Part shown: positions 1-64,000 of the stretch, piece after piece
How the letters are laid out: every line of letters begins with the position of its first letter
How positions within the stretch are numbered: position 1 is the first letter of the stretch
DNA from: Pseudoalteromonas flavipulchra NCIMB 2033 = ATCC BAA-314
GTDB lineage: Bacteria; Pseudomonadota; Gammaproteobacteria; Enterobacterales; Alteromonadaceae
Assembly: GCA_000814665.1 (NCBI GenBank)
Contig: JWIH01000020.1
Coordinates: 434,001 to 498,000 of the forward strand
Reading direction: 5' to 3'
DNA length: 64,000 nt
The notes under the pieces: model-generated
Database searches by the model: none
Told to the model about the DNA's origin: nothing
What the model saw: the letters and a program-made list of their open reading frames with translations, nothing else
Translations under genes and position numbers: made by a program

Positions 1-331
1 CTGAGCGCAGTGCAGCAACCATCCAGCCACTTAGGTATACGTAAGAGCGTTTTGTGGTTTTATTGTGACGCTTTACTGCCATCATCATTTGTTGCGCGGT
101 AAAACCGTGCCAACAACCAAGCGATTGTGTGTATTGGCTGCTATCTGCGTCGTACGCTGCCATGTCTTCACGCATCACTTTTGCCGTGTATTTTGCAATG
201 TCCAAACCGGTTTTAAAACGGTTTTGTAGGTGCATACGGCTGGCATACTCAGGACTGATAGATTGCCAAGTTTTTCCTTGGCTTTGGCATAGACTAGAGA
301 AATGATCTAACTGAGTTTGATACTGAGACAT
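1..331 (-). CDS. aceA: Isocitrate lyase, N-terminal part (cut by window edge)
   Basis: Reading leftward from the ATG at 331 gives about 110 residues that run off the window edge. Recognisable stretches are NRFKTGLDIAKYTAKVMR, YDADSSQYTQSLGCWHGF and YVYLSGWMVAALRS, which match the N-terminus of the long (about 530-residue) isocitrate lyase class found in Pseudomonas and marine gammaproteobacteria. The enzyme splits isocitrate into glyoxylate and succinate, the first step of the glyoxylate shunt in the cytoplasm. An AAGGAAG ribosome binding site lies just upstream of the ATG. The gene is divergent from the malate synthase gene that uses its product, so the two probably share control in the 247-bp gap. 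The catalytic region lies outside the window. Confidence 0.9.
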   Translation of the reverse strand, partial: MSQYQTQLDHFSSLCQSQGKTWQSISPEYASRMHLQNRFKTGLDIAKYTAKVMREDMAAYDADSSQYTQSLGCWHGFTAQQMMMAVKRHNKTTKRSYVYLSGWMVAALRS

Positions 332-578
332 AATTAGCTTCCTTTGAACGGGTACTATAAATCAAATTAAATTCTGGTTGTTTGTTACACGAAACCAACC
401 GGTGTGAGAGTGGTTGGCTGCGGGCTTAATTAAACACTAGGCCGATAAATTAGATTTTTTAAATTTATAGTTATTATTACGAGTATATTTTTTGTGAATG
501 GGAAAAGGGGTTCGTTTTTCCAAAAATTGTTTTATGTTTGACCTATCCCGTTCAAAAAATGTTAATCAAGGACTCTCC
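332..578. promoter_or_regulatory. Divergent aceA/glcB promoter region with inverted repeat
   Basis: This 247-bp AT-rich gap separates two divergent glyoxylate-shunt genes. It contains an inverted repeat, CCAACC (395-400) and GGTTGG (412-417), separated by 11 bp. It could be a regulator site or an RNA hairpin. No protein that binds it can be named from the sequence. Confidence 0.4.
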
Positions 579-2747
579 ATGAGCAAGTATGTCACTCATT
601 CAGGCTTCCAAATTGCGACTCCACTGGCGCAGTTTGTTGAGCAATCTTTACTTCCCGGTACGGGGATCGCGGTCAATCAATTTTGGCAAGGCGTAGTGGA
701 TATTTTTTCGGAACTTGGGAAGCAAAACCAAGCGTTACTCAACAAACGCGATACCCTGCAACAGCAAATTGACGATTACCACCTCTCTCATCCTGATTGG
801 CAATCTGCAGAATATCGGACATTTCTTGAATCTATTGGTTATTTGCAGCCTGAGCCCGAAGATTTTGCCATCGAAACCGAGCATGTGGAGCCTGAAATTG
901 CGAGCGCAGCCGGTCCTCAGTTAGTGGTGCCTGTCAGTAACGCAAGGTTTGCGCTCAATGCGGCTAATGCGCGTTGGGGCTCCTTGTATGACGCGCTCTA
1001 TGGAACGGATGTTCTTGGCGAAGAGGATGGTGCTGAGCGTACTCAAGCCTATAATCCGAATCGTGGGTTTAAAGTCATGGCTTATGCTAGGCAATTCCTC
1101 GATAAAGCGCTGCCGTTGGCAGAAGGTTCTCACATAGAAAGTACGAACTACGCGATTCTAGACGGCAATTTAGTGATTACACTCAACGACAGCACCCAAG
1201 TTGCACTGCAAAAGCCTGATCAGCTAGTGGGTTATCAGGGGGAGGCACAAAATCCAAGCGCGGTATTGTTGCGCCACCATGATCTGCATATTGAGATCCA
1301 AATTGATCCACACCATCCGATAGGACAGGCAGACAAAGCCGGGATCAAAGATGTCGTCCTTGAGGCTGCACTTACGACAATCATGGATTGTGAAGACTCA
1401 GTTGCGGCGGTGGATGCACAAGACAAAGTATTGGTATACCAAAATTGGTTAGGCTTGATGAAAGGGAGCTTGAGTGAGACTTTCGAAAAGTCAGGTCAAT
1501 CGCTGACTCGGACGCTAAATGCCGACCGAAGTTACGTAGATACACAAGGCCAGCGTATGACACTAAAAGGTCGCTCTATGATGTTTGTGCGCAATGTTGG
1601 CCACCTAATGACAACGCCAGCGATACTGGATGCAGAAGGAAACGAGCAGTTCGAAGGGATTTTAGATGCCATCATGACAAGCACGGCTGCGCTGCATGAT
1701 TTACAAGGCAATAGTCCGTTTAAAAACTCGACGGCAGCAAGTATCAATATCGTGAAGCCAAAGATGCACGGGCCTGAAGAAGTCGCTTTCACTGATACCC
1801 TATTTAGCCGAGTTGAAGCGCTGCTCTCGCTACCCAAAAATACCATTAAAATGGGGATTATGGATGAAGAGCGCCGTACTTCGGTAAACTTAAAAGCGTG
1901 TATTGCTGCTGCTAAGCAGCGTGTAGTATTTATCAATACGGGCTTTTTGGATAGAACAGGCGATGAAATTCATACCTCAATGCTGGCGGGCCCTGTATTG
2001 CCCAAAGTGGCAATTAAAGGACAATCTTGGATAGCGGCCTATGAAGATCAAAACGTGGATATTGGCCTTAAAACCGGTTTTAGGAAAAAGGCACAAATAG
2101 GCAAAGGAATGTGGCCAATGCCAGATAAAATGGCGCTGATGATGGAGCAAAAGCAAGGCCATCCTGAGTCCGGTGCTAATACTGCATGGGTGCCCTCTCC
2201 TACTGCAGCAACGCTCCATGCGATGCACTATCACTATGTGGATGTGTTTGCACGTCAACTTGAGATAAAAACACGTCAGCAAGCATCGCTCGATAACTTA
2301 CTCACGCCCCCGCTGATGTTAGAAAACGATTTGTCTGCGGAGGATATTCAAGCCGAATTAGACAATAATGCGCAGGGCATTTTGGGCTACGTGGTGCGCT
2401 GGGTAGACCAAGGCGTAGGTTGCTCAAAAGTGCCTGATATCAATCACGTTGGATTAATGGAAGACAGAGCAACGCTTAGGATCTCAAGCCAGCATATCGC
2501 TAACTGGTTATATCATGGCATTTGTAGCGAAGAGCAAGTGGAAAAAACTTTTAGGCGCATGGCGGCTGTAGTAGATGGTCAAAACGAAGGTGACAGCCTC
2601 TACCAACCAATGCTCAATGACCATAAACCGCTTAGTGAAAACCTCGCCTATAAAGCGGCGTTATCTTTGGTATTTGAAGGCCGAGTACAACCCAATGGTT
2701 ACACCGAGCCGCTACTTCACGCCTATCGACAAGCCTATAAGCAGTAG
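579..2747 (+). CDS. glcB: Malate synthase G
   Basis: Malate synthase G condenses glyoxylate with acetyl-CoA to give malate in the cytoplasm, completing the glyoxylate shunt. From the ATG at 579 the protein is 722 residues, the usual length of isoform G (about 723). Key residues sit where known: E272 in [11 protein letters not shown], catalytic R338 in [11 protein letters not shown], the Mg-binding pair E430 (IMDEERRTS) and D458 (FLDRTGDE), and the catalytic base near D629 (MEDRATLR). The reading frame is open upstream to 498, but the extra 27 residues are not family-like and an AAGGACT site precedes 579. It is divergent from aceA, so isoform G rather than isoform A partners the lyase here. 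A strong terminator follows. Confidence 0.95.
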
Positions 2748-2785
2748 GCTAATTAGCACCTTTTCATTTCGATGTCACTCAAATC

Positions 2786-2812
2786 AAGGCTGGTCAATCC
2801 AGCCTTTTTGGT
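2786..2812 (+). terminator. Rho-independent terminator after malate synthase
   Basis: AAGGCTGG (2786-2793) pairs perfectly with CCAGCCTT (2799-2806) across a 5-nt loop and is followed by a T-run. It lies about 40 bp after the malate synthase stop codon. Confidence 0.85.
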
Positions 2813-2824
2813 TTTTCTGCTTGT

Positions 2825-2877
2825 GTCGAGGTAAACCTCGACCTACGTTGGATTTGTAGGTCGTGATTTATCACGAC
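2825..2877. repeat. REP-like double hairpin
   Basis: Two perfect 8-bp stems sit side by side: GTCGAGGT/ACCTCGAC at 2825-2842 and GTCGTGAT/ATCACGAC at 2860-2877. The second is preceded by GTAG, the usual head of gammaproteobacterial REP elements. They lie between convergent genes, the typical REP location. Membership of a family needs other genomic copies; only this one was seen in the window. Confidence 0.55.
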
Positions 2878-2886
2878 GAGCATGGG

Positions 2887-3402
2887 TTACATTTGCGACA
2901 CGGCAATCAAAGGTACTCGTGTTGAAACACCGTTGAGTGCAATTTTGTGGATCATTTCATCTACGGTAGTGCAGCAATCACTGAGAATGTAGACATTGTA
3001 CTGCTCCGCCGATTTCGATAGCGCGGTATGGGTTACACAGTTTTGCGTCATCATGCCGCAGATATATAAAGTGTCGATATCTTTAGATTGGAGCAAATCG
3101 TTTAAGGAGGTTTGCTCAAAGCTGTCGGCATAGGACTTTACGATATGGTGGCCGTTTTCTCGCGCTTGGCGTAGGCCATTATGAAGATCTACACCGCTTG
3201 TGTCGGCATTGAAAAATGGTGCTTTTCCTTGCTCTGGATTAGCTATGTGCTGGACATAAATGACTTCCATATTTTGCTCTGCTGCTTTTTTGATAGCTGA
3301 ATTGATGTTTGCTAGTGTATTTTTGGTATTCCATAGCGGGAAAAGCCCTCTAGGAAAGTAATCATTTTGAATGTCGATCACCAATAGTGCGCTGTTGTTC
3401 AT
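2887..3402 (-). CDS. Isochorismatase-family cysteine hydrolase
   Basis: This is a 171-residue cytoplasmic hydrolase of the isochorismatase/nicotinamidase superfamily. The family triad is visible: D10 in LLVIDIQNDYF, K89 in HHIVKSYADSF and C122 in GMMTQNCVTHTAL. Members hydrolyse isochorismate, nicotinamide, ureidoacrylate or related amides, and the sequence does not decide which. It is divergent from the adjacent GlxA-family regulator with a gap of about 100 bp. That arrangement suggests the regulator controls it, which is an inference from position only. Confidence 0.85.
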   Translation of the reverse strand: MNNSALLVIDIQNDYFPRGLFPLWNTKNTLANINSAIKKAAEQNMEVIYVQHIANPEQGKAPFFNADTSGVDLHNGLRQARENGHHIVKSYADSFEQTSLNDLLQSKDIDTLYICGMMTQNCVTHTALSKSAEQYNVYILSDCCTTVDEMIHKIALNGVSTRVPLIAVSQM

Positions 3403-3504
3403 TTTTTTACCTCGTTAGTTAATTTGCAGAGGTATTGTGCTGGAGTTGTAACTTTGACTGGAGTGTCTAAAATGACATTTTTGAGTTCAAATTCGACAAC
3501 GTAG

Positions 3505-4416
3505 ATGAAACCAATCAAAGTGGCGATTTGTCACTATCCTTATGCGATGAAGTCGGCTGTGTATGGTCTAGAAGAGCTGTTTTTTCTAGCAGATAGAATT
3601 TGTATCGAAGAGTCACAGGATACCCGCTTTACAACACATGTTGTCACCTTCAGTGGTGCTGTAAAGGGGGATTACAATATTGTGTTATTGCCGCCGAGTG
3701 TTAGTTCTGATTATTACCTCAAACCTGAACCTCAATTACTTGCTTGGTTAACCGAGCAGCACCAACAAGGTGCAGTTATCGCTTCTGCTTGTGCGGGGGC
3801 TTTTATACTTGCGGCCTCGGGGCTAAGTCATCAGCGCTTACTTACCACGCATTGGGGGTTAACTGAGGCATTTAAACGGCACTTTCCTAACCAGCCTATC
3901 GATACGCGGAAAATTTTAATTGATCACAATGATATTATGTCGGCTGGCGGCATGATGTCATGGCTTGATCTTGGATTAGAGCTAGTCAAAAAATATAGCG
4001 GTCACTTAGTCATGCGCAAGTTAGGCAAAACGCTTGTCGTAGATACGGCTCAGCGGGAGCAGAGCTACTATCATCAATTTCAGCCAAACTTTCAACATGG
4101 TGATGATGCTGTGCTGCGCGCTCAGCAATACATTAACACCCATTATGGTCGCAATATTTCAATTACAGAACTGGCTGATATCGCTCTACTTACGCAAAGA
4201 ACCTTACAGCGACGTTTTGCTAAGGTGCTCGGACTCAATCCAAATCAATATCTGCAGCGGTTTCGGGTGCAGAAAATGTGTGATTTATTAGAAAGCACGA
4301 GCAAGCCATTTGATTGGATTGCGCACCAGGTAGGGTACGAGGATACGACAGCCTGCCGTAAGGTGTTTAATAAGTGTATGGGCTTAACACCAAGCGAGTT
4401 TCGAAAACGTTTCTAG
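3505..4416 (+). CDS. GlxA-family transcriptional regulator (DJ-1/PfpI plus AraC HTH)
   Basis: This 303-residue protein has two parts. Residues 1 to about 190 are a DJ-1/PfpI-like domain with the nucleophile-elbow stretch IASACAGAFILA (C96). Residues about 205-303 are a double helix-turn-helix AraC domain, with ITELADIALLTQRTLQRRF and WIAHQVGYEDTTACRKVF as the two HTHs and LTPSEFRKRF at the end. GlxA regulators sense small metabolites, and several control carnitine, arginine or nicotinamide-type catabolism. The neighbouring divergent cysteine hydrolase is the likely target. No clear ribosome binding site precedes the ATG at 3505. An in-gene 17-bp palindrome lies at 3660-3676. Confidence 0.88.
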   Translation: MKPIKVAICHYPYAMKSAVYGLEELFFLADRICIEESQDTRFTTHVVTFSGAVKGDYNIVLLPPSVSSDYYLKPEPQLLAWLTEQHQQGAVIASACAGAFILAASGLSHQRLLTTHWGLTEAFKRHFPNQPIDTRKILIDHNDIMSAGGMMSWLDLGLELVKKYSGHLVMRKLGKTLVVDTAQREQSYYHQFQPNFQHGDDAVLRAQQYINTHYGRNISITELADIALLTQRTLQRRFAKVLGLNPNQYLQRFRVQKMCDLLESTSKPFDWIAHQVGYEDTTACRKVFNKCMGLTPSEFRKRF

Positions 4417-4426
4417 TTATTTAAAC

Positions 4427-4508
4427 TTTACTTAAAGTAAAAAATGTTTGACTTGTGGTTGAGCAAAGTTTACGCTTTTAATGTAAAGAATACTTAACCT
4501 TGAGTAAA
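4427..4508 (+). promoter_or_regulatory. Promoter with repeated TTTAC/GTAAA operators
   Basis: A -35-like TTGACT (4448-4453) and TACGCT (4471-4476) are 17 bp apart. The promoter is overlaid by inverted TTTAC/GTAAA half-sites: a perfect 15-bp palindrome TTTACTTAAAGTAAA (4427-4441), a wider pair at 4469-4487, and one more GTAAA at 4504-4508. The XRE-type protein two genes downstream is the obvious candidate to bind here and autoregulate; this is inference. Confidence 0.5.
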
Positions 4509-4519
4509 GTGAGGGTAAC

Positions 4520-5020
4520 ATGGAAAGCAACAATAAGATTAAAGCGTTTTTAGACTCGTTGAGTTTCCGTGACTTAACGATTGCGATAGAGTTTTTGGTA
4601 ACAGGTTATATCTTGTATTTTTATTTAGGCGAAATAACAGCGGCTACAGAGCAGTTACGTCAAGATCCGAGTTGGGTATCAGGATTGTTGCTCAAGGTGA
4701 TTGTTATTTCTATCGTGACATCTATTGCAGGTCAGCTGCTACTGAGCTTTGTTAGTGATAAAGATATGGATAAGCCGTTAGATGAACGTGAAAAATTGAT
4801 TGCGCTATCTGGGTGCAAACCTGCCTACTGGGTGCTTCAGGTTGGTGTGTGTATCTCTATTTTCCAGTATTCTGCCGAAGCGCAAAATTGGTCGCAAGCG
4901 CTTCTTTTTGAACTACCATTTGCACCACTTCATATTTTAGTGATTGCATTTTTGCTGGCTGAATTGGTCGGTTATGGAACTCAGCTCGTCAAAGCTCGTT
5001 TGGGAGCTGTGTATGGCTGA
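4520..5020 (+). CDS. Four-helix inner membrane protein paired with an XRE regulator
   Basis: This 166-residue protein is not recognised by name. About four hydrophobic segments are visible (roughly residues 18-38, 58-78, 100-118 and 134-156). A DERE motif near residue 87 sits in a charged loop after the second helix. The protein resembles small membrane proteins of the DUF2178 type that are encoded directly before a short HTH regulator. Its last 8 bases overlap the start of that regulator, so the two are translationally coupled. The likely role is as a membrane partner or target of the regulator. Function is unknown. Confidence 0.7.
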   Translation: MESNNKIKAFLDSLSFRDLTIAIEFLVTGYILYFYLGEITAATEQLRQDPSWVSGLLLKVIVISIVTSIAGQLLLSFVSDKDMDKPLDEREKLIALSGCKPAYWVLQVGVCISIFQYSAEAQNWSQALLFELPFAPLHILVIAFLLAELVGYGTQLVKARLGAVYG

Positions 5021-5225
5021 TTTACCAATAAAAAACAAAATCAGAATGCTGCGTTTTATGAGCGGTGAAATGACACAAAAAGAGCTTGCTGAGCGAGTGG
5101 GTGTTACGAGACAAACGATTATGGCGATCGAGGCTGCAAAATACTCACCTTCGCTCGAAGTAGCATTCAAGATAGCATATGTATTTAATGTCTCTATTGA
5201 AGAAGTATTCGAATATCAGCCATAA
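5013..5225 (+). CDS. Small XRE-family HTH regulator
   Basis: This is a 70-residue protein made almost entirely of a Cro/CI-type HTH: MTQKELAERVGVTRQTIMAIE, then YSPSLEVAFKIAYVFNVSIEEVF. It belongs to the short family typified by Bacillus YgzD and commonly paired with multi-helix membrane proteins. The ATG at 5013 lies within the last codons of the upstream membrane-protein gene, an 8-bp overlap. The frame is open further upstream to 4944, but those residues are antiparallel-frame noise within the neighbour. It probably represses its own promoter at the TTTAC/GTAAA sites. Confidence 0.85.
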   Translation: MADLPIKNKIRMLRFMSGEMTQKELAERVGVTRQTIMAIEAAKYSPSLEVAFKIAYVFNVSIEEVFEYQP

Positions 5226-5236
5226 AGTGCCAAAAC

Positions 5237-5273
5237 AAGCGTGATGTAAAGGGGGTTTACGTCACGCTTTTTT
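5237..5273 (+). terminator. Strong terminator after the membrane/XRE pair
   Basis: AAGCGTGATGTAAA (5237-5250) pairs with TTTACGTCACGCTT (5256-5269) over 14 bp with one G-U pair and a GGGGG loop, followed by a T-run. The hairpin core also forms one copy of the recurring TGTAAAG palindrome. Confidence 0.9.
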
Positions 5274-5439
5274 GTTTCTGTGAGCACCGATACGTTTTTT
5301 GACTTAAATAGTTTAATAATTAGGCATTGTAATCTAGGCTTTAGGTAAATATATTGTTACTACTAAAGATAGTGCCTATGCAATGAACAGAGTCGTCATG
5401 TTATAAGGCCGATTGTCATAGACTTGCTCACGAGGTGTC

Positions 5440-6291
5440 ATGGTTAAGCAGTACATATCAGTGAATAACTTGATTGGCACGATTATTTTGGTGTGGGGCT
5501 TGGTAATTCCCCCTGCCAGTGCAAGTGAATGCAGTAAAACGGTGAATATCGGCGTTGTTGCCGATTGGCCGCCATTAACTGTATTTGATGAGCTTGGACC
5601 TTGGGGCCTAGACGTAGACATTGCCGAAATGGTGTTCCAGCATGTTGCCGTGTGTACCACCTATATTCGCCTCCCTTCCAGCGCTCGCACTTTTGAAGAG
5701 ATGTCAAAAGGAGTGATAGATGTCGCGGTAATGGTTAGCTACACTAAAGATAGAGAAGCATACGGAGATTTCTCTCTGCCCTACCGTTTTGAACGTATGC
5801 GATTATTCTCGTTATCACCTCCCACAGCGCTTGGCGATCTCGCTTCATTACTAAAGCAATCGAAAACCATAGGGTTAAGCATCGGATCTTACTATGGAGA
5901 GGAACTTAATAAGCTTAAACAAGATCCCCGCTATAAAGATCAATTTGTGAGTATTGCCAGTGCGCAGCGGCGGGTTGAAATGCTAATGAAAGCGCGCGTT
6001 GATTTTATTGTGGATGATATGATCACGGGGAACTATTTTATCAAAGAGCGAGGACTTGACGCTGCACAGGCCTGGCCTTATGTGGTACATGATAACCAAG
6101 TACACTTTTTGCTGCGTAAAAATGTTTTTAGTGCGAGGCTGAAAAGCAAAATTGATGAGGCGATCTTAGCGCTTAAACCTAAGATTGAATTGTTAGTGGC
6201 GAGTTATCAGTCAAACGCGTCTTTTGGGGTTTCAACTGTCTCAAATAGGTTTCCTAGTTATCAACCGTTACCGCTTTCAAATCTTAACTAG
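5440..6291 (+). CDS. Periplasmic solute-binding protein (SBP family 3 type)
   Basis: This 283-residue protein has an N-terminal signal peptide: a hydrophobic stretch at residues 10-24, then PPASAS and a likely cleavage before ECSK. The mature part begins VNIGVVADWPPLT and continues with a two-lobed pattern (GLDVDIAEMVF, IDVAVMVSYTKDREAYGDFSLPY, VDFIVDDMIT) typical of family 3 amino-acid-binding proteins. No ABC permease or ATPase is adjacent, so it is an orphan. Such orphans in Pseudoalteromonas-like genomes may act as sensors or scavengers. The ligand cannot be told. GAGGTGTC just before the ATG supports the start. Confidence 0.8.
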   Translation: MVKQYISVNNLIGTIILVWGLVIPPASASECSKTVNIGVVADWPPLTVFDELGPWGLDVDIAEMVFQHVAVCTTYIRLPSSARTFEEMSKGVIDVAVMVSYTKDREAYGDFSLPYRFERMRLFSLSPPTALGDLASLLKQSKTIGLSIGSYYGEELNKLKQDPRYKDQFVSIASAQRRVEMLMKARVDFIVDDMITGNYFIKERGLDAAQAWPYVVHDNQVHFLLRKNVFSARLKSKIDEAILALKPKIELLVASYQSNASFGVSTVSNRFPSYQPLPLSNLN

Positions 6292-6590
6292 CAAGGATGT
6301 TTAGTCTTATTCAATTCCATCATTTGATTCGGTTTTGGTTGTTTTACAGTCAAACAAAACTTAATCAAATTGTCACATCAAAACGGTAAATTATCGCAAA
6401 TACCTGCAAAATCTCAGATTTTTTTAAATTTCTTAAGATTTTTTGTAATCCTTTAAAACCCCTTAGCTATCATGGGATTAACCTAGGTACAAACGTCAAA
6501 AATTTGGCTTTTTACAAAAAGTCAACCTTGAAGTCTCATCTTTATCACCCTAAGATTTATTTTAATTGAACGGTCAATTAATAAAAAGCT
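6292..6590 (+). promoter_or_regulatory. bet operon promoter region with BetI-type operator
   Basis: This gap of about 300 bp is AT-rich. Its key feature is a perfect palindrome at 6562-6581, TTAATTGA-ACGG-TCAATTAA, ending 9 bp before the betI start codon. Its core resembles the TTGNACG-TCAA core of the E. coli BetI operator. BetI in other bacteria represses its own operon and is released by choline, so choline-inducible control is expected here. Confidence 0.75.
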
Positions 6591-7181
6591 ATGCCAAAAG
6601 TCGGAATGGAACCTGTTCGTCGTCAGCAGCTAATTGACGCCACTTTAGAGTCAGTTGCCGAGTTAGGATTACAAGCAACCACGATTAATAGTATCAGTAA
6701 AAGAGCCGGTCTCTCATCAGGGATCATCAGCCACTATTTTGGTGGTAAACAAGGCTTGATTGAAGCAACCGTGCGCTATCTATTAAACAACTTGAAATAC
6801 AGTTTGTTGGACAAGACCTACGGAGGTTGTGGTGCCGAGCAGCGACTCATGTATATCGTAGAAGCTAACTTTGCCATGGTGCAGCAGCAGTCAAATACGA
6901 CGCGCACTTGGTTGAGTTTCTGGGCGCAGTCCATGCACGATGACGAGCTACACCGACTACAGCGTGTTAACAGTTGCCGTCTGCAGAGTAACCTAGCGAC
7001 TTCGTTTGCTGCTTTTATGCCGCGAGCACAGGCAAAAGAAGCGGCTGAGCTTGCCGCCGGTATGATTGACGGACTCTGGTTAAGAGCTGTGCTAAGCAAA
7101 GCTGACCATCATGCGTTTCATCACAGTGAAACGCTCGCAAAACGCTACATTCAATCACTTATTAAGCAGTTTGGAGGATAA
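6591..7181 (+). CDS. betI: Choline-responsive TetR-family repressor BetI
   Basis: This 196-residue protein starts [19 protein letters not shown], close to the E. coli BetI start. The HTH follows at about residues 30-52 ([27 protein letters not shown]). The C-terminal part is the ligand and dimerisation domain. BetI represses choline-oxidation genes and is relieved by choline. It leads the operon: its stop codon is one base before the betB GTG. No strong ribosome binding site precedes the ATG, and the operator lies within 10 bp of it, so repressor binding would also mask the start region. Confidence 0.93.
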
Positions 7182-7182
7182 T

Positions 7183-8646
7183 GTGACAGTCCCTGTATAT
7201 CAAAATTTTATTCATGGCCAGTTCTTGGCAAACCACTCAGGCGAAAAGTTTGCAGTAAAAAATCCAGCAACGGATGAAGTGATCTATGAGGTAGAGGTTG
7301 CTGACAGTCATGTTCAGCAAGCTGCGATTGAAAGTGCTAAAGCGGGCTTTGCATTATGGTCAGCGATGGCGCCAATTGAGCGTAGTCGTGTTTTACATAA
7401 AGCGGTATCTCTGTTGCGCGAGCGCAATAATGAGCTTGCTAAGATTGAAGTGTTAGATACAGGTAAACCTTGGCAAGAGGCTGAATGTGTAGACATTCAA
7501 ACTGGCGCTGATGTGATTGAATATTTTGCAGGGTTGGCTCCCGCTCAAGTTGGCACTCAGCAGCCAGTGGGAGGGGACTTTTTCTATACCCGTAAAGAGC
7601 CCTTGGGGATTTGTGCAGGCATTGGCGCGTGGAATTATCCACTGCAAATTGCGTGTTGGAAATCAGGCCCTGCACTTGCTGCTGGTAACGCCCTCATTTT
7701 CAAGCCATCGGAAGAAACACCTCTAGGCGCGATTAAGCTGGCCGAAATCTTTATTGAAGCCGGTGTCCCAGCGGGCGTATTCAATGTGGTGCAAGGTGCC
7801 GCTGAGGTGGGCCAATGGCTTACTACCAGCCCTGATATTGAAAAAGTATCGTTCACCGGTGAAGTGGGTACTGGCAAAAAAGTAATGCAAAGTGCGGCAA
7901 GCAATTTAAAAGAAGTGACGATGGAGCTAGGCGGCAAATCACCGCTTATCGTTTTTGAAGATGCTGATATCTCTCAAGCGATAAGTGCCGCGATGTTGGG
8001 CAACTTCTACACCCAAGGTGAAGTGTGTACCAACTGCACACGGGTATTTGTTCAGCGTAAGGTTTACGACGCCTTTTTAGCTGAGTTAAAGCAGCGTACT
8101 GAACAAAATATCATCGCGGGCGATCCGCTCGATCCAAACGTAAATCTTGGCGCTCTAATCTCAAAGCAGCATCACACACTGGTGATGGATTACATTGCAA
8201 AAGGCAAAGCTGAAGGCGCAACCGTACTGACCGGTGGTGAGGCACTTAGTCCTGAAACGGCACCAAACGGCTACTTTGTCGCACCGACCGTATTTATCGA
8301 CTGTCATGATGATATGACCATAGTGAAAGAAGAGATCTTTGGTCCAGTGATGTCGGTATTGGTATTCGATGACGAGGAAGAAGTGATTCAACGTGCAAAC
8401 AACACCCACTTAGGTTTGGCTGCAGGTGTATTTAGTAAAGATATTCAACGTGCACACCGTGTCATCCACCAGCTAGAAGCTGGTATTTGTTGGATCAATA
8501 GTTATGGCAACTCACCCGCCGAAATGCCCGTTGGAGGCTATAAGCAGTCGGGCATTGGCCGCGAAAATGGCATCGAGACGCTAGATCAATATACCCAGAC
8601 TAAGTCTGTGTATGTTGGTATGAGCGATATTGAAAGTCCATTTTAA
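7183..8646 (+). CDS. betB: Betaine aldehyde dehydrogenase
   Basis: This enzyme oxidises betaine aldehyde to glycine betaine with NAD(P)+, the second step of choline conversion to the osmoprotectant. From the GTG at 7183 it has 487 residues (E. coli 490). The general base E248 ([17 protein letters not shown]) and the nucleophile C282 (GEVCTNC) of the aldehyde dehydrogenase family are present. The GTG is chosen over an in-frame upstream ATG at 7111 because TTGGAGGAT precedes it and the N-terminus then reads [13 protein letters not shown] as in homologues. It follows betI by one base and precedes betA by 12. Confidence 0.95.
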
Positions 8647-8658
8647 TCGAGGAGTATG

Positions 8659-10323
8659 ATGACTGATTTTGATTATATTATTGTAGGTGCAGGTTCTGCA
8701 GGCTGTGTGCTTGCAAACCGCCTATCGGAAAATCCAGCGCACAAAGTACTATTACTCGAAACTGGCGGTAGTGATAAGAGTATTTTTATTCAGATGCCAA
8801 CCGCGCTATCTATTCCAATGAATACCGATAAATATGCTTGGCAGTTCCATACCGAGCCCGAGCCGCACTTAGACAATCGCGTTATGCATTGTCCTCGCGG
8901 CAAGGTACTTGGTGGTTCATCGTCAATCAATGGCATGGTGTACGTTCGAGGTCATGCTAAAGACTTTGACGAGTGGCAAGACAGTGGTGCACAAGGTTGG
9001 GATTATCAGTCTTGTTTGCCTTACTTCAAGCGCGCTGAATCTTGGTATTTAGGTGGCGATGAATACCGTGGTGAGCAAGGTCCGCTTGGCACCAATAATG
9101 GTAATGAAATGGCAAACCCGCTCTATCGCGCCTTTATTAGCGCCGGTGAGCAAGCGGGTTATGCGTTTACTAAAGACTATAACGGTGAGCAGCAAGAAGG
9201 CTTTGGGCCAATGCATATGACCGTAAAAGGTGGTAAGCGTTGTTCATCAAGTCGCGCCTATTTAGATCCAATTAAACATCGCAGCAACCTCACCATAGTC
9301 ACGGGGGCCTTGGTACAAAAAGTACTGTTAGATGGCAAAACCGCTACAGGCGTTGAATACAGTGTGAAAGGAAACCTGAAAAAAGCGAATGCAGCGAAGG
9401 AAGTGATCCTAAGTGCAGGTTCAATCGGTTCACCGCACTTATTACAATTATCTGGCATTGGCGATAAAGAAGCGTTGACTGCCGCAGGCGTTGAAGTAAA
9501 ACACCATTTACCTGGGGTTGGCAAAAACCTTCAAGATCACTTGGAGTTTTATTTCCAATACAAGTGTAAGCAGCCTATCACCTTAAACGGCAGGCTGGGG
9601 TTAATTTCTAAAGGTTTGATTGGTGCAAGATGGTTGCTTGATAAATCAGGTCTTGGCGCGACCAATCACTTTGAATCTTGTGCCTTTATTCGTTCGAAAG
9701 CAGGCGTTGAGTGGCCAGATCTTCAGTACCACTTTTTACCTGCGGCCATTCGCTACGATGGTAAAAGTGCCTTTGATGGTCATGGGTTCCAAGTTCATGT
9801 CGGCCACAATAAACCAAAGAGCCGTGGTGAAGTAACGATTAAGTCAGCAGATCCAACGGTGGCGCCTAAAATACAGTTTAATTACCTAGCTGAACAAGAA
9901 GACATCGAAGGGTTTAGAGCTTGTGTGCGACGCACGCGTGAAATCATTGAGCAGAGTGCGTTTGATGATTTTCGGGAGAGCGAGATCCAACCTGGTGAGC
10001 GAGTGCAAACCGATGAAGAAATCGATGCCTTTGTGCGTAAAGCGGTAGAAAGTGCTTATCATCCTTCTTGTTCATGCAAAATGGGTGAGGATGAAATGGC
10101 GGTTGTTGATTCACAAACCCGTGTGCACGGTGTAAAGGGGCTACGTGTTGTGGATTCATCTATTTTCCCGACCATTCCAAACGGTAACCTCAACGCGCCG
10201 ACTATTATGGTCGCGGAAAAAGCAGCGGATATGATTTTAGGCAATTCACCACTTGCCGCTGAGGGAGCAAACGTTGCTATGACACAAAACTGGCAACAGG
10301 TTCAACGTAGTTCGGAGATCTAG
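8659..10323 (+). CDS. betA: Choline dehydrogenase (GMC oxidoreductase)
   Basis: This membrane-associated FAD enzyme oxidises choline to betaine aldehyde. The protein has 554 residues (E. coli 556). It shows the FAD-binding GAGSAG in [22 protein letters not shown] signature 1 ([18 protein letters not shown]), GMC signature 2 ([15 protein letters not shown]) and the active-site histidine region [12 protein letters not shown]. Two adjacent ATGs (8656 and 8659) are possible; the GAGGAG at 8649-8654 fits the second better. Third gene of the operon. A 12-bp hairpin follows before the transporter gene and could tune relative expression. Confidence 0.94.
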
Positions 10324-10374
10324 TTTCGCCACTCGTATGGGAAAGTTCGTGCCCCATATGAGACCTGCAGTGGC

Positions 10375-10401
10375 ATGCAGTGCAAATCGTTTGCACTGCA
10401 T
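10375..10401 (+). promoter_or_regulatory. Perfect hairpin between betA and the BCCT gene
   Basis: ATGCAGTGCAAA (10375-10386) pairs perfectly with TTTGCACTGCAT (10390-10401) across a 3-nt loop. There is no T-run, so it is probably an RNA-stability or partial-termination element within the operon. Confidence 0.55.
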
Positions 10402-10440
10402 TAATGCGGGAATAATGTAAATAAAAACAACGGAGAAAAA

Positions 10441-10491
10441 ATGAGTTACTTCTATCAATTTTGGGAGGGTGACAATGACAGTATGGCTTAG
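10441..10491 (+). CDS. Possible leader peptide overlapping the BCCT transporter start
   Basis: A 16-codon ORF (MSYFYQFWEGDNDSMA) begins at 10441 with a GGAG 8 bp upstream and ends 14 bases inside the transporter gene in another frame. It is rich in aromatic residues. Its GGGAGGG stretch (10463-10469) doubles as the ribosome binding site of the transporter, so translation of the two is probably coupled. No homologue is known to me; it may be a chance ORF. Confidence 0.35.
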   Translation: MSYFYQFWEGDNDSMA

Positions 10492-11692
10492 TGCAGGCAT
10501 CATTTTCACCCTATTGGCAATTGCCTTTATTTTATTGAAGTGGGGGAATTTACAGTGCGTTGGTGTTACACCGGTTAAAACGTTCACTTTTATTGCAATC
10601 TTATTTACTTCTGGCCTAGATGTTGGCCTGATCATGTTTCCGCTTACGGAGTTTGCGGGTTACGCAGACATAAAAGCAAGCCCAGAGTATGCATTTACTA
10701 ATCCGCTGGCCATAGAGTTTGGCTTTTGGGGATTTTTAATCTGGGGGTTCTACTTTCTTACGTGCTTTTATTTCTGCGTAATAGAGCCCAAAGTGAAATT
10801 CTTTGAAATTCCTTGGGTTAAATTCATTAATAACCTAGTTATTATCGGTACTTGTGCGTTTACCGCATTCTTACTGTTGTCTAATCTACCTTGGTATTTA
10901 CCAAGCTTAGGTGACGGTGAGTCGGTTATTCCTAGTTTCTATTTGATAGTGTTTGCGGCGATTGCTTTTGCGGTTTATTCAAGCACCAGTCTGAAGTACG
11001 TGCGCTTTTTAAGCATTACGACGACTTGGGTCTTTATCGGTTTAATCGCCTTTATGTGGGCGTCAGCGTTTGTCTTTGGCGACAGTGCAATGTCGAGTTA
11101 TACCAACAACTTGGCGCTGATCAGTGGCTATTTTACTAATTTAGATCAGTTTGTGCTGCCACTGAATGACTATCACGAGTTTTATCTGTTTTGGTGGTTT
11201 GCGTGGAGCATCATGATAGGGCAATTCACATCGCGTTTTGTCGGTGGTTTGAAAACCTATCAAGTGCTAGCGGCGATGCTGGTTTTCCCGTCTATTCCAA
11301 TCGCAGCGTGGTTTAGTGTGCTTTATCACTACCATGAGGCTGGGATCCCAACTGCGGGTATTAAAAACTTTGCAATGGTCTTTGTTGGCGTGGTGTTTGT
11401 AATTAATTCACTCGACTCTTTGATCCGCCTATATACAGACAACCTAAACCTCACGGTTAGCCGTTTGGGAAAAAGAAACTATATTTTATTTAATATCGTG
11501 GCGTTATCACTGCTTACGCTGTTATTTAAACTAAACTTTTTACAGATCCAATGGGTTGGTGCGTTAGTTATAGGCTTGTTCTTCTCATGTTTTGGTTACA
11601 TTGCTTATAGCAAATACAAAACCGTGAGCAAGATTGATAGCTCGCCAAAAGACAACCTTATCGACTTTAGCAAAATTGAATCAGTAAACTAG
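10475..11692 (+). CDS. BCCT-family transporter (choline/betaine type), short form
   Basis: This 405-residue multi-helix membrane protein contains the signature-like segment FYLFWWFAWSIMIGQFTSR (about residues 241-259) of betaine/choline/carnitine transporters. Family members usually have 500-700 residues and 12 helices. This one is shorter and starts almost at the first helix, so it lacks the usual long N- and C-terminal regulatory tails. Its place in the betIBA operon points to choline or betaine uptake, but the substrate is inferred from context. GGGAGGG lies 5 bases before the ATG at 10475; a GTG at 10469 is an alternative start. Confidence 0.75.
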   Translation: MTVWLSAGIIFTLLAIAFILLKWGNLQCVGVTPVKTFTFIAILFTSGLDVGLIMFPLTEFAGYADIKASPEYAFTNPLAIEFGFWGFLIWGFYFLTCFYFCVIEPKVKFFEIPWVKFINNLVIIGTCAFTAFLLLSNLPWYLPSLGDGESVIPSFYLIVFAAIAFAVYSSTSLKYVRFLSITTTWVFIGLIAFMWASAFVFGDSAMSSYTNNLALISGYFTNLDQFVLPLNDYHEFYLFWWFAWSIMIGQFTSRFVGGLKTYQVLAAMLVFPSIPIAAWFSVLYHYHEAGIPTAGIKNFAMVFVGVVFVINSLDSLIRLYTDNLNLTVSRLGKRNYILFNIVALSLLTLLFKLNFLQIQWVGALVIGLFFSCFGYIAYSKYKTVSKIDSSPKDNLIDFSKIESVN

Positions 11693-11704
11693 GGATACAA
11701 CTAC

Positions 11705-12406
11705 ATGATAACTTTAAAGAAAACACTTTGTGCACTCCCACTTGTACTCGCGTCTAACTATGCGGCGGCAGACTGGTCTGCAACGCTTACAGGTGCATCT
11801 GACTATACCTTTAACGGTGTGAGCCAAACGCAAAATGATCCAGCTCTACAAGGCAGCATCGATAAAGCCTTTGCTAATGGCGTGTATGCTGGGAGCTGGG
11901 CGTCTAACGTCGATTTTGGTGATGACACGGATCTAGAGTGGGACTTTTATGTTGGCCGCTTTATCGAGCTGAACCAAAGTTGGAGCCTTGACTATGGTAT
12001 TGCTTACTATTCTTATCATGGTGGTGACAACTCAAGCGATGGTAACTACCCAGAGATCTATACTAAGTTTGGTTACGCGAGTGAGTTTGGCCAAACTGAG
12101 TTTAATTTTTGGTATAGCTGGGACTATTTCGGAACCGAAGCGGGTCACACTATTGCGATGGTAGCACATACTTTTGAAATTGCAGAAGGTCATGCACTGC
12201 GAGCAAGCTTTGATATCTCCAATTCATTGGATGGTGATAAATATACGTGGGATGGTAACGATAAATCTTACAATCACTATCGCCTTGCTTACCAAACTGC
12301 ATTTAAAGGGTTTGATATTGAAGTGGCGGCTGAAAACACGAGCTTAGATTGGGATACGGCTGATGAACGTATCGTACTTTCTGTGTCGAGAACATTTGAT
12401 TTATAA
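11705..12406 (+). CDS. TorF-like putative outer membrane porin
   Basis: This 233-residue protein has a signal peptide ending SNYAAA before DWSATLTGASDYTFNGVSQTQ. The mature sequence alternates aromatic and polar residues in short beta strands and ends in ...SVSRTFDL with a C-terminal aromatic signature. It matches the TIGR02001/TorF family of putative porins. It lies 12 bp after the BCCT transporter, so it probably passes choline or a related solute across the outer membrane; that role is inferred. A strong terminator after it ends the bet operon. Confidence 0.82.
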   Translation: MITLKKTLCALPLVLASNYAAADWSATLTGASDYTFNGVSQTQNDPALQGSIDKAFANGVYAGSWASNVDFGDDTDLEWDFYVGRFIELNQSWSLDYGIAYYSYHGGDNSSDGNYPEIYTKFGYASEFGQTEFNFWYSWDYFGTEAGHTIAMVAHTFEIAEGHALRASFDISNSLDGDKYTWDGNDKSYNHYRLAYQTAFKGFDIEVAAENTSLDWDTADERIVLSVSRTFDL

Positions 12407-12430
12407 CTCGCATTAAGATGTGATGATTGT

Positions 12431-12462
12431 AATACCAGCCTAACCTAGGCTGGTATTTTTTT
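12431..12462 (+). terminator. Terminator closing the bet operon
   Basis: AATACCAGCCTA (12431-12442) pairs perfectly with TAGGCTGGTATT (12446-12457) across ACC, followed by T7. Confidence 0.93.
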
Positions 12463-12507
12463 GCCTACAAGGCACAATGATTCAGTATTGTTATAAGGAT
12501 GATGATT

Positions 12508-12891
12508 ATGGATCTTAACCAAGTTACCCTGCCCGTTGATAATATGGATGCAGCTTGTCAATTCTATCGAACGCTAGGCTTTACTCAAATTGTTGATACA
12601 CCTCACTATGCTCGATTTGAATGCCCTGAAGGTAATGCAACCTTCTCGTTATCTTTAGAAACGCCTCCCATCAACAATGGTGCAGTTATTTACTTTGAGC
12701 ATGAACAGTTAGATGAGTGGGTCACTGAGCTTGAGGCCCGGGGTATCGTATTTGAGCAACTGCCTACAAAGCAGCGCTATCTGTGGCGAGAAGCCATACT
12801 GTTTGACCCCGCAGGGAACAAGATCAAATTGTACTGGGCTGGTGAAAATCGACTGGATCCTCCTTGGCGTGTGGAACTTAAAGGATTTTAG
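12508..12891 (+). CDS. VOC (glyoxalase/bleomycin-resistance fold) protein
   Basis: A 127-residue protein with the VOC pattern: LNQVTLPVDNMDAACQFYRTLGF at the start, ARFECPEGNATFSL in the middle, and AILFDPAGNKIKLYWAGENR near the end. VOC proteins are metal-dependent lyases, dioxygenases or drug-binding proteins; the substrate is not evident. Three ATGs cluster at 12499-12508; AAGGA at 12495-12499 is spaced best for 12508. It is a single gene after the bet terminator. Confidence 0.82.
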   Translation: MDLNQVTLPVDNMDAACQFYRTLGFTQIVDTPHYARFECPEGNATFSLSLETPPINNGAVIYFEHEQLDEWVTELEARGIVFEQLPTKQRYLWREAILFDPAGNKIKLYWAGENRLDPPWRVELKGF

Positions 12892-13100
12892 TAAGTTCAT
12901 TCTTGTTTATTTAATGTTAAAATTTGTTTTACAAACATTGTTAAATTGTGTAACTTTAATGGTGACTGTACAACTGGGTAAGAAGTCCGAGTGGAGTCGC
13001 TTAAGTTAGGGGATTTTTCACCAATCGCCTGATGGATTGTTTTGAAAGATTGAGAACGACGTATTGAACATTTCTACAGATCAAGTTGTACCATTCTCCC

Positions 13101-13144
13101 AATTTGCCGTTACCAGATAAACGGATGTGCTGTTGCGGCAAATT
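13101..13144 (+). promoter_or_regulatory. Inverted repeat upstream of the cupin gene
   Basis: AATTTGCCG (13101-13109) and CGGCAAATT (13136-13144) form perfect 9-bp arms separated by 26 bp, ending 44 bp before the cupin ATG. It may be a leader RNA hairpin or a looped operator. The rest of the 12892-13188 gap shows nothing else clear. Confidence 0.4.
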
Positions 13145-13188
13145 ATTTCTCTATCCTTGACTAATTGCTAGACCCAAGTTTCAAACTT

Positions 13189-13497
13189 ATGAACTTTCTA
13201 AAAGATATTCCAGCTGATGTAACCGAAGAAATTTTTGAAACGGTGCTGTCTCATCCAAATATTCGTATTGAACGGATAGTATCAAACGGTCATACCTCTC
13301 CAAGCTCTGGATATTACGACCAAGACGAAAACGAATGGGTACTGGTATTAAAGGGCTGTGGTGAGTTGACTTTTGATGATGGTAAAATAGTAACCTTAAA
13401 GGCGGGTGATAGTCTTAATATTCCCGCACATCAAAAGCATAAAGTAAGTTATACAGACACTTCTGAGCCAACTATATGGCTCGCAATTTTTTATTAA
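13189..13497 (+). CDS. Cupin-domain protein
   Basis: This 102-residue single-domain cupin shows the first motif region GHTSPSSGYYDQDENEWVLV and the second AGDSLNIPAHQKHKV, with the histidines expected to bind metal. Proteins of this size and pattern are widespread and mostly uncharacterised, and may be small dioxygenases or sugar-binding proteins. The ATG at 13189 is preferred over an in-frame TTG at 13165. Its stop codon is only one base before a copy of the dispersed intergenic repeat. Confidence 0.8.
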   Translation: MNFLKDIPADVTEEIFETVLSHPNIRIERIVSNGHTSPSSGYYDQDENEWVLVLKGCGELTFDDGKIVTLKAGDSLNIPAHQKHKVSYTDTSEPTIWLAIFY

Positions 13498-13498
13498 C

Positions 13499-13737
13499 TA
13501 ACCTGAGGTTTGGATAAGTAATGTTCCAACTCATTGTTGCTAAAGTACAACTTAGTTTTTTCCTTGTCTAGCCAGAGAGTTTTAGGGAAAACACCGCGTC
13601 CTGCTCTCGCTAAGGTACCTACATCCTGTAGGCAAGGCGAATTTACGCACCAATAGCTGGCTATTGGAAGTGAATTCAACGCAGTTAGCGCTAAAACTAG
13701 CTGCTAGAAAGGCATTAATTATCCACAGCTCAGGTTA
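13499..13737 (+). repeat. Dispersed intergenic repeat, copy A (239 bp)
   Basis: This copy begins TAACCTGAGGTTTGGATAA and ends with its near-inverse TTATCCACAGCTCAGGTTA, which are 19-bp terminal inverted repeats with two mismatches. Inside is the palindrome CCAATAGC-TG-GCTATTGG. It matches copy B (32143-32340) almost base for base, except for an extra block of about 41 bp around 13600-13642 containing the small hairpin CTACA-TCC-TGTAG. It has no coding capacity and looks like a MITE-type element. Confidence 0.85.
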
Positions 13738-13763
13738 ACTACCAAAGTTCAACTGAGCGAAGC

Positions 13764-14699
13764 TTAGATAAAACTAAAGTCGCCAACAAACACTTGGTTG
13801 TCGTTGGAAACTTGGGTAAACCACTCTTTTAGGCTTTCAATGGCAGCGGTTGTTTTTGCCGCAACGGTATCGCGATGCGGCGTCACGGCGTAAACGCTAT
13901 ATTTTTGTAATGACCACTCTGAACATAGCCGTTTTAGCCTCCCTGATGAAAGGTGGTGCCTAATTTCTGGTTCAGGTAATACCCCATAGCCAATGCCATC
14001 TAGGGTGAGCTGAATACAAGCCTGCATATTATTCACCATAAAGCGCGCTGCCGGCAGCGCTATTTGCTGGTGGGTTTGTTGGTGGCTCAAATGGTAAGGG
14101 TTTTGTTTACTACTCGAATGACCAATCAAGGCGTGAGGCGCTAAGCTGTCTGGGTGCGATATATTGAGTTGTGCCAGTGGATGATGGCAACTGACACAGG
14201 GGATTAGTTGCCAGTCAGCAAGGTGACGGGCAATAAGGTTTGAGTCCTGTAAAGGGCCTATACAGATAGCTAAGTCAACTCCTTCAGTAATGATGTCAAT
14301 GGGTTCGTCTGTTAAGATCAAATCGACTTTTATTTGTGGAAACTGCTCACTCAAGTAGCGCAGTGGCTTACTGAGTAGCCCTCCTCCAAACCCGATGGGG
14401 GCAGAGATCTTCAATATGCCAGAAGGCGTATGTTGTAATAACTCGAGTTCATGCTCCGCTTGCTCTGCGGTTTGCAGTATTTGTATCGCGGATTTGTAAT
14501 AGATAGAGCCCGCTTCTGTGAGCGTGAGGTTACGAGTATTTCGATTAAATAAACTTAGGCCTATGTCTTGCTCTAATTTGCTGATCTGCTGGCTGACAGC
14601 CGAGGTGGTCATATGCAATAAGTCAGCGGCTTTACTCATACTGCCAGCTTCTACTGTTTTTGCGAACACTTTAAGTCCGCGAGTCAATTTCTGATTCAT
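13764..14699 (-). CDS. LysR-family transcriptional regulator
   Basis: This 311-residue regulator has an N-terminal winged HTH (VFAKTVEAGSMSKAADLLHMTTSAVSQQISKLEQDIG, about residues 11-47) followed by the two-lobed effector domain (ILKISAPIGFGGGLL, VDLAICIGPLQDSNLIAR). It belongs to the CrgA/DsdC-like group that often controls the neighbouring gene. It is divergent from the TonB receptor operon across 122 bp, so it may regulate that operon alongside Fur. The inducer is unknown. Confidence 0.88.
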   Translation of the reverse strand: MNQKLTRGLKVFAKTVEAGSMSKAADLLHMTTSAVSQQISKLEQDIGLSLFNRNTRNLTLTEAGSIYYKSAIQILQTAEQAEHELELLQHTPSGILKISAPIGFGGGLLSKPLRYLSEQFPQIKVDLILTDEPIDIITEGVDLAICIGPLQDSNLIARHLADWQLIPCVSCHHPLAQLNISHPDSLAPHALIGHSSSKQNPYHLSHQQTHQQIALPAARFMVNNMQACIQLTLDGIGYGVLPEPEIRHHLSSGRLKRLCSEWSLQKYSVYAVTPHRDTVAAKTTAAIESLKEWFTQVSNDNQVFVGDFSFI

Positions 14700-14774
14700 T
14701 GTTAAGACCTGCTTAAAATACCTTTAAGAAAAACCGCATTGCTCCAAAATACGCAATCATCATACCATTACAAA

Positions 14775-14789
14775 TGAAAATAATTGTTA
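14775..14789 (+). promoter_or_regulatory. Fur box in front of the TonB receptor operon
   Basis: TGAAAATAATTGTTA matches 12 of the 14 defined positions of the 7-1-7 Fur consensus TGATAATnATTATCA. It lies 33 bp before the receptor start codon, in the promoter region. This supports iron repression of the operon. Confidence 0.75.
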
Positions 14790-14821
14790 TTTATCTTGTA
14801 TTCTATCATGGAGGTTTCTCG

Positions 14822-16816
14822 ATGTTGATGGCCTGTCGTAGTTTGGCGCCACTCTCTTTAGCTGTTGCTGCAGCCCTGCCTTTTTCCTCACTTGCACAAA
14901 GTGATGCAAAATCAGAAATAAAAGAAGAGGTGGAAGTGATCGTCGTATCCGCTTCTGGATTTGAGCAACTGCTAAAAAATGCGCCGGCGTCTGTTAGCGT
15001 TATCAATCAAGGAGAGCTACAGCAGCGCTTTTATCGAGATCTTACCGATGCCATGACAGATGTTCCCGGAGTTGTAGTAACTGGAGGCGGAGACAGGGAA
15101 GATATTAGCCTTCGCGGCATGGGCAGTCAGTACACGCTTATTTTAGTCGACGGGCAAAGACAAAGTTCGCGTGAGACTCGGCCAAATAGTGACGGCCCTG
15201 GTGTTGAAGGTGCATGGACGCCTCCTGTTGCTGCCATCGAACGTATCGAAGTCGTGCGTGGACCTATGTCTTCGCTGTATGGCTCTGATGCAATTGGTGG
15301 TGTAATTAACATTATCACTAAAAAAACGCCTGACGAGTGGCATGGAGAAGTCAGAGTTGACGCAACCAGCCAAGAAAACAGTCGCTCAGGTGATATTTAT
15401 CAGGCTAATTTCTTTGCTGCCGGCTCGCTAATCAAAGATACCTTAGGGGTACAAATTTACGGCCAAACTACGCACAGAGACGAAGACGAAATCGTGTCTG
15501 GCTTTAGAGGTCGCGATGCCGACACGCTGAAGGTAAAACTGGCCTATACACCATCAGATGAACACGAATGGTTATTGGATTATGGTATTGCTTCACAAAC
15601 GCTTGATGCCACGCTAGGTAAAACGGTGGCAACGCTTGCGTCAGGTGAGCCGTGTGGCCGCAGAGGCTGTCCTGAGTCCACTACAACCGAATACGATAGT
15701 GAGTCAATCTCTTTGACGCATAACGGTTACTGGTCATTTGGTAGCTCTCGTAGTTACTTAAAACATGAAGAGTTTGACAATAAATCCCGTGAGATGACGG
15801 TCAAAAACGTAGATTTCCAGTCTCTTTGGACGTTACCGCTTGGCGAGTCTCATACTAGCTCAATCGGTGTTGCTTATCTCAATGAAGACTTGACCGACAA
15901 AACCAGTAACCGCATTAGTGATTTGCAGCAAGTCGACAACGATCAGTGGTCGGTATTTGCTGAGGATGAGTGGCGCATCGTTGAGCCATTTGCCCTGACT
16001 ATGGGCCTACGCTACGACAAAGACGGTAACTTTGGCGGCCATGTTAGCCCGCGCTTATACGGTGTTTATACTGCATCAGATGCGGTGACCGTTAAAGGTG
16101 GGATCTCAACCGGCTTTAGAGCGCCGAACCTGCGTCAAAGCACGGCGGCGTGGGGCCAAGTGAGTCGTGGTGGTAATATTTATGGTAATCCAGACTTAAG
16201 CCCTGAAACCTCAATTAATTACGAGGTAGGCGTATACGTCGAGCTTGCTAAAGGGATCAGCACCTCAGCAACGGTATTCTATAACGAGTTTGACGATAAA
16301 ATTTCACGGGTTTCATGCCCACTAACTCAATGTACGGACGGCCCTAACGAGTTTGGCTCGTTGCCGACAACTTATGTCAACGTTGATGAAGCCGTAACCC
16401 AAGGGGGTGAAATTAGCTTCTCGGGTCAATTGACTGAAAAACTGAAGCTTAGCGCAAACTATACCTACACAGATTCGGAGCAAAAAACCGGAGTATATGC
16501 TGGTAGTCCATTAAACCAGTTACCTAAACATTTGTTCCAAACGTCGCTTAATTATCAGTATTCGGATGAGCTAAACACGTGGTTACGTTTCCATTATCGT
16601 GGTGAAGAAAGCCAGCCTGTAACAGGGCCTTCGCAAAGTAGCTTAGTCGCACCTTCGTATAACCTAACTGATTTAGGTGCAAATTATCAGCTAAACGAAG
16701 CAATCAAGCTTGGATTTGGGATTTACAACCTCTTCGATGAAGAAATTACCGAAGCAGAATACGGCTACTTTGAAGATGGTCGTCGCTATTGGGCTTCATT
16801 GGCGTGGAGCTTTTAA
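14822..16816 (+). CDS. TonB-dependent outer membrane receptor (iron/siderophore type)
   Basis: This 664-residue receptor has a signal peptide (LSLAVAAALPFSSLAQ), a TonB box-like EVEVIVVSAS, an N-terminal plug domain (APASVSVINQGEL to GPMSSLYGSDAIGGVINIITKK) and a C-terminal 22-strand barrel ending in YWASLAWSF. The plug motifs and length fit the FepA/CirA colicin-I-receptor class for catecholate siderophores. A cysteine pair (CGRRGC, CPLTQC) occurs in outer loops. ATG 14822 is chosen because GGAGG lies 8 bases before it and the upstream in-frame ATG overlaps the Fur box. Its stop codon overlaps the next start (TAATG). Confidence 0.9.
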   Translation: MLMACRSLAPLSLAVAAALPFSSLAQSDAKSEIKEEVEVIVVSASGFEQLLKNAPASVSVINQGELQQRFYRDLTDAMTDVPGVVVTGGGDREDISLRGMGSQYTLILVDGQRQSSRETRPNSDGPGVEGAWTPPVAAIERIEVVRGPMSSLYGSDAIGGVINIITKKTPDEWHGEVRVDATSQENSRSGDIYQANFFAAGSLIKDTLGVQIYGQTTHRDEDEIVSGFRGRDADTLKVKLAYTPSDEHEWLLDYGIASQTLDATLGKTVATLASGEPCGRRGCPESTTTEYDSESISLTHNGYWSFGSSRSYLKHEEFDNKSREMTVKNVDFQSLWTLPLGESHTSSIGVAYLNEDLTDKTSNRISDLQQVDNDQWSVFAEDEWRIVEPFALTMGLRYDKDGNFGGHVSPRLYGVYTASDAVTVKGGISTGFRAPNLRQSTAAWGQVSRGGNIYGNPDLSPETSINYEVGVYVELAKGISTSATVFYNEFDDKISRVSCPLTQCTDGPNEFGSLPTTYVNVDEAVTQGGEISFSGQLTEKLKLSANYTYTDSEQKTGVYAGSPLNQLPKHLFQTSLNYQYSDELNTWLRFHYRGEESQPVTGPSQSSLVAPSYNLTDLGANYQLNEAIKLGFGIYNLFDEEITEAEYGYFEDGRRYWASLAWSF

Positions 16817-17907
16817 TGACACGAGCTCGCTCAGCGGCTAAGTCGTCGAATCGGCGACTTAAAAAGCTGTTTGATTGGCGTACTTGGCATTGGATGAGCT
16901 CTGCTGTGTGTTTGGTGGGAATGCTGCTGTTTGCCGTGACTGGGATCACCTTAAATCACGCAAGCCAGATAGAAGCTGCACCTACTACATATGCTAAAGA
17001 AGCTGTGCTGCCAAGTGCTCTGTTGACCCAGCTTAACGCGGCGGCAGAGCAGACAGCGCTGCCACACAGCTTTCAATCTTGGTATCAGTCACACACAGGC
17101 GCGGCGTTACCTGCACTACAGCAAGTGCAGTGGAGCGAGTACGAATTGTATGTTGCGCTGCCAAGAGCTGGTGGCGATGGTTGGTTTAGCATCGCCCTTG
17201 ATAGCGGTGAGTTTTATCAAGAGATCACGGATCGTGGTTGGGTATCATACCTTAACGATCTTCACAAAGGACGTAATACAGGATTTGCATGGCGTATGTT
17301 TATTGATGTGTTTTCAGTAGCTTGTGTAGTGTTTTCACTCACAGGGTTATGGCTTTTATACAAGCATTCTCGAGGAAGAAAGTCGACCTGGCCGCTCGTC
17401 GCAGCAGGCTTTGTATTACCTGTTTTAGTGCTGATGGTACCCGCGCACGCTAAAGCTGATGAGGTTGAAATCACGATCCCGCGTTTAAACGTTGCGGAAT
17501 ATCACCCTCCTTATGTCGCAGTATGGCTGGCAGACAGCAAACAACAGCGAGTTGCCGATATTGCCGTTTGGTATGACGTTAATATGGCGGATAAAGAAGG
17601 TGAAAAGTGGCTAAAAGACTTACGTCTTTGGTGGCGTAGAAGCGGCCGTAGCCTATCCATGCCTGTAGACGGCGTGACTGGTGCGACAAGGCGTCCAGGT
17701 ACAGCAAAGATTGATTTAACCCCTTGGCGCGATGAATTTAAAGCTTTACCTGCGGGTGAATACACGCTGTTTGTGGAGGCTGCTCGTGAGCTTGGAGGTC
17801 GTGAAGTATTGAAACTGCCAGTGACCTTACCTATCACTGCGCCTGTCACTGTGATTGCAGAAGGTAAATCTGAACTCGCTACAACAATTTTAACAATGGA
17901 GCCTTAA
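16816..17907 (+). CDS. PepSY-associated membrane protein with C-terminal DUF2271 domain
   Basis: This 363-residue inner membrane protein is likely involved in ferric-siderophore reduction or handling. A membrane helix lies at about residues 36-53 (VCLVGMLLFAVTGITLNH), then a periplasmic region containing LNDLHKGRNTGFAWRMFID, a second helix (FSLTGLWLLYKHSRG), a third (FVLPVLVLMV) and a periplasmic DUF2271 domain (VEITIPRLNVAEYHPPYVAVW to LRLWWRRSGRSLSMPVDGVTGATR). This is the usual PepSY-TM plus DUF2271 fusion found beside TonB receptors. ATG overlaps the receptor stop, giving translational coupling. Confidence 0.87.
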   Translation: MTRARSAAKSSNRRLKKLFDWRTWHWMSSAVCLVGMLLFAVTGITLNHASQIEAAPTTYAKEAVLPSALLTQLNAAAEQTALPHSFQSWYQSHTGAALPALQQVQWSEYELYVALPRAGGDGWFSIALDSGEFYQEITDRGWVSYLNDLHKGRNTGFAWRMFIDVFSVACVVFSLTGLWLLYKHSRGRKSTWPLVAAGFVLPVLVLMVPAHAKADEVEITIPRLNVAEYHPPYVAVWLADSKQQRVADIAVWYDVNMADKEGEKWLKDLRLWWRRSGRSLSMPVDGVTGATRRPGTAKIDLTPWRDEFKALPAGEYTLFVEAARELGGREVLKLPVTLPITAPVTVIAEGKSELATTILTMEP

Positions 17908-17909
17908 TC

Positions 17910-18737
17910 GTGAAAATTTCAACGTTAGTTTCTGGTGTCTTAGTTGCCTTAGCTGCATATAGCCCGTTAAGTGAAGCACACCGAGTATGGATAAAGCCAA
18001 GTACCACCGTGGTGTCTGGTGACAGCGAATGGATCACGTTTGATGCTGCCATCGCCAATGGGATCTTTAACCCAGATCATTATGCTTATCCACTAGAACG
18101 TTTATCTGCACTGTCCCCTTCTGGTAGCAAGGTCGAGCTTAAGAACGCCGCAAAACTTAAGTATCGTAGTGTGTTTGACATTGAGCTCAATCAGCAAGGC
18201 ACTTACAAAGTGTTTAACCAAAGTCGCTCACTGGTGGCGCGCTGGACTGATGAAAACGGTGAAAAGCATTACTGGCCAGGACGCGGAAAAATTGGCTCAG
18301 TAGAAGCCTTTAACAAAGAAGTGCCAAAAACGGCAAAAGATTTAAGTGTGACCGACGTTGCAAGACGATTAGAAGTATTTGTAACTTTGGGCGCACCAAA
18401 TAACACTGCGCTTAAGCCAACCGGCAAAGGGCTAGAGCTAAACTCGGTTACTCACCCTAATGATTTGTACACCGGTGAACCAATTACCCTGCAGTATACG
18501 ATGGATGGTGAGCCTGCGAAGGGTGCAGAAATGATTGTGGTACGTCAAGATGAAAAGTACCGTGACAACAGTCAACCAAACAAATATACAACGAATGCCA
18601 AAGGTGAAGTGACGCTAACGCTATCTGAGCCAGGCATGTATTGGTTTGAAGTGGAATATGAAGACGACAAAGCACAAGCACCCGCCACAAAACGTGCCGG
18701 CAGCTATGTCACGACCCTCGAGGTATTACCGCTTTAA
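17910..18737 (+). CDS. Periplasmic DUF4198 protein
   Basis: This 275-residue secreted protein has a signal peptide (LVSGVLVALAAYSPLSEA) cleaved before HRVWIKPSTT. The HRVWI start, with histidine at the mature N-terminus, is typical of DUF4198 proteins, a family that includes NikK-type metal-binding proteins. The C-terminal half has a beta-sandwich pattern (EPITLQYTMDGEPAKGAEMIVV, GEVTLTLSEPGMYWFEVEYE). It starts with a GTG two bases after the upstream stop and is last in the Fur-controlled operon, so it probably binds metal or a metal complex in the periplasm. The exact metal is unknown. Confidence 0.85.
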   Translation: MKISTLVSGVLVALAAYSPLSEAHRVWIKPSTTVVSGDSEWITFDAAIANGIFNPDHYAYPLERLSALSPSGSKVELKNAAKLKYRSVFDIELNQQGTYKVFNQSRSLVARWTDENGEKHYWPGRGKIGSVEAFNKEVPKTAKDLSVTDVARRLEVFVTLGAPNNTALKPTGKGLELNSVTHPNDLYTGEPITLQYTMDGEPAKGAEMIVVRQDEKYRDNSQPNKYTTNAKGEVTLTLSEPGMYWFEVEYEDDKAQAPATKRAGSYVTTLEVLPL

Positions 18738-18822
18738 CCCATCGTCCCCATGTGGTTTGAGACGTGCAGTCGTCTCAGCCCATTTAATTTAGTGGTCATA
18801 ACAGAGACGCCACTAAGTGCCC

Positions 18823-18855
18823 AAAGGGGGAGGCGTTCCTTCCTCCCCCTTTTCT
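18823..18855. terminator. Bidirectional terminator between iron operon and ABC-F gene
   Basis: AAAGGGGGAGG (18823-18833) pairs perfectly with CCTCCCCCTTT (18842-18852) across an 8-nt loop. T-rich sequence follows on the right; A-rich sequence precedes on the left. The two flanking transcription units converge here. Confidence 0.88.
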
Positions 18856-18869
18856 TCCTTCTATGACTA

Positions 18870-20399
18870 TTAATCACGCAGCGGTAGAACTTTTATGTTG
18901 GTAAGCTGACTGCAAAAATACTCATTGTGAGAGACCAGTATAAATCCACAAGGAAGCTGATTAAGCATGGCAGCAAGTTCTTCTTGTGCTTCAAGGTCGA
19001 GGTGATTATCAGGCTCGTCAAGCAGTAAAAAGCCTTGCATTTGCACGGCCAGCACGATGGCCGCTTTCATTCTCTCGCCACCACTGAGACTCGTGATAGG
19101 TCCTGAAATCTTATCTAGACTCAGACCAACGCTTGCAAAGCTGGTGATTAAATTATGATGTGGCGTGTCAAGTGAGCGCTCGGCAATATCTAAAACGCAA
19201 GGGCCCTGCTCAAGCCAAGCGCAATGCTGATCTAAGTAAACACATGTTATTGGGCGCTGAATTTCTCCGCGCTTTAACTCTAGCTTACCCGCAAGGGTTT
19301 TAAGCAAGGTCGATTTTCCGATGCCATTTTCTCCAATTACCCTGAGCTTTTGTGTTGTATCCGCAAAAAGGTTCAGTGTCTTTTCCGGTCCAAAGCACAG
19401 TTCGGCTTCACATAAGCGGATCTTTTCTTTTGCTCGAAAAGTTGAGTTAAAATGAAACTGCTGTTTGTCTTCTCGATAGTAAACTGCATTTTTCTTAACC
19501 CTATCTTGAGCTTGCTGAATTTTATGGGTTTGTCCGGCATGACGCTTACTCCCTCTGTCTGACTTAAAGTCAGTAACTAGTTTACTTTGGCTACCAGCGC
19601 GCACTTGTGCTTTTCCTTTACTGGCCTGCCTTTGATGTTGCAGATCCGCTGCAATCATGGCTTGTTTAAGCGCTTTTTGTGCTGCGCGATTTGCCAAATG
19701 TTGTTGTTTTTGTCGAGCTTGAGTTTGAAGTAGTGTCTCTCTAAAGGCGTCAAATCCAAGCGAGTGATGAGTTAGCTCCCCTTGTTTTATGTGCAGTATA
19801 TGGTCGGCTGCGTCCAATAAAATAGGATCGTGTGTGACGGCAACCACACCATGCTTGTGATGCTTTAGTCGCTCAGCTAGCCAGTGCTTATTGACGCTGT
19901 CCATATGGTTACTCGGCTCATCCAGTAATAGGGTTGCAGGCTGAGATTGTAGTATCTCAATATAAACTCGCATTCGCTCTCCTGGACTAAGCCTTGTAAA
20001 GGGGGTTTCCAAAGTGAGTTCTAGCGGTGCAAGTGTTGCTTGCCAAGTTGATTCTAACTGCCAATCATCTGAGATTAAGTCAAAGTCGTGCTCAGAGGCT
20101 ACCCCCTGATGGGCTCGCTGCAGTGCTACTAGCTTCTCTTCAAGTCCGAGTAGTTCAGAAACGGTGGTAAAGCGGTTAGTCGCATCTTGTGGGAGATAAA
20201 AGCATTTCCCATGACTTTGGCGCTCGCCCGAAGTTAGAGGCTGCTCACCGGATAGGGCTTTGAGTAAGTGTGATTTTCCTGCCCCATTAAGGCCCGTTAT
20301 CGCAATAAATTGCCGCTCTATTGTTAGGTCGACATCGCAAAATAAACATTGACCATTTGCAAGCGTCAAGCTTGCTTGCTTTACCTGTATCCAAGGCAT
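18870..20399 (-). CDS. ABC-F family ATPase
   Basis: This soluble 509-residue protein has two ATPase domains and no membrane helices. Domain 1 has Walker A GLNGAGKS (36-43) and LSPGERMRVYIEIL with LLLDEPSNHMD. Domain 2 has GENGIGKST and LSGGERMKAAIVLA with LLLDEPDNHLD. Between them is a long, basic, glutamine-rich linker (about residues 215-300), the part that reaches into the ribosome in ABC-F proteins. Members act as translation factors or give ribosome-protection antibiotic resistance; this sequence is not decisive. A leader ORF overlapping its Shine-Dalgarno hints at translation-dependent control. Confidence 0.87.
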   Translation of the reverse strand: MPWIQVKQASLTLANGQCLFCDVDLTIERQFIAITGLNGAGKSHLLKALSGEQPLTSGERQSHGKCFYLPQDATNRFTTVSELLGLEEKLVALQRAHQGVASEHDFDLISDDWQLESTWQATLAPLELTLETPFTRLSPGERMRVYIEILQSQPATLLLDEPSNHMDSVNKHWLAERLKHHKHGVVAVTHDPILLDAADHILHIKQGELTHHSLGFDAFRETLLQTQARQKQQHLANRAAQKALKQAMIAADLQHQRQASKGKAQVRAGSQSKLVTDFKSDRGSKRHAGQTHKIQQAQDRVKKNAVYYREDKQQFHFNSTFRAKEKIRLCEAELCFGPEKTLNLFADTTQKLRVIGENGIGKSTLLKTLAGKLELKRGEIQRPITCVYLDQHCAWLEQGPCVLDIAERSLDTPHHNLITSFASVGLSLDKISGPITSLSGGERMKAAIVLAVQMQGFLLLDEPDNHLDLEAQEELAAMLNQLPCGFILVSHNEYFCSQLTNIKVLPLRD

Positions 20400-20403
20400 A
20401 ATT

Positions 20404-20424
20404 ACTGCTCCTAGTCGCAGCAGT
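20404..20424 (-). promoter_or_regulatory. Hairpin covering the ABC-F ribosome binding site
   Basis: On the coding strand ACTGCT pairs with AGCAGT around a 9-nt loop, and the AGGAG ribosome binding site (20408-20412) lies partly in this hairpin. The leader ORF stop codon TAG (20411-20413) is in the loop. Ribosomes finishing the leader would open the stem. Confidence 0.45.
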
Positions 20425-20461
20425 GCAAAAGGCTAAAGGCACAAAGACTCGTAAAAGCCAT
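20411..20461 (-). CDS. Candidate 16-residue leader peptide of the ABC-F gene
   Basis: The ORF reads MAFTSLCAFSLLHCCD and ends in TAG 11 bases before the ABC-F start codon. Its stop codon overlaps the AGGAG of the ABC-F gene. Leader ORFs of this kind regulate several antibiotic-resistance ABC-F genes by ribosome stalling. It lacks a clear ribosome binding site of its own, so translation is not certain. The rest of the 20462-20700 gap shows nothing clear except a weak 6-bp hairpin (GTGCCT/AGGCAC) near 20644-20668. Confidence 0.4.
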   Translation of the reverse strand: MAFTSLCAFSLLHCCD

Positions 20462-20700
20462 AAACAGTAAAATAGAAAATGAGAATCTATAGAGTGGTCT
20501 GAGAAGCCTCAACGATAACCATAAGCTTTGCACTGGAAATTAATAATAAGTTCGTCAGTTACAAAGGGCTTAGTTATTCATTGTGATGGCAACTCCTAAT
20601 GAGGAAATAAAACGAATAGAGGCAAATAATTAGCGATAGATCGTGCCTACGTTTATTTTGCAGGCACTAGATTAAATGTCAAGGCGCGGAATTGATTAAA

Positions 20701-21456
20701 TTACAATTGAATGGGCATAAATGGTTTGATTAAGACACCGACCACAAGGGCCAGCAACACACTGACAAGCGTGCCCAACATCACGTATTCGGTGAGCTTT
20801 CTATCTTGGCTTTGGGTTAGATCGCCAAAGCGAAATACCGATTTAGCGGCGAGAATAAAGCCGATAGCAGCCCAGCTATCTAGTAACACGCAGCTCAGTA
20901 GTAATACACGTTCAAGTTGACCAATTAAACTTCCTGCTTGCGGCAGGCTATCAAGAGCTGAATTATTGAGTTGCCAACGTTCAAGCAGCATGCTGGTGAA
21001 TACCGATGCAGGATGCAATACCATTAAATAGCCCACAACCAATATTAGCAGCTGGACATTGGCAAAAGGCTTTGTAAAGGCACTGAGGGCAATCTCAGGC
21101 TCAGCAATGTGCCAAGTGACGGCCACTAATATAATGATATGTGCACATTGGTCTAGCACAAAAGGAATAACGCCTTTGCTAGAATAGGATTTAGCTAAGT
21201 CGATACAATAGTGGCTAATACCTACCGCTAGCGCAAAGAGCAGCGCATTCCATTGTGCTCCCCAAAACAAAGTCGACTGCCAAAGTAAGATGATTGCAAG
21301 TGCAACCCCGCCATGCGCGACACTATGCCACAACAACTTGATGGACTTATAGTGACGGGTATTCCTGTCATGCACCCAGCTCATGGGTTGGAGGTAAAAG
21401 TCAGTGATTGTGTGGCCTATTACTAACCACAATAACAATACTTGCCATTCGTTCAT
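20701..21456 (-). CDS. DUF3307 membrane protein
   Basis: This 251-residue multi-helix inner membrane protein begins MNEWQVLLLWLVIGHTITDF, with the conserved HxxxDF pattern followed by RHYKSIKLLWHSVAHG typical of DUF3307. About six to seven helices follow, ending ...VVGVLIKPFMP. The family is uncharacterised but is regularly encoded next to SatD-family proteins, as here (38 bp apart). The ATG at 21456 has GAGG 8 bases upstream; a GTG at 21465 in the same frame is less likely. Confidence 0.82.
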   Translation of the reverse strand: MNEWQVLLLWLVIGHTITDFYLQPMSWVHDRNTRHYKSIKLLWHSVAHGGVALAIILLWQSTLFWGAQWNALLFALAVGISHYCIDLAKSYSSKGVIPFVLDQCAHIIILVAVTWHIAEPEIALSAFTKPFANVQLLILVVGYLMVLHPASVFTSMLLERWQLNNSALDSLPQAGSLIGQLERVLLLSCVLLDSWAAIGFILAAKSVFRFGDLTQSQDRKLTEYVMLGTLVSVLLALVVGVLIKPFMPIQL

Positions 21457-21494
21457 TAAGTCCACCTCGTGATATGTAAGTGTTGAGCATTCGA

Positions 21495-22103
21495 CTATTG
21501 GTGCGAGCGTGCAATTGCTAAAAATTGATTTAATAAAGTGTAGTGTGCGCTATTGAGTAACTTAGTCACGTTCACCCGACTGGTGTTGAGTTGTTTTGCA
21601 ATATCGGCATGGCTCAACTTAGGGTGTGAAATATGAATAAAAGCGGCCTCTGCTTGTTTTTGGGTTAAGTTCGAAAGTAATAAATCCACAAATGCCAGAT
21701 TTAGTGCAAAGTGGGCATTGCTGTCATTGTTATACTTGAGTCTTGCTTGTCCTATTGTGTCCAACCCTCGGCCCGCTAGTACCAGCGCAGTACCCGTTGA
21801 GGTTGATAAATCTGCTGCTGTGATATTAACTTCACCGATCGCGAGGCTGAGTCTGGCATCGCTATGTCGGCTAATTAAAAACAACCGTAGCTGTAATGCC
21901 ACATTGAACAGTTTCGTCGCATCTGGCAACACAAGCTGAAAACCGTCGCCGCGGTAAAAACTATAATAGCCCTGCTCCGCAGTCGCGATTTCAGCTAAGT
22001 AATCCTTTAACTCGCTTTGCAGTCTTGTAAGTTGTAGTTGTGACAGCGATTGTGAGCCGACGATGTCTGCTGTGATCACCGCACCTTGAGGTATTGATGT
22101 CAT
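21495..22103 (-). CDS. SatD-family protein with C-terminal HTH
   Basis: This 202-residue protein starts GAVITADIVGSQSLS, the typical SatD-family opening, and contains FYRGDGFQLVL and SLAIGEVNI, a layout that recalls nucleotidyl-cyclase folds. The C-terminus carries a helix-turn-helix (LSHADIAKQLNTSRVNVTKLLNSA, about residues 164-187). A cyclase-like fold plus HTH suggests a ligand-sensing regulator. It is encoded first, with the DUF3307 gene second. Two 18-bp palindromes just before its start are the probable autoregulatory sites. Biochemical function is unknown. Confidence 0.78.
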   Translation of the reverse strand: MTSIPQGAVITADIVGSQSLSQLQLTRLQSELKDYLAEIATAEQGYYSFYRGDGFQLVLPDATKLFNVALQLRLFLISRHSDARLSLAIGEVNITAADLSTSTGTALVLAGRGLDTIGQARLKYNNDSNAHFALNLAFVDLLLSNLTQKQAEAAFIHISHPKLSHADIAKQLNTSRVNVTKLLNSAHYTLLNQFLAIARSHQ

Positions 22104-22107
22104 AAAG

Positions 22108-22154
22108 GTAACTTAATTTGGTTACATTTGAGTAAGTAACTAATATTGGTTACA
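22108..22154 (-). promoter_or_regulatory. Twin palindromic operators in front of satD
   Basis: Two 18-bp palindromes sit in tandem just upstream of the SatD start: GTAACTTAATTTGGTTAC (22108-22125) and GTAACTAATATTGGTTAC (22137-22154). They share 15 of 18 bases and are 29 bp apart, so they lie nearly on the same face of the helix. The HTH of SatD is the most likely binder. No clear ribosome binding site precedes the satD ATG, so control could combine promoter and start masking. Confidence 0.65.
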
Positions 22155-22202
22155 TTTATTCTGGTCTGAAGCTGGATAAAAAGCAAGCAGTCGGTAAGGT
22201 TT

Positions 22203-22293
22203 GTTCGCTTTGGCAGTATTTTACCAAAGCGAACGCAGGTATGGAGGCAGACAAAGCTTCCGTATATGTGAGAAATAGGCATTTATCACATAC
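22203..22293 (-). terminator. Hairpins downstream of the esterase/propeller operon
   Basis: GTTCGCTTTGG (22203-22213) pairs perfectly with CCAAAGCGAAC (22224-22234). A second pair, TATGTGA/TCACATA, spans 22265-22292. They lie after the propeller gene stop codon. Neither has a clear T-run, so termination is likely but imperfect. Confidence 0.5.
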
Positions 22294-22332
22294 GCTAAGG
22301 ATTACATTGCTGAAATATTTAAGATTTTGTTT

Positions 22333-23226
22333 TTATTGATTTTTGTTTTTAATCTCATCAATGATTTTAGCGTCCACCCAATAGATGTCGACGTTGTTAT
22401 TTGCTTTATCCACAGCACGGTTGAACAGTAGGTATTTGCCATCTGAGGTGACCGTTGCATAAGCATCCCACTTATCTGAATTAACGTTTTCCCCCATATT
22501 TATTGCAGGTTCCCATATTCCATCAGGTTGCTTAAAGCTGATATACAGATCGGAGTCACCAAAACCATCCTCACGTTCACTATCCCAAATTAAATAGCTT
22601 TCGTCTGGCGCTATGAAAGGGTGTGCTGATTTTTTCCCTGAGTTAATTTCACTGCTCAAGAGTACTGGCTCTTGGCGCATACCATCTTTTACTGTTGAAA
22701 TTCTAACCGTATTCATTTGCTTAAAATTATCAAATACATAGGTTCCAGTTGCGGAAGCGGACAATCGCATTATCCCCCATTCAGGGCGGTCAAACATGAC
22801 TCCCAAGCTGGTAAGTTCAGACCAATTATCACCTGCTCTGTCTTTGTATTTTTTTGCCATGTGCATGCGTTTACCATCTGGTGAAAAGCTTACCTCTCCG
22901 GCACGAGGAAACTCAGTGTATTTCACCCACTTATTATTGATTAGTCGAAAACCAATGACAGTTGGACGAAATCCAGTTTTATTTTCGGTGGTGTATACAC
23001 CACGGTCTAAGGTGAAATAGAACTCTTTCATGTTTGGAGCAAATACGCCTTCTAACTCCCATCCCGACTTAGAGATAATTCCAGGTGCGAAAGGTTCTGC
23101 TTTTAATCCAGGAGGGTTTTGTCCCATTAAAGGACCTTCCAGTATAGGGAATTCGTCTTGTGCCGAAGCCCGATGACTGAGAGAAGCAACAATCGTTAGT
23201 AAAAGAAACATCGGTGCTAACTTCAT
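22333..23226 (-). CDS. Secreted TolB-like (PD40) beta-propeller protein
   Basis: This 297-residue protein has a signal peptide (FLLLTIVASLSHRASA, cleaved before QDEFPIL). The mature part has repeated PD40-type blades: GEVSFSPDGKRMHMAKK, AHPFIAPDESYLIWDSEREDGFGDSDLYISF and DAYATVTSDGKYLLFNRA. Such propellers bind peptides, glycans or other proteins in the periplasm. It overlaps the upstream esterase gene by 4 bp (ATGA), so the two are co-translated. The divergent CadC-like regulator carries a similar propeller in its periplasmic part, which suggests a shared ligand or interaction; that is inference. Confidence 0.82.
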   Translation of the reverse strand: MKLAPMFLLLTIVASLSHRASAQDEFPILEGPLMGQNPPGLKAEPFAPGIISKSGWELEGVFAPNMKEFYFTLDRGVYTTENKTGFRPTVIGFRLINNKWVKYTEFPRAGEVSFSPDGKRMHMAKKYKDRAGDNWSELTSLGVMFDRPEWGIMRLSASATGTYVFDNFKQMNTVRISTVKDGMRQEPVLLSSEINSGKKSAHPFIAPDESYLIWDSEREDGFGDSDLYISFKQPDGIWEPAINMGENVNSDKWDAYATVTSDGKYLLFNRAVDKANNNVDIYWVDAKIIDEIKNKNQ

Positions 23227-24062
23227 TGTTGACTACTCCCATAAATAGACTTTAGCCAATTGATACTACGGATTACGGTTTCAGGGAAAGCGGTTTGATG
23301 TGTGCCATCGGGCATTGTCTTGTGCAGTGATAAGCTGTCACTTTGCTTGCTTTTTAGATAGTCGATAAATGCGTCGATTTGCAGTGCTAACTTATGTTCG
23401 TCTGTACCAACAGAGATAAACACTTTCCCTTTTAGTGGTTGTTTGGAGCTAGAGAGTGTTTTTAGCGCATCCAGTTGTCTAACAGATGGACTGCCTAACA
23501 TATAGTTGTCAAAGGTATTTGGCTGGGTGAGCAGTATATAGGCGCCAAATAGTCCACCGAGAGAATAGCCAAAATAACTGCGACTATTGGACTTTACCGA
23601 GTAATTGCTTTCAACATACTTAATAACTTGATTGCGAATAAAGGCCGCGTGGGCATTGGCTTGGCCAAATTGGTACTTGTGCTGTTGTTCACTGTTTTTT
23701 GACTTTGTAAAAGAATAATCAGCGTAACGGCTAACAAAAGGGCCTTCTTCTTGAAGCTGTGTGGTGTTGATATTTTTCCGCCAAGAGATACCAACAAGGA
23801 TCACTTCATCGAACAAAAAGAAGGTTGCCGAAGACAATGCTTCGATATGCCATACCGCATCGGTAAAGTAGAGTACAGGATAGCTTTTATCTTTTGAGTA
23901 TTCCTCAGGCAGCTTGATATAAAGTTCATATTGATGGCCGGTAGTGATATCTTTTAGTGGCACAACTTGTGTTCCGGGCATCGCATATTGCGGTACTTCA
24001 CTGGCATGTAGCAAGCTACAGAATAGGAGTAATATCAGCATAAACAGCAAACGTTTCATCAC
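23223..24062 (-). CDS. Secreted alpha/beta hydrolase (IroE/BesA-like esterase)
   Basis: This 279-residue protein has a signal peptide (LLFMLILLLFCSLLHAS). It shows the alpha/beta hydrolase pattern of the putative esterase family (Esterase D, IroE, BesA): YPVLYFTDAVWH, the nucleophile elbow GYSLGG with S167, FISVGTDEHKLA and the likely catalytic histidine in MPDGTHQTAFP. IroE and BesA cleave siderophore trilactones, but other members act on S-formylglutathione or acetyl-xylan-type esters. The substrate is therefore unsettled. It is first in a two-gene operon with the propeller protein. Confidence 0.83.
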   Translation of the reverse strand: MMKRLLFMLILLLFCSLLHASEVPQYAMPGTQVVPLKDITTGHQYELYIKLPEEYSKDKSYPVLYFTDAVWHIEALSSATFFLFDEVILVGISWRKNINTTQLQEEGPFVSRYADYSFTKSKNSEQQHKYQFGQANAHAAFIRNQVIKYVESNYSVKSNSRSYFGYSLGGLFGAYILLTQPNTFDNYMLGSPSVRQLDALKTLSSSKQPLKGKVFISVGTDEHKLALQIDAFIDYLKSKQSDSLSLHKTMPDGTHQTAFPETVIRSINWLKSIYGSSQQ

Positions 24063-24250
24063 ACATTTCCTTCTTTCATGTTATTTTTAGACTAGTGAAT
24101 AAGTATCTCGTACTGGCAACTTAGCAGCTGAGAACAAAAATGCATGACGTTTACATGATGTTGTGCTGAATTGTGACTTTTAAATAAAAAACTATTTCTA
24201 TCAAGTGGTTATGTTGTTGAGTTTCGATTGCTTCAAGTTTATCCTTATAC

Positions 24251-24265
24251 TGATAATTATAATAA
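24251..24265. promoter_or_regulatory. Weak Fur-like site between esterase and CadC-like gene
   Basis: TGATAATTATAATAA agrees with 12 of 14 positions of the 7-1-7 Fur consensus. The region is very AT-rich, so a chance match is possible. The IroE-like esterase next door gives the site some sense. Confidence 0.3.
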
Positions 24266-24305
24266 TTGGCGTGGTTAGTGCGTGCGCTAGGCACATTGGG
24301 GATTT

Positions 24306-26441
24306 ATGGTAGAACAATATTGGGTTGGTGATTTTTTTGTAGATTTATCACGTAACCAGATTTCACACCAAGGTGAATGTCAAACGCTTGCACCAAAGGC
24401 CCTGGCAGTACTCACTTGCTTGGCTCAGAATCAAGGCAAAGTGATGAGCCTTGATACCTTGCTCGATACAGTATGGCCAGATACGGTGGTCTCTCCTAAT
24501 ACTTTGCAGCGCAGTATCGCGCAATTGAGAAAGGCGCTTGGGGATGATGGTAAGGTGCAAGGTTACATCCAAACGCATGCTAAAAAAGGGTATAGCTTAG
24601 AGTGTGAAGTACGTTGGGAAGGGCAAACGAACGAGCGGACGAATACTGAGCCGCAACTTGAGGTGATGCCAATCCCTGAACCTGAAATGCAACAAGATAA
24701 ACACCTCAATCAAAGTCAGAATAAAAACAATCTCAGTCCTTATGTGTTTGTTTTACTTGCCTTCACTATTTTGCTTGGGGCTATCGGTTATCAATATTTT
24801 TCCATCAAAAAACCTTCACCACTGTTCTTTGATACTTTGCGCTCATTGACCGCAACTGACGATAAAGAATTTGATGCAAGCTATTCCCCAGATGGTCAAT
24901 ACATCGTTTTTCACCGCTATTTAGATAAGTTTTGCGATAATAAGATATGGGCAAAAAAGGCGGATACCCAGCAAGAGATCCTGCTTACAGAGCGCTTTGG
25001 AGCATACGGCAGGCATAGTTTCTCAAAAGATGGTGAGCAGTTACTGTTTTTGGCCACCGACGCTTGTAGCGAGCCCGTTACACAAAAGCGCTGCTACGAC
25101 CTTGTAACACTCGATTTTACTAAAGCATTGAAAAGCCCTCAGCAGCCAAAAGTTATTCTCCAGTGTAAAAACTCAGTGGTTGATAAGCCTATCTGGCTGA
25201 ACGATGGCAATGTGGTATTGAAGCAAAAACAAGGCGAGCGCTGGAAGCTGATCAATTACTCCATTGATGACGACAGCGGTGTCGATCTTTATACCGTAGA
25301 AGACGGGACGTTGATTGATTACGCTTATTCCCCTCAAGATGATTTAATCGCGGTCAGTAGTATTCATGCCGATGGCCTACATTATATTGATATGCTAAAA
25401 CCCGACGGTGAGTTGATCTCTAGCCATCAGATCCAGCTGCCGCCGGAAATTACTAAATTTCACGATATCTACCCAAGTTTTGACCCACTTAACCAGCAAT
25501 TGATTTTCAGTACCGGACGTCAGCTATTTAGTCTGACTTATGAAGGACTTGTGAGTAAAATTCAATTGCCGTTTTCAGATCGAATGAGACAGCCTGAATT
25601 TCGTCCTGATGGCAAAAGTGTACTGATGATCAAAGGGCCTTACGACAGCGATATCGTCAAATTACCGCTGACACAGTTAGCACAAGGCGCTCAAACATAC
25701 ACCAGCTTTGCGCGAACCAACCTTGGTGAAGATTATGCTGTCTTTCAGCCAGATGGAGATTTAGTGGCATTTTGGTCAGAGCGCTCTGGTACTGAACAGG
25801 TGTGGTTAAGCGATGGCAATAACACGCGACAACTGACTAACTTCCCCTTAGATACTTTTGTTCGCGGGATCCACTGGGCTGAGGATGGCCAAAGCATATT
25901 AATCAGTGCCAGTGGTGTACTGACGCGAATTGCTTTAGATGGCAGCTTGACATCTTACCCGCACGCCTACCCTGTTTTACGCTTATATCAATGGAAAAGT
26001 GCAAAACAACGTGCGCTAACACAGATTCGGGTAAAGGGAGAAATGAAGTTAGCTGCTTATGACTTTGCTCAACAATCGTTTGAAATACTGACGCAGCAAC
26101 CTGTGCTGTGGGCACTTGAAAGTGAACACGGTAAAATTGTGTATAAGGATAGACTTGATCAGTTTTGGCAAATCGGCGCTGTTGAACCTCAGCGGATCAG
26201 TGCACTAAACAATCAAGGCGGCAGAGGAAAATCTTTTGTAATGCGCGGCAATGGGATATATGGCGTCAATGAAGATAATCAACTTTGGTCCTATGATCTG
26301 GACAAGACGTCGTTTACTATACTCGGTGAAGTGCCTACCAGTGTTGACTATCTCACCGATATTAACGATAACGATGTACTATTGATAAATCGAATATCGG
26401 CCAAGAAAGAAGTGGTAGAGCTTACGGTTGCGAATCAATAA
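24306..26441 (+). CDS. CadC/ToxR-type membrane regulator with beta-propeller sensor domain
   Basis: This 711-residue one-component regulator spans the membrane. Residues 1-103 form an OmpR-type winged HTH (LAPKALAVLTCLAQNQGKVMS, TLQRSIAQLRKALGD). Residues about 139-164 are a membrane helix (FVLLAFTILLGAIGYQYF). Residues 170-711 form a TolB-like propeller with several PD40 blades (FDASYSPDGQYIVFH, RQPEFRPDGKSVLMI, YAVFQPDGDLVAFWS). The protein thus binds DNA while anchored in the membrane and probably senses a periplasmic signal. It is divergent from the esterase/propeller operon, its likely target, and is followed after 12 bp by a small membrane protein. Confidence 0.85.
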   Translation: MVEQYWVGDFFVDLSRNQISHQGECQTLAPKALAVLTCLAQNQGKVMSLDTLLDTVWPDTVVSPNTLQRSIAQLRKALGDDGKVQGYIQTHAKKGYSLECEVRWEGQTNERTNTEPQLEVMPIPEPEMQQDKHLNQSQNKNNLSPYVFVLLAFTILLGAIGYQYFSIKKPSPLFFDTLRSLTATDDKEFDASYSPDGQYIVFHRYLDKFCDNKIWAKKADTQQEILLTERFGAYGRHSFSKDGEQLLFLATDACSEPVTQKRCYDLVTLDFTKALKSPQQPKVILQCKNSVVDKPIWLNDGNVVLKQKQGERWKLINYSIDDDSGVDLYTVEDGTLIDYAYSPQDDLIAVSSIHADGLHYIDMLKPDGELISSHQIQLPPEITKFHDIYPSFDPLNQQLIFSTGRQLFSLTYEGLVSKIQLPFSDRMRQPEFRPDGKSVLMIKGPYDSDIVKLPLTQLAQGAQTYTSFARTNLGEDYAVFQPDGDLVAFWSERSGTEQVWLSDGNNTRQLTNFPLDTFVRGIHWAEDGQSILISASGVLTRIALDGSLTSYPHAYPVLRLYQWKSAKQRALTQIRVKGEMKLAAYDFAQQSFEILTQQPVLWALESEHGKIVYKDRLDQFWQIGAVEPQRISALNNQGGRGKSFVMRGNGIYGVNEDNQLWSYDLDKTSFTILGEVPTSVDYLTDINDNDVLLINRISAKKEVVELTVANQ

Positions 26442-26453
26442 CTGGAGTATAAA

Positions 26454-26681
26454 ATGAGCCAATTAGCTCAATATCAGCGTTTTAGGCAAGAACTGGGGCA
26501 ATTGCTCGCACAATACAAAGGCTATGGGTTTGTACTCGGTTTTTTGCTAAATCTGAGTATTTGGCATATTGCATCTCAGTTTGTTGCTGATCCCTTTGTC
26601 TCTAACTTTTGGAATCAAGTGTTTGTTTCCTTGCTCTTTTCTGCGGTTTTTTATCTGCGCTCAGAGCGTACGGTAAGTTGA
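26454..26681 (+). CDS. Small two-helix membrane protein
   Basis: This 75-residue protein is not recognised. It has a charged, glutamine-rich N-terminus and two hydrophobic stretches (GFVLGFLLNLSIWHIASQFV and VFVSLLFSAVFYL). CTGGAGTA precedes the ATG. It follows the CadC-like regulator with a 12-bp gap, so it is in the same operon. A small membrane protein next to a ToxR/CadC-type regulator could stabilise or silence it, as ToxS does for ToxR; this is an analogy, not sequence evidence. Confidence 0.6.
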   Translation: MSQLAQYQRFRQELGQLLAQYKGYGFVLGFLLNLSIWHIASQFVADPFVSNFWNQVFVSLLFSAVFYLRSERTVS

Positions 26682-26688
26682 TGTGGCG

Positions 26689-26772
26689 CTAACTCCCCCG
26701 TTCTGAGTTAGTTCATAAAGTTTGGGTCCACTTAAAAGCTAATTACTTGTTGTCATAGCTTTTAACTGGACC
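26689..26772. terminator. Double hairpin between convergent genes
   Basis: CTAACTC/GAGTTAG forms a short stem at 26689-26711. A long stem follows: GGTCCACTTAAAAGCTA (26725-26741) against TAGCTTTTAACTGGACC (26756-26772), 16 of 17 pairs. It lies between the convergent small membrane gene and the S41 peptidase gene. No long T-run follows. Confidence 0.6.
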
Positions 26773-26798
26773 ATTCAATTAAGTGAGCTGTTATAAGA

Positions 26799-28631
26799 CT
26801 AAAGCTCTGATTTTAGAATATCAATGGCACGTTCTACTTGATTATCAGTACCATTGATAATGCTCTCTCTAGTTCTTGGCACTAAATAATCTGGCGCAAT
26901 ACCTGCGTTGATCAGAGGGTCACCATTATAGCGGCTTGATAGAGTATTGGTGTAATGAAGTTCAACACCTAAATTCCCCTCTCCTACTCCCCCGAAAAAA
27001 GGGATCCCAAATACTGTTCCGTTAATTCCTGATGTGTGTTCTCCTAATATGGGCAAGCCGCCACTGCGTGCAAATATTAACGCATGTTCCCCTTGGCTTT
27101 GGCTTCTCCTAGAGGAAAGTACAATGGCGGGTATCGAGAGTGGGTTGGCATCTCTATGAATTATTTGCTGAAATGACTGAGCCTTTTTATCTGCTTGATT
27201 TGGTGCTCCTTGCCATAGCACAGACAAAGTATCATTAATCGCATCTTGTTTGATAAACCAACTTAATACGCTTCGCCATCCGTCCCAGCTTTGTGGGTAA
27301 TGGCGAAAGTCGATCACGACGGCTTGTGCATTTTTTAACGTTTCTTTTATCGCGTTCAGGTCATCTGGTGTAACGTTATAGATATTGAGTTTATATATAT
27401 TGTCACCCAGATATTCAATGTTTGATGGTGAGTGAGGCACGTAGGGTGAGCTAACAAGAGGTTTTATTTCACTGGGTTCTATTGGCGTTATAGTTGCTTG
27501 ATAAGTAGTGCCCGTTGACTTTTTAAGGGTAAAACTAAGCGGGATCTTTTCTGTAAAAAAGAACTGCTGTCTCGCAGTATGACTCAATCTTTGTAATTCA
27601 CTTTTCAAAGAGTAAAGCGCTTTCCTTGAAAGGTACTCAATAATATCTTCACCATTGACGGTAAGTAGCTCATCTCCAACCTCAACGCCATTTGGATCAT
27701 CTTGTTGAGCGCTTGTAACAATCGCTTTGCCTTCTACTATCTCGTAATAAAAAGTACCATAATATGTATTGTTATTCGTAAGCATATTAGTCGTTTTGAT
27801 TATGATGTGGTTGTCATTCAATTTTGTGAACTCGGTATTAATTAGTTGCAGCCTTTTATTTGGCTCTTCAATTAAGCATGCGGCTAGTAGTGGATTCAAA
27901 CTTGCTGGCCAGTCGACATCAATCTGTTCAAAGTAAGGCCAGAAATGTTGAATGTTGGCCCACATTCCTGACACAGTAGCCATACATGTTTCAATATGCG
28001 CGAAGTTAGGTTCAACTTGCCATCGTCCTAACTCTGTATATGTGCCACCTGTGAGCTCTGTTTTAACTGGTAGGTAGAGTGGTAAGTAGAGGGAACTCTG
28101 ATAAAAGTTGAGGGTTACAAACAGTTCGTTGGGCGCGAATTCTCTCTCTTGAAGCTCGTTAAACGAGCCTGCGGTAAGCAAACTCGTATAAGCACTTACG
28201 TTTGCCGGCGCATTTTGTATCCAAGTATATGTTTGCGCATTGGGTAACAATTTTGGAATGTGATTTTGTTGTGTAACCAAGTAAGGCGCAATTTGTCTTA
28301 AGAGTTCAATCCCTTTTTCTCTGCGATTTGTACTCGATGTTTGGTTTAATTCGACAATGCTTTCTGCGATGAAAAGTGACCAATCTGAGCCTCTCACCTC
28401 GGCAGAAGGATAAAAATACTGAACAGCATGCGCTAATTTAACAAACTCAGAAACATCATCAATAAAGCTTTGGTCAAAGCTCATATTAGGAAGAGGTGTG
28501 GGTGATGATGGTAAAGGCGTATTTGTTGGAGGCTTGTTAGAGGTTATATCTGTTGGAGTTGTATCACTTGTGTCACTGCCACATGCTGTCAGTACAAAAC
28601 ATAAAATTATGCTAGTAAGCTGCTTTATCAT
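26799..28631 (-). CDS. S41-family peptidase, lipoprotein
   Basis: This 610-residue lipoprotein starts MIKQLTSIILCFVLTACGS, with a lipobox LTAC (cysteine 17), followed by a Thr/Pro/Ser-rich linker. The C-terminal part looks like a tail-specific (S41) protease: AVVIDFRHYPQSW, AIVLSSRRSQSQGEHALIFAR with a candidate catalytic serine, and GGLPILGEHTSGINGT. A PDZ-like segment precedes it (GVEVGDELLTVNGEDII). It probably sits at the inner face of the outer membrane or at the cell surface and processes unfolded or signal proteins. The in-frame ATG at 28649 is less likely than 28631, which gives a normal signal peptide. Confidence 0.83.
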   Translation of the reverse strand: MIKQLTSIILCFVLTACGSDTSDTTPTDITSNKPPTNTPLPSSPTPLPNMSFDQSFIDDVSEFVKLAHAVQYFYPSAEVRGSDWSLFIAESIVELNQTSSTNRREKGIELLRQIAPYLVTQQNHIPKLLPNAQTYTWIQNAPANVSAYTSLLTAGSFNELQEREFAPNELFVTLNFYQSSLYLPLYLPVKTELTGGTYTELGRWQVEPNFAHIETCMATVSGMWANIQHFWPYFEQIDVDWPASLNPLLAACLIEEPNKRLQLINTEFTKLNDNHIIIKTTNMLTNNNTYYGTFYYEIVEGKAIVTSAQQDDPNGVEVGDELLTVNGEDIIEYLSRKALYSLKSELQRLSHTARQQFFFTEKIPLSFTLKKSTGTTYQATITPIEPSEIKPLVSSPYVPHSPSNIEYLGDNIYKLNIYNVTPDDLNAIKETLKNAQAVVIDFRHYPQSWDGWRSVLSWFIKQDAINDTLSVLWQGAPNQADKKAQSFQQIIHRDANPLSIPAIVLSSRRSQSQGEHALIFARSGGLPILGEHTSGINGTVFGIPFFGGVGEGNLGVELHYTNTLSSRYNGDPLINAGIAPDYLVPRTRESIINGTDNQVERAIDILKSEL

Positions 28632-28925
28632 TTTTATATCCTTACGCAATGTTTTAGGTACAAGTTAGCTGTTATTTGAACAGCTGTAAACTTTAAGGAG
28701 CAAATGGGCAAGTTTGAATTGGCAAACGTGTAGCTAGATTGCCTAATTTTACTGTTATTAATTCAATTCATTTGCTGTGTTTAAATTCATTAATGCCAGT
28801 TGAAATTCGGTAGCAGGAGCATGTTTATTGTTTCATGCGAGTAACCAATTAGGGGAAGAATCATTTTGACTAATTAAAGTGAGACGTATACCTTAAGGCT
28901 GTTGCTGAGATGGAGACGGGATTTA
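28632..28925. other. Intergenic region, nothing recognised
   Basis: This gap of about 290 bp lies between two divergent genes. It holds their promoters, but no clear repeat, palindrome or RNA gene was seen. Confidence 0.4.
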
Positions 28926-29486
28926 ATGCAAGCAATTGAGGGTAAGGAAAATGCGGTTGATTTCATTGAAAACTATAAGTTTGACGAAGCTGTACTGGAG
29001 TGGTTTGACTGGTATATAGAAACGCACTTGGAATATAAATTATCTGATGATGAGATCCAGGTGGTCGTTGAGGGTCTAAAAGACTATCTAATATTTGTGG
29101 TTATTTCACCACAAGCAGTTGCTGCAGCAAGCAAGTTAGTTGATGAGTTATTCCATGCATTTATTTTGCATACAGAACTATACCAAGCATTTTGCAAAGG
29201 TGTTGGGCAGTTTATACACCATTATCCAATTAGAAAAAAAGTGGTTCTCGGGAATGACACTCCACTAGAAAATATTGAATATAATGATCATTACCAATCT
29301 ATAATAAGAACATACTGTCTGGCTTGTCAGGCATCAGATCTCGATCCGCTAACCACTAATCAAGTTCCCTACCTATTTAAAGTCGATTCAATATTGCCTG
29401 AAAAACACGCCGCCTTATTCGACATCAAGTTTTTTCAATCTGTACTGCCTAAGTTAGGTGTACATAACTTTATAATTCAAGAGTAA
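28926..29486 (+). CDS. Glycine-rich-domain-protein-like hypothetical protein
   Basis: This protein has 186 residues from the ATG at 28926 (a TTG at 28902 is an alternative). The stretch VDELFHAFILHTELYQAF followed by FIHHYP is the hallmark of the 'glycine-rich domain-containing protein-like' family, also seen in plant GRDP proteins. Its function in bacteria is unknown, though the family often appears near natural-product or signalling genes. A conserved histidine pair in this motif could bind metal. It is followed after 11 bp by a 40-residue peptide gene with a good ribosome binding site, so the two are in one operon. Confidence 0.6.
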   Translation: MQAIEGKENAVDFIENYKFDEAVLEWFDWYIETHLEYKLSDDEIQVVVEGLKDYLIFVVISPQAVAAASKLVDELFHAFILHTELYQAFCKGVGQFIHHYPIRKKVVLGNDTPLENIEYNDHYQSIIRTYCLACQASDLDPLTTNQVPYLFKVDSILPEKHAALFDIKFFQSVLPKLGVHNFIIQE

Positions 29487-29497
29487 AGGAGATAGTC

Positions 29498-29620
29498 ATG
29501 TCATATTTAAAAAATCGTGCTAAGCGTAATGAAGCTGCCCATTCACAAGTTGAGATTGAGCTGACGAAACCCAAAAAGTTTGTAGATGTATGCTTAGCAG
29601 GTGTTTGGCCTCGCAAGTAA
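29498..29620 (+). CDS. Small 40-residue peptide gene
   Basis: The ORF at 29498 encodes 40 residues: a basic N-terminus (MSYLKNRAKRNEAAHSQVEI), then ELTKPKKFVDVCLAGVWPRK with a single cysteine at position 32. AAAGGAG sits 6 bases before the ATG, one of the better ribosome binding sites in the window. A hairpin terminator follows 14 bp after the stop codon. No homologue is known to me. It may be a signalling, modified or toxin-like peptide handled by the upstream protein; this is speculation. Confidence 0.55.
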   Translation: MSYLKNRAKRNEAAHSQVEIELTKPKKFVDVCLAGVWPRK

Positions 29621-29634
29621 GTAGCGCAGAAGCA

Positions 29635-29657
29635 AAGCCGGTTTATGCTGGCTTTTT
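29635..29657 (+). terminator. Terminator after the 40-residue peptide gene
   Basis: AAGCCGG (29635-29641) pairs with CTGGCTT (29648-29654) with one G-U pair across TTTATG, followed by T's to 29657. Confidence 0.75.
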
Positions 29658-29666
29658 GGAAAGAGT

Positions 29667-30026
29667 ATGCTGGATAAAATTGAAGCCTTAGAGCGAGCGT
29701 TACATTCGCCAGAGCTACGAAAAAATATTAATCTGATCTCGGACTACATCCATGATGAGTTTTCAGAAAGTGGACTATTTTGTGATGGTATGACGAAAGA
29801 TGACATTATTGAAGGCTTGAAAAGTGAAGATCTCAGCGAGCATAAAATAATTAGCGAGGATTATAAGTTAGTTGAGCTGAGTCCCAATAAGGTTGTGATT
29901 GAGTACGTCTCCGCACTGGAAAATACCTTGGGTGAGAGGTCATATGACGCACTAAGGCAGTCTATTTGGTATTTATGTAGCGATGAAAAATGGCGGTTGA
30001 TAGGTCACTCTGCAAATTTGTTATAG
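29667..30026 (+). CDS. NTF2-like (DUF4440-type) protein
   Basis: A 119-residue protein with the cone-shaped NTF2-like pattern: IEALERALHSPELRKNINLISDYIHDEF at the start, VELSPNKVVIEYVSAL in the middle, and YDALRQSIWYLCSDEKWRLIGHSANLL at the end. DUF4440 members include polyketide cyclase-like and ketosteroid-isomerase-like proteins; many have no known substrate. It starts 10 bp after the terminator of the preceding peptide gene, so it needs its own promoter or read-through. Confidence 0.72.
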   Translation: MLDKIEALERALHSPELRKNINLISDYIHDEFSESGLFCDGMTKDDIIEGLKSEDLSEHKIISEDYKLVELSPNKVVIEYVSALENTLGERSYDALRQSIWYLCSDEKWRLIGHSANLL

Positions 30027-30121
30027 CGCCAAGCCTGCAATCTATTGATAAAAGAGTGGACAAAGAAGTGCGAGGTAAAAGCACGCATCCTGCGTGCCTA
30101 TTCAAAGTTAACTGGGCGTGG

Positions 30122-30496
30122 CTATAAGCAATATTGTGAGATGATCTTATACACTTGGTTGATATTGTCGCCTGCTTTAAATTCTTTACTAATCGGCGTT
30201 GGATCTGAGCCAATCCAGATTTTTAATTCCGCATCAAGGTCGAAGTGACCCGCAGATTCTTTGCTGTATTTTGTTATTTTGCTATACGGAATGCTGAGCA
30301 TTTCTACTTTGCTGCCCGTCATGCCTTGCTTGTCGATTAAAATTAGGCGTTTGTTGGTAAAAATAAACAAGTCGCGGATCACCTTGTAAGCTTGTGCAAC
30401 TTCTTCCCCTTGAATTAGCGTATCTGCTAATAACTTATCTACTTCGCTACTGTCTACTTCGCTTGCATTACCGAGTAGACCACTTAATAGTCCCAT
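30122..30496 (-). CDS. Bacterial PH-domain protein
   Basis: A 124-residue protein with the pattern LLADTLIQGEEVAQAYKVIRDLFIFTNKRLILIDKQG followed by KVEMLSIPYSKITKYS and AELKIWIG, matching the bacterial PH domain family (bPH, PF08000). Such proteins form ring-like oligomers in structural studies, but their function is unsettled. A glycine-leucine-rich N-terminus (MGLLSGLLGNAS) may be flexible. No operon partner: it is flanked by a convergent gene and a co-oriented NTF2-like gene about 150 bp away. Confidence 0.8.
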   Translation of the reverse strand: MGLLSGLLGNASEVDSSEVDKLLADTLIQGEEVAQAYKVIRDLFIFTNKRLILIDKQGMTGSKVEMLSIPYSKITKYSKESAGHFDLDAELKIWIGSDPTPISKEFKAGDNINQVYKIISQYCL

Positions 30497-30643
30497 TGTT
30501 ATTCTCCGTTTTATTTCAATTCGTCTTAGGCTGATCGCAAGATAGTGCTTAGGTCGAAATGAATTAATGATGAAAGTGACAAAACCAGCATAGAAAAGCG
30601 CGCTGATTTTGCCAAATAAATAACCTGAGTTTGGAGTAAGGAG

Positions 30644-31012
30644 TTAGCTTATATCTCTTATCAAACAAATTTTGCCATCGCGAAATGCAAACTCTGAGCG
30701 GCCTTGCAAGGAGATGCTTTGTCCTGCTTTCATGCCATTGGCTAAGTCTTGGGCTAATTTAGCTTTGTAGGTCACATGAACAATAAACAGATCATTGTCT
30801 TGCGTGGCAGCGGTTAAAGATTGATTGCGTTCGGAAAATAACTTAGCGGACTGATTTGCTAATTCTGCAAATTCCATTTTACTGGTTGTACGCGTTGTAA
30901 TTTCACCATTGGCGAGATTCTCAAACACGACATCATCCGTGAGCTGAGCTAGCATTCCCGGAATATCAAAATGATTGTAGGCAGAGATATAGTTTTTCAC
31001 TAAGGTTTCCAT
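30644..31012 (-). CDS. NTF2-like (SnoaL-type) protein
   Basis: This 122-residue protein begins METLVKNYISAYNHFDIPGMLAQLTDDVVFEN, the typical SnoaL/NTF2-like opening with a helix then a cone of strands, and ends EFAFRDGKICLIRDIS. Members include isomerases, cyclases and simple binding proteins. It follows the GST gene with a 25-bp gap on the same strand, so the two are co-transcribed. The pairing may serve detoxification or small-molecule handling, but that is inferred from location. AAGGAGG is close upstream of the ATG. Confidence 0.78.
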   Translation of the reverse strand: METLVKNYISAYNHFDIPGMLAQLTDDVVFENLANGEITTRTTSKMEFAELANQSAKLFSERNQSLTAATQDNDLFIVHVTYKAKLAQDLANGMKAGQSISLQGRSEFAFRDGKICLIRDIS

Positions 31013-31037
31013 TTTTTCCTCCTTGGTGTAATGGATG

Positions 31038-31673
31038 CTAATAAAAACTTAGATCGGTTTGTTCAATTTCGCACACTCTTTTTATCACTTTTTGCTGTGC
31101 CATCATTCGCATAAATCGGCCCAAATGTGCATAGCTTTTTGGCGCAGTATTAAACCCACTTGCCCAATGGGCTAGCATAAACAAATAATAGTCACAAAGC
31201 GTGAGCTGCTCACCAACTAAGTAGGTGTGTGTTGCTAACTGTTTGTCGATAAGTGCAAACATGTCGCCGACTCGTTGCTCAGCGGCTTGAGACATGGTCT
31301 TGCTGCTCTCTGGTGACAGCTGATATTTTTCAGGATAGAAATACAGCATGAGTTCTGGCTGAACCGTCGTGGTTAAATAAAAAAGCCACTGATAAAACGT
31401 GGCTCTCTGTGGGGTTGCTGGCGCTGGGATAAGCTGTCCTTCAGGGTGCTTTTCACATAAATGCAAACAAATTGCTGCACTCTCGAAGATGATTTGGTCA
31501 CCGTCGACCAATGTCGGGATCCGTCCTGTTGGATTGAGTTCTAAATAGGTCGCAGACCTTTGTTGTTGTGTTTTTCTATCGACCAAGAGCAGTTCTTTTT
31601 CTAGTTGTAGGTGCTCAAGTACGAGATGCGGTGCCCAACTGGCATTACGAGGGTAGTAAAATAACTGATACAT
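31038..31673 (-). CDS. Glutathione S-transferase family protein
   Basis: This 211-residue cytoplasmic protein has an N-terminal thioredoxin-like domain (MYQLFYYPRNASWAPHLVL, LNPTGRIPTLVDGDQIIFESAAICLHL) with the conserved ESAAI stretch for glutathione binding, and a C-terminal all-helical domain (LVGEQLTLCDYYLFMLAHW). S11 or N10 near the N-terminus may be the catalytic residue. It is first in a two-gene unit with the NTF2-like gene and is divergent from a MerR-type regulator, which probably controls it. Confidence 0.88.
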   Translation of the reverse strand: MYQLFYYPRNASWAPHLVLEHLQLEKELLLVDRKTQQQRSATYLELNPTGRIPTLVDGDQIIFESAAICLHLCEKHPEGQLIPAPATPQRATFYQWLFYLTTTVQPELMLYFYPEKYQLSPESSKTMSQAAEQRVGDMFALIDKQLATHTYLVGEQLTLCDYYLFMLAHWASGFNTAPKSYAHLGRFMRMMAQQKVIKRVCEIEQTDLSFY

Positions 31674-31735
31674 CTTTTGCTATTCCTTGACGATACTTTT
31701 TGTTAGCGTGCAATTGGTATTAGATGGTTGCAACT

Positions 31736-31752
31736 TTTACGGAGGCTGTAAA
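31736..31752. promoter_or_regulatory. Possible MerR operator between GST and MerR genes
   Basis: TTTAC (31736-31740) and GTAAA (31748-31752) are inverted 7 bp apart, in the gap between the divergent gst and merR genes. MerR proteins bind such dyads within over-long promoter spacers. A clear pair of -35/-10 elements could not be fixed. Confidence 0.4.
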
Positions 31753-31785
31753 CCGTTATTTTGCTTTTAGCTGGGAGAATCAAAA

Positions 31786-32145
31786 ATGTATATTGGCAAG
31801 CTGTCAAAGCAAACTGGGCTGTCAGTAAAGACCATTCGCTTTTATGAAGAGAAAGGGCTTATCCCTACCCCGGAGCGTGTTGGTAAATATCGCGTCTATT
31901 CTCAAGTAGATGTCGATCTGCTGTTATTAATAAAAGAAGCAAAATCGCTCGGCGTGTCGATTAAGCAATTACAGCAGGTGATTGAAATTAAAGGGCGGCA
32001 AGTCAACTGGGTAGAAATCAACACATTTTTAGTTGAACTCAAAGCATCCTGCATAGAGCAAGTTGCGCAGCTTCAGCAAAAAATACAGCGTATTGAACAT
32101 TGCATCGCATCGCTTGATGAATGTCCACAGATAAAACTATCCTAA
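31786..32145 (+). CDS. MerR-family transcriptional regulator
   Basis: A 119-residue regulator: a winged HTH (IGKLSKQTGLSVKTIRFYEEKGLI, VGKYRVYSQVDVDLLLLIKEAKSLGVSIKQL, about residues 3-60), then a dimerisation coiled coil (VELKASCIEQVAQLQQKIQRIEHC). Three cysteines occur late (about C86, C105 and C112), but not in the arrangement of CueR or ZntR, so a metal effector is not assured. The stop codon TAA is the first three bases of a dispersed repeat copy, so the repeat supplied the 3' end of the gene. It probably controls the divergent GST gene. Confidence 0.85.
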   Translation: MYIGKLSKQTGLSVKTIRFYEEKGLIPTPERVGKYRVYSQVDVDLLLLIKEAKSLGVSIKQLQQVIEIKGRQVNWVEINTFLVELKASCIEQVAQLQQKIQRIEHCIASLDECPQIKLS

Positions 32146-32340
32146 CCTGAGGTTTGGATAAGAAATGTTCCAACTCATTGTTGCTAAAGCACAACTTAGT
32201 TTTTTCCTTGTCTAGCCAGCAAGATTTAGGGAAAACAAGGCGAATTTACGCACCAATAGCTGGCTATTGGAAGTGAATTCAACGCAGTTAGCGCTAAAAC
32301 TGGCTGCTAGAAAGGCATTAATTATCCGCAGCTCAGGTTA
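32143..32340 (+). repeat. Dispersed intergenic repeat, copy B (198 bp)
   Basis: It begins TAACCTGAGGTTTGGATAA and ends TTATCCGCAGCTCAGGTTA, which are imperfect 19-bp terminal inverted repeats. It is nearly identical to copy A but lacks a block of about 41 bp. The central palindrome CCAATAGC-TG-GCTATTGG is identical. The first three bases serve as the stop codon of the MerR gene. Confidence 0.87.
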
Positions 32341-32425
32341 TCCTAGTCTCAGGTAGAGTAACTTGACTCTCCCGTTAAGGGGAGGCAGTACACTCGTTTC
32401 TCAGTCATGTGATAAGGAAACGACG

Positions 32426-32998
32426 ATGAAAAAAATACTGCTACTAAACGGTAACCCCAAAACCAAAAGCTTGTGCCACGCTATCACCACAAGCTATGAG
32501 CAAGCTGCAAGCACCCAACATCAAGTACGCAGAATGGATCTTAGTGAAATGCACTTTGAAATCAATTTGATGTATGGTTATGAAGCGAGCCAACCATTAG
32601 AGCCATGCCTCAAGCAATTCCAAGAGAACTTACTGTGGGCGCAGCACATTGTGATAGTAAGCCCAATTTGGTGGTTGGCGTTACCAGCCAAGCTCAAAGG
32701 GCTAATAGATAGAGCATTACTTCCAGGCTTTGCTTTTAAATACAGTGAGGCCGGCACTGAAATTGAAAAGCTTCTACTGCATAAAACCGCAAGAGTCATT
32801 CTCACCTCAGACACGCCGCAAACTTATTTGCAAGAAGTTGCTGCTGGGCTTATGGCTCAGCTAGAACATGGGACATTGGGATTTTGTGGTATAGAGCCAA
32901 CTCAACATACGCTATTTGGCCCTGTGCACTTAGCAACGCCTGAGGTAATTGATAACTGGCTGAGTGAAGTAACAAGTCTAGCCGTGCGGGGTGAGTGA
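32426..32998 (+). CDS. Flavodoxin-fold NAD(P)H oxidoreductase
   Basis: This 190-residue protein matches the NAD(P)H dehydrogenase (quinone)/KefF-MdaB family: KKILLLNGNPKTKSLCHAI binds the FMN phosphate, and IVIVSPIWWLALPAKLKGLIDRALLPGFAF is the typical flavin-site loop. These enzymes reduce quinones or similar electrophiles with two electrons. A TAAGGAAA site 9 bases before the ATG supports 32426; the frame runs up to 32363 but is not family-like. It stands alone, 100 bp before the cytochrome c peroxidase gene. Confidence 0.88.
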   Translation: MKKILLLNGNPKTKSLCHAITTSYEQAASTQHQVRRMDLSEMHFEINLMYGYEASQPLEPCLKQFQENLLWAQHIVIVSPIWWLALPAKLKGLIDRALLPGFAFKYSEAGTEIEKLLLHKTARVILTSDTPQTYLQEVAAGLMAQLEHGTLGFCGIEPTQHTLFGPVHLATPEVIDNWLSEVTSLAVRGE

Positions 32999-33100
32999 AT
33001 AAAAACACATAACTTCTATTGCTAAGCTTATTTTAAATCAAAATTTGCAATGCCGAATGTTGCTATCTTTTACACCAAGATGGCAACTTGGGCGGAGTGT

Positions 33101-34051
33101 ATGCGAATTTGGAGTTTATTACTTTTTGCGTTTCCATTATTGGGAGCAGCAAATGAGCCAATTCTGCCACTTGAGCCTGCAATAGGACTTGATGCCGATA
33201 AAGTTAGCTTGGGCAGATCACTTTTTTTTGATAAGCGGCTTTCCCGAGGAAACCAAGTCAGCTGTGCGTCATGTCACCAATTACCCAGTCATGGCGCGGA
33301 TGTAAAGCCCCTTTCCAGTGGTGTTAATGGCGCACTCGGTGAGCTAAAAACTCCAACTGTTTACAATGCGGCTTTAAATATTCGTCAAGCGTGGGATGGC
33401 CGTGCGCAAGCGCTTTATGATCAAATCGACTCACCCATCTTAAACCCAAAAGAGCATGATATGACGTGGCCAGAAGTCGTTGCCAAGTTAAATCAAGATA
33501 AAACGCTGGTCGCGCAATTTACTAGAGTGTACTCGCAGGGAGTAACGCAGCACACGATAAAAGACGCAATAGCGACTTTTGAAGGGTCGTTAATTACGCT
33601 TAATGCGCCGTTCGATTTATGGCTTAAAGGTAAAAGCGCAAAACTGCCTAAGTCGGCTATTGCCGGTTATGAGTTATTTAAACGGTATGGTTGCATTAGC
33701 TGTCATCAAGGGCGCAATGTCGGTGGTAATATGTTTGCCAAAATGGGCACCTTTGGTGATTATTTTGGCGATAGAAATACACCAATCCAAAAAGCGGATT
33801 ATGGCCGTTTTAACGTTACCGGCAACGAGCAAGATCGCTTTGTGTTCAAAGTACCGAGCTTGCGACTTGCTAGCAAACAAGCATACTTTTTTCACGATGC
33901 TAGTCATAGCAGCCTAGAATCCGCCGTTGCGACCATGGCCAAATACCAACTTGGTCGCAATATATCAGACTCCGATATAAACAAGCTAGTTGCCTTTATT
34001 GACAGTCTAGCAGGACATCACCACGAAATGGATTTGGAAAACCACGAATGA
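33101..34051 (+). CDS. Di-haem cytochrome c peroxidase (MauG/CcpA family)
   Basis: This 316-residue periplasmic protein has a signal peptide (MRIWSLLLFAFPLLGAA). Two covalent haem sites are present: CASCH at residues 55-59 and CISCH at residues 198-202. The region between them and the closing part (VPSLRLASKQAYFFHDASHSS) match the bacterial di-haem peroxidase family, which reduces hydrogen peroxide to water using cytochrome c electrons. GGCGGAG precedes ATG 33101. The stop codon overlaps the next start (ATGA), so it is translationally coupled to the c-di-GMP protein. It is shorter at the N-terminus than some family members. Confidence 0.88.
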   Translation: MRIWSLLLFAFPLLGAANEPILPLEPAIGLDADKVSLGRSLFFDKRLSRGNQVSCASCHQLPSHGADVKPLSSGVNGALGELKTPTVYNAALNIRQAWDGRAQALYDQIDSPILNPKEHDMTWPEVVAKLNQDKTLVAQFTRVYSQGVTQHTIKDAIATFEGSLITLNAPFDLWLKGKSAKLPKSAIAGYELFKRYGCISCHQGRNVGGNMFAKMGTFGDYFGDRNTPIQKADYGRFNVTGNEQDRFVFKVPSLRLASKQAYFFHDASHSSLESAVATMAKYQLGRNISDSDINKLVAFIDSLAGHHHEMDLENHE

Positions 34052-37000
34052 AGAATAAGGCTTTCATTGGTGTGCAAGCGTTACTGCTGTGCGCGCCAAT
34101 TGCGCTGTTTGCGTATTTTTACTCGCAGCAAGAGCTCAGCAGTCAAACACACCAAGCACGAGTTACCCTGCTCTTTGAAGCCAAAAGTATTGATGCCAAA
34201 CTGGATGCCGCGGTGTTACAAATGCTTAGTGCACAGCTCAATCAATATGATGAGTTAGCGCAATTAGCACATGCAATCGACGCTTTGAATACACCACAGC
34301 GAGATGCATTATTTGCAGAAGCCACGCCCGACATTCGACAGCAATTTGATGCCTATCGTCAGCTACTCAGCAATAAAGTATTGCAAGTCGAATCCATTAA
34401 AACAGCGGCAGCAAATATTAAAAACAGCCTGCTTTATCTCCCCGAGTTGCTAATCGAGCTGGAGCAGAGTGAGCCCGAACTGGCAACCCACGCCAATAGA
34501 ATGCTTGCTAATTTAATGTTGGGTCAGCTCTATGAATTTGTCGCAGAGCCTTTAATGACCATCAACTCTGAAAGTAGCTTAGAGCAGCTTATCTATCAGC
34601 ATTTTAACGTTGCGCTTGCTAACAGTGCAGAATTAAAAAAGGCAAAACAACGCTTTTTGTCTTTGCCGAGTGACCAAGCTTTTTCAGCCCTTTACGCGGC
34701 ATATAGCCAGCACCACAGTGAAACCATAGAAAAAACCAAGCATCAAAGTGAATTGCTTATACTGCTGACCATTGTGCTATTTTTGCTCTTGATTGTGTTT
34801 GCAAATCGACTTTATGTGGCCAAAAATAAAATTCTGAGCACCAGCCAAACTTTGTCCGATGCCGTTGCGCGTTTAACCGAAGGCTTTGCTCTTTTTAGTC
34901 GCAGCGGCAATTTGCTGCTCTGTAACAGTGCTTGGCGTAATCATTTCGCAATTGCCGATAGCGAAAAAATGCCACGCAAACTAGAAGAGTGGCAGCAGCA
35001 GTTTGGAGAAATTTTTAACTCCGACGCCAATTTGCATCAAACCGAATCTGGCGCTTGGTTACAGGTAAAACAAACGAACACACACAATAATGGCCAAGTG
35101 TTTGTGAGTGTTAATGTCTCCCTTTTTAAACAAGCGGAAGAAGAGCTTCGCAAGTGGGGCCATGCCATTGAGCAAAGCCCCTCTTCTATTGTGATCACCG
35201 ATCCTCGTGCTCGCATTGAATACGTTAACCCTAAGTTTGAACAAGTTACTGGGTATTCACTTGAGGATGTGAAAGGACAAACACCCAAAGTACTCGGCTC
35301 CAAACAAGGATTTACCGACTACAAAGCGCTGTGGCAAACCATCAAACAAGGCAAAGTCTGGCGTGGTGAGTTTTACAATCGCCGTAAGTCTGGAGATTAC
35401 TATTGGGAGTATGCGTCTATTTCCCCGATTAAAAACCAGCAAGGGGAAATCATTAACTTTATTGCGATCAAAGAAGATATCACTGCACAAAAAAGCGCAA
35501 GTGCACAGCTTAAAACCGCAGCGGCGGTATTTAATGCAACGCAAGAAGGGATCATGACCACCAACGCAAAACTTGAGATCACCGCGGTCAATCCTGCTTT
35601 CACCAAAATTACTGGATACGAAGAACATGAAGTGCTCGGCCAACGACCTAATATTTTAAGTTCAGGTAAGCATGACAAACATTTTTATGAGCAGATGTGG
35701 AGCACCCTCAACTCGCACGGACAGTGGGCAAGTGAGATCTGGAACAAGCGTAAAGACGGTACTTTATATCCAGAGTGGCTAGCAATTAGTGTCGTGCATG
35801 ATGACAAAGGGCTTGTGCAGCAATACGTTGCCATATTGTCTGATATGACCGAGCGCAAAGCGCAAGAAGAACAGATTGAATATCAAGCCTATTACGATGT
35901 GTTGACCGGACTGCCGAATAGAACGTTATTACTTGAGCGCATTGAGCAAGATATTAAACGCATGAGCCGCACTCATCATCAAAGTGCAGTGTTATTTATT
36001 GATTTAGATAGGTTTAAGCGTGTCAATGACACCATGGGTCACGAGGCCGGAGATGCCTTACTTATATCTGTAGCCAAGCGCTTAAACGGCCTGCTGCGTA
36101 AAAGCGATACCTTGAGCCGCTTTGGTGGAGATGAATTTGTATTGTTATTGAGCCAAATTGCGCATCCGGATCATGCAGCTCAAGTAGCCGATAAAATTGT
36201 CAAAGCACTGAGCGAACCATTTGTGATCAACGGCTTTGAGGTATTTACCGGGGCAAGCATCGGGATCGCGATTTTACCAAGTGATGCAAAAGATCAAAAA
36301 GAGCTATTACGACTTGCCGATTTAGCCATGTATAAAGCAAAAGAGGCGGGGCGCAATCAGTATCACTTTTTTGCGCAAGAAATGCAGCAACAGGTGAATC
36401 GTCGAGTTGAGCTGGAGCAGCTGCTCCGAGCTGCGCTTGAACATCAGCGCTTAACCGTACACTACCAACCGATTGTCGATACGGTGTCGGGTAAATTATA
36501 TGGTGTCGAGGCGCTCATGCGCTGGCCAACTGATTTCGGCCAGTATATTTCCCCTGCTGAATTTATTCCAGTCGCTGAAGAAAGCGGCCTAATTGCTCCT
36601 CTTGGTGAGTGGTTACTTGCTAAGGCATGTAATGATATTCGCAGATTAAATAAAGCGCTCGGTATGAATTGTTATTTGACGGTAAATGTCTCGAGTCAGC
36701 AGTATCGACTCGGCTTTAACGCCACTATCATTAAACAAATCATGCAGCAATCAGGCTTTCTTCCAGAGAACTTAACGCTTGAAATCACAGAAAGCATCTT
36801 ACTTGAAGATGATAAAGCCGTAACCGCTTGGCTGCAAAGCTTAAGGGCAACGGGGGTCAACTTAGCAATCGACGATTTTGGCACTGGCTACTCTTCGCTT
36901 AGCTACCTGAAACGCTTCCCCATCAATATATTAAAGATAGACCGAGGTTTTATTCAAGATATAGATCAAAACCAAGATGCTGCCGTTTTGGTCAACGCGA

Positions 37001-37209
37001 TTTTGTCGATGGCAGAGAGTTTATCGCTCAAAGTGATAGCTGAGGGCGTAGAACAACAAGGACAACTAGATTGCTTAAAAGGCTTGGGCTGTCAGTATGT
37101 ACAAGGATACTTTTATGCCAAACCAATGGCGATTGAGGGATTAATTGATTGGGTTGAGCAATTTGCCATTGCATCGGAGCGAGCATCTCCTAAGTTGTGG
37201 TTGGATTGA
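34048..37209 (+). CDS. PAS-GGDEF-EAL protein with periplasmic helical (DAHL-like) sensor
   Basis: This 1053-residue membrane protein makes and/or breaks cyclic di-GMP. A first helix (residues 7-24) and a second (about 233-252) enclose a periplasmic all-helical domain of about 200 residues, like the DAHL sensor. Next come a degenerate PAS at about 268-350, a clear PAS at 370-485 (SIVITDPRARIEYVNPKFE), a further PAS at 490-610, a GGDEF domain with intact GGDEF at 693-697, and an EAL domain with EAL at 821-823 and DDFGTGYSSLSYLKRFP. Both output domains look active. Overlap with the peroxidase gene suggests sensing of peroxide or the peroxidase's redox state; this is inferred. Confidence 0.88.
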   Translation: MKNKAFIGVQALLLCAPIALFAYFYSQQELSSQTHQARVTLLFEAKSIDAKLDAAVLQMLSAQLNQYDELAQLAHAIDALNTPQRDALFAEATPDIRQQFDAYRQLLSNKVLQVESIKTAAANIKNSLLYLPELLIELEQSEPELATHANRMLANLMLGQLYEFVAEPLMTINSESSLEQLIYQHFNVALANSAELKKAKQRFLSLPSDQAFSALYAAYSQHHSETIEKTKHQSELLILLTIVLFLLLIVFANRLYVAKNKILSTSQTLSDAVARLTEGFALFSRSGNLLLCNSAWRNHFAIADSEKMPRKLEEWQQQFGEIFNSDANLHQTESGAWLQVKQTNTHNNGQVFVSVNVSLFKQAEEELRKWGHAIEQSPSSIVITDPRARIEYVNPKFEQVTGYSLEDVKGQTPKVLGSKQGFTDYKALWQTIKQGKVWRGEFYNRRKSGDYYWEYASISPIKNQQGEIINFIAIKEDITAQKSASAQLKTAAAVFNATQEGIMTTNAKLEITAVNPAFTKITGYEEHEVLGQRPNILSSGKHDKHFYEQMWSTLNSHGQWASEIWNKRKDGTLYPEWLAISVVHDDKGLVQQYVAILSDMTERKAQEEQIEYQAYYDVLTGLPNRTLLLERIEQDIKRMSRTHHQSAVLFIDLDRFKRVNDTMGHEAGDALLISVAKRLNGLLRKSDTLSRFGGDEFVLLLSQIAHPDHAAQVADKIVKALSEPFVINGFEVFTGASIGIAILPSDAKDQKELLRLADLAMYKAKEAGRNQYHFFAQEMQQQVNRRVELEQLLRAALEHQRLTVHYQPIVDTVSGKLYGVEALMRWPTDFGQYISPAEFIPVAEESGLIAPLGEWLLAKACNDIRRLNKALGMNCYLTVNVSSQQYRLGFNATIIKQIMQQSGFLPENLTLEITESILLEDDKAVTAWLQSLRATGVNLAIDDFGTGYSSLSYLKRFPINILKIDRGFIQDIDQNQDAAVLVNAILSMAESLSLKVIAEGVEQQGQLDCLKGLGCQYVQGYFYAKPMAIEGLIDWVEQFAIASERASPKLWLD

Positions 37210-37314
37210 AGTGTGTGGCTGTTAAATTGCAATATGGAGTGTTGTGATCCAATTAGAGCTGATATCTGGGTCCGTGAATAGGTTCCCAATCAAATGGCAA
37301 TCCGTCCTAAATGG

Positions 37315-37342
37315 GTTGGCAAAGCTGTTTAGCTTTGCCAAC
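37315..37342. terminator. Hairpin between convergent genes
   Basis: GTTGGCAAAGC (37315-37325) pairs perfectly with GCTTTGCCAAC (37332-37342). It lies between the GGDEF-EAL gene and the small membrane gene that converge on it. There is no strong T-run. Confidence 0.6.
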
Positions 37343-37345
37343 TAC

Positions 37346-37633
37346 TCAACGCAAAATCGCAGTTAGTAAAATTAAGATCTGTAAAAGTAGGCAAAGTACA
37401 TTAGTAACAATGATTGCCATTCGCTGAAATCTCAGCCCATACATCAGCCAAAAACTAAACACCAACACATACCCGATTAAAAACGTAAAGGACAAGTTGG
37501 TTGGGCCTTGGCGCTCAAGTTCGCTAAGTAGCTGGCCGAATAATGCGATAAAACCGATACCGCCGAAGAACACACCGGCGAAATCCCAGTAGGTATCTTT
37601 CGTTTGATAAAAGCCTGTCAGCCATGTTTTCAT
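37346..37633 (-). CDS. Small three-helix membrane protein
   Basis: A 95-residue membrane protein not recognised. Three hydrophobic stretches are seen: WDFAGVFFGGIGFIALFGQL, FTFLIGYVLVFSFWLMYGL and IIVTNVLCLLLQILILLTAI. It follows the HAD phosphatase gene by 27 bp on the same strand, so it is probably in that operon. Function unknown. Confidence 0.65.
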   Translation of the reverse strand: MKTWLTGFYQTKDTYWDFAGVFFGGIGFIALFGQLLSELERQGPTNLSFTFLIGYVLVFSFWLMYGLRFQRMAIIVTNVLCLLLQILILLTAILR

Positions 37634-37660
37634 TCGCTTACTTCCTCTGATAAGTAGATA

Positions 37661-38278
37661 TCACTGATAGTGATTGATACGGGCAACAATATGGTCATGG
37701 TGAATAGTGCAAAAACGGTTAACTACGATTACGTCACAGCCAGCGCTAAGTGCAGATCTTACCCCTTGATCTGAGTCTTCAAATGCAAGACATTTAGAGG
37801 TTGCCACTCCCAGTCGTTTGGCCGCCAATAAAAATGGCTCAGGGTGAGGCTTACCTTGCCCAACATCATCTGCGGTAATTAATATTTCAGGAATAGGTAA
37901 GCCTGCTGTGGTGAGTCGTGCAACTGCATTGTGACGATTTGCAGAAGTTGCAACGGCCCACTTGCGTTGCTGTGCTTTTATTTCGCTCAAAAACGATTTA
38001 GCTCCAGGAATGGCTGTGACGGTATGGGCAAGGTCGGCTTCTGCTTGTTCCAACAGCTCGACTTCATGCTGGCAATCTAAATGCGGAGTAAATTGTTCTA
38101 TAAAGTCTTTGAAACGTGCACCTCTGCCCGTAGTTAATACCATTTCTAAATCGACATGATGTTTCTCACACCAAGGCGCGACGGCCTGTCGTACTGCAAC
38201 TTCAGAATCAACAAGTGTGCCATCCATATCGAATATCAATCCCTGATAATGGTTCAGGTTGAGTGAATTAAGTGCCAT
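37661..38278 (-). CDS. HAD-family sugar-phosphatase-like hydrolase (YqaB-like)
   Basis: This 205-residue protein has the HAD motifs: I at YQGLIFDMDGTLVDSE with D17 and D19, II at WAVATSANRHN, III/IV at GQGKPHPEPFLLAAKRLGV and CLAFEDSDQGVRSALSAG. Length and cap type fit the YqaB/phosphoglycolate-like group that dephosphorylates small sugar phosphates such as fructose-1-phosphate. It is divergent from a DeoR-family regulator, a class that usually senses sugar phosphates, and probably forms a regulated unit with it. Confidence 0.86.
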   Translation of the reverse strand: MALNSLNLNHYQGLIFDMDGTLVDSEVAVRQAVAPWCEKHHVDLEMVLTTGRGARFKDFIEQFTPHLDCQHEVELLEQAEADLAHTVTAIPGAKSFLSEIKAQQRKWAVATSANRHNAVARLTTAGLPIPEILITADDVGQGKPHPEPFLLAAKRLGVATSKCLAFEDSDQGVRSALSAGCDVIVVNRFCTIHHDHIVARINHYQ

Positions 38279-38301
38279 TTTTACTCCTTATGATAATGTT
38301 T

Positions 38302-38422
38302 CATGCATAAACAAGCGTTTGTTGATATTAAACCGGCTTTACCATGCATGTTCATGCAAATAATACGCTTGTATCTCGATCTTTTTCAAGTAAAATTACG
38401 CAAAAACATGCAGGAACATGCA
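38302..38422. promoter_or_regulatory. CATGCA repeat operators between HAD and DeoR genes
   Basis: CATGCA occurs five times, at 38302, 38343, 38353, 38407 and 38417. Two pairs are spaced exactly 10 bp (38343/38353 and 38407/38417), one helical turn, and the pairs are 64 bp apart. Such phased direct repeats are typical of DeoR-family operators. The last copy ends one base before the start codon. Confidence 0.68.
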
Positions 38423-39178
38423 ATGCTATTGGCAGAACGTCATCAATTCATTCTCGATCAGCTTAATTTACAAGGGCGGATCACCTCAGTGTCCTTGGCG
38501 CAAACGCTTGATGTGAGCGAAGACACAATCCGTCGGGATTTAAACAAACTGGCTGAGTTTAAGCTCCTGCGGCGTGTTCATGGTGGCGCTTTAGCGCTGC
38601 AGGATAATACTCCTGACTATATCGAGCGTTTAGATAAACCCGATACCAGTAAAATTCGTTATATTGAACCTGCCTTAGCGATGCTCGTGCCTGGACAAAC
38701 GATAGTGATTGATTCTGGCGAGACGTGCCGTTATTTGGCACAACACTTACCTAAAAATATGCCGTTGACTGTGGTTACGGGTTGTCCACTGATCGCCAAA
38801 GAGTTGGCCTATCATTCGCTGGTGGATGTGATTTTACTGGGCGGCCCTATGTTTAAACCAGCAATGCGGGTGGTAGGCATGACGGCGATCGAAATGGTGA
38901 AACGGATCCGTTTTGATATTGTTTTTATGGGGATTTGCTCGTTCCATATTCATCACGGTTTTAGTGCAAGCTATATCGAAGAAGCGGAGATCCTCTCTGC
39001 GACTATTCGTCAAAGCGATCACACTGTGATTATGGGACCGAGTAATAAACTAGATAAAGTCGCTACTTATCAGATTGTTACAGCTAACGAAATTGACACA
39101 ATTATTACCGATGAAGAAATCAATCCAAGCTTAAAAAAGCAGATTGAGTCGCTAGAGATAGCGCTGACTTTGGTCTAG
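38423..39178 (+). CDS. DeoR-family transcriptional regulator
   Basis: This 251-residue repressor has an N-terminal winged HTH (LLAERHQFILDQLNLQGRI, SLAQTLDVSEDTIRRDLNKLAE, about residues 1-55) and a C-terminal DeoR sugar-phosphate-sensing domain (GQTIVIDSGETCRYLAQHL, VVTGCPLIAKELAYH, IDTIITDEE). The ATG at 38423 is chosen because the HTH begins there and AGGA lies 7 bases upstream; earlier in-frame ATGs (38303, 38408) would place the operator repeats inside the coding region. It is divergent from the sugar-phosphatase gene, its probable target. Confidence 0.88.
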   Translation: MLLAERHQFILDQLNLQGRITSVSLAQTLDVSEDTIRRDLNKLAEFKLLRRVHGGALALQDNTPDYIERLDKPDTSKIRYIEPALAMLVPGQTIVIDSGETCRYLAQHLPKNMPLTVVTGCPLIAKELAYHSLVDVILLGGPMFKPAMRVVGMTAIEMVKRIRFDIVFMGICSFHIHHGFSASYIEEAEILSATIRQSDHTVIMGPSNKLDKVATYQIVTANEIDTIITDEEINPSLKKQIESLEIALTLV

Positions 39179-39262
39179 GTTAATAATGAAGCCAACAAAT
39201 TAATATGGATCTACTTAGCAACTAGGGTCGCCGACTGACTATTGAGCTAAGCAGCTGCATAC

Positions 39263-39754
39263 CTAAGGCTTTAATAAGGCAAAAATGTGATTGTTATAGA
39301 AACGCTCATTTTTGAATATAGCGCGTTTTAACACCGCTTCTTGCTCAAAACCTGACTTCTCTAGTAGCTTCATTGATGCATGATTGTCGTCAAATACTGC
39401 GGCAAAGATCCGTTCAATATTAGTCTCGTTAAATACCTCTGAGGTAATGTGCAAAATGGCTTTATGAGTAATTCCTTTACGCCAATGGCTTTTTGCGAGC
39501 CAATAGCCTATTTCACCAGAGCGCTCATATTCAAACTCGCCAGGATTAACACCTATACAGCCGATAAGCTGCTGACCATCGCAAATCGCCCGAACATAGC
39601 TGTGTTTACTACCTTCATTTACCCACCACATGGCATCTTGCTCGGTGTAAGGTTGTGGAATTTTTGTTGATAAATACCGAACGACATCGGGATCGTTCAA
39701 AATCACGACCATGTTGGCAACATCATTGGCTTGGAACGGTCTTAGCTTGAACAT
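39263..39754 (-). CDS. GNAT-family N-acetyltransferase (RimJ/RimL type)
   Basis: A 163-residue protein with the GNAT pattern: MFKLRPFQANDVANMVVILND at the start, IGYWLAKSHWRKGITHKAIL (acetyl-CoA pyrophosphate loop) in the middle and NHASMKLLEKSGFEQEAVLK near the end. The RimJ/RimL-like group acetylates protein N-termini or small amines. The frame is open upstream to 39823 but family similarity and GAAAGAGAG favour 39754. It stands alone. Confidence 0.87.
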   Translation of the reverse strand: MFKLRPFQANDVANMVVILNDPDVVRYLSTKIPQPYTEQDAMWWVNEGSKHSYVRAICDGQQLIGCIGVNPGEFEYERSGEIGYWLAKSHWRKGITHKAILHITSEVFNETNIERIFAAVFDDNHASMKLLEKSGFEQEAVLKRAIFKNERFYNNHIFALLKP

Positions 39755-40265
39755 TGAGCTCTCTTTCAATAAATTTAAACGTAAATTCATCAATAAGTTA
39801 CCATTCCTTTTCGGGGTATACAATGCGTGCTTTGTGCAGAGAAAAGCAAGCTGGGGTTGATTGTCGTCATCTGACTTTATTTTGCGTATTCTGATTGCAT
39901 TAAATAAGGTTAATTATTTTATGGACGAGGAATCTACAGTGCTCACTTTAAACCTTGCATCGCAAATTCTTCAATTGAGATTACCTAACCTTAACTCGGA
40001 ATAAGAAGTTAGTTAAGCTACTAAAATACCTAAGTTCAAAAGCGTAATATCACTCTAGCCAGAAGTTACTTCGTAATACAAGGCAAATTTGTGCGTCAAT
40101 AGCTAGCCTATTGCAAGCAAATTTAATGTAGTAGTAAGGGATAACAGCTGCTAGAGAACAAGTTGTTATCCCGAGTTCAGGTTACCTATATTGTTTTTAT
40201 TGTGTTTGCCCTAATTAAGAGAGTGGGATTACAAATTAATTGCAAAGGACTAGGAAGAAAAAACG
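39755..40265. other. Long intergenic stretch with repeat copy C
   Basis: This 511-bp gap holds repeat copy C (39986-40184) and, just before it, a short ORF from 39921 (27 codons, MDEESTVLTLNLASQILQLR...) whose last codons and stop lie inside the repeat. A GTG at 39939 preceded by GAGGA is an alternative start. The ORF may be a remnant cut by the repeat. Nothing else was seen. Confidence 0.5.
39986..40184 (+). repeat. Dispersed intergenic repeat, diverged copy C (199 bp)
   Basis: This copy begins TAACCTTAACTCGGAATAA and ends TTATCCCGAGTTCAGGTTA, so the ends are again inverted (4 mismatches in about 24 bp when extended). It shares with copies A and B the core around CAATAGCT-GCCTATTG and the segment ACAAGGC-AATTT, but is otherwise diverged. 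The base-pairing is kept although the sequence changed, which suggests selection for a folded shape or an older insertion. Confidence 0.7.
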
Positions 40266-40685
40266 ATGGATAAAAATACCTTAATTGAATTGGTGACTGA
40301 GTACTTTAAAAAGATTGATGCTGGAGATTCAAGCTATTTAGACTTATTTCATGATGAAGTGACTTTCTTTTTTCCAAAGTTTGGTGACGCTGTTGGTAAG
40401 CAAGCATTACTTGAGTTTGGCGATAAAATTGGCAGCTCACTCAACAGTATTTGGCACGATATTGCGCATTTTAACTTCATTGTGTCTGGAAAAACTGTTG
40501 TTGTTGAAGGGCGCGAAGGCGGTGTGATGCGTGATGGTACGCACTGGCCTGATAATCAAATTTCATCTGGCCGTTTTTGTAGTGTGTTCGAATTCTCTGA
40601 TAACTTGATCACAAGAATGCATATTTATGTTGATCCAGACTTCTCAAGCCAAGATAGTGATAGAATTTCAATATTATCGTGCTAA
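40266..40685 (+). CDS. SnoaL/NTF2-like protein
   Basis: A 139-residue protein with the nuclear transport factor 2-like pattern: NTLIELVTEYFKKIDAGDSSYLDLFHDEVTFFFP, HDIAHFNFIVSGKTVVVEGREGG and FCSVFEFSDNLITRMHIYVD. Members are isomerases, cyclases or ligand-binding proteins. A TAGGA site is upstream of the ATG. The next gene, a small helix-hairpin-helix protein, begins 37 bp later and may be co-transcribed. Confidence 0.8.
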   Translation: MDKNTLIELVTEYFKKIDAGDSSYLDLFHDEVTFFFPKFGDAVGKQALLEFGDKIGSSLNSIWHDIAHFNFIVSGKTVVVEGREGGVMRDGTHWPDNQISSGRFCSVFEFSDNLITRMHIYVDPDFSSQDSDRISILSC

Positions 40686-40722
40686 TGTTGAGCGTTTTGA
40701 TAAAGAAAAGGATAGCTGAATT

Positions 40723-40959
40723 ATGGTTTTCTCTGAAAGTGAAAAAAACACCTTACTCGCACTCAAGGGAGTTGGCCCTACGGTAATAAAGCGTTTTGAA
40801 GAAATCGGTATTTGCAGTTTGAGCGAACTTGCGACTTATGAAGTTGAAGAAATTGCTGAGCGGGTCGCTTCTATGTTGCGAACAACTTGTTGGAAAAACA
40901 GCCCACAGGCCAAAGCTGCGATCCAAGCTGCTATTACCAAAGCCAAAGAAGTAAGTTAA
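40723..40959 (+). CDS. Small helix-hairpin-helix protein (Cdd1-like)
   Basis: A 78-residue protein with a helix-hairpin-helix: LLALKGVGPTVIKRFEEIGICSLSELATY. It resembles the 'pathogenicity locus' (Cdd1) and DUF4332 families. Such domains bind DNA without sequence preference. GAAAAGGA precedes the ATG. No partner is evident beyond the NTF2-like gene before it. Confidence 0.75.
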   Translation: MVFSESEKNTLLALKGVGPTVIKRFEEIGICSLSELATYEVEEIAERVASMLRTTCWKNSPQAKAAIQAAITKAKEVS

Positions 40960-40983
40960 CTGACTGGTTTATGGGTGGTGTGA

Positions 40984-41000
40984 TGTAAAGCCCCTTTACA
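40984..41000. promoter_or_regulatory. Perfect 17-bp palindrome TGTAAAG-CCC-CTTTACA
   Basis: The sequence TGTAAAGCCCCTTTACA is fully symmetrical around CCC. It lies 25 bp after the helix-hairpin-helix gene. Similar palindromes recur elsewhere in the window, so it may be a binding site or part of a small repeat. Confidence 0.5.
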
Positions 41001-41127
41001 TTTAGTGGGTTAGATTTATGGGCTTTACCGCTCTATCATCCGCAGCTGAGAGTATGAGTCAACCATCTTAGATCGGGTTGCAACTTAAACTACAGGTTTT
41101 TTAAATCAGGGCTCCTTTGGAGTGATG

Positions 41128-41165
41128 AATAAGGGAGTGTTTGCAAGAAAGCTCCCTTATTATTT
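41128..41165. terminator. Terminator between convergent genes
   Basis: AATAAGGGAG (41128-41137) pairs perfectly with CTCCCTTATT (41152-41161) over a 14-nt loop. It lies between the convergent HHH and VOC genes and is flanked by A/T-rich sequence. Confidence 0.7.
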
Positions 41166-41203
41166 GTTGCTACGAATAATCAATCTGCTGCGATAAAAGT
41201 AGC

Positions 41204-41557
41204 TTACTTTTCGTGTTGCAGAACATTCACTAAGTAGCCAAAAGGGTCCCGAACATAAAAGCGGCGCACACCCCAGGGCTCCGACACGGGTCCATACTCA
41301 ATCTGTATTTGCTCCGCAACAACTTTATTCAAAGCGGTGTCAAGGTCGTCGACTTCTATGGATAATTGAGGCACAGGCGTTCCTGATCCCCCTTCAGATG
41401 CCACACTAATTTGTGCGATCATTTCTTCACCTGAACTAAAAGTTTTAATCCAGCCATGGTCCATGACAAGCTCAAGACCAAAGACACGTTCATAGAATAC
41501 TGCGGCATCCTCTGGGTTGGGGGTGTTAATATTTGAAATAATCCGTTTTACTTTCAT
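41204..41557 (-). CDS. VOC-family protein
   Basis: A 117-residue protein with the VOC pattern: IISNINTPNPEDAAVFYERVFGLELVMDHGW, VPQLSIEVDDLDTALNKV and RRFYVRDPFGYLVNVLQHE. The last part is the usual strand with a metal-binding glutamate or histidine. Substrate unknown. The GGAG nine bases before ATG 41557 favours that start over a TTG at 41572. Confidence 0.82.
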   Translation of the reverse strand: MKVKRIISNINTPNPEDAAVFYERVFGLELVMDHGWIKTFSSGEEMIAQISVASEGGSGTPVPQLSIEVDDLDTALNKVVAEQIQIEYGPVSEPWGVRRFYVRDPFGYLVNVLQHEK

Positions 41558-41611
41558 TAGACTAAGCTCCAAATATGTCTAAGCGTGTGCTTAAAACTTT
41601 GTTTCACCGCC

Positions 41612-42124
41612 CTACTGAGAAGCGGCTGCTATAAAGTTGAGATCAAAACGTCCGTCCGGATCTTCTACTTTGATAAGCTCGTTAAACGGTTTGTTTTTTA
41701 ACGCCTTATTTTCAGCAAAGATGTCTAGTAATAGTGGTTTTACTTCGTTTCCGCATAGTGCCTCGGCGAGCGCTTCATGAGATAGCTTGAACAACATATC
41801 CATATTCTCGTCCTCGTCTTCAACGAGTTCTATATCTTCCCAGCTTTCGAAAATGTCTCTCAGTTTACTGACTTCTGGACAATCATCTTCAAAATCAGAC
41901 AAGATGATAAACTCGTCTGAAGCAACGTTTTTATGCTGCTCGAAACGGCTGTCGGGCAGGCTGTAGATATTCCAATTTACATCGTAATGCCAAAATTCAA
42001 CAGATAACGACATATGAGAATAAGTACTTTGATTTACATAAAACTTTAACTCGTTGATACGCTTTTTAATGAGCGTAATTAAAACGTTTTCGTAGGCTTC
42101 AATAAGCGTATTTTTATCAAACAT
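41612..42124 (-). CDS. Acidic hypothetical protein
   Basis: A 170-residue protein not recognised. It is very acidic, with DFEDDCPEVSKLRDIFESWEDIELVEDEDENMD in the middle, and has predicted helices at both ends. The start reads MFDKNTLIEAYENVLITL. It precedes the VOC gene on the same strand by 55 bp, so they could be one operon. No signal peptide or membrane segment is visible. Function unknown. Confidence 0.6.
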   Translation of the reverse strand: MFDKNTLIEAYENVLITLIKKRINELKFYVNQSTYSHMSLSVEFWHYDVNWNIYSLPDSRFEQHKNVASDEFIILSDFEDDCPEVSKLRDIFESWEDIELVEDEDENMDMLFKLSHEALAEALCGNEVKPLLLDIFAENKALKNKPFNELIKVEDPDGRFDLNFIAAASQ

Positions 42125-42337
42125 AATGTATCCTAACTGCAGTCTTAAACAATAAAACTACGTGCTCCTAAATTGGTTCTCAGTATTATTTCCACTCTAC
42201 TATGTAAATGTGAACTTTTGTTACTGGTGTTTGCTAAAAGGAAATTTATCCAAAACAGATCAATTTAACCATCAGTGTAGAAAAAATACCAGCCTATGCA
42301 GAGCCTGTGTGGCTTTAATTTGACAGTATAGGTTTAC

Positions 42338-43210
42338 TCAGAATAAGTTAGCTGTTTCGTTATAAAGCCACTGCAAAATAGGGCCTTTGCTTTGATCTCT
42401 GCGTTGCACTATGCCCATTTCGACGACTAGAGGGTTAGGGATATGTTCGGTTGATAGCTCGAACAGTTCTCCCATGTACCACGGCGTATTGACAACATGT
42501 TCAGGTACTAATGCCCAACCAACGCCTCTAATGACTAAACCCATGATGTAATAGTAACTGTCAATGTGCCAGTGACTTGTGGATATGGCTTGTGACTGAG
42601 TATTACCAATGCGGTCGCGTATTACGAGCTGCCGATGTCGATTTAGCTCTTCAATACTCGGGGCTGGATGTTGTGCCAGCGGGTGGTGAGGGGAGCAGAT
42701 CAAGATTTGTTTAAAGCTGTTTATCGAAGTGAAATCCAGCGATTCTGGCAATGGTTTTTGGTGAAATAAAATGCCTATTTCTGCCCTTTTTGCGCTTACC
42801 CATTGTGCAATGTCGTCTTGAGAGCCATTAATAATGGCTAATTTTAATAACGGAAATTGCTGAGCTAATCGTTCAAACAAAGATTCAAATGCGATGATGG
42901 GTACTGCTTCATCCATGGCAACGGTGAGAGACACCTCTTCGCCACTATTAAGAGAATTGGCTCTTGATTGCAGTCGCTGACACTGCATGAGCACCGCTTC
43001 GGCTTCTTTAAACAGATCGAGACCAGCTTGATTTAACACAGGCAGCCTGGCGGAGCGGTCAAAAAGTGCAAAGCCTAGATCGGCTTCCAGATTGGCAATT
43101 GCGGTGCTGACCCGAGATTGTGCCTTTCCCAAGTATCTTGCCGCAGCTGAAAATGACCCCAACTTGACGGCGGTGACAAAGGCTTCAAGTTGATCGAGTG
43201 TCCAATGCAT
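42338..43210 (-). CDS. LysR-family transcriptional regulator
   Basis: This 290-residue regulator has the LysR winged HTH (LEAFVTAVKLGSFSAAARYLGKAQSRVSTAIANLEADLG, about residues 8-46), then the effector-binding domain (SLTVAMDEAVPIIAFESLF, RAEIGILFHQ, GWALVPEHVVNTPW). It is divergent from the MATE efflux gene across 94 bp. A perfect 15-bp palindrome 13 bp from its start is its probable binding site. The inducer may be the substrate exported by the pump; this is inferred. Confidence 0.89.
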   Translation of the reverse strand: MHWTLDQLEAFVTAVKLGSFSAAARYLGKAQSRVSTAIANLEADLGFALFDRSARLPVLNQAGLDLFKEAEAVLMQCQRLQSRANSLNSGEEVSLTVAMDEAVPIIAFESLFERLAQQFPLLKLAIINGSQDDIAQWVSAKRAEIGILFHQKPLPESLDFTSINSFKQILICSPHHPLAQHPAPSIEELNRHRQLVIRDRIGNTQSQAISTSHWHIDSYYYIMGLVIRGVGWALVPEHVVNTPWYMGELFELSTEHIPNPLVVEMGIVQRRDQSKGPILQWLYNETANLF

Positions 43211-43222
43211 AATGATTAACCT

Positions 43223-43237
43223 ATCCGAATTTCGGAT
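43223..43237. promoter_or_regulatory. LysR binding-site palindrome
   Basis: ATCCGAA-T-TTCGGAT is a perfect 15-bp palindrome in the LysR/MATE gap, of the T-N11-A type used by LysR regulators. It lies between the LysR start and the MATE promoter. Confidence 0.7.
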
Positions 43238-43248
43238 GGATACTAACT

Positions 43249-43277
43249 TTGACCAATCTCAATTACAAGGATAATAA
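43249..43277 (+). promoter_or_regulatory. Promoter of the MATE gene
   Basis: TTGACC (43249-43254) and TAATAA (43272-43277) are separated by 17 bp, close to the sigma-70 consensus, and lie 28 bp before the MATE start codon. Confidence 0.65.
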
Positions 43278-43304
43278 CGGTTTTTCTTGCTTAAGGATTT
43301 CATC

Positions 43305-44678
43305 ATGCTGTTAGATTCAGCGAGCAAAACTCCCACAAAAGACGCTAACGTTACCCGCACTTTTTGGCGTTATACTATCCCTGCCGTTGTCGCAATGGTG
43401 GTCAACGGATTGTACCAAATCGTCGATGGTATTTTTATTGGTCACTACCTTGGTGCTCAGGGGTTGGCCGCTGTAAACCTTGCTTGGCCCATTATCGGGA
43501 TCATTATTGGTTTTGGCGTTTTAGTCGGGATAGGATCTGGCAGTTTGCTGTCGATTTATCGTGGCGCTGGCGACAATACAGGTGTGCCGCAGCTGATGAG
43601 CACCAGCTTTTGGCTCATCGCTATCTTGACTGTGGTTGCAATGATTGTCCTTGTATTATTCGGACCGAGTTTGCTCGAGCTTCAAGGTGCATCGGGCGAG
43701 CTTTTACATTCCAGTTTGGCCTACTTACAGGTATGGAATTGGGGTGCTGGGGTTACCATTGCGGCAGGTGCGCTGCCGTTACTACTAAGAAACAACGGTA
43801 AACCAGAAATGGCAACAGCTTTGCTAATTATAGGGGCGCTCAGCAATATAGTGCTCGATTATTTTATGATTGTGAACATGCAATGGCAACTGCCTGGTGC
43901 TGCACTTGCTACGCTGATTTCACAAGGGATAGTCGCACTTGCAGCGCTCTACTTTTTGCTCACTTCTGGTGACGAAAGTAAACCCAAAGGCGCGTTTAAT
44001 CAGCCACTAGCTCTGGAAATACTAAAGCAAGGCGCTGCAGGGTTGGTGATGTTTTTATATTTTGGCTTTATCGTTGCGTTACACAACAAGCAGTTGCTGA
44101 TATTTGCCAGTGAAGTTGAGGTGGCAGCTTTCGCTGTGGTTGGTTACCTTGGCGTTATTTACTATTTTATCGCAGAAGGCGTAGCGAATGGTGTCCAGCC
44201 GCCCATCAGTTATTATTATGGAGCAGGCCTTTACCAGCGCATTCACACTATGTTTAAGCTGGCACTCAAAGTGAGCTTGGGTGTTGGTGTGATGATGGTA
44301 ACGATGTTTTATCTGTTTCCGAAGGATGTACTTGGGCTCTTCAGTGAGGATTTGGCTTTGCTCAACGCGGCCGAGCGTGGTTTGCAGCTGCATCTATCCA
44401 CGTTATTCTTGGATGGCTTTATATTTCTTACCTCGATGTACTTTGTTGCGGTAGGTAAAGGCGGTAAAGCGTTGGCTATTTCGCTTGGAAATATGTTGGT
44501 GCAATTGCCGTTTTTATATTTATTGCCCTTCTGGTTTGGTGTTGATGGGGTGTGGCTTGCGGTACCTATCTCAAACATCACGTTAACCGTTATTATCATC
44601 CCTCTACTTTGGCGTGATTTATATCAGTTAAAGCATGCTGATATGGAAGCTACGTCAGGTGATAAGCAGTGCGCTTAG
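43305..44678 (+). CDS. MATE-family efflux transporter
   Basis: This 457-residue membrane protein has 12 predicted helices. The opening TFWRYTIPAVVAMVVNGLYQIVDGIFIGHYLG and the central LLLRNNGKPEMATALLIIGALSNIVLDYFMIVNM match the two halves of MATE transporters, which export drugs and dyes in exchange for sodium or protons. AAGGA lies 7 bases before ATG 43305; the frame opens earlier with a TTG at 43287 that is less likely. It is divergent from a LysR regulator. A terminator follows. Confidence 0.92.
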   Translation: MLLDSASKTPTKDANVTRTFWRYTIPAVVAMVVNGLYQIVDGIFIGHYLGAQGLAAVNLAWPIIGIIIGFGVLVGIGSGSLLSIYRGAGDNTGVPQLMSTSFWLIAILTVVAMIVLVLFGPSLLELQGASGELLHSSLAYLQVWNWGAGVTIAAGALPLLLRNNGKPEMATALLIIGALSNIVLDYFMIVNMQWQLPGAALATLISQGIVALAALYFLLTSGDESKPKGAFNQPLALEILKQGAAGLVMFLYFGFIVALHNKQLLIFASEVEVAAFAVVGYLGVIYYFIAEGVANGVQPPISYYYGAGLYQRIHTMFKLALKVSLGVGVMMVTMFYLFPKDVLGLFSEDLALLNAAERGLQLHLSTLFLDGFIFLTSMYFVAVGKGGKALAISLGNMLVQLPFLYLLPFWFGVDGVWLAVPISNITLTVIIIPLLWRDLYQLKHADMEATSGDKQCA

Positions 44679-44689
44679 TTGCATACTGT

Positions 44690-44714
44690 AGGCGCTTATT
44701 TTAAGCGCCTTCTT
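44690..44714. terminator. Bidirectional terminator after the MATE gene
   Basis: AGGCGCTTA (44690-44698) pairs perfectly with TAAGCGCCT (44702-44710) across TTT, between the convergent MATE and reductase genes. Confidence 0.8.
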
Positions 44715-44718
44715 AGGG

Positions 44719-45252
44719 TTATCTTTGGCGTATGTAGTAATTTTTTACCACGCAATCTAAATATCTCACAGTATTCACATGTCTAAATTTAAGTGGTTCG
44801 TTTAATTTTCCGAATAAAGGTGTTCCACCACCTAAAATAGTTGGAATGGTCGTGATAATTAGCTCATCAATGAGATCTTGTTGAAGAAAGCTTTGTATGG
44901 TTTTTCCGCCATCAATGTAAAGGTTTTTAAAGCCCAGCTGAGCCAGTTGTTTGACGATATCTGTCAGTTCACCTCGCACAAGCGATACCTTATCTGAAAA
45001 AACTTTTGGTACTTCTTTAAGCGTATTACTTAATACAAAAACAGGTTTATTGTATGGCCATTCGCAATCAAATCCTTGGATTGTCTCAAAGGTATTACGT
45101 CCCATGATGATGGCATCTACGCGGGCCATAAAATCGGCGAACCCCAAGTCTGAACCTTCAGGGTTGGGTAAATCGTGTAGCCAGTCTAAGCAGTTGTTTT
45201 TATCTGCGATAAAGCCGTCTAGGCTTGCCCCAATATAGACGATGTTTGCCAT
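44719..45252 (-). CDS. Dihydrofolate-reductase-like (RibD C-terminal) protein
   Basis: A 177-residue protein starting ANIVYIGASLDGFIADKNNCLDWL, the typical start of the RibD C-terminal/dihydrofolate reductase-like family, with AIIMGRNTFETIQGFDCEWPY and NLYIDGGKTIQSFLQQ. Such proteins are NADPH-dependent reductases of unknown substrate and are frequently linked to TetR-type regulators. ATG 45252 is chosen over a TTG at 45264. It is divergent from a TetR gene, with a 41-bp palindrome between them. Confidence 0.87.
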   Translation of the reverse strand: MANIVYIGASLDGFIADKNNCLDWLHDLPNPEGSDLGFADFMARVDAIIMGRNTFETIQGFDCEWPYNKPVFVLSNTLKEVPKVFSDKVSLVRGELTDIVKQLAQLGFKNLYIDGGKTIQSFLQQDLIDELIITTIPTILGGGTPLFGKLNEPLKFRHVNTVRYLDCVVKNYYIRQR

Positions 45253-45283
45253 TTTATACTCCAATTGAACCCTAAACTATTTC

Positions 45284-45324
45284 AAGATAAAATAAATTCT
45301 ACAGTGTAGAATTTATTTTATCTT
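45284..45324. promoter_or_regulatory. 41-bp perfect palindromic operator
   Basis: The 20-base arms at 45284-45303 and 45305-45324 are exact inverse copies around the single central G at 45304. The left arm reads AAGATAAAATAAATTCTACA. It sits 32 bp from the reductase start and 15 bp from the tetR start, so it can control both. TetR-type dimers bind such long palindromes. Confidence 0.88.
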
Positions 45325-45338
45325 AGCGAGAGTAAACT

Positions 45339-45896
45339 ATGAGTGTCAAGGATAAGAAGCGTGGCCGACCGTTAGCGGAAGGTGAAGCACTAAGTCAGGA
45401 GCGGATCATACAAGCAGCCAAATTGCAGATGAAGGAAAGTAGAAAAGTGCCTAGTATTCGAGCGTTGGCGAGCAGCCTACATGTCGATGCGATGGCAATT
45501 TATCACTACTTTAAAAACAAACAGGCTTTGCTCGAAGCTTTGACCTGCTCTTTAGTCGATGAAATATATGAACCTAGCTGCGATGAACAGTGGCAAACAG
45601 AACTGCAAAAGCTCAGTGCAAGTTATTTACAGCTACTCGACGACTATCCAGGGTTGTTAACTGTGCTGCTGTCAATGGACTCAGAGGGTCCAGCTCAAGT
45701 ATTTCAAACTCGATTTGAAGAAGTGACTCAAACGCTTGAATTACAGGGGCAGGTACAACAAGATGCGATTTGCTTACTGGTTGATTATTTACATGGGGTA
45801 GCACTTGCTATGGAGTGTAACCCAGATAGAGAAGCGTTAAATGTCTCGATGACAAACGGTGCAATTGCACTAATTTGTAAAGCGATTGAGGCTTAA
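45339..45896 (+). CDS. TetR-family transcriptional regulator
   Basis: This 185-residue regulator opens with a basic stretch (MSVKDKKRGRPLAEG), then the TetR HTH (IRALASSLHVDAMAIYHYFKNKQALLEAL, about residues 39-67). The C-terminal part is the ligand-binding domain, similar to the TetR_C group of the tetracycline-type repressors. It is divergent from a RibD-type reductase gene, and the 41-bp palindrome between them is its likely operator. The effector is unknown. GCGAGAG is upstream of the ATG. Confidence 0.88.
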   Translation: MSVKDKKRGRPLAEGEALSQERIIQAAKLQMKESRKVPSIRALASSLHVDAMAIYHYFKNKQALLEALTCSLVDEIYEPSCDEQWQTELQKLSASYLQLLDDYPGLLTVLLSMDSEGPAQVFQTRFEEVTQTLELQGQVQQDAICLLVDYLHGVALAMECNPDREALNVSMTNGAIALICKAIEA

Positions 45897-45916
45897 GTGT
45901 CATTGCGTTGTGGCGT

Positions 45917-45933
45917 TGTAAAGGGGCATTACA
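45917..45933. promoter_or_regulatory. 17-bp palindrome TGTAAAG-GGG-CATTACA
   Basis: This site lies 21 bp after the TetR stop and before the convergent AraC gene. It belongs to the recurring TGTAAAG palindrome set. It has no clear gene assignment. Confidence 0.4.
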
Positions 45934-45955
45934 AAGCGTTTAGGCAAAGTACCTG

Positions 45956-46750
45956 TTAGGGACGCTTGAGATAGCGGTTTGGAGTGGTACCGATTATTTC
46001 TTTAAAATCTCTTATAAGGTGGGACTGATCGGTATAGTTCAACTGAGCAACAATGTCTGCCATTGTAGTCGCATCAGATTCAAGCAGTGCAAGCGCTTGG
46101 TGCAGGCGATACTTTCGAATTAGCCATTTGGGACTAAAACCGATGTAATGTTGGCAAAGCCTTTGTATTTGTCGTATTGGCATGTCGCATTGTTTGGCCA
46201 GTTGCTCAACCGTAAAAATATCGCTGTGATCTTGCAAAGTGTTGAGAATATCTTCAGCCATAGCAGCACCTGTGCTTTGAGGGAGTGTAAACGACATTAA
46301 AAATTGTGATAGCACTTTTACCCGCTCTGCATCATCACTTGCCGTTGCTAATGAAGAAACAAGTGAACTTGACGGCACATCGCAAAGATGCTCCCAAGAA
46401 AAGGTTTTATCGACACATGCCAAAGGGGTGATATCAAATCGTTCTACTAGGGCTCCGACCCTAAATTTAACCCCCAAGATCTGCCCTTTTCCATGCATTG
46501 TGTAATTGTATACTTTGCTTACAGGGCCAATAATTTTTATTTCATCGGTACTTAGCAGTAAATGAAAGTTGGGATCAGGTAAGTTTCTTTGTGTATGGGT
46601 TTTATTATCCGGCAAACTCCAGTCGACAAACCAAAATTGCTCGACAAGACCTTTTAACTCTGTGCATGGGAAATACCGTCTAAGCTGGTAATTTGGAGCG
46701 CTTTGTTGTTGGTGAAGTACGCCGTTGATTGGGCTAAGGTTAGATTTCAT
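45956..46750 (-). CDS. AraC-family transcriptional regulator
   Basis: This 264-residue regulator has an N-terminal DUF6597-type domain (QLRRYFPCTELKGLVEQFWFVDW, PDPNFHLLLS, GKGQILGVKFRVGAL) and a C-terminal AraC double HTH (IFTVEQLAKQCDMPIRQIQRLCQHYIG, TMADIVAQLNYTDQSHLIRDFKEIIGTTPNRYLKR). Start 46750 has AAGG just upstream; the frame runs to 46900 but this is not family-like. It is divergent from the DUF3224 gene, its likely target. Confidence 0.87.
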   Translation of the reverse strand: MKSNLSPINGVLHQQQSAPNYQLRRYFPCTELKGLVEQFWFVDWSLPDNKTHTQRNLPDPNFHLLLSTDEIKIIGPVSKVYNYTMHGKGQILGVKFRVGALVERFDITPLACVDKTFSWEHLCDVPSSSLVSSLATASDDAERVKVLSQFLMSFTLPQSTGAAMAEDILNTLQDHSDIFTVEQLAKQCDMPIRQIQRLCQHYIGFSPKWLIRKYRLHQALALLESDATTMADIVAQLNYTDQSHLIRDFKEIIGTTPNRYLKRP

Positions 46751-46894
46751 CGCTGCCTTGTTATGGATCGAGCTCTTTGTTTGTTGTCGTGTTTTTACAA
46801 TACCGATTTTAATTTGCGTGCTAGATTTAAAACAAGCTGCATGAAACTGCAGAGCAAGGTCAAACTCTTCTACTATAAAATTAAGGGAAATGCG

Positions 46895-47275
46895 ATGCAA
46901 CTAACAGGTGTGTACGAAATTATCAATTGGCAAGAAACCACAGAAAAACAATTTGATGATGGTGCTAAACTCTCCAAAGCCGTGGTGAGCCTCAGTTATG
47001 AAGGCGAAATTGAAGGCAGTAGCGAAGTTTATTATCAGCTTCACTATACTGAAGAGGGAGATGTTGAGTTTAATGGCTTTGAAGCAGTAATCGGGTGCTT
47101 TTCTGGGCAACAGGGGAAGGTTGTATTGATGCACGATGGTCGTTTTAAGCACGGTAAAGCACATAGTAATTTTACGGTGGTACAGAGCGATGTTGGCGCG
47201 ATTGCGGTGGGTGATAAAGGGTCATTTGAGTCGACAGAGGGAAAAAAGGCAAACTACCAAATAACACATAACTGA
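46895..47275 (+). CDS. DUF3224 protein
   Basis: This 126-residue protein matches DUF3224, small beta-barrel proteins resembling allene-oxide-cyclase-like folds: LTGVYEIINWQETTEKQF, LSKAVVSLSYEGEIEGSSEVYYQLHY and GAIAVGDKGSFESTEG. The function of the family is unknown. TAAGGGAA precedes ATG 46895. The reading frame extends upstream but without family similarity. It is divergent from an AraC regulator. Confidence 0.83.
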   Translation: MQLTGVYEIINWQETTEKQFDDGAKLSKAVVSLSYEGEIEGSSEVYYQLHYTEEGDVEFNGFEAVIGCFSGQQGKVVLMHDGRFKHGKAHSNFTVVQSDVGAIAVGDKGSFESTEGKKANYQITHN

Positions 47276-47294
47276 TAGCTTCAATGTTATTACG

Positions 47295-47912
47295 CTAGGC
47301 TAAGTAGCGGTGTCTTCTCATGTCTAGCGTGTACAGCGCATCAACTAACTCAGCAAAGTGACTAATGACGACATCTGCTTGCTCTGCGTAGTGAGGTTTG
47401 TCATTGGGGGCAAACAAGCATGACGGCATATTGGCGTTATGTGCCGCCTCTATATCGTAGAGGTAATCGCCAACATAAACACATTGATAAGGTGGCACTT
47501 GCCAGGTCTGAGCAACTTGCAGCAGCGCGGCTGGGTCTGGTTTAGCTGGCGCGTCGTCTCTCGTCAAAATCAATGGAATTGGCAATCCCGCTATTTTAAG
47601 CTTCAATCGCGCCGCTTTCGCAAAGTTTCTGGTCACAACGGCAAGCGGGACCCCCATTCTCGAAAGATGCCCAATGGATTCCTTAACCCCAGGAATAACT
47701 TCACAGTGCTGTGCGTCACATAATTCATGTTGGTGGACGATGTTCATGGCCTCTTCACGCATATAAGGTGAAGGCAATCCACTGATAAAACTGAGTAAGT
47801 CTTGCCCTACCGGACAGCCAATTTGTGCCCGAATAAGTGAGAAGTCGAGTTCAGATGTCACTAGTGTGCCATCTAGGTCAAAAATGATGCCTTTAACCGG
47901 TATCCTATCCAT
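47295..47912 (-). CDS. HAD-family hydrolase (phosphoglycolate-phosphatase-like)
   Basis: A 205-residue protein with HAD motif I at KGIIFDLDGTLVTSELDFS (D12 and D14), motif II at LAVVTRNFAKAAR, motif III around RDDAPAKPDP and motif IV at CVYVGDYLYDIEAAHNANM. Such enzymes hydrolyse small phosphomonoesters; the substrate is undefined. AAGGA lies 8 bases before ATG 47912; the frame extends to 47936. It converges with the DUF3224 gene. Confidence 0.86.
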   Translation of the reverse strand: MDRIPVKGIIFDLDGTLVTSELDFSLIRAQIGCPVGQDLLSFISGLPSPYMREEAMNIVHQHELCDAQHCEVIPGVKESIGHLSRMGVPLAVVTRNFAKAARLKLKIAGLPIPLILTRDDAPAKPDPAALLQVAQTWQVPPYQCVYVGDYLYDIEAAHNANMPSCLFAPNDKPHYAEQADVVISHFAELVDALYTLDMRRHRYLA

Positions 47913-48071
47913 TTTTAATATCCTTTGGTTTCGCATGTGTACTGCGTAGCCCTACTTAAAGGTAGGTACGTAATTGAAGTTTGTAAAGATCAAGACGATG
48001 GAGTTTTGCTTTTGCGAGATGAGTGGCTCACTGAGGGTAACAGTGAGCCACTTTTTAGACTTTTCGAAGTT

Positions 48072-50573
48072 TTATGCGAGTTTGCGTAGTAGCCCTTGCG
48101 TGTTTTGTTTCATAGTGTTCGCCACCATAAAGTAACCAATCACAGCGACGAACGTTGCGCCAGTTGCAGGCCCTAATAGCCAAATATAGGGGTGTAAGCG
48201 GCCATCTACATCGAATGTTTGGACTTGGATCACAAAAAGTGCAATGTCACTGACCACGGCAGCTACCAGCCCTGCCAATCCGCCAAGTAATAAAAACTCA
48301 TAAAGCGTGGCGAGTTTTATCAAACGACCTTTGGCACCGAGTGTGCGCAAGATAACGATTTCTTGCATACGTTCGGCAAGGCTCGCCTGAACCTGAGAAA
48401 TGAGCACCAAAGAACCGCTGATAAGCACGATACTAAGTACAAAGCTAATCGCCAGTGAGACTTGAGAAATCATCGACTGCGCCTGTTTGAGCTGGCTTTG
48501 AATGTCTATCATGCTAATTGTTGGATACGCCTTCAAAAACTGACTAATAACCTTAGTGTCTGCTATTTCAAGCTTGGCGGCAGTAAAGTAAGTCACTGGG
48601 AATTGGCCGGCGATTTTATCGTTAAATATCATCACAAAGTTAGGTTTCAGCGAGCCCCAATTGACACTACGTAAACTCGTCACTTTGGCTTCAATTGTTT
48701 GGCTATTGATTAGGAAGCTAAGCGTGTCCCCCACTTTTATCCCTACCCGCTCGGCAAGCCCCTGGGCGACGGAAACTTGAAGTGCATCAGAGTCATCAAA
48801 CCACTCACCATCGACTACTTCATTGCCCGCTGGCAATTCATCTAGCCAGGTAAGGTTGAGCTCTCGCCCTACCCCTTCTCGTGCATCTTCGTCTTTTTCT
48901 TCACCTTCTTGTAGTGAGACCCGGCGCGCAAATTCTTCGCCATTCAGCGCATTGACACGGCCCAAAAAGACGGGATAAAAATGTTCATGCTTGATGCCAC
49001 TTTCATCGAGTTTGCTTTGCATTGGCTGAATTTCTTGTTCCATGATATTGATAAAAAACGCATTGGGTGCGTCTTCTGGAACTTGCATCTGCCAATCTGA
49101 GATCATGTCATTTTTCAGCACCACTAAAAACAACATTAATTTGATAGCCAGAGCAAAGCTAATAAGCTGTACCGCATTTGCATTGGCACGTTTTTGCAGT
49201 GTGGCAATGGCAAGAGACCAACTTGAGCCTGGGCTCAACCCCAGTTTTCTGCCCGCTGAAAATAACAGTCGTGAGATCACGTATAGCACGGCCATGAGTA
49301 GCAAGGTTGCGCCGAATAAAATCGCGGTGATCTTAATATCGCGACTAAATAGCCACATTAACCCAAAAATAGTTAATACAGAGAGCGCCATATGAATTCG
49401 GCTAATCGCAATGGTGTCTCCAAGATTACGTCTTAGGACGCGCAGCGGCGGGATATCAAATAAATCTAATAGTGGTTTTAATGAAAACATCATTGCACAC
49501 ACCACACCCACGGCAATGCTCAACAGCCAAGGCCTAAAGCCGGCTTCAGGCAGGGCTGTATCCATAAAGTTAATCAGGTAAGCGGCCCCAACACTTTGCA
49601 GTCCGTAACCAATTGCAAGACCAACCACAACGGAAAAAAAGGTCACTAAAGAAAGGTGTAATAGATAAATACGACGGATGGTTTTGCGACTACCGCCGAG
49701 CGTTTTCATCATGGCGACAGGATCATATTGGCGCTCACAATAGCGCTTTGCAGATACCGCCATCGCCACAGCAGCGAGCATGATCCCAAATAGTCCAGCA
49801 AGGAGCAAAAAGCTCTCCGAGCGAGCTAAGTTTTCACCCAAAGGTGATTGCCTGTCTTTTATTCCCTGCCAAGATTGGTTGCTCTTGAGTTGCGGCTTGA
49901 GCCAAGTGTAGTACTCTCCCAGCTGCTGCTCTGAGCCCGAAAATAGTAGGCGGTAAAATACTCGGCTCCCGGGTTGAATGGCTTTAGTCACCGCAATATC
50001 ATCATAATTAATAAGGACGCGTTTGTTCCCCGCCAGCGAGAAGAAAGGGGCATCAGGCTCGCTAATGAGCACCTTACTCACGGTAAACTGCCCTGCCCCT
50101 ATTTCTACCACGTCGCCAATGTTAAGGCCAAGGGAATAAAACAAGCCTTCGCTGAGCCATACATTACCCTTTTTCGGAGCGGCTTGAACTTGGTAATTCT
50201 CGCCATTAAGGCTGTCTCTTAAAGTAAGTTTACCTCTCAGTGGATATGTCTCTGTCACCGCTTTTAGCGCGCCAAGTATTAACTCATCGTTGGCAAATAA
50301 CATCGAGTCAAAATACACTTGCTTAGCGGTATTTAAGCCAAACTCTCGTGCTGTGGTCAGTACTCGGTCGTCGAAATCATGATTGCTTGAAAGCCGCCTG
50401 TCAGCAGCAATAAAATCTGCGGATTTTTGTTCTAAATTCAAACGGATCCGCTCGGTAATGGAAGACAAGCTAAACACTGTCAATACTGCAAGCGCAATTG
50501 CAGCTAGGATGATGGTGAGCTCGCCCCGTCTAAATTCCCTTGAGAATAAAGTAAGTGCTAACTTAAACCACAT
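48072..50573 (-). CDS. ybbP: ABC transporter permease, FtsX-like (YbbP)
   Basis: This 833-residue membrane protein belongs to the MacB/FtsX permease superfamily in the YbbP form, with two FtsX domains. The first helix follows FSREFRRGELTIILAAIALAVLTVF. An extracytoplasmic domain precedes AGLFGIMLAAVAMAVSAKRYCERQYDPVAMMKTLGGSRKTIRR. The last domain ends SLAERMQEIVILRTLGAKGRLIKLATLYEF. It overlaps the ATPase gene by 11 bp and is next to tesA, the same layout as E. coli ybbP-ybbA-tesA. The substrate is unknown; lipid or lipoprotein movement is possible. Confidence 0.9.
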   Translation of the reverse strand: MWFKLALTLFSREFRRGELTIILAAIALAVLTVFSLSSITERIRLNLEQKSADFIAADRRLSSNHDFDDRVLTTAREFGLNTAKQVYFDSMLFANDELILGALKAVTETYPLRGKLTLRDSLNGENYQVQAAPKKGNVWLSEGLFYSLGLNIGDVVEIGAGQFTVSKVLISEPDAPFFSLAGNKRVLINYDDIAVTKAIQPGSRVFYRLLFSGSEQQLGEYYTWLKPQLKSNQSWQGIKDRQSPLGENLARSESFLLLAGLFGIMLAAVAMAVSAKRYCERQYDPVAMMKTLGGSRKTIRRIYLLHLSLVTFFSVVVGLAIGYGLQSVGAAYLINFMDTALPEAGFRPWLLSIAVGVVCAMMFSLKPLLDLFDIPPLRVLRRNLGDTIAISRIHMALSVLTIFGLMWLFSRDIKITAILFGATLLLMAVLYVISRLLFSAGRKLGLSPGSSWSLAIATLQKRANANAVQLISFALAIKLMLFLVVLKNDMISDWQMQVPEDAPNAFFINIMEQEIQPMQSKLDESGIKHEHFYPVFLGRVNALNGEEFARRVSLQEGEEKDEDAREGVGRELNLTWLDELPAGNEVVDGEWFDDSDALQVSVAQGLAERVGIKVGDTLSFLINSQTIEAKVTSLRSVNWGSLKPNFVMIFNDKIAGQFPVTYFTAAKLEIADTKVISQFLKAYPTISMIDIQSQLKQAQSMISQVSLAISFVLSIVLISGSLVLISQVQASLAERMQEIVILRTLGAKGRLIKLATLYEFLLLGGLAGLVAAVVSDIALFVIQVQTFDVDGRLHPYIWLLGPATGATFVAVIGYFMVANTMKQNTQGLLRKLA

Positions 50574-51276
50574 TGACGGCCGCTCCTTGTTTTATTACTT
50601 CTAATTTCCCAGCTTCAATATGAATGATGCGGTCACACTGTTGAGCGAGTTGCTCATCATGGGTAACAAGAACCAAAGTGGTGCCATTCTCTTTGTTTAG
50701 GTCAAACAGTAAACGCTCGATAAGATGGCCGTTTTTACTGTCTAAATTGGCCGATGGCTCGTCGGCGAATAAGATCTTGGGCTTGCCAACAAAGGCTCTG
50801 GCGATGGCTACTCGTTGCTGTTCGCCACCCGAAAGTTGTGAAGGATAGTGCGTTAGACGATGGGACAAGCCGACCTTTTCTAATAACTCTGTCGCTTGAT
50901 TTTTTGCACCTTTGTCCCCAGCTAATTCAGCAGGAAGCATCACATTTTCAAGCGCCGTTAGGCTTTGCACTAGCATAAATGACTGAAATACGAAGCCGAC
51001 TTTTTCTGCTCGCAGTTGAGCTCGAGCTTCTTCATCCATTTTTTGTAATGATTCGCCATCTAAATGAACTTCTCCTTTGGATGCGATATCTAAGCCGGCA
51101 AGCAAACTAAGTAAGGTTGACTTACCAGAGCCAGAAGCGCCAACGATTGCCACGGACTCACCTGACTTGACAGTGAAATCGATATCACTAAGGATAGTGA
51201 GATTACCTTCGACGGTAGAGACCTGTTTAGTAAGGCCTTTTACTTGGATCATATTTAACTGAGAAAGCACTGACAT
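50563..51276 (-). CDS. ybbA: ABC transporter ATP-binding protein (YbbA)
   Basis: This 237-residue ATPase has Walker A GASGSGKST, signature LSGGEQQRVAIARAF and Walker B ILFADEPSANLD. It belongs to the LolD/MacB ATPase group that powers YbbP. Starts at 51276 (MSVLSQLNM, with AGGAAA upstream) or 51252 (MIQVKG) are possible. The first start codon overlaps the tesA start on the other strand in a shared CATG, an exceptional layout; the second would avoid this. The gene is divergent from tesA. Confidence 0.92.
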   Translation of the reverse strand: MSVLSQLNMIQVKGLTKQVSTVEGNLTILSDIDFTVKSGESVAIVGASGSGKSTLLSLLAGLDIASKGEVHLDGESLQKMDEEARAQLRAEKVGFVFQSFMLVQSLTALENVMLPAELAGDKGAKNQATELLEKVGLSHRLTHYPSQLSGGEQQRVAIARAFVGKPKILFADEPSANLDSKNGHLIERLLFDLNKENGTTLVLVTHDEQLAQQCDRIIHIEAGKLEVIKQGAAVNVV

Positions 51277-51895
51277 GAAGTACTATTTCCTAAAGTTGTT
51301 GTTCATACTTGTTATTGTAATGACGCCGTTAAGCGCAAATGCCAAGCAAAAACTCATGATAGTTGGTGATAGCTTAAGCGCCGCTTATGGCCTGAAACAA
51401 GATGATGGTTGGGTTAAATTGTTACAAAATAAATACGAAACAGAACAAAATCCGATCGAAATTATCAATGTTAGCGTTAGCGGTCAAACAACAGGTAATG
51501 CTGTGGCAAAACTAAATCAGCAATTGAAAACGATTTCGCCTACTCATGTATTAATCGAGTTGGGCGGTAATGATGGCTTGCGCGGTTTCCCTGTGAAAAG
51601 GTTAAAGGCAAATCTCACACAGCTGGTGCAATCTAGTCAACAAGCAGGCGCCAACGTTGCTGTAATGGAAATCCAAATACCTCCTAACTTAGGTCCACGT
51701 TATACCAGTATGTTTACCGAGAGCTACCAACAAGTGACAGAGCAAACCGGTAGCTATCTAATGCCCTACTTTATGTTAGAAGTGGCGGACAAACCGGAGT
51801 TAATGCAAAACGATAACCTACACCCAAACAAAGAAGCACAACCTCTAATCCGCGACTTTATGTATCAAGAAATAAATCAATGGCTGACAAAGTAA
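51275..51895 (+). CDS. tesA: Periplasmic lysophospholipase/arylesterase TesA
   Basis: This 206-residue enzyme has a signal peptide (LKLLFILVIVMTPLSANA) and the SGNH hydrolase blocks: GDSLSAAYGL with nucleophile S33, GQTTGNAV, GGNDGLRG and DNLHPN with D180 and H183 of the triad. E. coli TesA hydrolyses acyl-CoA thioesters and lysophospholipids in the periplasm. Its neighbours YbbA and YbbP are the same as in E. coli, so the cluster is conserved. A terminator hairpin follows. Confidence 0.93.
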   Translation: MKYYFLKLLFILVIVMTPLSANAKQKLMIVGDSLSAAYGLKQDDGWVKLLQNKYETEQNPIEIINVSVSGQTTGNAVAKLNQQLKTISPTHVLIELGGNDGLRGFPVKRLKANLTQLVQSSQQAGANVAVMEIQIPPNLGPRYTSMFTESYQQVTEQTGSYLMPYFMLEVADKPELMQNDNLHPNKEAQPLIRDFMYQEINQWLTK

Positions 51896-51912
51896 GCATA
51901 CTAAGCGCGAAA

Positions 51913-51935
51913 AAACCCGCTAAGAGCGCGGGTTT
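51913..51935. terminator. Terminator after tesA
   Basis: AAACCCGC (51913-51920) pairs with GCGGGTTT (51928-51935) across TAAGAGC, with A and T runs on both sides, between the convergent tesA and protease genes. Confidence 0.8.
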
Positions 51936-51971
51936 GGGTGTGTTTTAGTTTGAAACTTGAACATAAAGCGA

Positions 51972-52712
51972 TTACTTGAAGTTTGCGATGCTCGTTTTAG
52001 TCGCATCTACCGTTTTCCAAGCATATGATTGACCAACGACACCGTAAGGCACACCGCCAAGAGACCAGTTCGGGTTTGCGAAGTAGTCGTACTGTGTTGC
52101 ATTACCAAATACATGTGGGTAAGCCATGATACTGGCGAAGTTGTCTTGTACACCGTGGCCCATGCCATCAACGTATACACCACCGCTGGTGTCACCTTGT
52201 TTGCGTGAATGCGCTAGACCTTGATTGTGGCCAAGTTCATGAACAAATGTTGTTGCACCACAATCGATACCTGTAATGCTGAACATACGGTTGCTCATGC
52301 TTGAATATAGGTTGCCATTGCTACCTTGACCTACCCAAGCTAGACCACATGTGATGTAGTTACCATTGCGCTCACCTGTACCAAGTACTGCGACCATATC
52401 TGCACGCCAAGTATTACGTAGGTTAGCTACATAGCTGCTGTTAGTCACAGAGTCTAACCAAGCACTCGTTGGTGTGATGTTGTAGTTACCTAAGTTTTGC
52501 GTACCTGCAAGGCGTAGTTGCAGATCGATACCGTTCTGGCTGTAAACTTGGTTTGTAAACGCAATCAACTGATTGATTTTAGTATTAATGTTTGATGTAG
52601 CAGCCGCTGACTGGTCAGTATAAAGAATACCGATATCAACGGTGACTGCTGATGCGCTTGCAGATAGAGCGAGTGCTGTTGCCAGCGATGCTGCCTTTAC
52701 TGTTGTATTCAT
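51972..52712 (-). CDS. Secreted zinc metalloprotease (metzincin, reprolysin-like)
   Basis: This 246-residue protein has a signal peptide (AASLATALALSASASA). The zinc motif HELGHNQGLAH occupies residues 158-168, with three histidines, catalytic E159 and G165 of metzincins. A Met-turn follows (SIMAYPHVF). Mature sequence starts soon after the signal (VTVDIGILYTDQ), so the protein has no propeptide of its own, unlike most members. The upstream co-oriented gene, 15 bp away, encodes a secreted propeptide-like protein that may fill that role. The substrate is unknown; extracellular or periplasmic protein breakdown is likely. Confidence 0.88.
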   Translation of the reverse strand: MNTTVKAASLATALALSASASAVTVDIGILYTDQSAAATSNINTKINQLIAFTNQVYSQNGIDLQLRLAGTQNLGNYNITPTSAWLDSVTNSSYVANLRNTWRADMVAVLGTGERNGNYITCGLAWVGQGSNGNLYSSMSNRMFSITGIDCGATTFVHELGHNQGLAHSRKQGDTSGGVYVDGMGHGVQDNFASIMAYPHVFGNATQYDYFANPNWSLGGVPYGVVGQSYAWKTVDATKTSIANFK

Positions 52713-52727
52713 TGTTTTTCCTTTCTT

Positions 52728-53429
52728 TTAGTTAACGTTACTTTTGGGTTGAAAAATATCTTCCTTCACAGAAACTGAGTTATGTTCTGTTTCGTCATGA
52801 CTATCATGCGGATGCAGTTCTTCTTCTTTGTGAGAGCGATATAAGTCTCGCTTGGCTGCGATCCAGCCAAATTGGTCTTTTGACTCGAATACATAGTTGC
52901 CGCTTGGTGCGGTGAGTTGACCATATACGGCGTCTTTGCCTACCGTCAAAACGGTGGTATGGAAACGACCATCAGCACCAGTGACCTTACCAAAGACGCT
53001 TTTATCGCCGTTTTCTGCCAAGGATATGCCGGTCACTTCTGCTACAAATGACTCTTGTGTTTGCGGAATAAGCAATTCAAAGTTATCGCCGCCTTCTAAT
53101 TTTCTGAGTGTAGGTAAGTCAAATTCAATATAAGCTTCATTGTTTAAGTCTTGTGGTAAAACCTTTGCGGCTGACAGCACGGCTTTTGCTTTATTCGATA
53201 CCTTATTCACCGCATAAAAGTCGCTACTTTTTTGTATTGGCGCTGCTGTAGTGATGGCTTGCTTAGAACCTTGTTCAAGCGTGTCAAGCTCTAGGGTCGC
53301 CTTCGACTCACCTTCTGTGTTGTTCGAAACTTGAATTACATTTGCATGTGAAAGTTGAGCTTCAGGCATCATTTTCCAAAAAGCAATTCCAATAAAACCA
53401 ACAAGTAATGCAACAATGAGCAATCGCAT
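52728..53429 (-). CDS. Secreted propeptide-like protein upstream of the metalloprotease
   Basis: This 233-residue protein has an N-terminal hydrophobic segment (LLIVALLVGFIGIAFW) as signal or anchor. Its middle part (YIEFDLPTLRKLEGGDNFELLI, FVAEVTGISLAENGDKSVFGKV, TTVLTVGKDAVYGQLTAPSGNYVF) resembles the propeptide of bacterial reprolysin-like proteases. The C-terminus is rich in His, Asp and Glu (HKEEELHPHDSHDETEH), which could bind zinc. It precedes the protease gene by 15 bp. It may fold or inhibit the protease in trans. The similarity was judged by eye; alternative roles are possible. Confidence 0.6.
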   Translation of the reverse strand: MRLLIVALLVGFIGIAFWKMMPEAQLSHANVIQVSNNTEGESKATLELDTLEQGSKQAITTAAPIQKSSDFYAVNKVSNKAKAVLSAAKVLPQDLNNEAYIEFDLPTLRKLEGGDNFELLIPQTQESFVAEVTGISLAENGDKSVFGKVTGADGRFHTTVLTVGKDAVYGQLTAPSGNYVFESKDQFGWIAAKRDLYRSHKEEELHPHDSHDETEHNSVSVKEDIFQPKSNVN

Positions 53430-53763
53430 AATCCACCACGAATACGTTAATAAGTGGTGAAATACTATTCATTTTGAGGGTTTGTGATCAACTTTAAATT
53501 TACCAAACGTTTTCATTTGTATTCATTAAAATTAAATATCTTCATGATATATATGTATAAATCTCATTAACAAATCTTTACAATGTGGTGTGGTTAAATG
53601 TGTTAAGCAGTGGGGTTGTCAAACTAATGTAACTAAAGTGTGTCTTTTTAAAGTGATTGATTAAATTGACTTTATTTTTTCAATTAGTGGCATTATTTAT
53701 CTGTTAGTCTCTATCTAGTTGATTTGTATATTTAAAGTTTTCAGCTTTAGTTGACGCTTTTAT
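53430..53763. other. AT-rich intergenic region, nothing clear
   Basis: This 334-bp AT-rich stretch lies upstream of the propeptide/protease unit and downstream of the acyltransferase gene (all on the minus strand). It must contain the protease promoter, but no clear operator, hairpin or small gene was seen. Confidence 0.4.
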
Positions 53764-54357
53764 TCATAGTCCTGATGCGTGTTCAGGGTATTTTGCCATT
53801 TGTTTTGAAAACTGTTGTTTGACTTGGTGAAGTAACTGATCTGGAGTGAGCTCTGTAGTATTGTTAATCGCCGGCATAACAACAAAAGTTTTACTACGGT
53901 AGTCTATTGCCATAGGCACAATGGGGACTTTGGCGGATTGTGCGATGTAGATAAAACCTTTTTTCCATTCTGAGGTGTATTTACGAGTCCCTTCTGGGGC
54001 TAAGCCCAAAATTAATTTGTCGTTGGCATTGAAGATATCGCGAACCTGCGTGACCATACCATGAGGTGTATCTCGCCTAACCGGAATACCGCCCCATTTG
54101 CGTAATAGCCAGCCAAATGGTGGGATAAAAATGGTGTGCTTGCCTAAAAAACGAATTTCAACATCAAGTGCAAGCTTGACAGCAATGCCAATAAAGAAAT
54201 CCCAGTTTGATGTATGCGGCGCGACGGCTGCTACGAATTTGTCTTCACATGGGAAAGTGCCAGCTATCCTCCATCCCATCATCTTAAGCATCAAGTTTCC
54301 AAGCTTTCGACCAATAGGGCTGTTCGAGCGTGGGATATTAGGTGGAATATTGATCAA
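53764..54357 (-). CDS. PlsC-family lysophospholipid-type acyltransferase
   Basis: A 197-residue protein with the acyltransferase HX4D motif: APHTSNWDFFIG, H48 and D53, and the second motif GLAPEGTRKYTSEWKKGFIYIA. It belongs to the PlsC/1-acyl-glycerol-phosphate acyltransferase superfamily, which moves acyl chains to lysophospholipids or lipid A precursors. It acts at the membrane but shows no strong membrane helix. No operon partner is present. Confidence 0.85.
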   Translation of the reverse strand: MINIPPNIPRSNSPIGRKLGNLMLKMMGWRIAGTFPCEDKFVAAVAPHTSNWDFFIGIAVKLALDVEIRFLGKHTIFIPPFGWLLRKWGGIPVRRDTPHGMVTQVRDIFNANDKLILGLAPEGTRKYTSEWKKGFIYIAQSAKVPIVPMAIDYRSKTFVVMPAINNTTELTPDQLLHQVKQQFSKQMAKYPEHASGL

Positions 54358-54647
54358 GGTAATGGCCTTCTTTGTTTTTGTTATTTATTGGTGGTGAATT
54401 TATTTTAGTAGACAGTTTTGGGGCTTGTTGACCTTTGCTGCAAAAACAAAATTGAAAGATAAGCAGGCCATAAGTACCAAACGCAGGTGTGCGATGCCAT
54501 CATATAAAATGAACTACTGATTAGGCAGAGAAATCTACAAAAGCATCATTGAACTAATATAGATCCCTTACTGCTGTATCCCAGCCCCAGATTAATTAAC
54601 CAAAGCCGATAATTCAAGTTTCAATAGCTTGTCGCTCTGAGCTAGGT
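54358..54647. other. Intergenic region, nothing recognised
   Basis: This 290-bp gap lies upstream of the acyltransferase gene. No repeat or hairpin of note was seen. Its promoter should be here. Confidence 0.35.
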
Positions 54648-55535
54648 TTAGTTGGGGGATATGCACTGGTGGATAGGTTGCCAAGTATATTTGGGGTTAA
54701 ACAGGATATCCCTTGTGTGGCCACTCAAGTTTGGGTTTTGCAGTTTTAATGCTTTTCTCTCTTCAAATTTAGCCTTTGCAATGGCTTCACGAGTAATTGG
54801 ATGATTGAAAAACAGTTTATCAAACGAGCCGTCTTCTATTGCTTTGTTGAGGCCATAGGTAAGGCGCTCCTTGAGTCGGCGATTGTTTTTATTAACGAAA
54901 AAATACATGGCGGCGGGATAACAAAACGCGAACTTGGACTCCACCACTGCACTATTCATACTTTGTAACTCCGTCCATGGTTCGTGAAGCGCGCGAGGGA
55001 AGAGCTCAAAGCGCTTTTCTTCTAGCATTTTAGGTAATAGGGCAGCCATGCTAGTAACCACAACAAAGCCATTTTTTTCGTAGATTGAGGTATCAGGCCA
55101 ATCGATACCACTGCCAAGCGTAAAGCTCATTAATTGGGCGGGTGAATTAAGTAAGGAGAGTCTTTCTTCGCTATCTTTATGGATCAGAAATAAACGCGCG
55201 CCCATCATTCCTTTTAGTAGAGGCACATATACCGTCGCTAAACTTTTTTCCCTTTGGATTGACGTCATGCTCCAGTGAACATCTAAAAGCTTCCCTTGCT
55301 CCAAAATTTCTAAGGTGCGTCCTTGGGGAGTGTGATCGAAAGAGTTTTCACTGAGTTGGTAGGCACCGTATTTATCGCGGCTCTTATTTAGAGCCAGTCT
55401 TAATAACGCGATATAGTAGTCTTGCTTGGGATCGGCAAATTCTTTAGAGATGTTATAGCGCACAAGATCGCTTGCACAGATGCTATATGACGTTAGTAAT
55501 ATGAAGGTTAAAACCAGCTTTATTGAGGCTATCAT
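54648..55535 (-). CDS. Periplasmic substrate-binding-like protein (PBP2 fold)
   Basis: This 295-residue protein has a signal peptide (IKLVLTFILLTSYSICAS). The mature part reads like a family 3 binding protein lacking a transporter: DPKQDYYIALLRLALNK, LDVHWSMTSIQREKSLATVYVPLLKG, LGSGIDWPD and FAFCYPAAMYFFV. Orphan members are common in marine bacteria; the ligand is unknown. ATG 55535 is preceded by GAGGAAAAGGA. The gene lies downstream of a tandem duplicated promoter segment. Confidence 0.8.
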   Translation of the reverse strand: MIASIKLVLTFILLTSYSICASDLVRYNISKEFADPKQDYYIALLRLALNKSRDKYGAYQLSENSFDHTPQGRTLEILEQGKLLDVHWSMTSIQREKSLATVYVPLLKGMMGARLFLIHKDSEERLSLLNSPAQLMSFTLGSGIDWPDTSIYEKNGFVVVTSMAALLPKMLEEKRFELFPRALHEPWTELQSMNSAVVESKFAFCYPAAMYFFVNKNNRRLKERLTYGLNKAIEDGSFDKLFFNHPITREAIAKAKFEERKALKLQNPNLSGHTRDILFNPKYTWQPIHQCISPN

Positions 55536-55536
55536 T

Positions 55537-55703
55537 CCTTTTCCTCGTCGCGCGTTCACAATGTATGCTTTAACTTTAGCGCAGAACATGAGTTGATAAA
55601 GTAAAAAAGCACCGAAGTGCCTTTTCCTCGTCGCGCGTTCACAATGTATGCTTTAACTTTAGCGCAGAACGTGAGTTGATAAAGTAAAAAAGACACCGAA
55701 GTG
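55537..55703 (-). repeat. 83-bp tandem duplication with terminator and promoter
   Basis: Two copies of an 83-84 bp unit lie head to tail at 55537-55619 and 55620-55703. They begin CCTTTTCCTCGTCGCGCG and differ by one substitution (ACATG/ACGTG) and one inserted base. Each unit carries a GCACTTCGGTGC-type hairpin with a UUCG loop followed by T's on the minus strand, a terminator for the DUF6702 gene, and the leader of the binding-protein gene. Confidence 0.85.
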
Positions 55704-55730
55704 CCTTTTTACTTTAGCGAGTTAGATAAC

Positions 55731-56219
55731 CTAAAACGTGACGCTTAGCCAATCATCATTGCCATCAAAGTGCAGCGACCTGACTTTTCCTTTGCCTTCG
55801 AAGTTTACTAAATTGACTTGTTCTGACCACACATCTCTGAGTGCATTGTGACGCATTTTAAGCTCTGTTATTGGTGAGAACAGCGGGGTTTCTTGATATA
55901 CCCAAAAGAATTGGCCATCGATTTCCGCACCAACCAAATTTAAAGGCAGAACTTTCCCTGCGCCTGTTTTTATTTCAACGTGCTTACTGACATAATCCGC
56001 AAAGCTTGCTCTATCTGCAGCATTGTTAAAGATGTCGGCATTGTGACTCAGTAGGCTCTCTATCGCATGCTCAGTATCATGGAGATAAAATCTGTGCATG
56101 ATCTCGATATTGCCACTGCGTTCGTTAAATAAAACAGTGGTGATCGCTGCTTTTAATTGGTGCGCCTGACAAAGCGGCGAAATCAGCACAAATAAACAGG
56201 CTAAGCGCCAGGTTTTCAT
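55731..56219 (-). CDS. DUF6702 protein
   Basis: A 162-residue protein with a signal peptide (LACLFVLISPLCQAHQLKAA). The mature sequence matches DUF6702 (FNERSGNIEIMHRFYLHDTEHAIESLLS, TELKMRHNALRDVW). Function unknown. Its start codon overlaps the stop codon of the M1 peptidase gene by one base (TAATG), so the two are coupled and may work together in the periplasm. A UUCG-loop terminator follows. Confidence 0.83.
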   Translation of the reverse strand: MKTWRLACLFVLISPLCQAHQLKAAITTVLFNERSGNIEIMHRFYLHDTEHAIESLLSHNADIFNNAADRASFADYVSKHVEIKTGAGKVLPLNLVGAEIDGQFFWVYQETPLFSPITELKMRHNALRDVWSEQVNLVNFEGKGKVRSLHFDGNDDWLSVTF

Positions 56220-58642
56220 TAGTTATCCTTTTTCTCTTCGAATGGTTTTAGCTCGGCTTTCACGTCTTGCATGATATCGCGATACACTTTACCTTCACGC
56301 TCTTTCTTTTTATAGAGTTCGAGGCGGGATTCTATAATGCGCCTTGGGTAATGATTATTCTCGATATCAACGTCAGCAGTTTCCCATCGCGGATCAACAG
56401 TCACGGATGCAAGCGGCTTATCTTTATCTGTAATAATTAGCTTGCTGACGTTACGGGTATTGCGACGCCAAATCTCGGCAGGGATAGTTCGCTCTTCTTT
56501 GCTACCATCTTGGTACGTGAGCTCAAGTAAGATTGGCATCACGAGTCCACCGACATTACTAAACTTAAGCACATAATAGTTTTTGTCTTCTTTTACCGCG
56601 CGCTCAAGGGTACGTTTTTCCCAAGGTTTGAGCTCAGATAAAAACTCACGATACTCATTTCGTTCTTCATTGGTTACCGTAAACTGGTCATTACTATCGT
56701 AAAAGTCTGTTATGTCTTGGTTTTTATCAATCCAAAGTGCGCGCCCTTGTTCTTGATTGCGTTTGACGAATAACGACATTGGTTTGTTCTTTTCAAACTC
56801 ACGTAGGCGGCCAAAATCGATGTCTGGGTTTTTGGTATCTAACCGCAATTGATAGATTTTATCTAATGAGATATCGACATGATCAGTGCTGTAAAACCAG
56901 CCGCGCCAGAACCAATCTAAATCGACCCCAGAAGCTTCCTCCATCGTTCTAAAGAAGTCGGCGGGCGTTGGGCGCTTATACTTCCAGCGTAAGGCATATT
57001 CTTTAAATGCAAAATCGAATAGCTCACGGCCTAAAATCACCTCGCGCAGAATGTTAAGAGCCGCAGCAGGCTTAGTGTAGGCATTTGGACCGAGATGCAA
57101 TACGCTGTCTGATTGCGTCATGATTGGAGACTGATCTTCAGATTTCATGTAGGCAGCAACATCTCTTGGCTCTACGCCCCAAGGAATGGTGGGATCCCAT
57201 TCGCGGCCGGCAACGCCATCTAAAAAGCTATTGAGGCCTTCGTCCATCCATGTCCATTGGCGCTCGTCTGAGTTGACTATCATGGGGAAGTAGATATGCC
57301 CCACTTCGTGAATGACAACGCCGATTAAAAAACGTTTCTCGGCCAGTGAATAGGTGCGAGAGCCATCATCTTGCAATTTCGTACGAGGACCATTGAAAGT
57401 GATCATCGGATATTCCATCCCACCGACAGGACCATTTACCGACTGCGCGGTTGGATAGGGGTAATCAAACGAGAAACGTGAATAGACTTCCATGGTATGA
57501 ATAACGGCTTCGGTGGAGTATTTTTTCCACAAGTCCCCCCCCTCTTTGGGGAAAAATGACATGGCCATCACGAGAGGCTGCTCGTCACCACCTTGCTGAT
57601 AGCCTTTAGCATCCCACATAAATTTACGTGATGAAGCCCACGCAAAATCGCGCACATTCTTGGCCTTAAAGCGCCACGTTTTTGTGTCATCTGTGCCGGC
57701 TTTTTCGTTTTCTAGCGCTTCTTCTTCAGTAACGACAAATACCGGGCGTTTTGCTGTTTTTGCTTGCGCTAGTCTGTCACGCTGGGTTTTGCTCAGAACT
57801 TGCTTTGGGTTATCTAACTCACCGGTTGCAGAAACGATATGATCGGCCGGCACCGTGATTTCAACGTCGTAGTCACCAAATTCGAGCGTGAACTCACCAC
57901 TGCCAAGAAACGCCTTATTGGTCCAAGCTTCATAATCTGTATACGCCGTTAGACGAGGGAACCATTGCGCGAGCAAAAAGATGTCATTACCATCTTTTTC
58001 AAAGTGCTCATAACCCGAACGTGCGCCAACCGCATCTTCTTCAACAATATTAAAGGCGAAGTCCATGCTAAATTGCAGATCTTTACCTGATTTGAGCGGT
58101 TCGTTTAGGTCAACACGCATCATGGTATCAACAATCGTGACCTTGAGCGGTTTACCGCGACCATCCTTGACATTATTGATGACAAAACCAAGCTCAGTGT
58201 CATCCATAAACTGCTGGCGTCTGAGTTGATTTAGTGAAATTTTTGCATGTTTTGTAACCGGATTACTCTGTAATTCGTTCCCAAAAGTTGCAGTTCGTTC
58301 AGCGATTGAATCGTTTTTGAAGATATTTTGGTCTAATTGTAGCCATAAATATTTGAGGGTGTGAGGAGAGTTATTTTTGTAATTTATGGTCTGCGTAGCG
58401 GTTAATCTTTTGGCTTTCTCGTCCAAATTTACATCAATATCATAATCCACCTTTTGTTGCCAATAACGCTCTCCGGGCTCACCGGCTGCGCTGCGGTAGA
58501 TATTTGGGGTCGGTAAAGTCTCGTCTAATTGGCGAAACTTATCTTCAAAATGCCCTTTGGTTTGTGAAATGGCGCTGGCGTGTGCGACACCGGATAGCGC
58601 GAGTGCAACCAATAAAGGCATAGCTGGTGTTGATTTTTTCAT
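56219..58642 (-). CDS. M1-family metallopeptidase (aminopeptidase)
   Basis: An 807-residue secreted enzyme with a signal peptide (MPLLVALALSGVAHA). The zinc site is HEVGH at residues 445-449 with the third ligand E468 in WMDEGLNSF, giving HEXXH-X18-E as in gluzincins. The substrate-binding motif GPVGGMEYPMI replaces the usual GAMEN loop. It resembles M1 peptidases lacking the C-terminal ERAP domain. It trims amino acids from peptides in the periplasm or at the surface. ATG 58642 has GGGAAATAACA upstream. It is operon-linked to DUF6702. Confidence 0.9.
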   Translation of the reverse strand: MKKSTPAMPLLVALALSGVAHASAISQTKGHFEDKFRQLDETLPTPNIYRSAAGEPGERYWQQKVDYDIDVNLDEKAKRLTATQTINYKNNSPHTLKYLWLQLDQNIFKNDSIAERTATFGNELQSNPVTKHAKISLNQLRRQQFMDDTELGFVINNVKDGRGKPLKVTIVDTMMRVDLNEPLKSGKDLQFSMDFAFNIVEEDAVGARSGYEHFEKDGNDIFLLAQWFPRLTAYTDYEAWTNKAFLGSGEFTLEFGDYDVEITVPADHIVSATGELDNPKQVLSKTQRDRLAQAKTAKRPVFVVTEEEALENEKAGTDDTKTWRFKAKNVRDFAWASSRKFMWDAKGYQQGGDEQPLVMAMSFFPKEGGDLWKKYSTEAVIHTMEVYSRFSFDYPYPTAQSVNGPVGGMEYPMITFNGPRTKLQDDGSRTYSLAEKRFLIGVVIHEVGHIYFPMIVNSDERQWTWMDEGLNSFLDGVAGREWDPTIPWGVEPRDVAAYMKSEDQSPIMTQSDSVLHLGPNAYTKPAAALNILREVILGRELFDFAFKEYALRWKYKRPTPADFFRTMEEASGVDLDWFWRGWFYSTDHVDISLDKIYQLRLDTKNPDIDFGRLREFEKNKPMSLFVKRNQEQGRALWIDKNQDITDFYDSNDQFTVTNEERNEYREFLSELKPWEKRTLERAVKEDKNYYVLKFSNVGGLVMPILLELTYQDGSKEERTIPAEIWRRNTRNVSKLIITDKDKPLASVTVDPRWETADVDIENNHYPRRIIESRLELYKKKEREGKVYRDIMQDVKAELKPFEEKKDN

Positions 58643-59106
58643 TGTTATTTCCCGTTTTATCATGCCAAGGCATTGACCGATAAACATTTTTATTTCAGTT
58701 TTTTGCTCTGAGTGAGTAGAGGGGATTTACATGGTGACAAAGGAAGACAAATAAAACCTTCTACGTGTCAATAAACTGACAAATAAAAACACATAAATCA
58801 AAGTTTTGAGATAAAGTAACAAGATTTGGACACGACTGAAATGAGACTGTTTTGAGTGTTTTTTAATCTGTTGTTTTTGATAGAAAAAATATAGTGGTCT
58901 AAAAAATTAATTTGTATGCCAAAAAGGTATTTTGCTGGGTTATTGTGTACATTTTATAAATAAATAAATAAAGAAAACAAAATTAGTTGTTGATATTGAC
59001 CCAAGTTTGTCTTTAAAATCGCGCACTTTACAATCTCTGGGTAAAACTGGCGTTAGTTTTGCTCTGTACTAAATACCCGTTTAGCGAATCGAATGTGGTG
59101 GGCAGT
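58643..59106. other. AT-rich intergenic region upstream of the M1 peptidase
   Basis: This 464-bp stretch separates the divergent peptidase and small-membrane-protein genes. It is AT-rich with short A-runs and TAAA repeats near 58960-58980. A short inverted pair TGTCA-N6-TGACA lies near 58767-58782. No larger structure was recognised. Confidence 0.4.
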
Positions 59107-59346
59107 ATGGATTTCTACATACTAAAAAAACAAGAGAAGTTTGTTGCAATTCCTGCAGACGAACAAAACTGTAAAGATTATTTAGATGACGGCTATTTTT
59201 ATGTTGATAAAGTAGCTGCCTGTAACGAGAAATCGGCGATTAAACGCGTGCAAGATAAGCATAGTCGTGTTTTCAAGTTACCTGCTAAATTCTTTTTACT
59301 GGCATTACCTATAATCATTTTTGCTTGGTGGCAGTTGACTCACTAA
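59107..59346 (+). CDS. Small protein with C-terminal membrane anchor
   Basis: A 79-residue protein not recognised. The N-terminus (MDFYILKKQEKFVAIPADEQ) is soluble, followed by DYLDDGYFYVDKVAACNEKSAIKRVQDKHS. The C-terminal 20 residues form one membrane helix (FFLLALPIIIFAWWQL). It is probably a tail-anchored or single-pass inner-membrane protein. A start at 59059 in the same frame is less likely. It precedes sbcD by 81 bp and may share its promoter. Confidence 0.6.
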   Translation: MDFYILKKQEKFVAIPADEQNCKDYLDDGYFYVDKVAACNEKSAIKRVQDKHSRVFKLPAKFFLLALPIIIFAWWQLTH

Positions 59347-59427
59347 GCTGTTAAAGCGTCAATATTCACAAGACGAATATTGCTCGACGATGCTATATTA
59401 GCGTTTCTATAGGAAAAGGAACGCTAA

Positions 59428-60627
59428 ATGAAGGTTTTACACACGTCTGACTGGCACTTAGGGCAATCGTTTTACGAGCATGATCGCAGTGAAGAGCATC
59501 AGCTGTTTTTAGACTGGCTATGCGATGCGCTGGTGGAACAGCAAGTCGATGTACTGTTGATCAGCGGTGATATTTTTCATACCGCAACACCGCCCGCCAG
59601 TGCTGAAAAGCAACTGTATACCTTTATCCAAAAAGCATCTCAACTTTGCCCTCAGCTGCACATTATTCTGATTGCAGGCAACCACGATTCCGCTAATCGC
59701 ATTGAAACCGCAAAACCACTCTTAACCTTATTCAACACCCATGTTATTGGGCGCTTTAACAAACAAGCGCCTGAACAAGTTGTTATCGATTTACCTATCG
59801 CAGCGCAGCATATGCATGTTGTGGCAATGCCATTTTTGCGCAGTGCTGATTTACCAAAACCGCTAGCTGACGAGTTTGACTATCAAACCGGGGTACAATT
59901 AGCTTATCAGCATGCGCTAAGCACGATAGAAGAAGTGAAAGGTCCTATTGTGCTAATGGGGCATCTGCACGCCAAGGGGGGAACGATTTCTGAAGATTCT
60001 GAGCGTAACCTCAACATTGGCGGTTTTGATGCGGTATCTGCAGGCGTGTTTGGCGAGCAGTTTGACTATGTTGCGTTAGGTCATTTACATAAAGCGCAAA
60101 CCGTCGCTAAGCAAAGTGCTATCAGATACTGCGGCACACCTTTGCCAATGTCATTTTCCGAACGCAATTATAAGCATCAGGTATTGCTCGCTGAATTTAA
60201 TGAGCAAGGTCTGGTCGATGTAAACCCCCTTTACGTTCCCCGTTTTAAAGATGTGCTATATATCCCTGAAAATGGTGCAAAGCGCTTGACTGAATTATGC
60301 GAAGCTATCGCGGCGCAGGATTTTAGCAAGTTCGATAGCGCTCCCTATATTCGCTTAAAATTATCTGCAGCGGAAACCAATAGCCGCTTTCGAGCTGAGA
60401 TTGATGAAGCGTTAAAAGGAAAGGATATTAAGTTTTGTGGTATTGAGCGGGTGTCTAAAGGCGCAGCTGCCAGTGAGTGGTTGTTTGAAGATTTGGGTAA
60501 AGTTGAATCGTTATCGCCCAATACCTTGTTGGATATTGCCTATCGCGAAATTGAACCTGAGCAGGAAAAGGCACCGGCGACATTGCATGAAAAGTTAGCT
60601 GAAGTGATCGCGAGCATGGAGGAGTAG
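59428..60627 (+). CDS. sbcD: DNA repair exonuclease subunit SbcD
   Basis: This 399-residue nuclease subunit has the calcineurin-like metal sites DWHLGQ at the start, LLISGDIFH, IAGNHDS and LMGHLHAKG then GHLHKAQT, typical of the Mre11/SbcD family. With SbcC it forms an ATP-dependent complex that cuts DNA hairpins and double-strand ends. The sbcC start is only 4 bp after its stop. A TATAGGAAAAGGA site lies upstream of the ATG. A recurring palindrome lies within the gene at 60219-60235. Confidence 0.95.
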   Translation: MKVLHTSDWHLGQSFYEHDRSEEHQLFLDWLCDALVEQQVDVLLISGDIFHTATPPASAEKQLYTFIQKASQLCPQLHIILIAGNHDSANRIETAKPLLTLFNTHVIGRFNKQAPEQVVIDLPIAAQHMHVVAMPFLRSADLPKPLADEFDYQTGVQLAYQHALSTIEEVKGPIVLMGHLHAKGGTISEDSERNLNIGGFDAVSAGVFGEQFDYVALGHLHKAQTVAKQSAIRYCGTPLPMSFSERNYKHQVLLAEFNEQGLVDVNPLYVPRFKDVLYIPENGAKRLTELCEAIAAQDFSKFDSAPYIRLKLSAAETNSRFRAEIDEALKGKDIKFCGIERVSKGAAASEWLFEDLGKVESLSPNTLLDIAYREIEPEQEKAPATLHEKLAEVIASMEE

Positions 60628-60631
60628 GGCG

Positions 60632-63600
60632 ATGAAACTTGAAAAAATATTAATCACCAACCTTGCCTCTATAGAAAGTGCAGAAGTCGACTTTACTGCG
60701 GCACCACTCAAAGACACCGGTCTTTATGCCATTACTGGTGATACTGGGGCGGGGAAAAGCACTTTACTGGATGCGGTTTGTCTTGCATTTTATGGCAAAA
60801 CCGCACGGTTAAAATCGGACGACAAAGAGAAAGTTGCCTTTAATGGCGATAATATTAAGTTAAACGACCCGCGAAACCTATTGCGTCGGGGCTGTGTTGC
60901 GGCATCTGCTAGCGTGGTTTTTATTGCTCAAGATAGCAAACGTTATCAAGCTATTTGGTCAGTAGAGCGCGCTAGAAAAAGCCCTAAAGGTAATTTAAAA
61001 ACCGCCACAATTGAGTTGTTCAGCCTACCTGATATGACCCTAGTCTGTGAGAAGAAAAAAGAAACAGAACAAAAAATCGAACAGCTAGTCGGGCTTAACT
61101 TTGAACAGTTTACACGAGCTGTGCTGCTTGCTCAGCATGAATTCTCCGCATTTTTGAAGGCAGGGGGAGATGAACGGGCTCAGTTACTAGAATGTCTTAC
61201 GGGTACCGAAAAGTTCAGCAATATCGGTAAAGCGGTTTTTGAAGCGCACAAACAAAAGAAAGTCGAGCTGCAATCCCTGCAAGATAGGCTAGGTCAAATT
61301 GTGCTCTTGTCACCAGATCAGCTTGCCGAACTTGAAGCACAGAAGTTGGCGTTGATTGAAACAAGAAATCGACAACAAGAAACAAGCACAAAGCTGCAAG
61401 CTCAGCTGCAATGGCTCGCGGATGTCGAGCTAAGAAAGCAAAAAATAGCTGAGGTGGAACACACGCTAAAAACGCTTGAGCAGCAAATAGCAGAGGGAAA
61501 GCCACAGCAGGAATATGCGCAGCAAGTCTTAAAAGCCAATGAGATGCGTGATAACCGTGAGCAGCATGAGCTGGCGGATAAACGCGTTGCGCAGCTATCT
61601 CAAGAGCAGCTAGCACTGCAGCAACAAGATTTTGCATCCACTATTGCAACGCTAAAAGCAAAACAGCAGCAACTTGAACAGCAGCTTATTACGCAGCAAG
61701 CCAATTTTGTAAAGTTAGAACCAAGCTTTAATACCATTCGTCTATTGGATGAAAAGCTGAGCCTACACAAAGCGCAAGAACGAGAAACTAAGCCTTATCT
61801 CGATAAGCATGCCAATCTTATTACGCAACATGAAGCTGCGATACAGAAGTATCAAGTGCAACAAGGCGAGATCGCTACTGAATTAAAGCAGCTAGAGCAT
61901 GAGCAAGCGAACTTGCACTCAGTTAGCAATATTGCCGGGCAATGGAGCGTGGTTCAGCCTCAATTCGATGATCTGCAAAAGTACCAACAACAACGTAACG
62001 ATCATGAAACCCAGTTGCAAAAATTACCGAGCGAACAGCAAGCGCTAGGTACACAATTGAGCAAACATGAGGCTGAGGTACAGCATCTACAAAAGGTTTA
62101 CGACACCGAAGCCAGCGCGCTCTCAGCGTTAAAAGAAGCACTCGCACCTTTGACTCAACAAGACCTAAATTTGGCATTGCAAAACTGGTCTCTATGCGTG
62201 CAGGCCTATCGCAGTATCGAAGAAGGGGATGCCTTGCTGCATCAGTTACGATCGCAACAAACTCAACATCATATTGGCTTGGAAAGGCTTGAGATACTGA
62301 TCCGAGATACCAAGCAGCAAGACGAGTTGTCTAAGCAGCGCCTAGCCCTAACTCGTGATAACTTGGAGCAAGTGCAGTTACGCGCAAGTGAGCGGATCAG
62401 CGATTTACGCTCTCAACTGCGGGCAGGGCAAGAATGCATGGTGTGTGGCTCAAAAGAACATCCTTATGGTGTGGAGCACATCGATGCCCACTGGGAACAG
62501 CTACTATCGGATTTTCGGTCTCAGTATCAAGCTGCTGAGCAAGCTCGTGAACAAGTGTTGCAGCGTTATAATCAACAAGTCGGTGAAAAGGAGCGTGAGA
62601 ATGCGCTATGGCAGTCAGTCACTCAGGAAATTGCTCACTGCACTAAGCAAATAAATGAGAATCGGGCTCGACTAGACGCGTTGAGCGATGAGTATAAAGT
62701 TGGCAGCGCTGAGCAAGCTGAATTGCAACTCGTGAGTATTCAGTCACGGCTAAATGAACTATCAAAGTTACGCAATAATATCGACCGCCAGTGGCAATCG
62801 GTTCAGCAGGCACAACAACACCTCGAGCAGGCTAAACATAAAGGGCAGGCACTTCAGCAGCAGCACCATGATTTAGGTAATCATATTGCCTTTTTGCGAA
62901 CCGAATATGATCAGCTATCACAAACAGTGGATGCCTTACGCAATCGGCTTGAAGCGTTAATTTCCGATAATTCATGGTGGCAAAACTTTGATTCATCTCC
63001 TCAAGCTGCCATTAGCCAACTTAAAACAGGAGTGCAAACTTGGCTAAAAACCACCGAGCGCACCGATGCGTTAACGGCGAAAAAAGTTCAGCTTGAGCAT
63101 CAATTACATCTTGCCAGTCAACAAAAACAAGATGAGGCGCAGCGGCTTGAAGAATTAGAACATACGCTTTTACAACATCAGCAGAATATTGAACGCCTCA
63201 ATCGCGAACGTGCTGAATACTTACCACAGCAGCACACCAGATTGGATGATTGGATTGCAGAGCTGAAGCAGCAAGAACAGCAAAGCCGAGAGCAGATCAC
63301 ACAAACCCAGTTGGCGCTAAGCCAAACCGAAGCACAGCGTGAAAAGACCCAACACAGTCTGACGCAGCTAGAAAAGCAAATTGCCGAGCAAACATCGCGG
63401 TTGCAGCAGCTCAGTGCGCGCTTTGAACAATGGCTGCTCGACCAGCAAGGGCAGCTAAACAAAGTAAAAGTATTAGCGTTACTTGAGGTTTCGTTAGATG
63501 AAGCTCGAGCGAATTTAGAAAAGTGTGCGCAAGTTCAGCAAACCTTTCAAAACACTAAGCTGCAGCTTAGTCATCAGCGTGAAGAACTCAGCCAACTTGA

Positions 63601-64000
63601 AAATAAGTACCCTGATGGAGTTGACAGTGCACAAGTTAAACTAAGTCATGCCGAGACGACGCAAGCACTTGAGCAAACTCAAAATCAGTTGCTACAAGTG
63701 CAAAGTGCATTAGAGGTTGATGCTCAGAATAAACAACAATTCTCTTTGCAAGCGGCAAATCTCGCTCAGTTGCAACAAGACTACGAGCAATGGCATTTGC
63801 TAGACAAGTTATTAGGCGACGCAACAGGCAAAAAGTTGCGTAATTGGGCGCAAACACAAACGTTAAAAATCTTATTGCAGTATGCTAACCAGCAATTGCA
63901 TACGCTTTCTAGACGTTATCTGCTTACCAATATTGAGCAATCTTTGGAAATTGCGGTTATAGATAAAGATATGGCTGACGAACAACGTAGCGTCAACACC
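60632..64000 (+). CDS. sbcC: DNA repair exonuclease subunit SbcC, 5' part (cut by window edge)
   Basis: The frame from ATG 60632 stays open to the window end (about 1123 residues). The N-terminal ATPase half has Walker A ITGDTGAGKST at about residues 34-44 and the Q-loop AQHEFSAF. Two long coiled-coil arms of Gln/Glu/Leu-rich sequence follow, with the zinc hook CMVC at residues 602-605 between them. The C-terminal ATPase half is outside the window or just beginning. This is a Rad50-type SMC protein that partners SbcD. The coiled coils explain the low-complexity sequence here. Confidence 0.94.
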   Translation, partial: MKLEKILITNLASIESAEVDFTAAPLKDTGLYAITGDTGAGKSTLLDAVCLAFYGKTARLKSDDKEKVAFNGDNIKLNDPRNLLRRGCVAASASVVFIAQDSKRYQAIWSVERARKSPKGNLKTATIELFSLPDMTLVCEKKKETEQKIEQLVGLNFEQFTRAVLLAQHEFSAFLKAGGDERAQLLECLTGTEKFSNIGKAVFEAHKQKKVELQSLQDRLGQIVLLSPDQLAELEAQKLALIETRNRQQETSTKLQAQLQWLADVELRKQKIAEVEHTLKTLEQQIAEGKPQQEYAQQVLKANEMRDNREQHELADKRVAQLSQEQLALQQQDFASTIATLKAKQQQLEQQLITQQANFVKLEPSFNTIRLLDEKLSLHKAQERETKPYLDKHANLITQHEAAIQKYQVQQGEIATELKQLEHEQANLHSVSNIAGQWSVVQPQFDDLQKYQQQRNDHETQLQKLPSEQQALGTQLSKHEAEVQHLQKVYDTEASALSALKEALAPLTQQDLNLALQNWSLCVQAYRSIEEGDALLHQLRSQQTQHHIGLERLEILIRDTKQQDELSKQRLALTRDNLEQVQLRASERISDLRSQLRAGQECMVCGSKEHPYGVEHIDAHWEQLLSDFRSQYQAAEQAREQVLQRYNQQVGEKERENALWQSVTQEIAHCTKQINENRARLDALSDEYKVGSAEQAELQLVSIQSRLNELSKLRNNIDRQWQSVQQAQQHLEQAKHKGQALQQQHHDLGNHIAFLRTEYDQLSQTVDALRNRLEALISDNSWWQNFDSSPQAAISQLKTGVQTWLKTTERTDALTAKKVQLEHQLHLASQQKQDEAQRLEELEHTLLQHQQNIERLNRERAEYLPQQHTRLDDWIAELKQQEQQSREQITQTQLALSQTEAQREKTQHSLTQLEKQIAEQTSRLQQLSARFEQWLLDQQGQLNKVKVLALLEVSLDEARANLEKCAQVQQTFQNTKLQLSHQREELSQLENKYPDGVDSAQVKLSHAETTQALEQTQNQLLQVQSALEVDAQNKQQFSLQAANLAQLQQDYEQWHLLDKLLGDATGKKLRNWAQTQTLKILLQYANQQLHTLSRRYLLTNIEQSLEIAVIDKDMADEQRSVNT

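Follow-up and report, generated by a model that had tools for sequence, protein, structure and literature searches.

Three related repeats lie in the same orientation within a 64,000-nucleotide stretch of the genome of Pseudoalteromonas flavipulchra (the whole stretch is called the window below), and they raise the question of whether such a sequence is a mobile element, a structural RNA, or both. A first-pass annotation, made from the sequence alone, had offered either a non-autonomous, miniature inverted-repeat (MITE-like) element or a structural RNA repeat. We find that all three repeats are full-length copies within a large MITE family, and that the two readings are compatible rather than exclusive. 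All three copies were re-located in the window sequence at the positions and in the orientation annotated (Table 1); the palindromic core is present in each, and the extra block of about 41 bp reported for copy A has that measured length. The repeat was also said to encode no protein, and none of 50 copies in this genome lies within an open reading frame of 100 or more amino acids.

Table 1. Coordinates of the three copies in the 64-kb window and loci at which each kind of end surrounds the core. R1 is the core model described in the text; element lengths exclude the duplicated target.
Feature	Window position or locus	Strand	Remarks
Copy A, long form of the MITE	13501..13735	+	235 bp
Copy A left target duplication	13495..13500	+	TAACTA
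Copy A right target duplication	13736..13741	+	TAACTA
Copy A extra block	13593..13633	+	41 bp, hairpin CCTACATCCTGTAGG
Copy A structured core	13617..13699	+	R1 match, 62.4 bits
Copy B, short form of the MITE	32145..32338	+	194 bp
Copy B left target duplication	32138..32144	+	TATCCTA, 7 bp
Copy B right target duplication	32339..32345	+	TATCCTA
Copy B structured core	32220..32302	+	R1 match, 89.7 bits
Copy C, divergent-subfamily member	39988..40182	+	195 bp; ends closest to ACCTGAACTCGGGATAA
Copy C left target duplication	39982..39987	+	TACCTA
Copy C right target duplication	40183..40188	+	TACCTA
Copy C structured core	40063..40146	+	R1 match, 69.5 bits
ACCTGA-like ends	L222, L243, L244		
ATACC-type ends	L233, L248, L250, L367, L371, L372, L374		
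AGGGYRCCTCYATTAATT ends	L368, L369		
TAGGGTCTGTTGATCTTTG ends	L241		one locus
TAGTGGGCCATGCG ends	L373		one locus
GAAGCTCTGATTAATTC ends	L370		one locus

A search of the host genome (5.45 Mb in 25 contigs) with copy B gave at least 41 matches at E ≤ 5.1e-7, a repetition that exceeds chance. With copy B itself excluded and two matches to a single copy counted once, these represent at least 39 other elements; since scoring covered 40 of the 87 candidates, the figures are lower bounds. The host genome contains no fewer than 51 full-length copies, and pooling these 51 with copies from relatives and named records gave a set of 124 distinct full-length elements. Their lengths span 187–243 bp and fall into a short form of about 194 bp and a long form of about 235–243 bp, most long copies carrying an extra block of about 47 bp. 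Copy C belongs to a divergent subfamily with seven full-length members. The end motif TAACCTGARNTNNGGRTAA, allowing at most two mismatches, occurs 84 times on each strand, and the reversed control occurs 6 and 2 times. Across 60 genomes the MITE is carried by 25. Spread by phages or plasmids was considered and rejected: eight plasmid records match, all from Pseudoalteromonas and six of them at least 680 kb in size; the phage sequences searched for the element gave no match, and the exact core pattern is absent from viral contigs.

Exact flanking repeats of 6 or 7 bp surround 94 of the 124 copies, counted over the host genome and relatives: 87 have 6 bp and 7 have 7 bp, and a further two show 5 bp. 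The remaining 28 lack an exact repeat of four or more bases, and among them are copies whose end was misplaced by the script or whose repeats contain one to two mismatches. The target consensus is TANNTA, with TATTTA (24), TACTTA (14) and TAAATA (14) among the 87. Five of the 87 start with bases other than TA, as in TGATTA, and are nonetheless duplicated in full, which assigns the outer TA to the target. In the TAACCT...AGGTTA ends originally proposed, the outer TA...TA is thus not part of the element, which proper runs from ACCTGA to TCAGGT.

Empty sites in relatives were obtained for two of the three window copies. In the relative G028, about 95% identical here, the targets of copies A and B are uninterrupted and base-exact, with a single TAACTA at the first site and a single TATCCTA at the second. 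A second relative, G014, also lacks copy A, at a site that is not clean; it carries copy B at the same place, there as the long form, and shares its private bases. At the copy C locus both relatives have larger indels, and no clean empty site was obtained. The extra block thus varies in presence at a single locus between G014 and the host genome, and a second MITE family, described below, likewise has forms with and without it at the same junction. The block may be a mobile unit in its own right; exchange between copies accounts equally well for its distribution. Among 42 host-genome copies with a called ORF on both sides, the neighbors are convergent in 18 cases, tandem in 19 and divergent in 5 by crude ORF calls. 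Copy B also touches a coding sequence: its first base completes the TAA stop (window 32143–32145) of the upstream ORF 31786–32145, and the empty site of G028 has TAG at this stop, leaving the predicted protein length unchanged. Copy number, inverted repeats, target duplications, the empty sites of copies A and B, and matching ends on IS982 elements together give the non-autonomous, MITE-like reading good support; the case that its proposers had named against it, three copies only and no size-matched empty sites in relatives, did not arise.

The helper for this MITE is likely an IS982-family transposase. IS982 elements with ACCTGA ends lie within exact 6-bp repeats in G003 (TATTTA), twice in G032 (TAATTA and TATGTA) and in G040 (TAATTA). 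A third G032 element, at L185, is flanked by the 7-bp repeat TAAATAA, and the element at L189 has a target repeat with one mismatch. In G028 the flanks are unequal because the right end of the IS982 element abuts a MITE end. This element (L207, 1096–2098) is frameshifted, adjoins a MITE 5' end and looks as if it had inserted into a MITE. The other loci among the 31 scanned showed no ACCTGA-ended IS982 pair, several being fragments at contig edges. The IS982 model, with a cut-off of 130 bits, gives 283.5 bits to the G032 transposase and 263.6 bits to that of G040. A comparison of the terminal 17 bases reveals that the IS end of G040 is identical to a MITE end of the same genome (17/17) and that the IS end of G028 matches the 3' end of copy B at 16 of 17; the remaining pairings of IS and MITE ends agree at 10 to 17 of 17 bases.

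The IS982-type transposase domain PF13612 occurs in 15 of the 60 genomes, in 10 of 25 that bear the MITE versus 5 of 35 that do not, and from these counts the helper seems to come and go. A PF13612 search of the host genome itself gave no match. Both this negative result and the occurrence of the domain in only 10 of the 25 carriers weigh against our proposal, in which an IS982 transposase would move the MITE in trans, as do the unequal flanks in G028 and the mismatch at L189. No pair of ends around a transposase was found in the host genome at 12 sites extended to about 5 kb, these being the apparently unpaired ones among roughly 100 of 168 end matches; several of the extended matches turned out to be additional copies of the MITE, some 210–250 bp long. 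Two other candidate partners were rejected. The single PF01609 transposase match belongs to an element with other ends, which we take to be IS1182-like. Beside it, on the minus strand near the left end of L119, lies an open frame that we read, presumptively, as a REP-associated tyrosine transposase. The ISNCY group, part of which is credited with 6–7 bp duplications, gave one weak match (NF033593), and this led to the IS982 element of G003.

Each window copy is predicted to fold over most of its length. The fold check suggested in the annotation was run against 200 shuffles and gave z-scores of −5.3 for copy B, −5.1 for A and −3.5 for C, with −4.3 for the minus strand of copy B. The predicted core comprises 84 nt and consists of an outer stem, an internal loop AAGGC/AACGCA, an inner stem and a cap hairpin. 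Among 17 elements with less than 88% mutual identity, both partners have changed in 27 of 50 pairs, compared with a mean of 11.2 in shuffles (none of 500 as high) and at most 12 in slid controls. On the given strand, the stems of 99 elements (53 pairs, chosen with G-U forbidden) contain 186 G-T against 50 A-C cells, or 31 against 9 columns. Rare variants are free of this bias (25 versus 20 types). Private changes are rarer in stems than in loops (0.71% versus 1.48%), and those within stems number 20 G-T to 9 A-C (p 0.06).

These patterns indicate that the fold is kept in the lineages that spread. Perfect core arms of 17–19 bp occur in 4 of the 124 copies, the other 120 having at most 9 bp, and we read the four as cases in which one arm was copied onto the other during replication, so that the hairpin forms. 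Arm copying alone could create some covariation. Of the structural-RNA alternative in the first-pass annotation, the compensatory conservation of the fold is thus borne out, and action in RNA would be a further, inferential step.

On sequence and predicted pairing, the same fold is shown to recur far beyond this family, inside elements with unrelated ends. A second MITE family of Pseudoalteromonas, bounded by ATACCAATT...AATTGGTAT and thus presumably dependent on a different transposase, resembles the present one in its homologous core and in the optional block at the same junction. In this family and its relatives in G003 and G017, the order is outer stem, AAGGC, inner hairpin, AACGC, outer stem, and the stem sequences differ from those of the present MITE. 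Over 24 cores with three types of ends, 18 of 25 pairs have changed on both sides; the loop or otherwise unpaired bases AAGG and AAC hardly vary from family to family, whereas the stems do. Copies of the present MITE lie inside second-family hairpins at a TATTTA site at L009, L025 and L174, in two genomes.

A model of these 24 cores, one of them from another genus, was designated R1. Scanned with R1, the window returns exactly copies A, B and C (E 1.3e-11 to 6.2e-18), the training set having included near relatives of B and C. At E ≤ 1e-4, R1 has matches in 117 of the 394 genomes sampled from the order (32 of 114 genera) and in 55 of the 369 sampled from the class (45 of 272 genera); the two samples overlap partly, and at most 11–12 candidates were scored per genome. 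The order search, less the host-genome locus L223, supplied 30 matches in 29 loci; in their alignment, which was fitted to R1, 95.4% of cells are paired versus 71.3% when shuffled, and the covariation score is 0.633 versus 0.166 shuffled and at most 0.133 slid. An exact-pattern scan includes, among the matches listed, Shewanella, Colwellia, Pseudocolwellia, Catenovulum, Litorilituus, Thalassotalea and Pseudoalteromonas.

By eye, 25 of the 29 loci have ACCTGA-like ends and 4 lack them. Inverted flanks were computed for 16 matches, namely the 4 non-ACCTGA loci, 4 others of the same set and 8 loci from the class search. About six kinds of ends surround the core, three of them at one locus each (Table 1), and the second match of L238 yielded no inverted flanks. 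Since R1 excludes the ends, inverted ends constitute independent support for its matches.

Taken as a whole, we consider it probable that the repeat is an IS982-mobilized MITE with a folded core, for which action in RNA is our best guess. A MITE devoid of its own gene would be acted upon at its ACCTGA... ends by an IS982-family transposase supplied from elsewhere, and would insert at TANNTA sites between genes, duplicating 6 and sometimes 7 bp. Transcription of a neighboring gene would read through the element, the core hairpin would form in the RNA, and this hairpin might alter the processing or stability of the neighboring transcript, as reported for ERIC. Such an effect could help the element persist, whichever transposase moves it. 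The RNA step on its own we advance tentatively, at rather less than even confidence, on the precedent of ERIC, whose orientation-dependent effect on the stability of neighboring mRNA is reported in PMC2229807 and PMC10969869.

The core might instead act as DNA, through an extruded hairpin (a cruciform or lagging-strand fold) needed for efficient transposition or replication. The four perfect-arm copies, if products of templated copying, imply a hairpin in DNA, and the excess of G-T is compatible with single-stranded DNA as well. The occurrence of the core under some six kinds of ends, hence presumably with different transposases, speaks against such a role, as does the content of the IS982 elements, which on reading, rather than by R1 scan, carry a transposase gene and not the core; we regard a DNA role as somewhat unlikely. 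A core without function would be a palindrome passed on by inheritance, with replication-linked copying holding its arms alike, and would have spread through descent and recombination among MITEs. Such a core would account for the arm-copied copies, for the exchange of the 41–47 bp block between forms and families, and for the lack of G-T bias in rare variants. It is harder to reconcile with AAGG and AAC staying near-fixed across families despite stem change, and with the preference of common differences for G-T rather than A-C, which is not expected if arms are copied symmetrically. On balance we judge it unlikely. The conserved single-strand fold would also suit a free-standing structural RNA gene or a site like the attC of integrons, and the outer stem often ends in AAC/GTT, the motif of attC R boxes. 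Target duplications and empty sites refute either as the whole explanation, which is barely credible. Moreover, AAC/GTT is not kept, the first pair of the triplet being U-A in 7 of 29, and no Rfam 15 family reaches its gathering score in the window. In 19 relative loci, too, none reaches it over the element, the sole match being to an unrelated riboswitch, and four more loci yielded sub-threshold matches only.

The relation to ERIC requires separate comment. ERIC was first described in 1990–91 and has the ends TATACCC...GGGTATA, which we saw in L381. Like the present element, ERIC (IRU, RU-1) of enterobacteria is an intergenic MITE, folds from end to end and has an internal loop AAGGC/AACGCA with the same pairing, a feature noted here and not a published ERIC criterion; it differs in its length of 127 bp, its ends and duplication, and its longer inner hairpin. 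Among nine ERIC copies fetched, AAGGC and AACGC are both exact in five, and in the six foldable copies the loop is predicted to pair as ..(.. and ..)... at the position seen in the core. Several core carriers also possess ERIC-like ATACC ends. Membership of the present element in the ERIC/IRU family is nevertheless very unlikely. Its ACCTGA...TCAGGT ends and 6-bp duplications are not of ERIC type, the two ERIC loci scored with R1 are misaligned and reach at most 10.3 bits, and a model of the nine ERIC copies (R2) recovers nothing at E values as high as 10, either in the window or in 34 loci. Both models thus reject membership, and the shared loop is left as a lead to a possible common descent of the ERIC loop and the core.

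Bacterial MITEs are usually regarded as unrelated short derivatives of separate IS elements. The AAGGC/AACGCA core may, in contrast, be an independent nucleic-acid module, older than its carriers and gained by several unrelated ends, a proposal that we find possible though short of probable. If so, gammaproteobacterial transposon ends, perhaps those of ERIC among them, acquired this core for the protection or regulation that it affords to its holder's transcripts (or DNA), and the interior of such MITEs would be shared functional cargo and not inert filler. The MITE is ordinary in kind; what lifts the finding is a core shared by differently ended elements, which may link ERIC to a much wider set. 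The two loop strands, five to six bases each and mutable independently of the ends, offer a concrete target for the question of what such repeats do.

A MITE driven by IS982 already has a published precedent in MITECca01 of Cardinium cOegib, about 240 bp long and derived from the IS982-family ISCca4 (PMC9769881). As described there, MITECca01 shares IS982-family inverted repeats, high copy number and the absence of a transposase gene; its host belongs to another phylum, and its parent IS is intact in the same genome, whereas none was detected here. The passages compared mention neither a conserved folded core nor a target duplication (PMC9769881). The Correia/NEMIS elements of Neisseria, likewise compared by description, have other ends and hosts but also exist as long and short MITE forms, with transcripts reported to form hairpins (PMC2229807). 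Our literature searches returned nothing on the present MITE family or on a core common to differently ended MITEs.

Several individual loci merit mention. At L222 a c-di-GMP-I riboswitch (2157–2241, minus strand) lies near a core-bearing element of another genus. At L208 (about 1390–1415) an IS982 end lies within the left end of a second-family MITE, adjoining TAACTA. Near-perfect palindromes composed of two element ends only are found at L110 (385–403, TAACCTGAGGCTCAGGTTA) and L107 (130–148, TAACCTGAGATCAGGTTA), and are possibly remnants of deletion or excision. Finally, the copy at L117 (280–354), about 75 bp long, is little more than the two ends of the copy-C subfamily.
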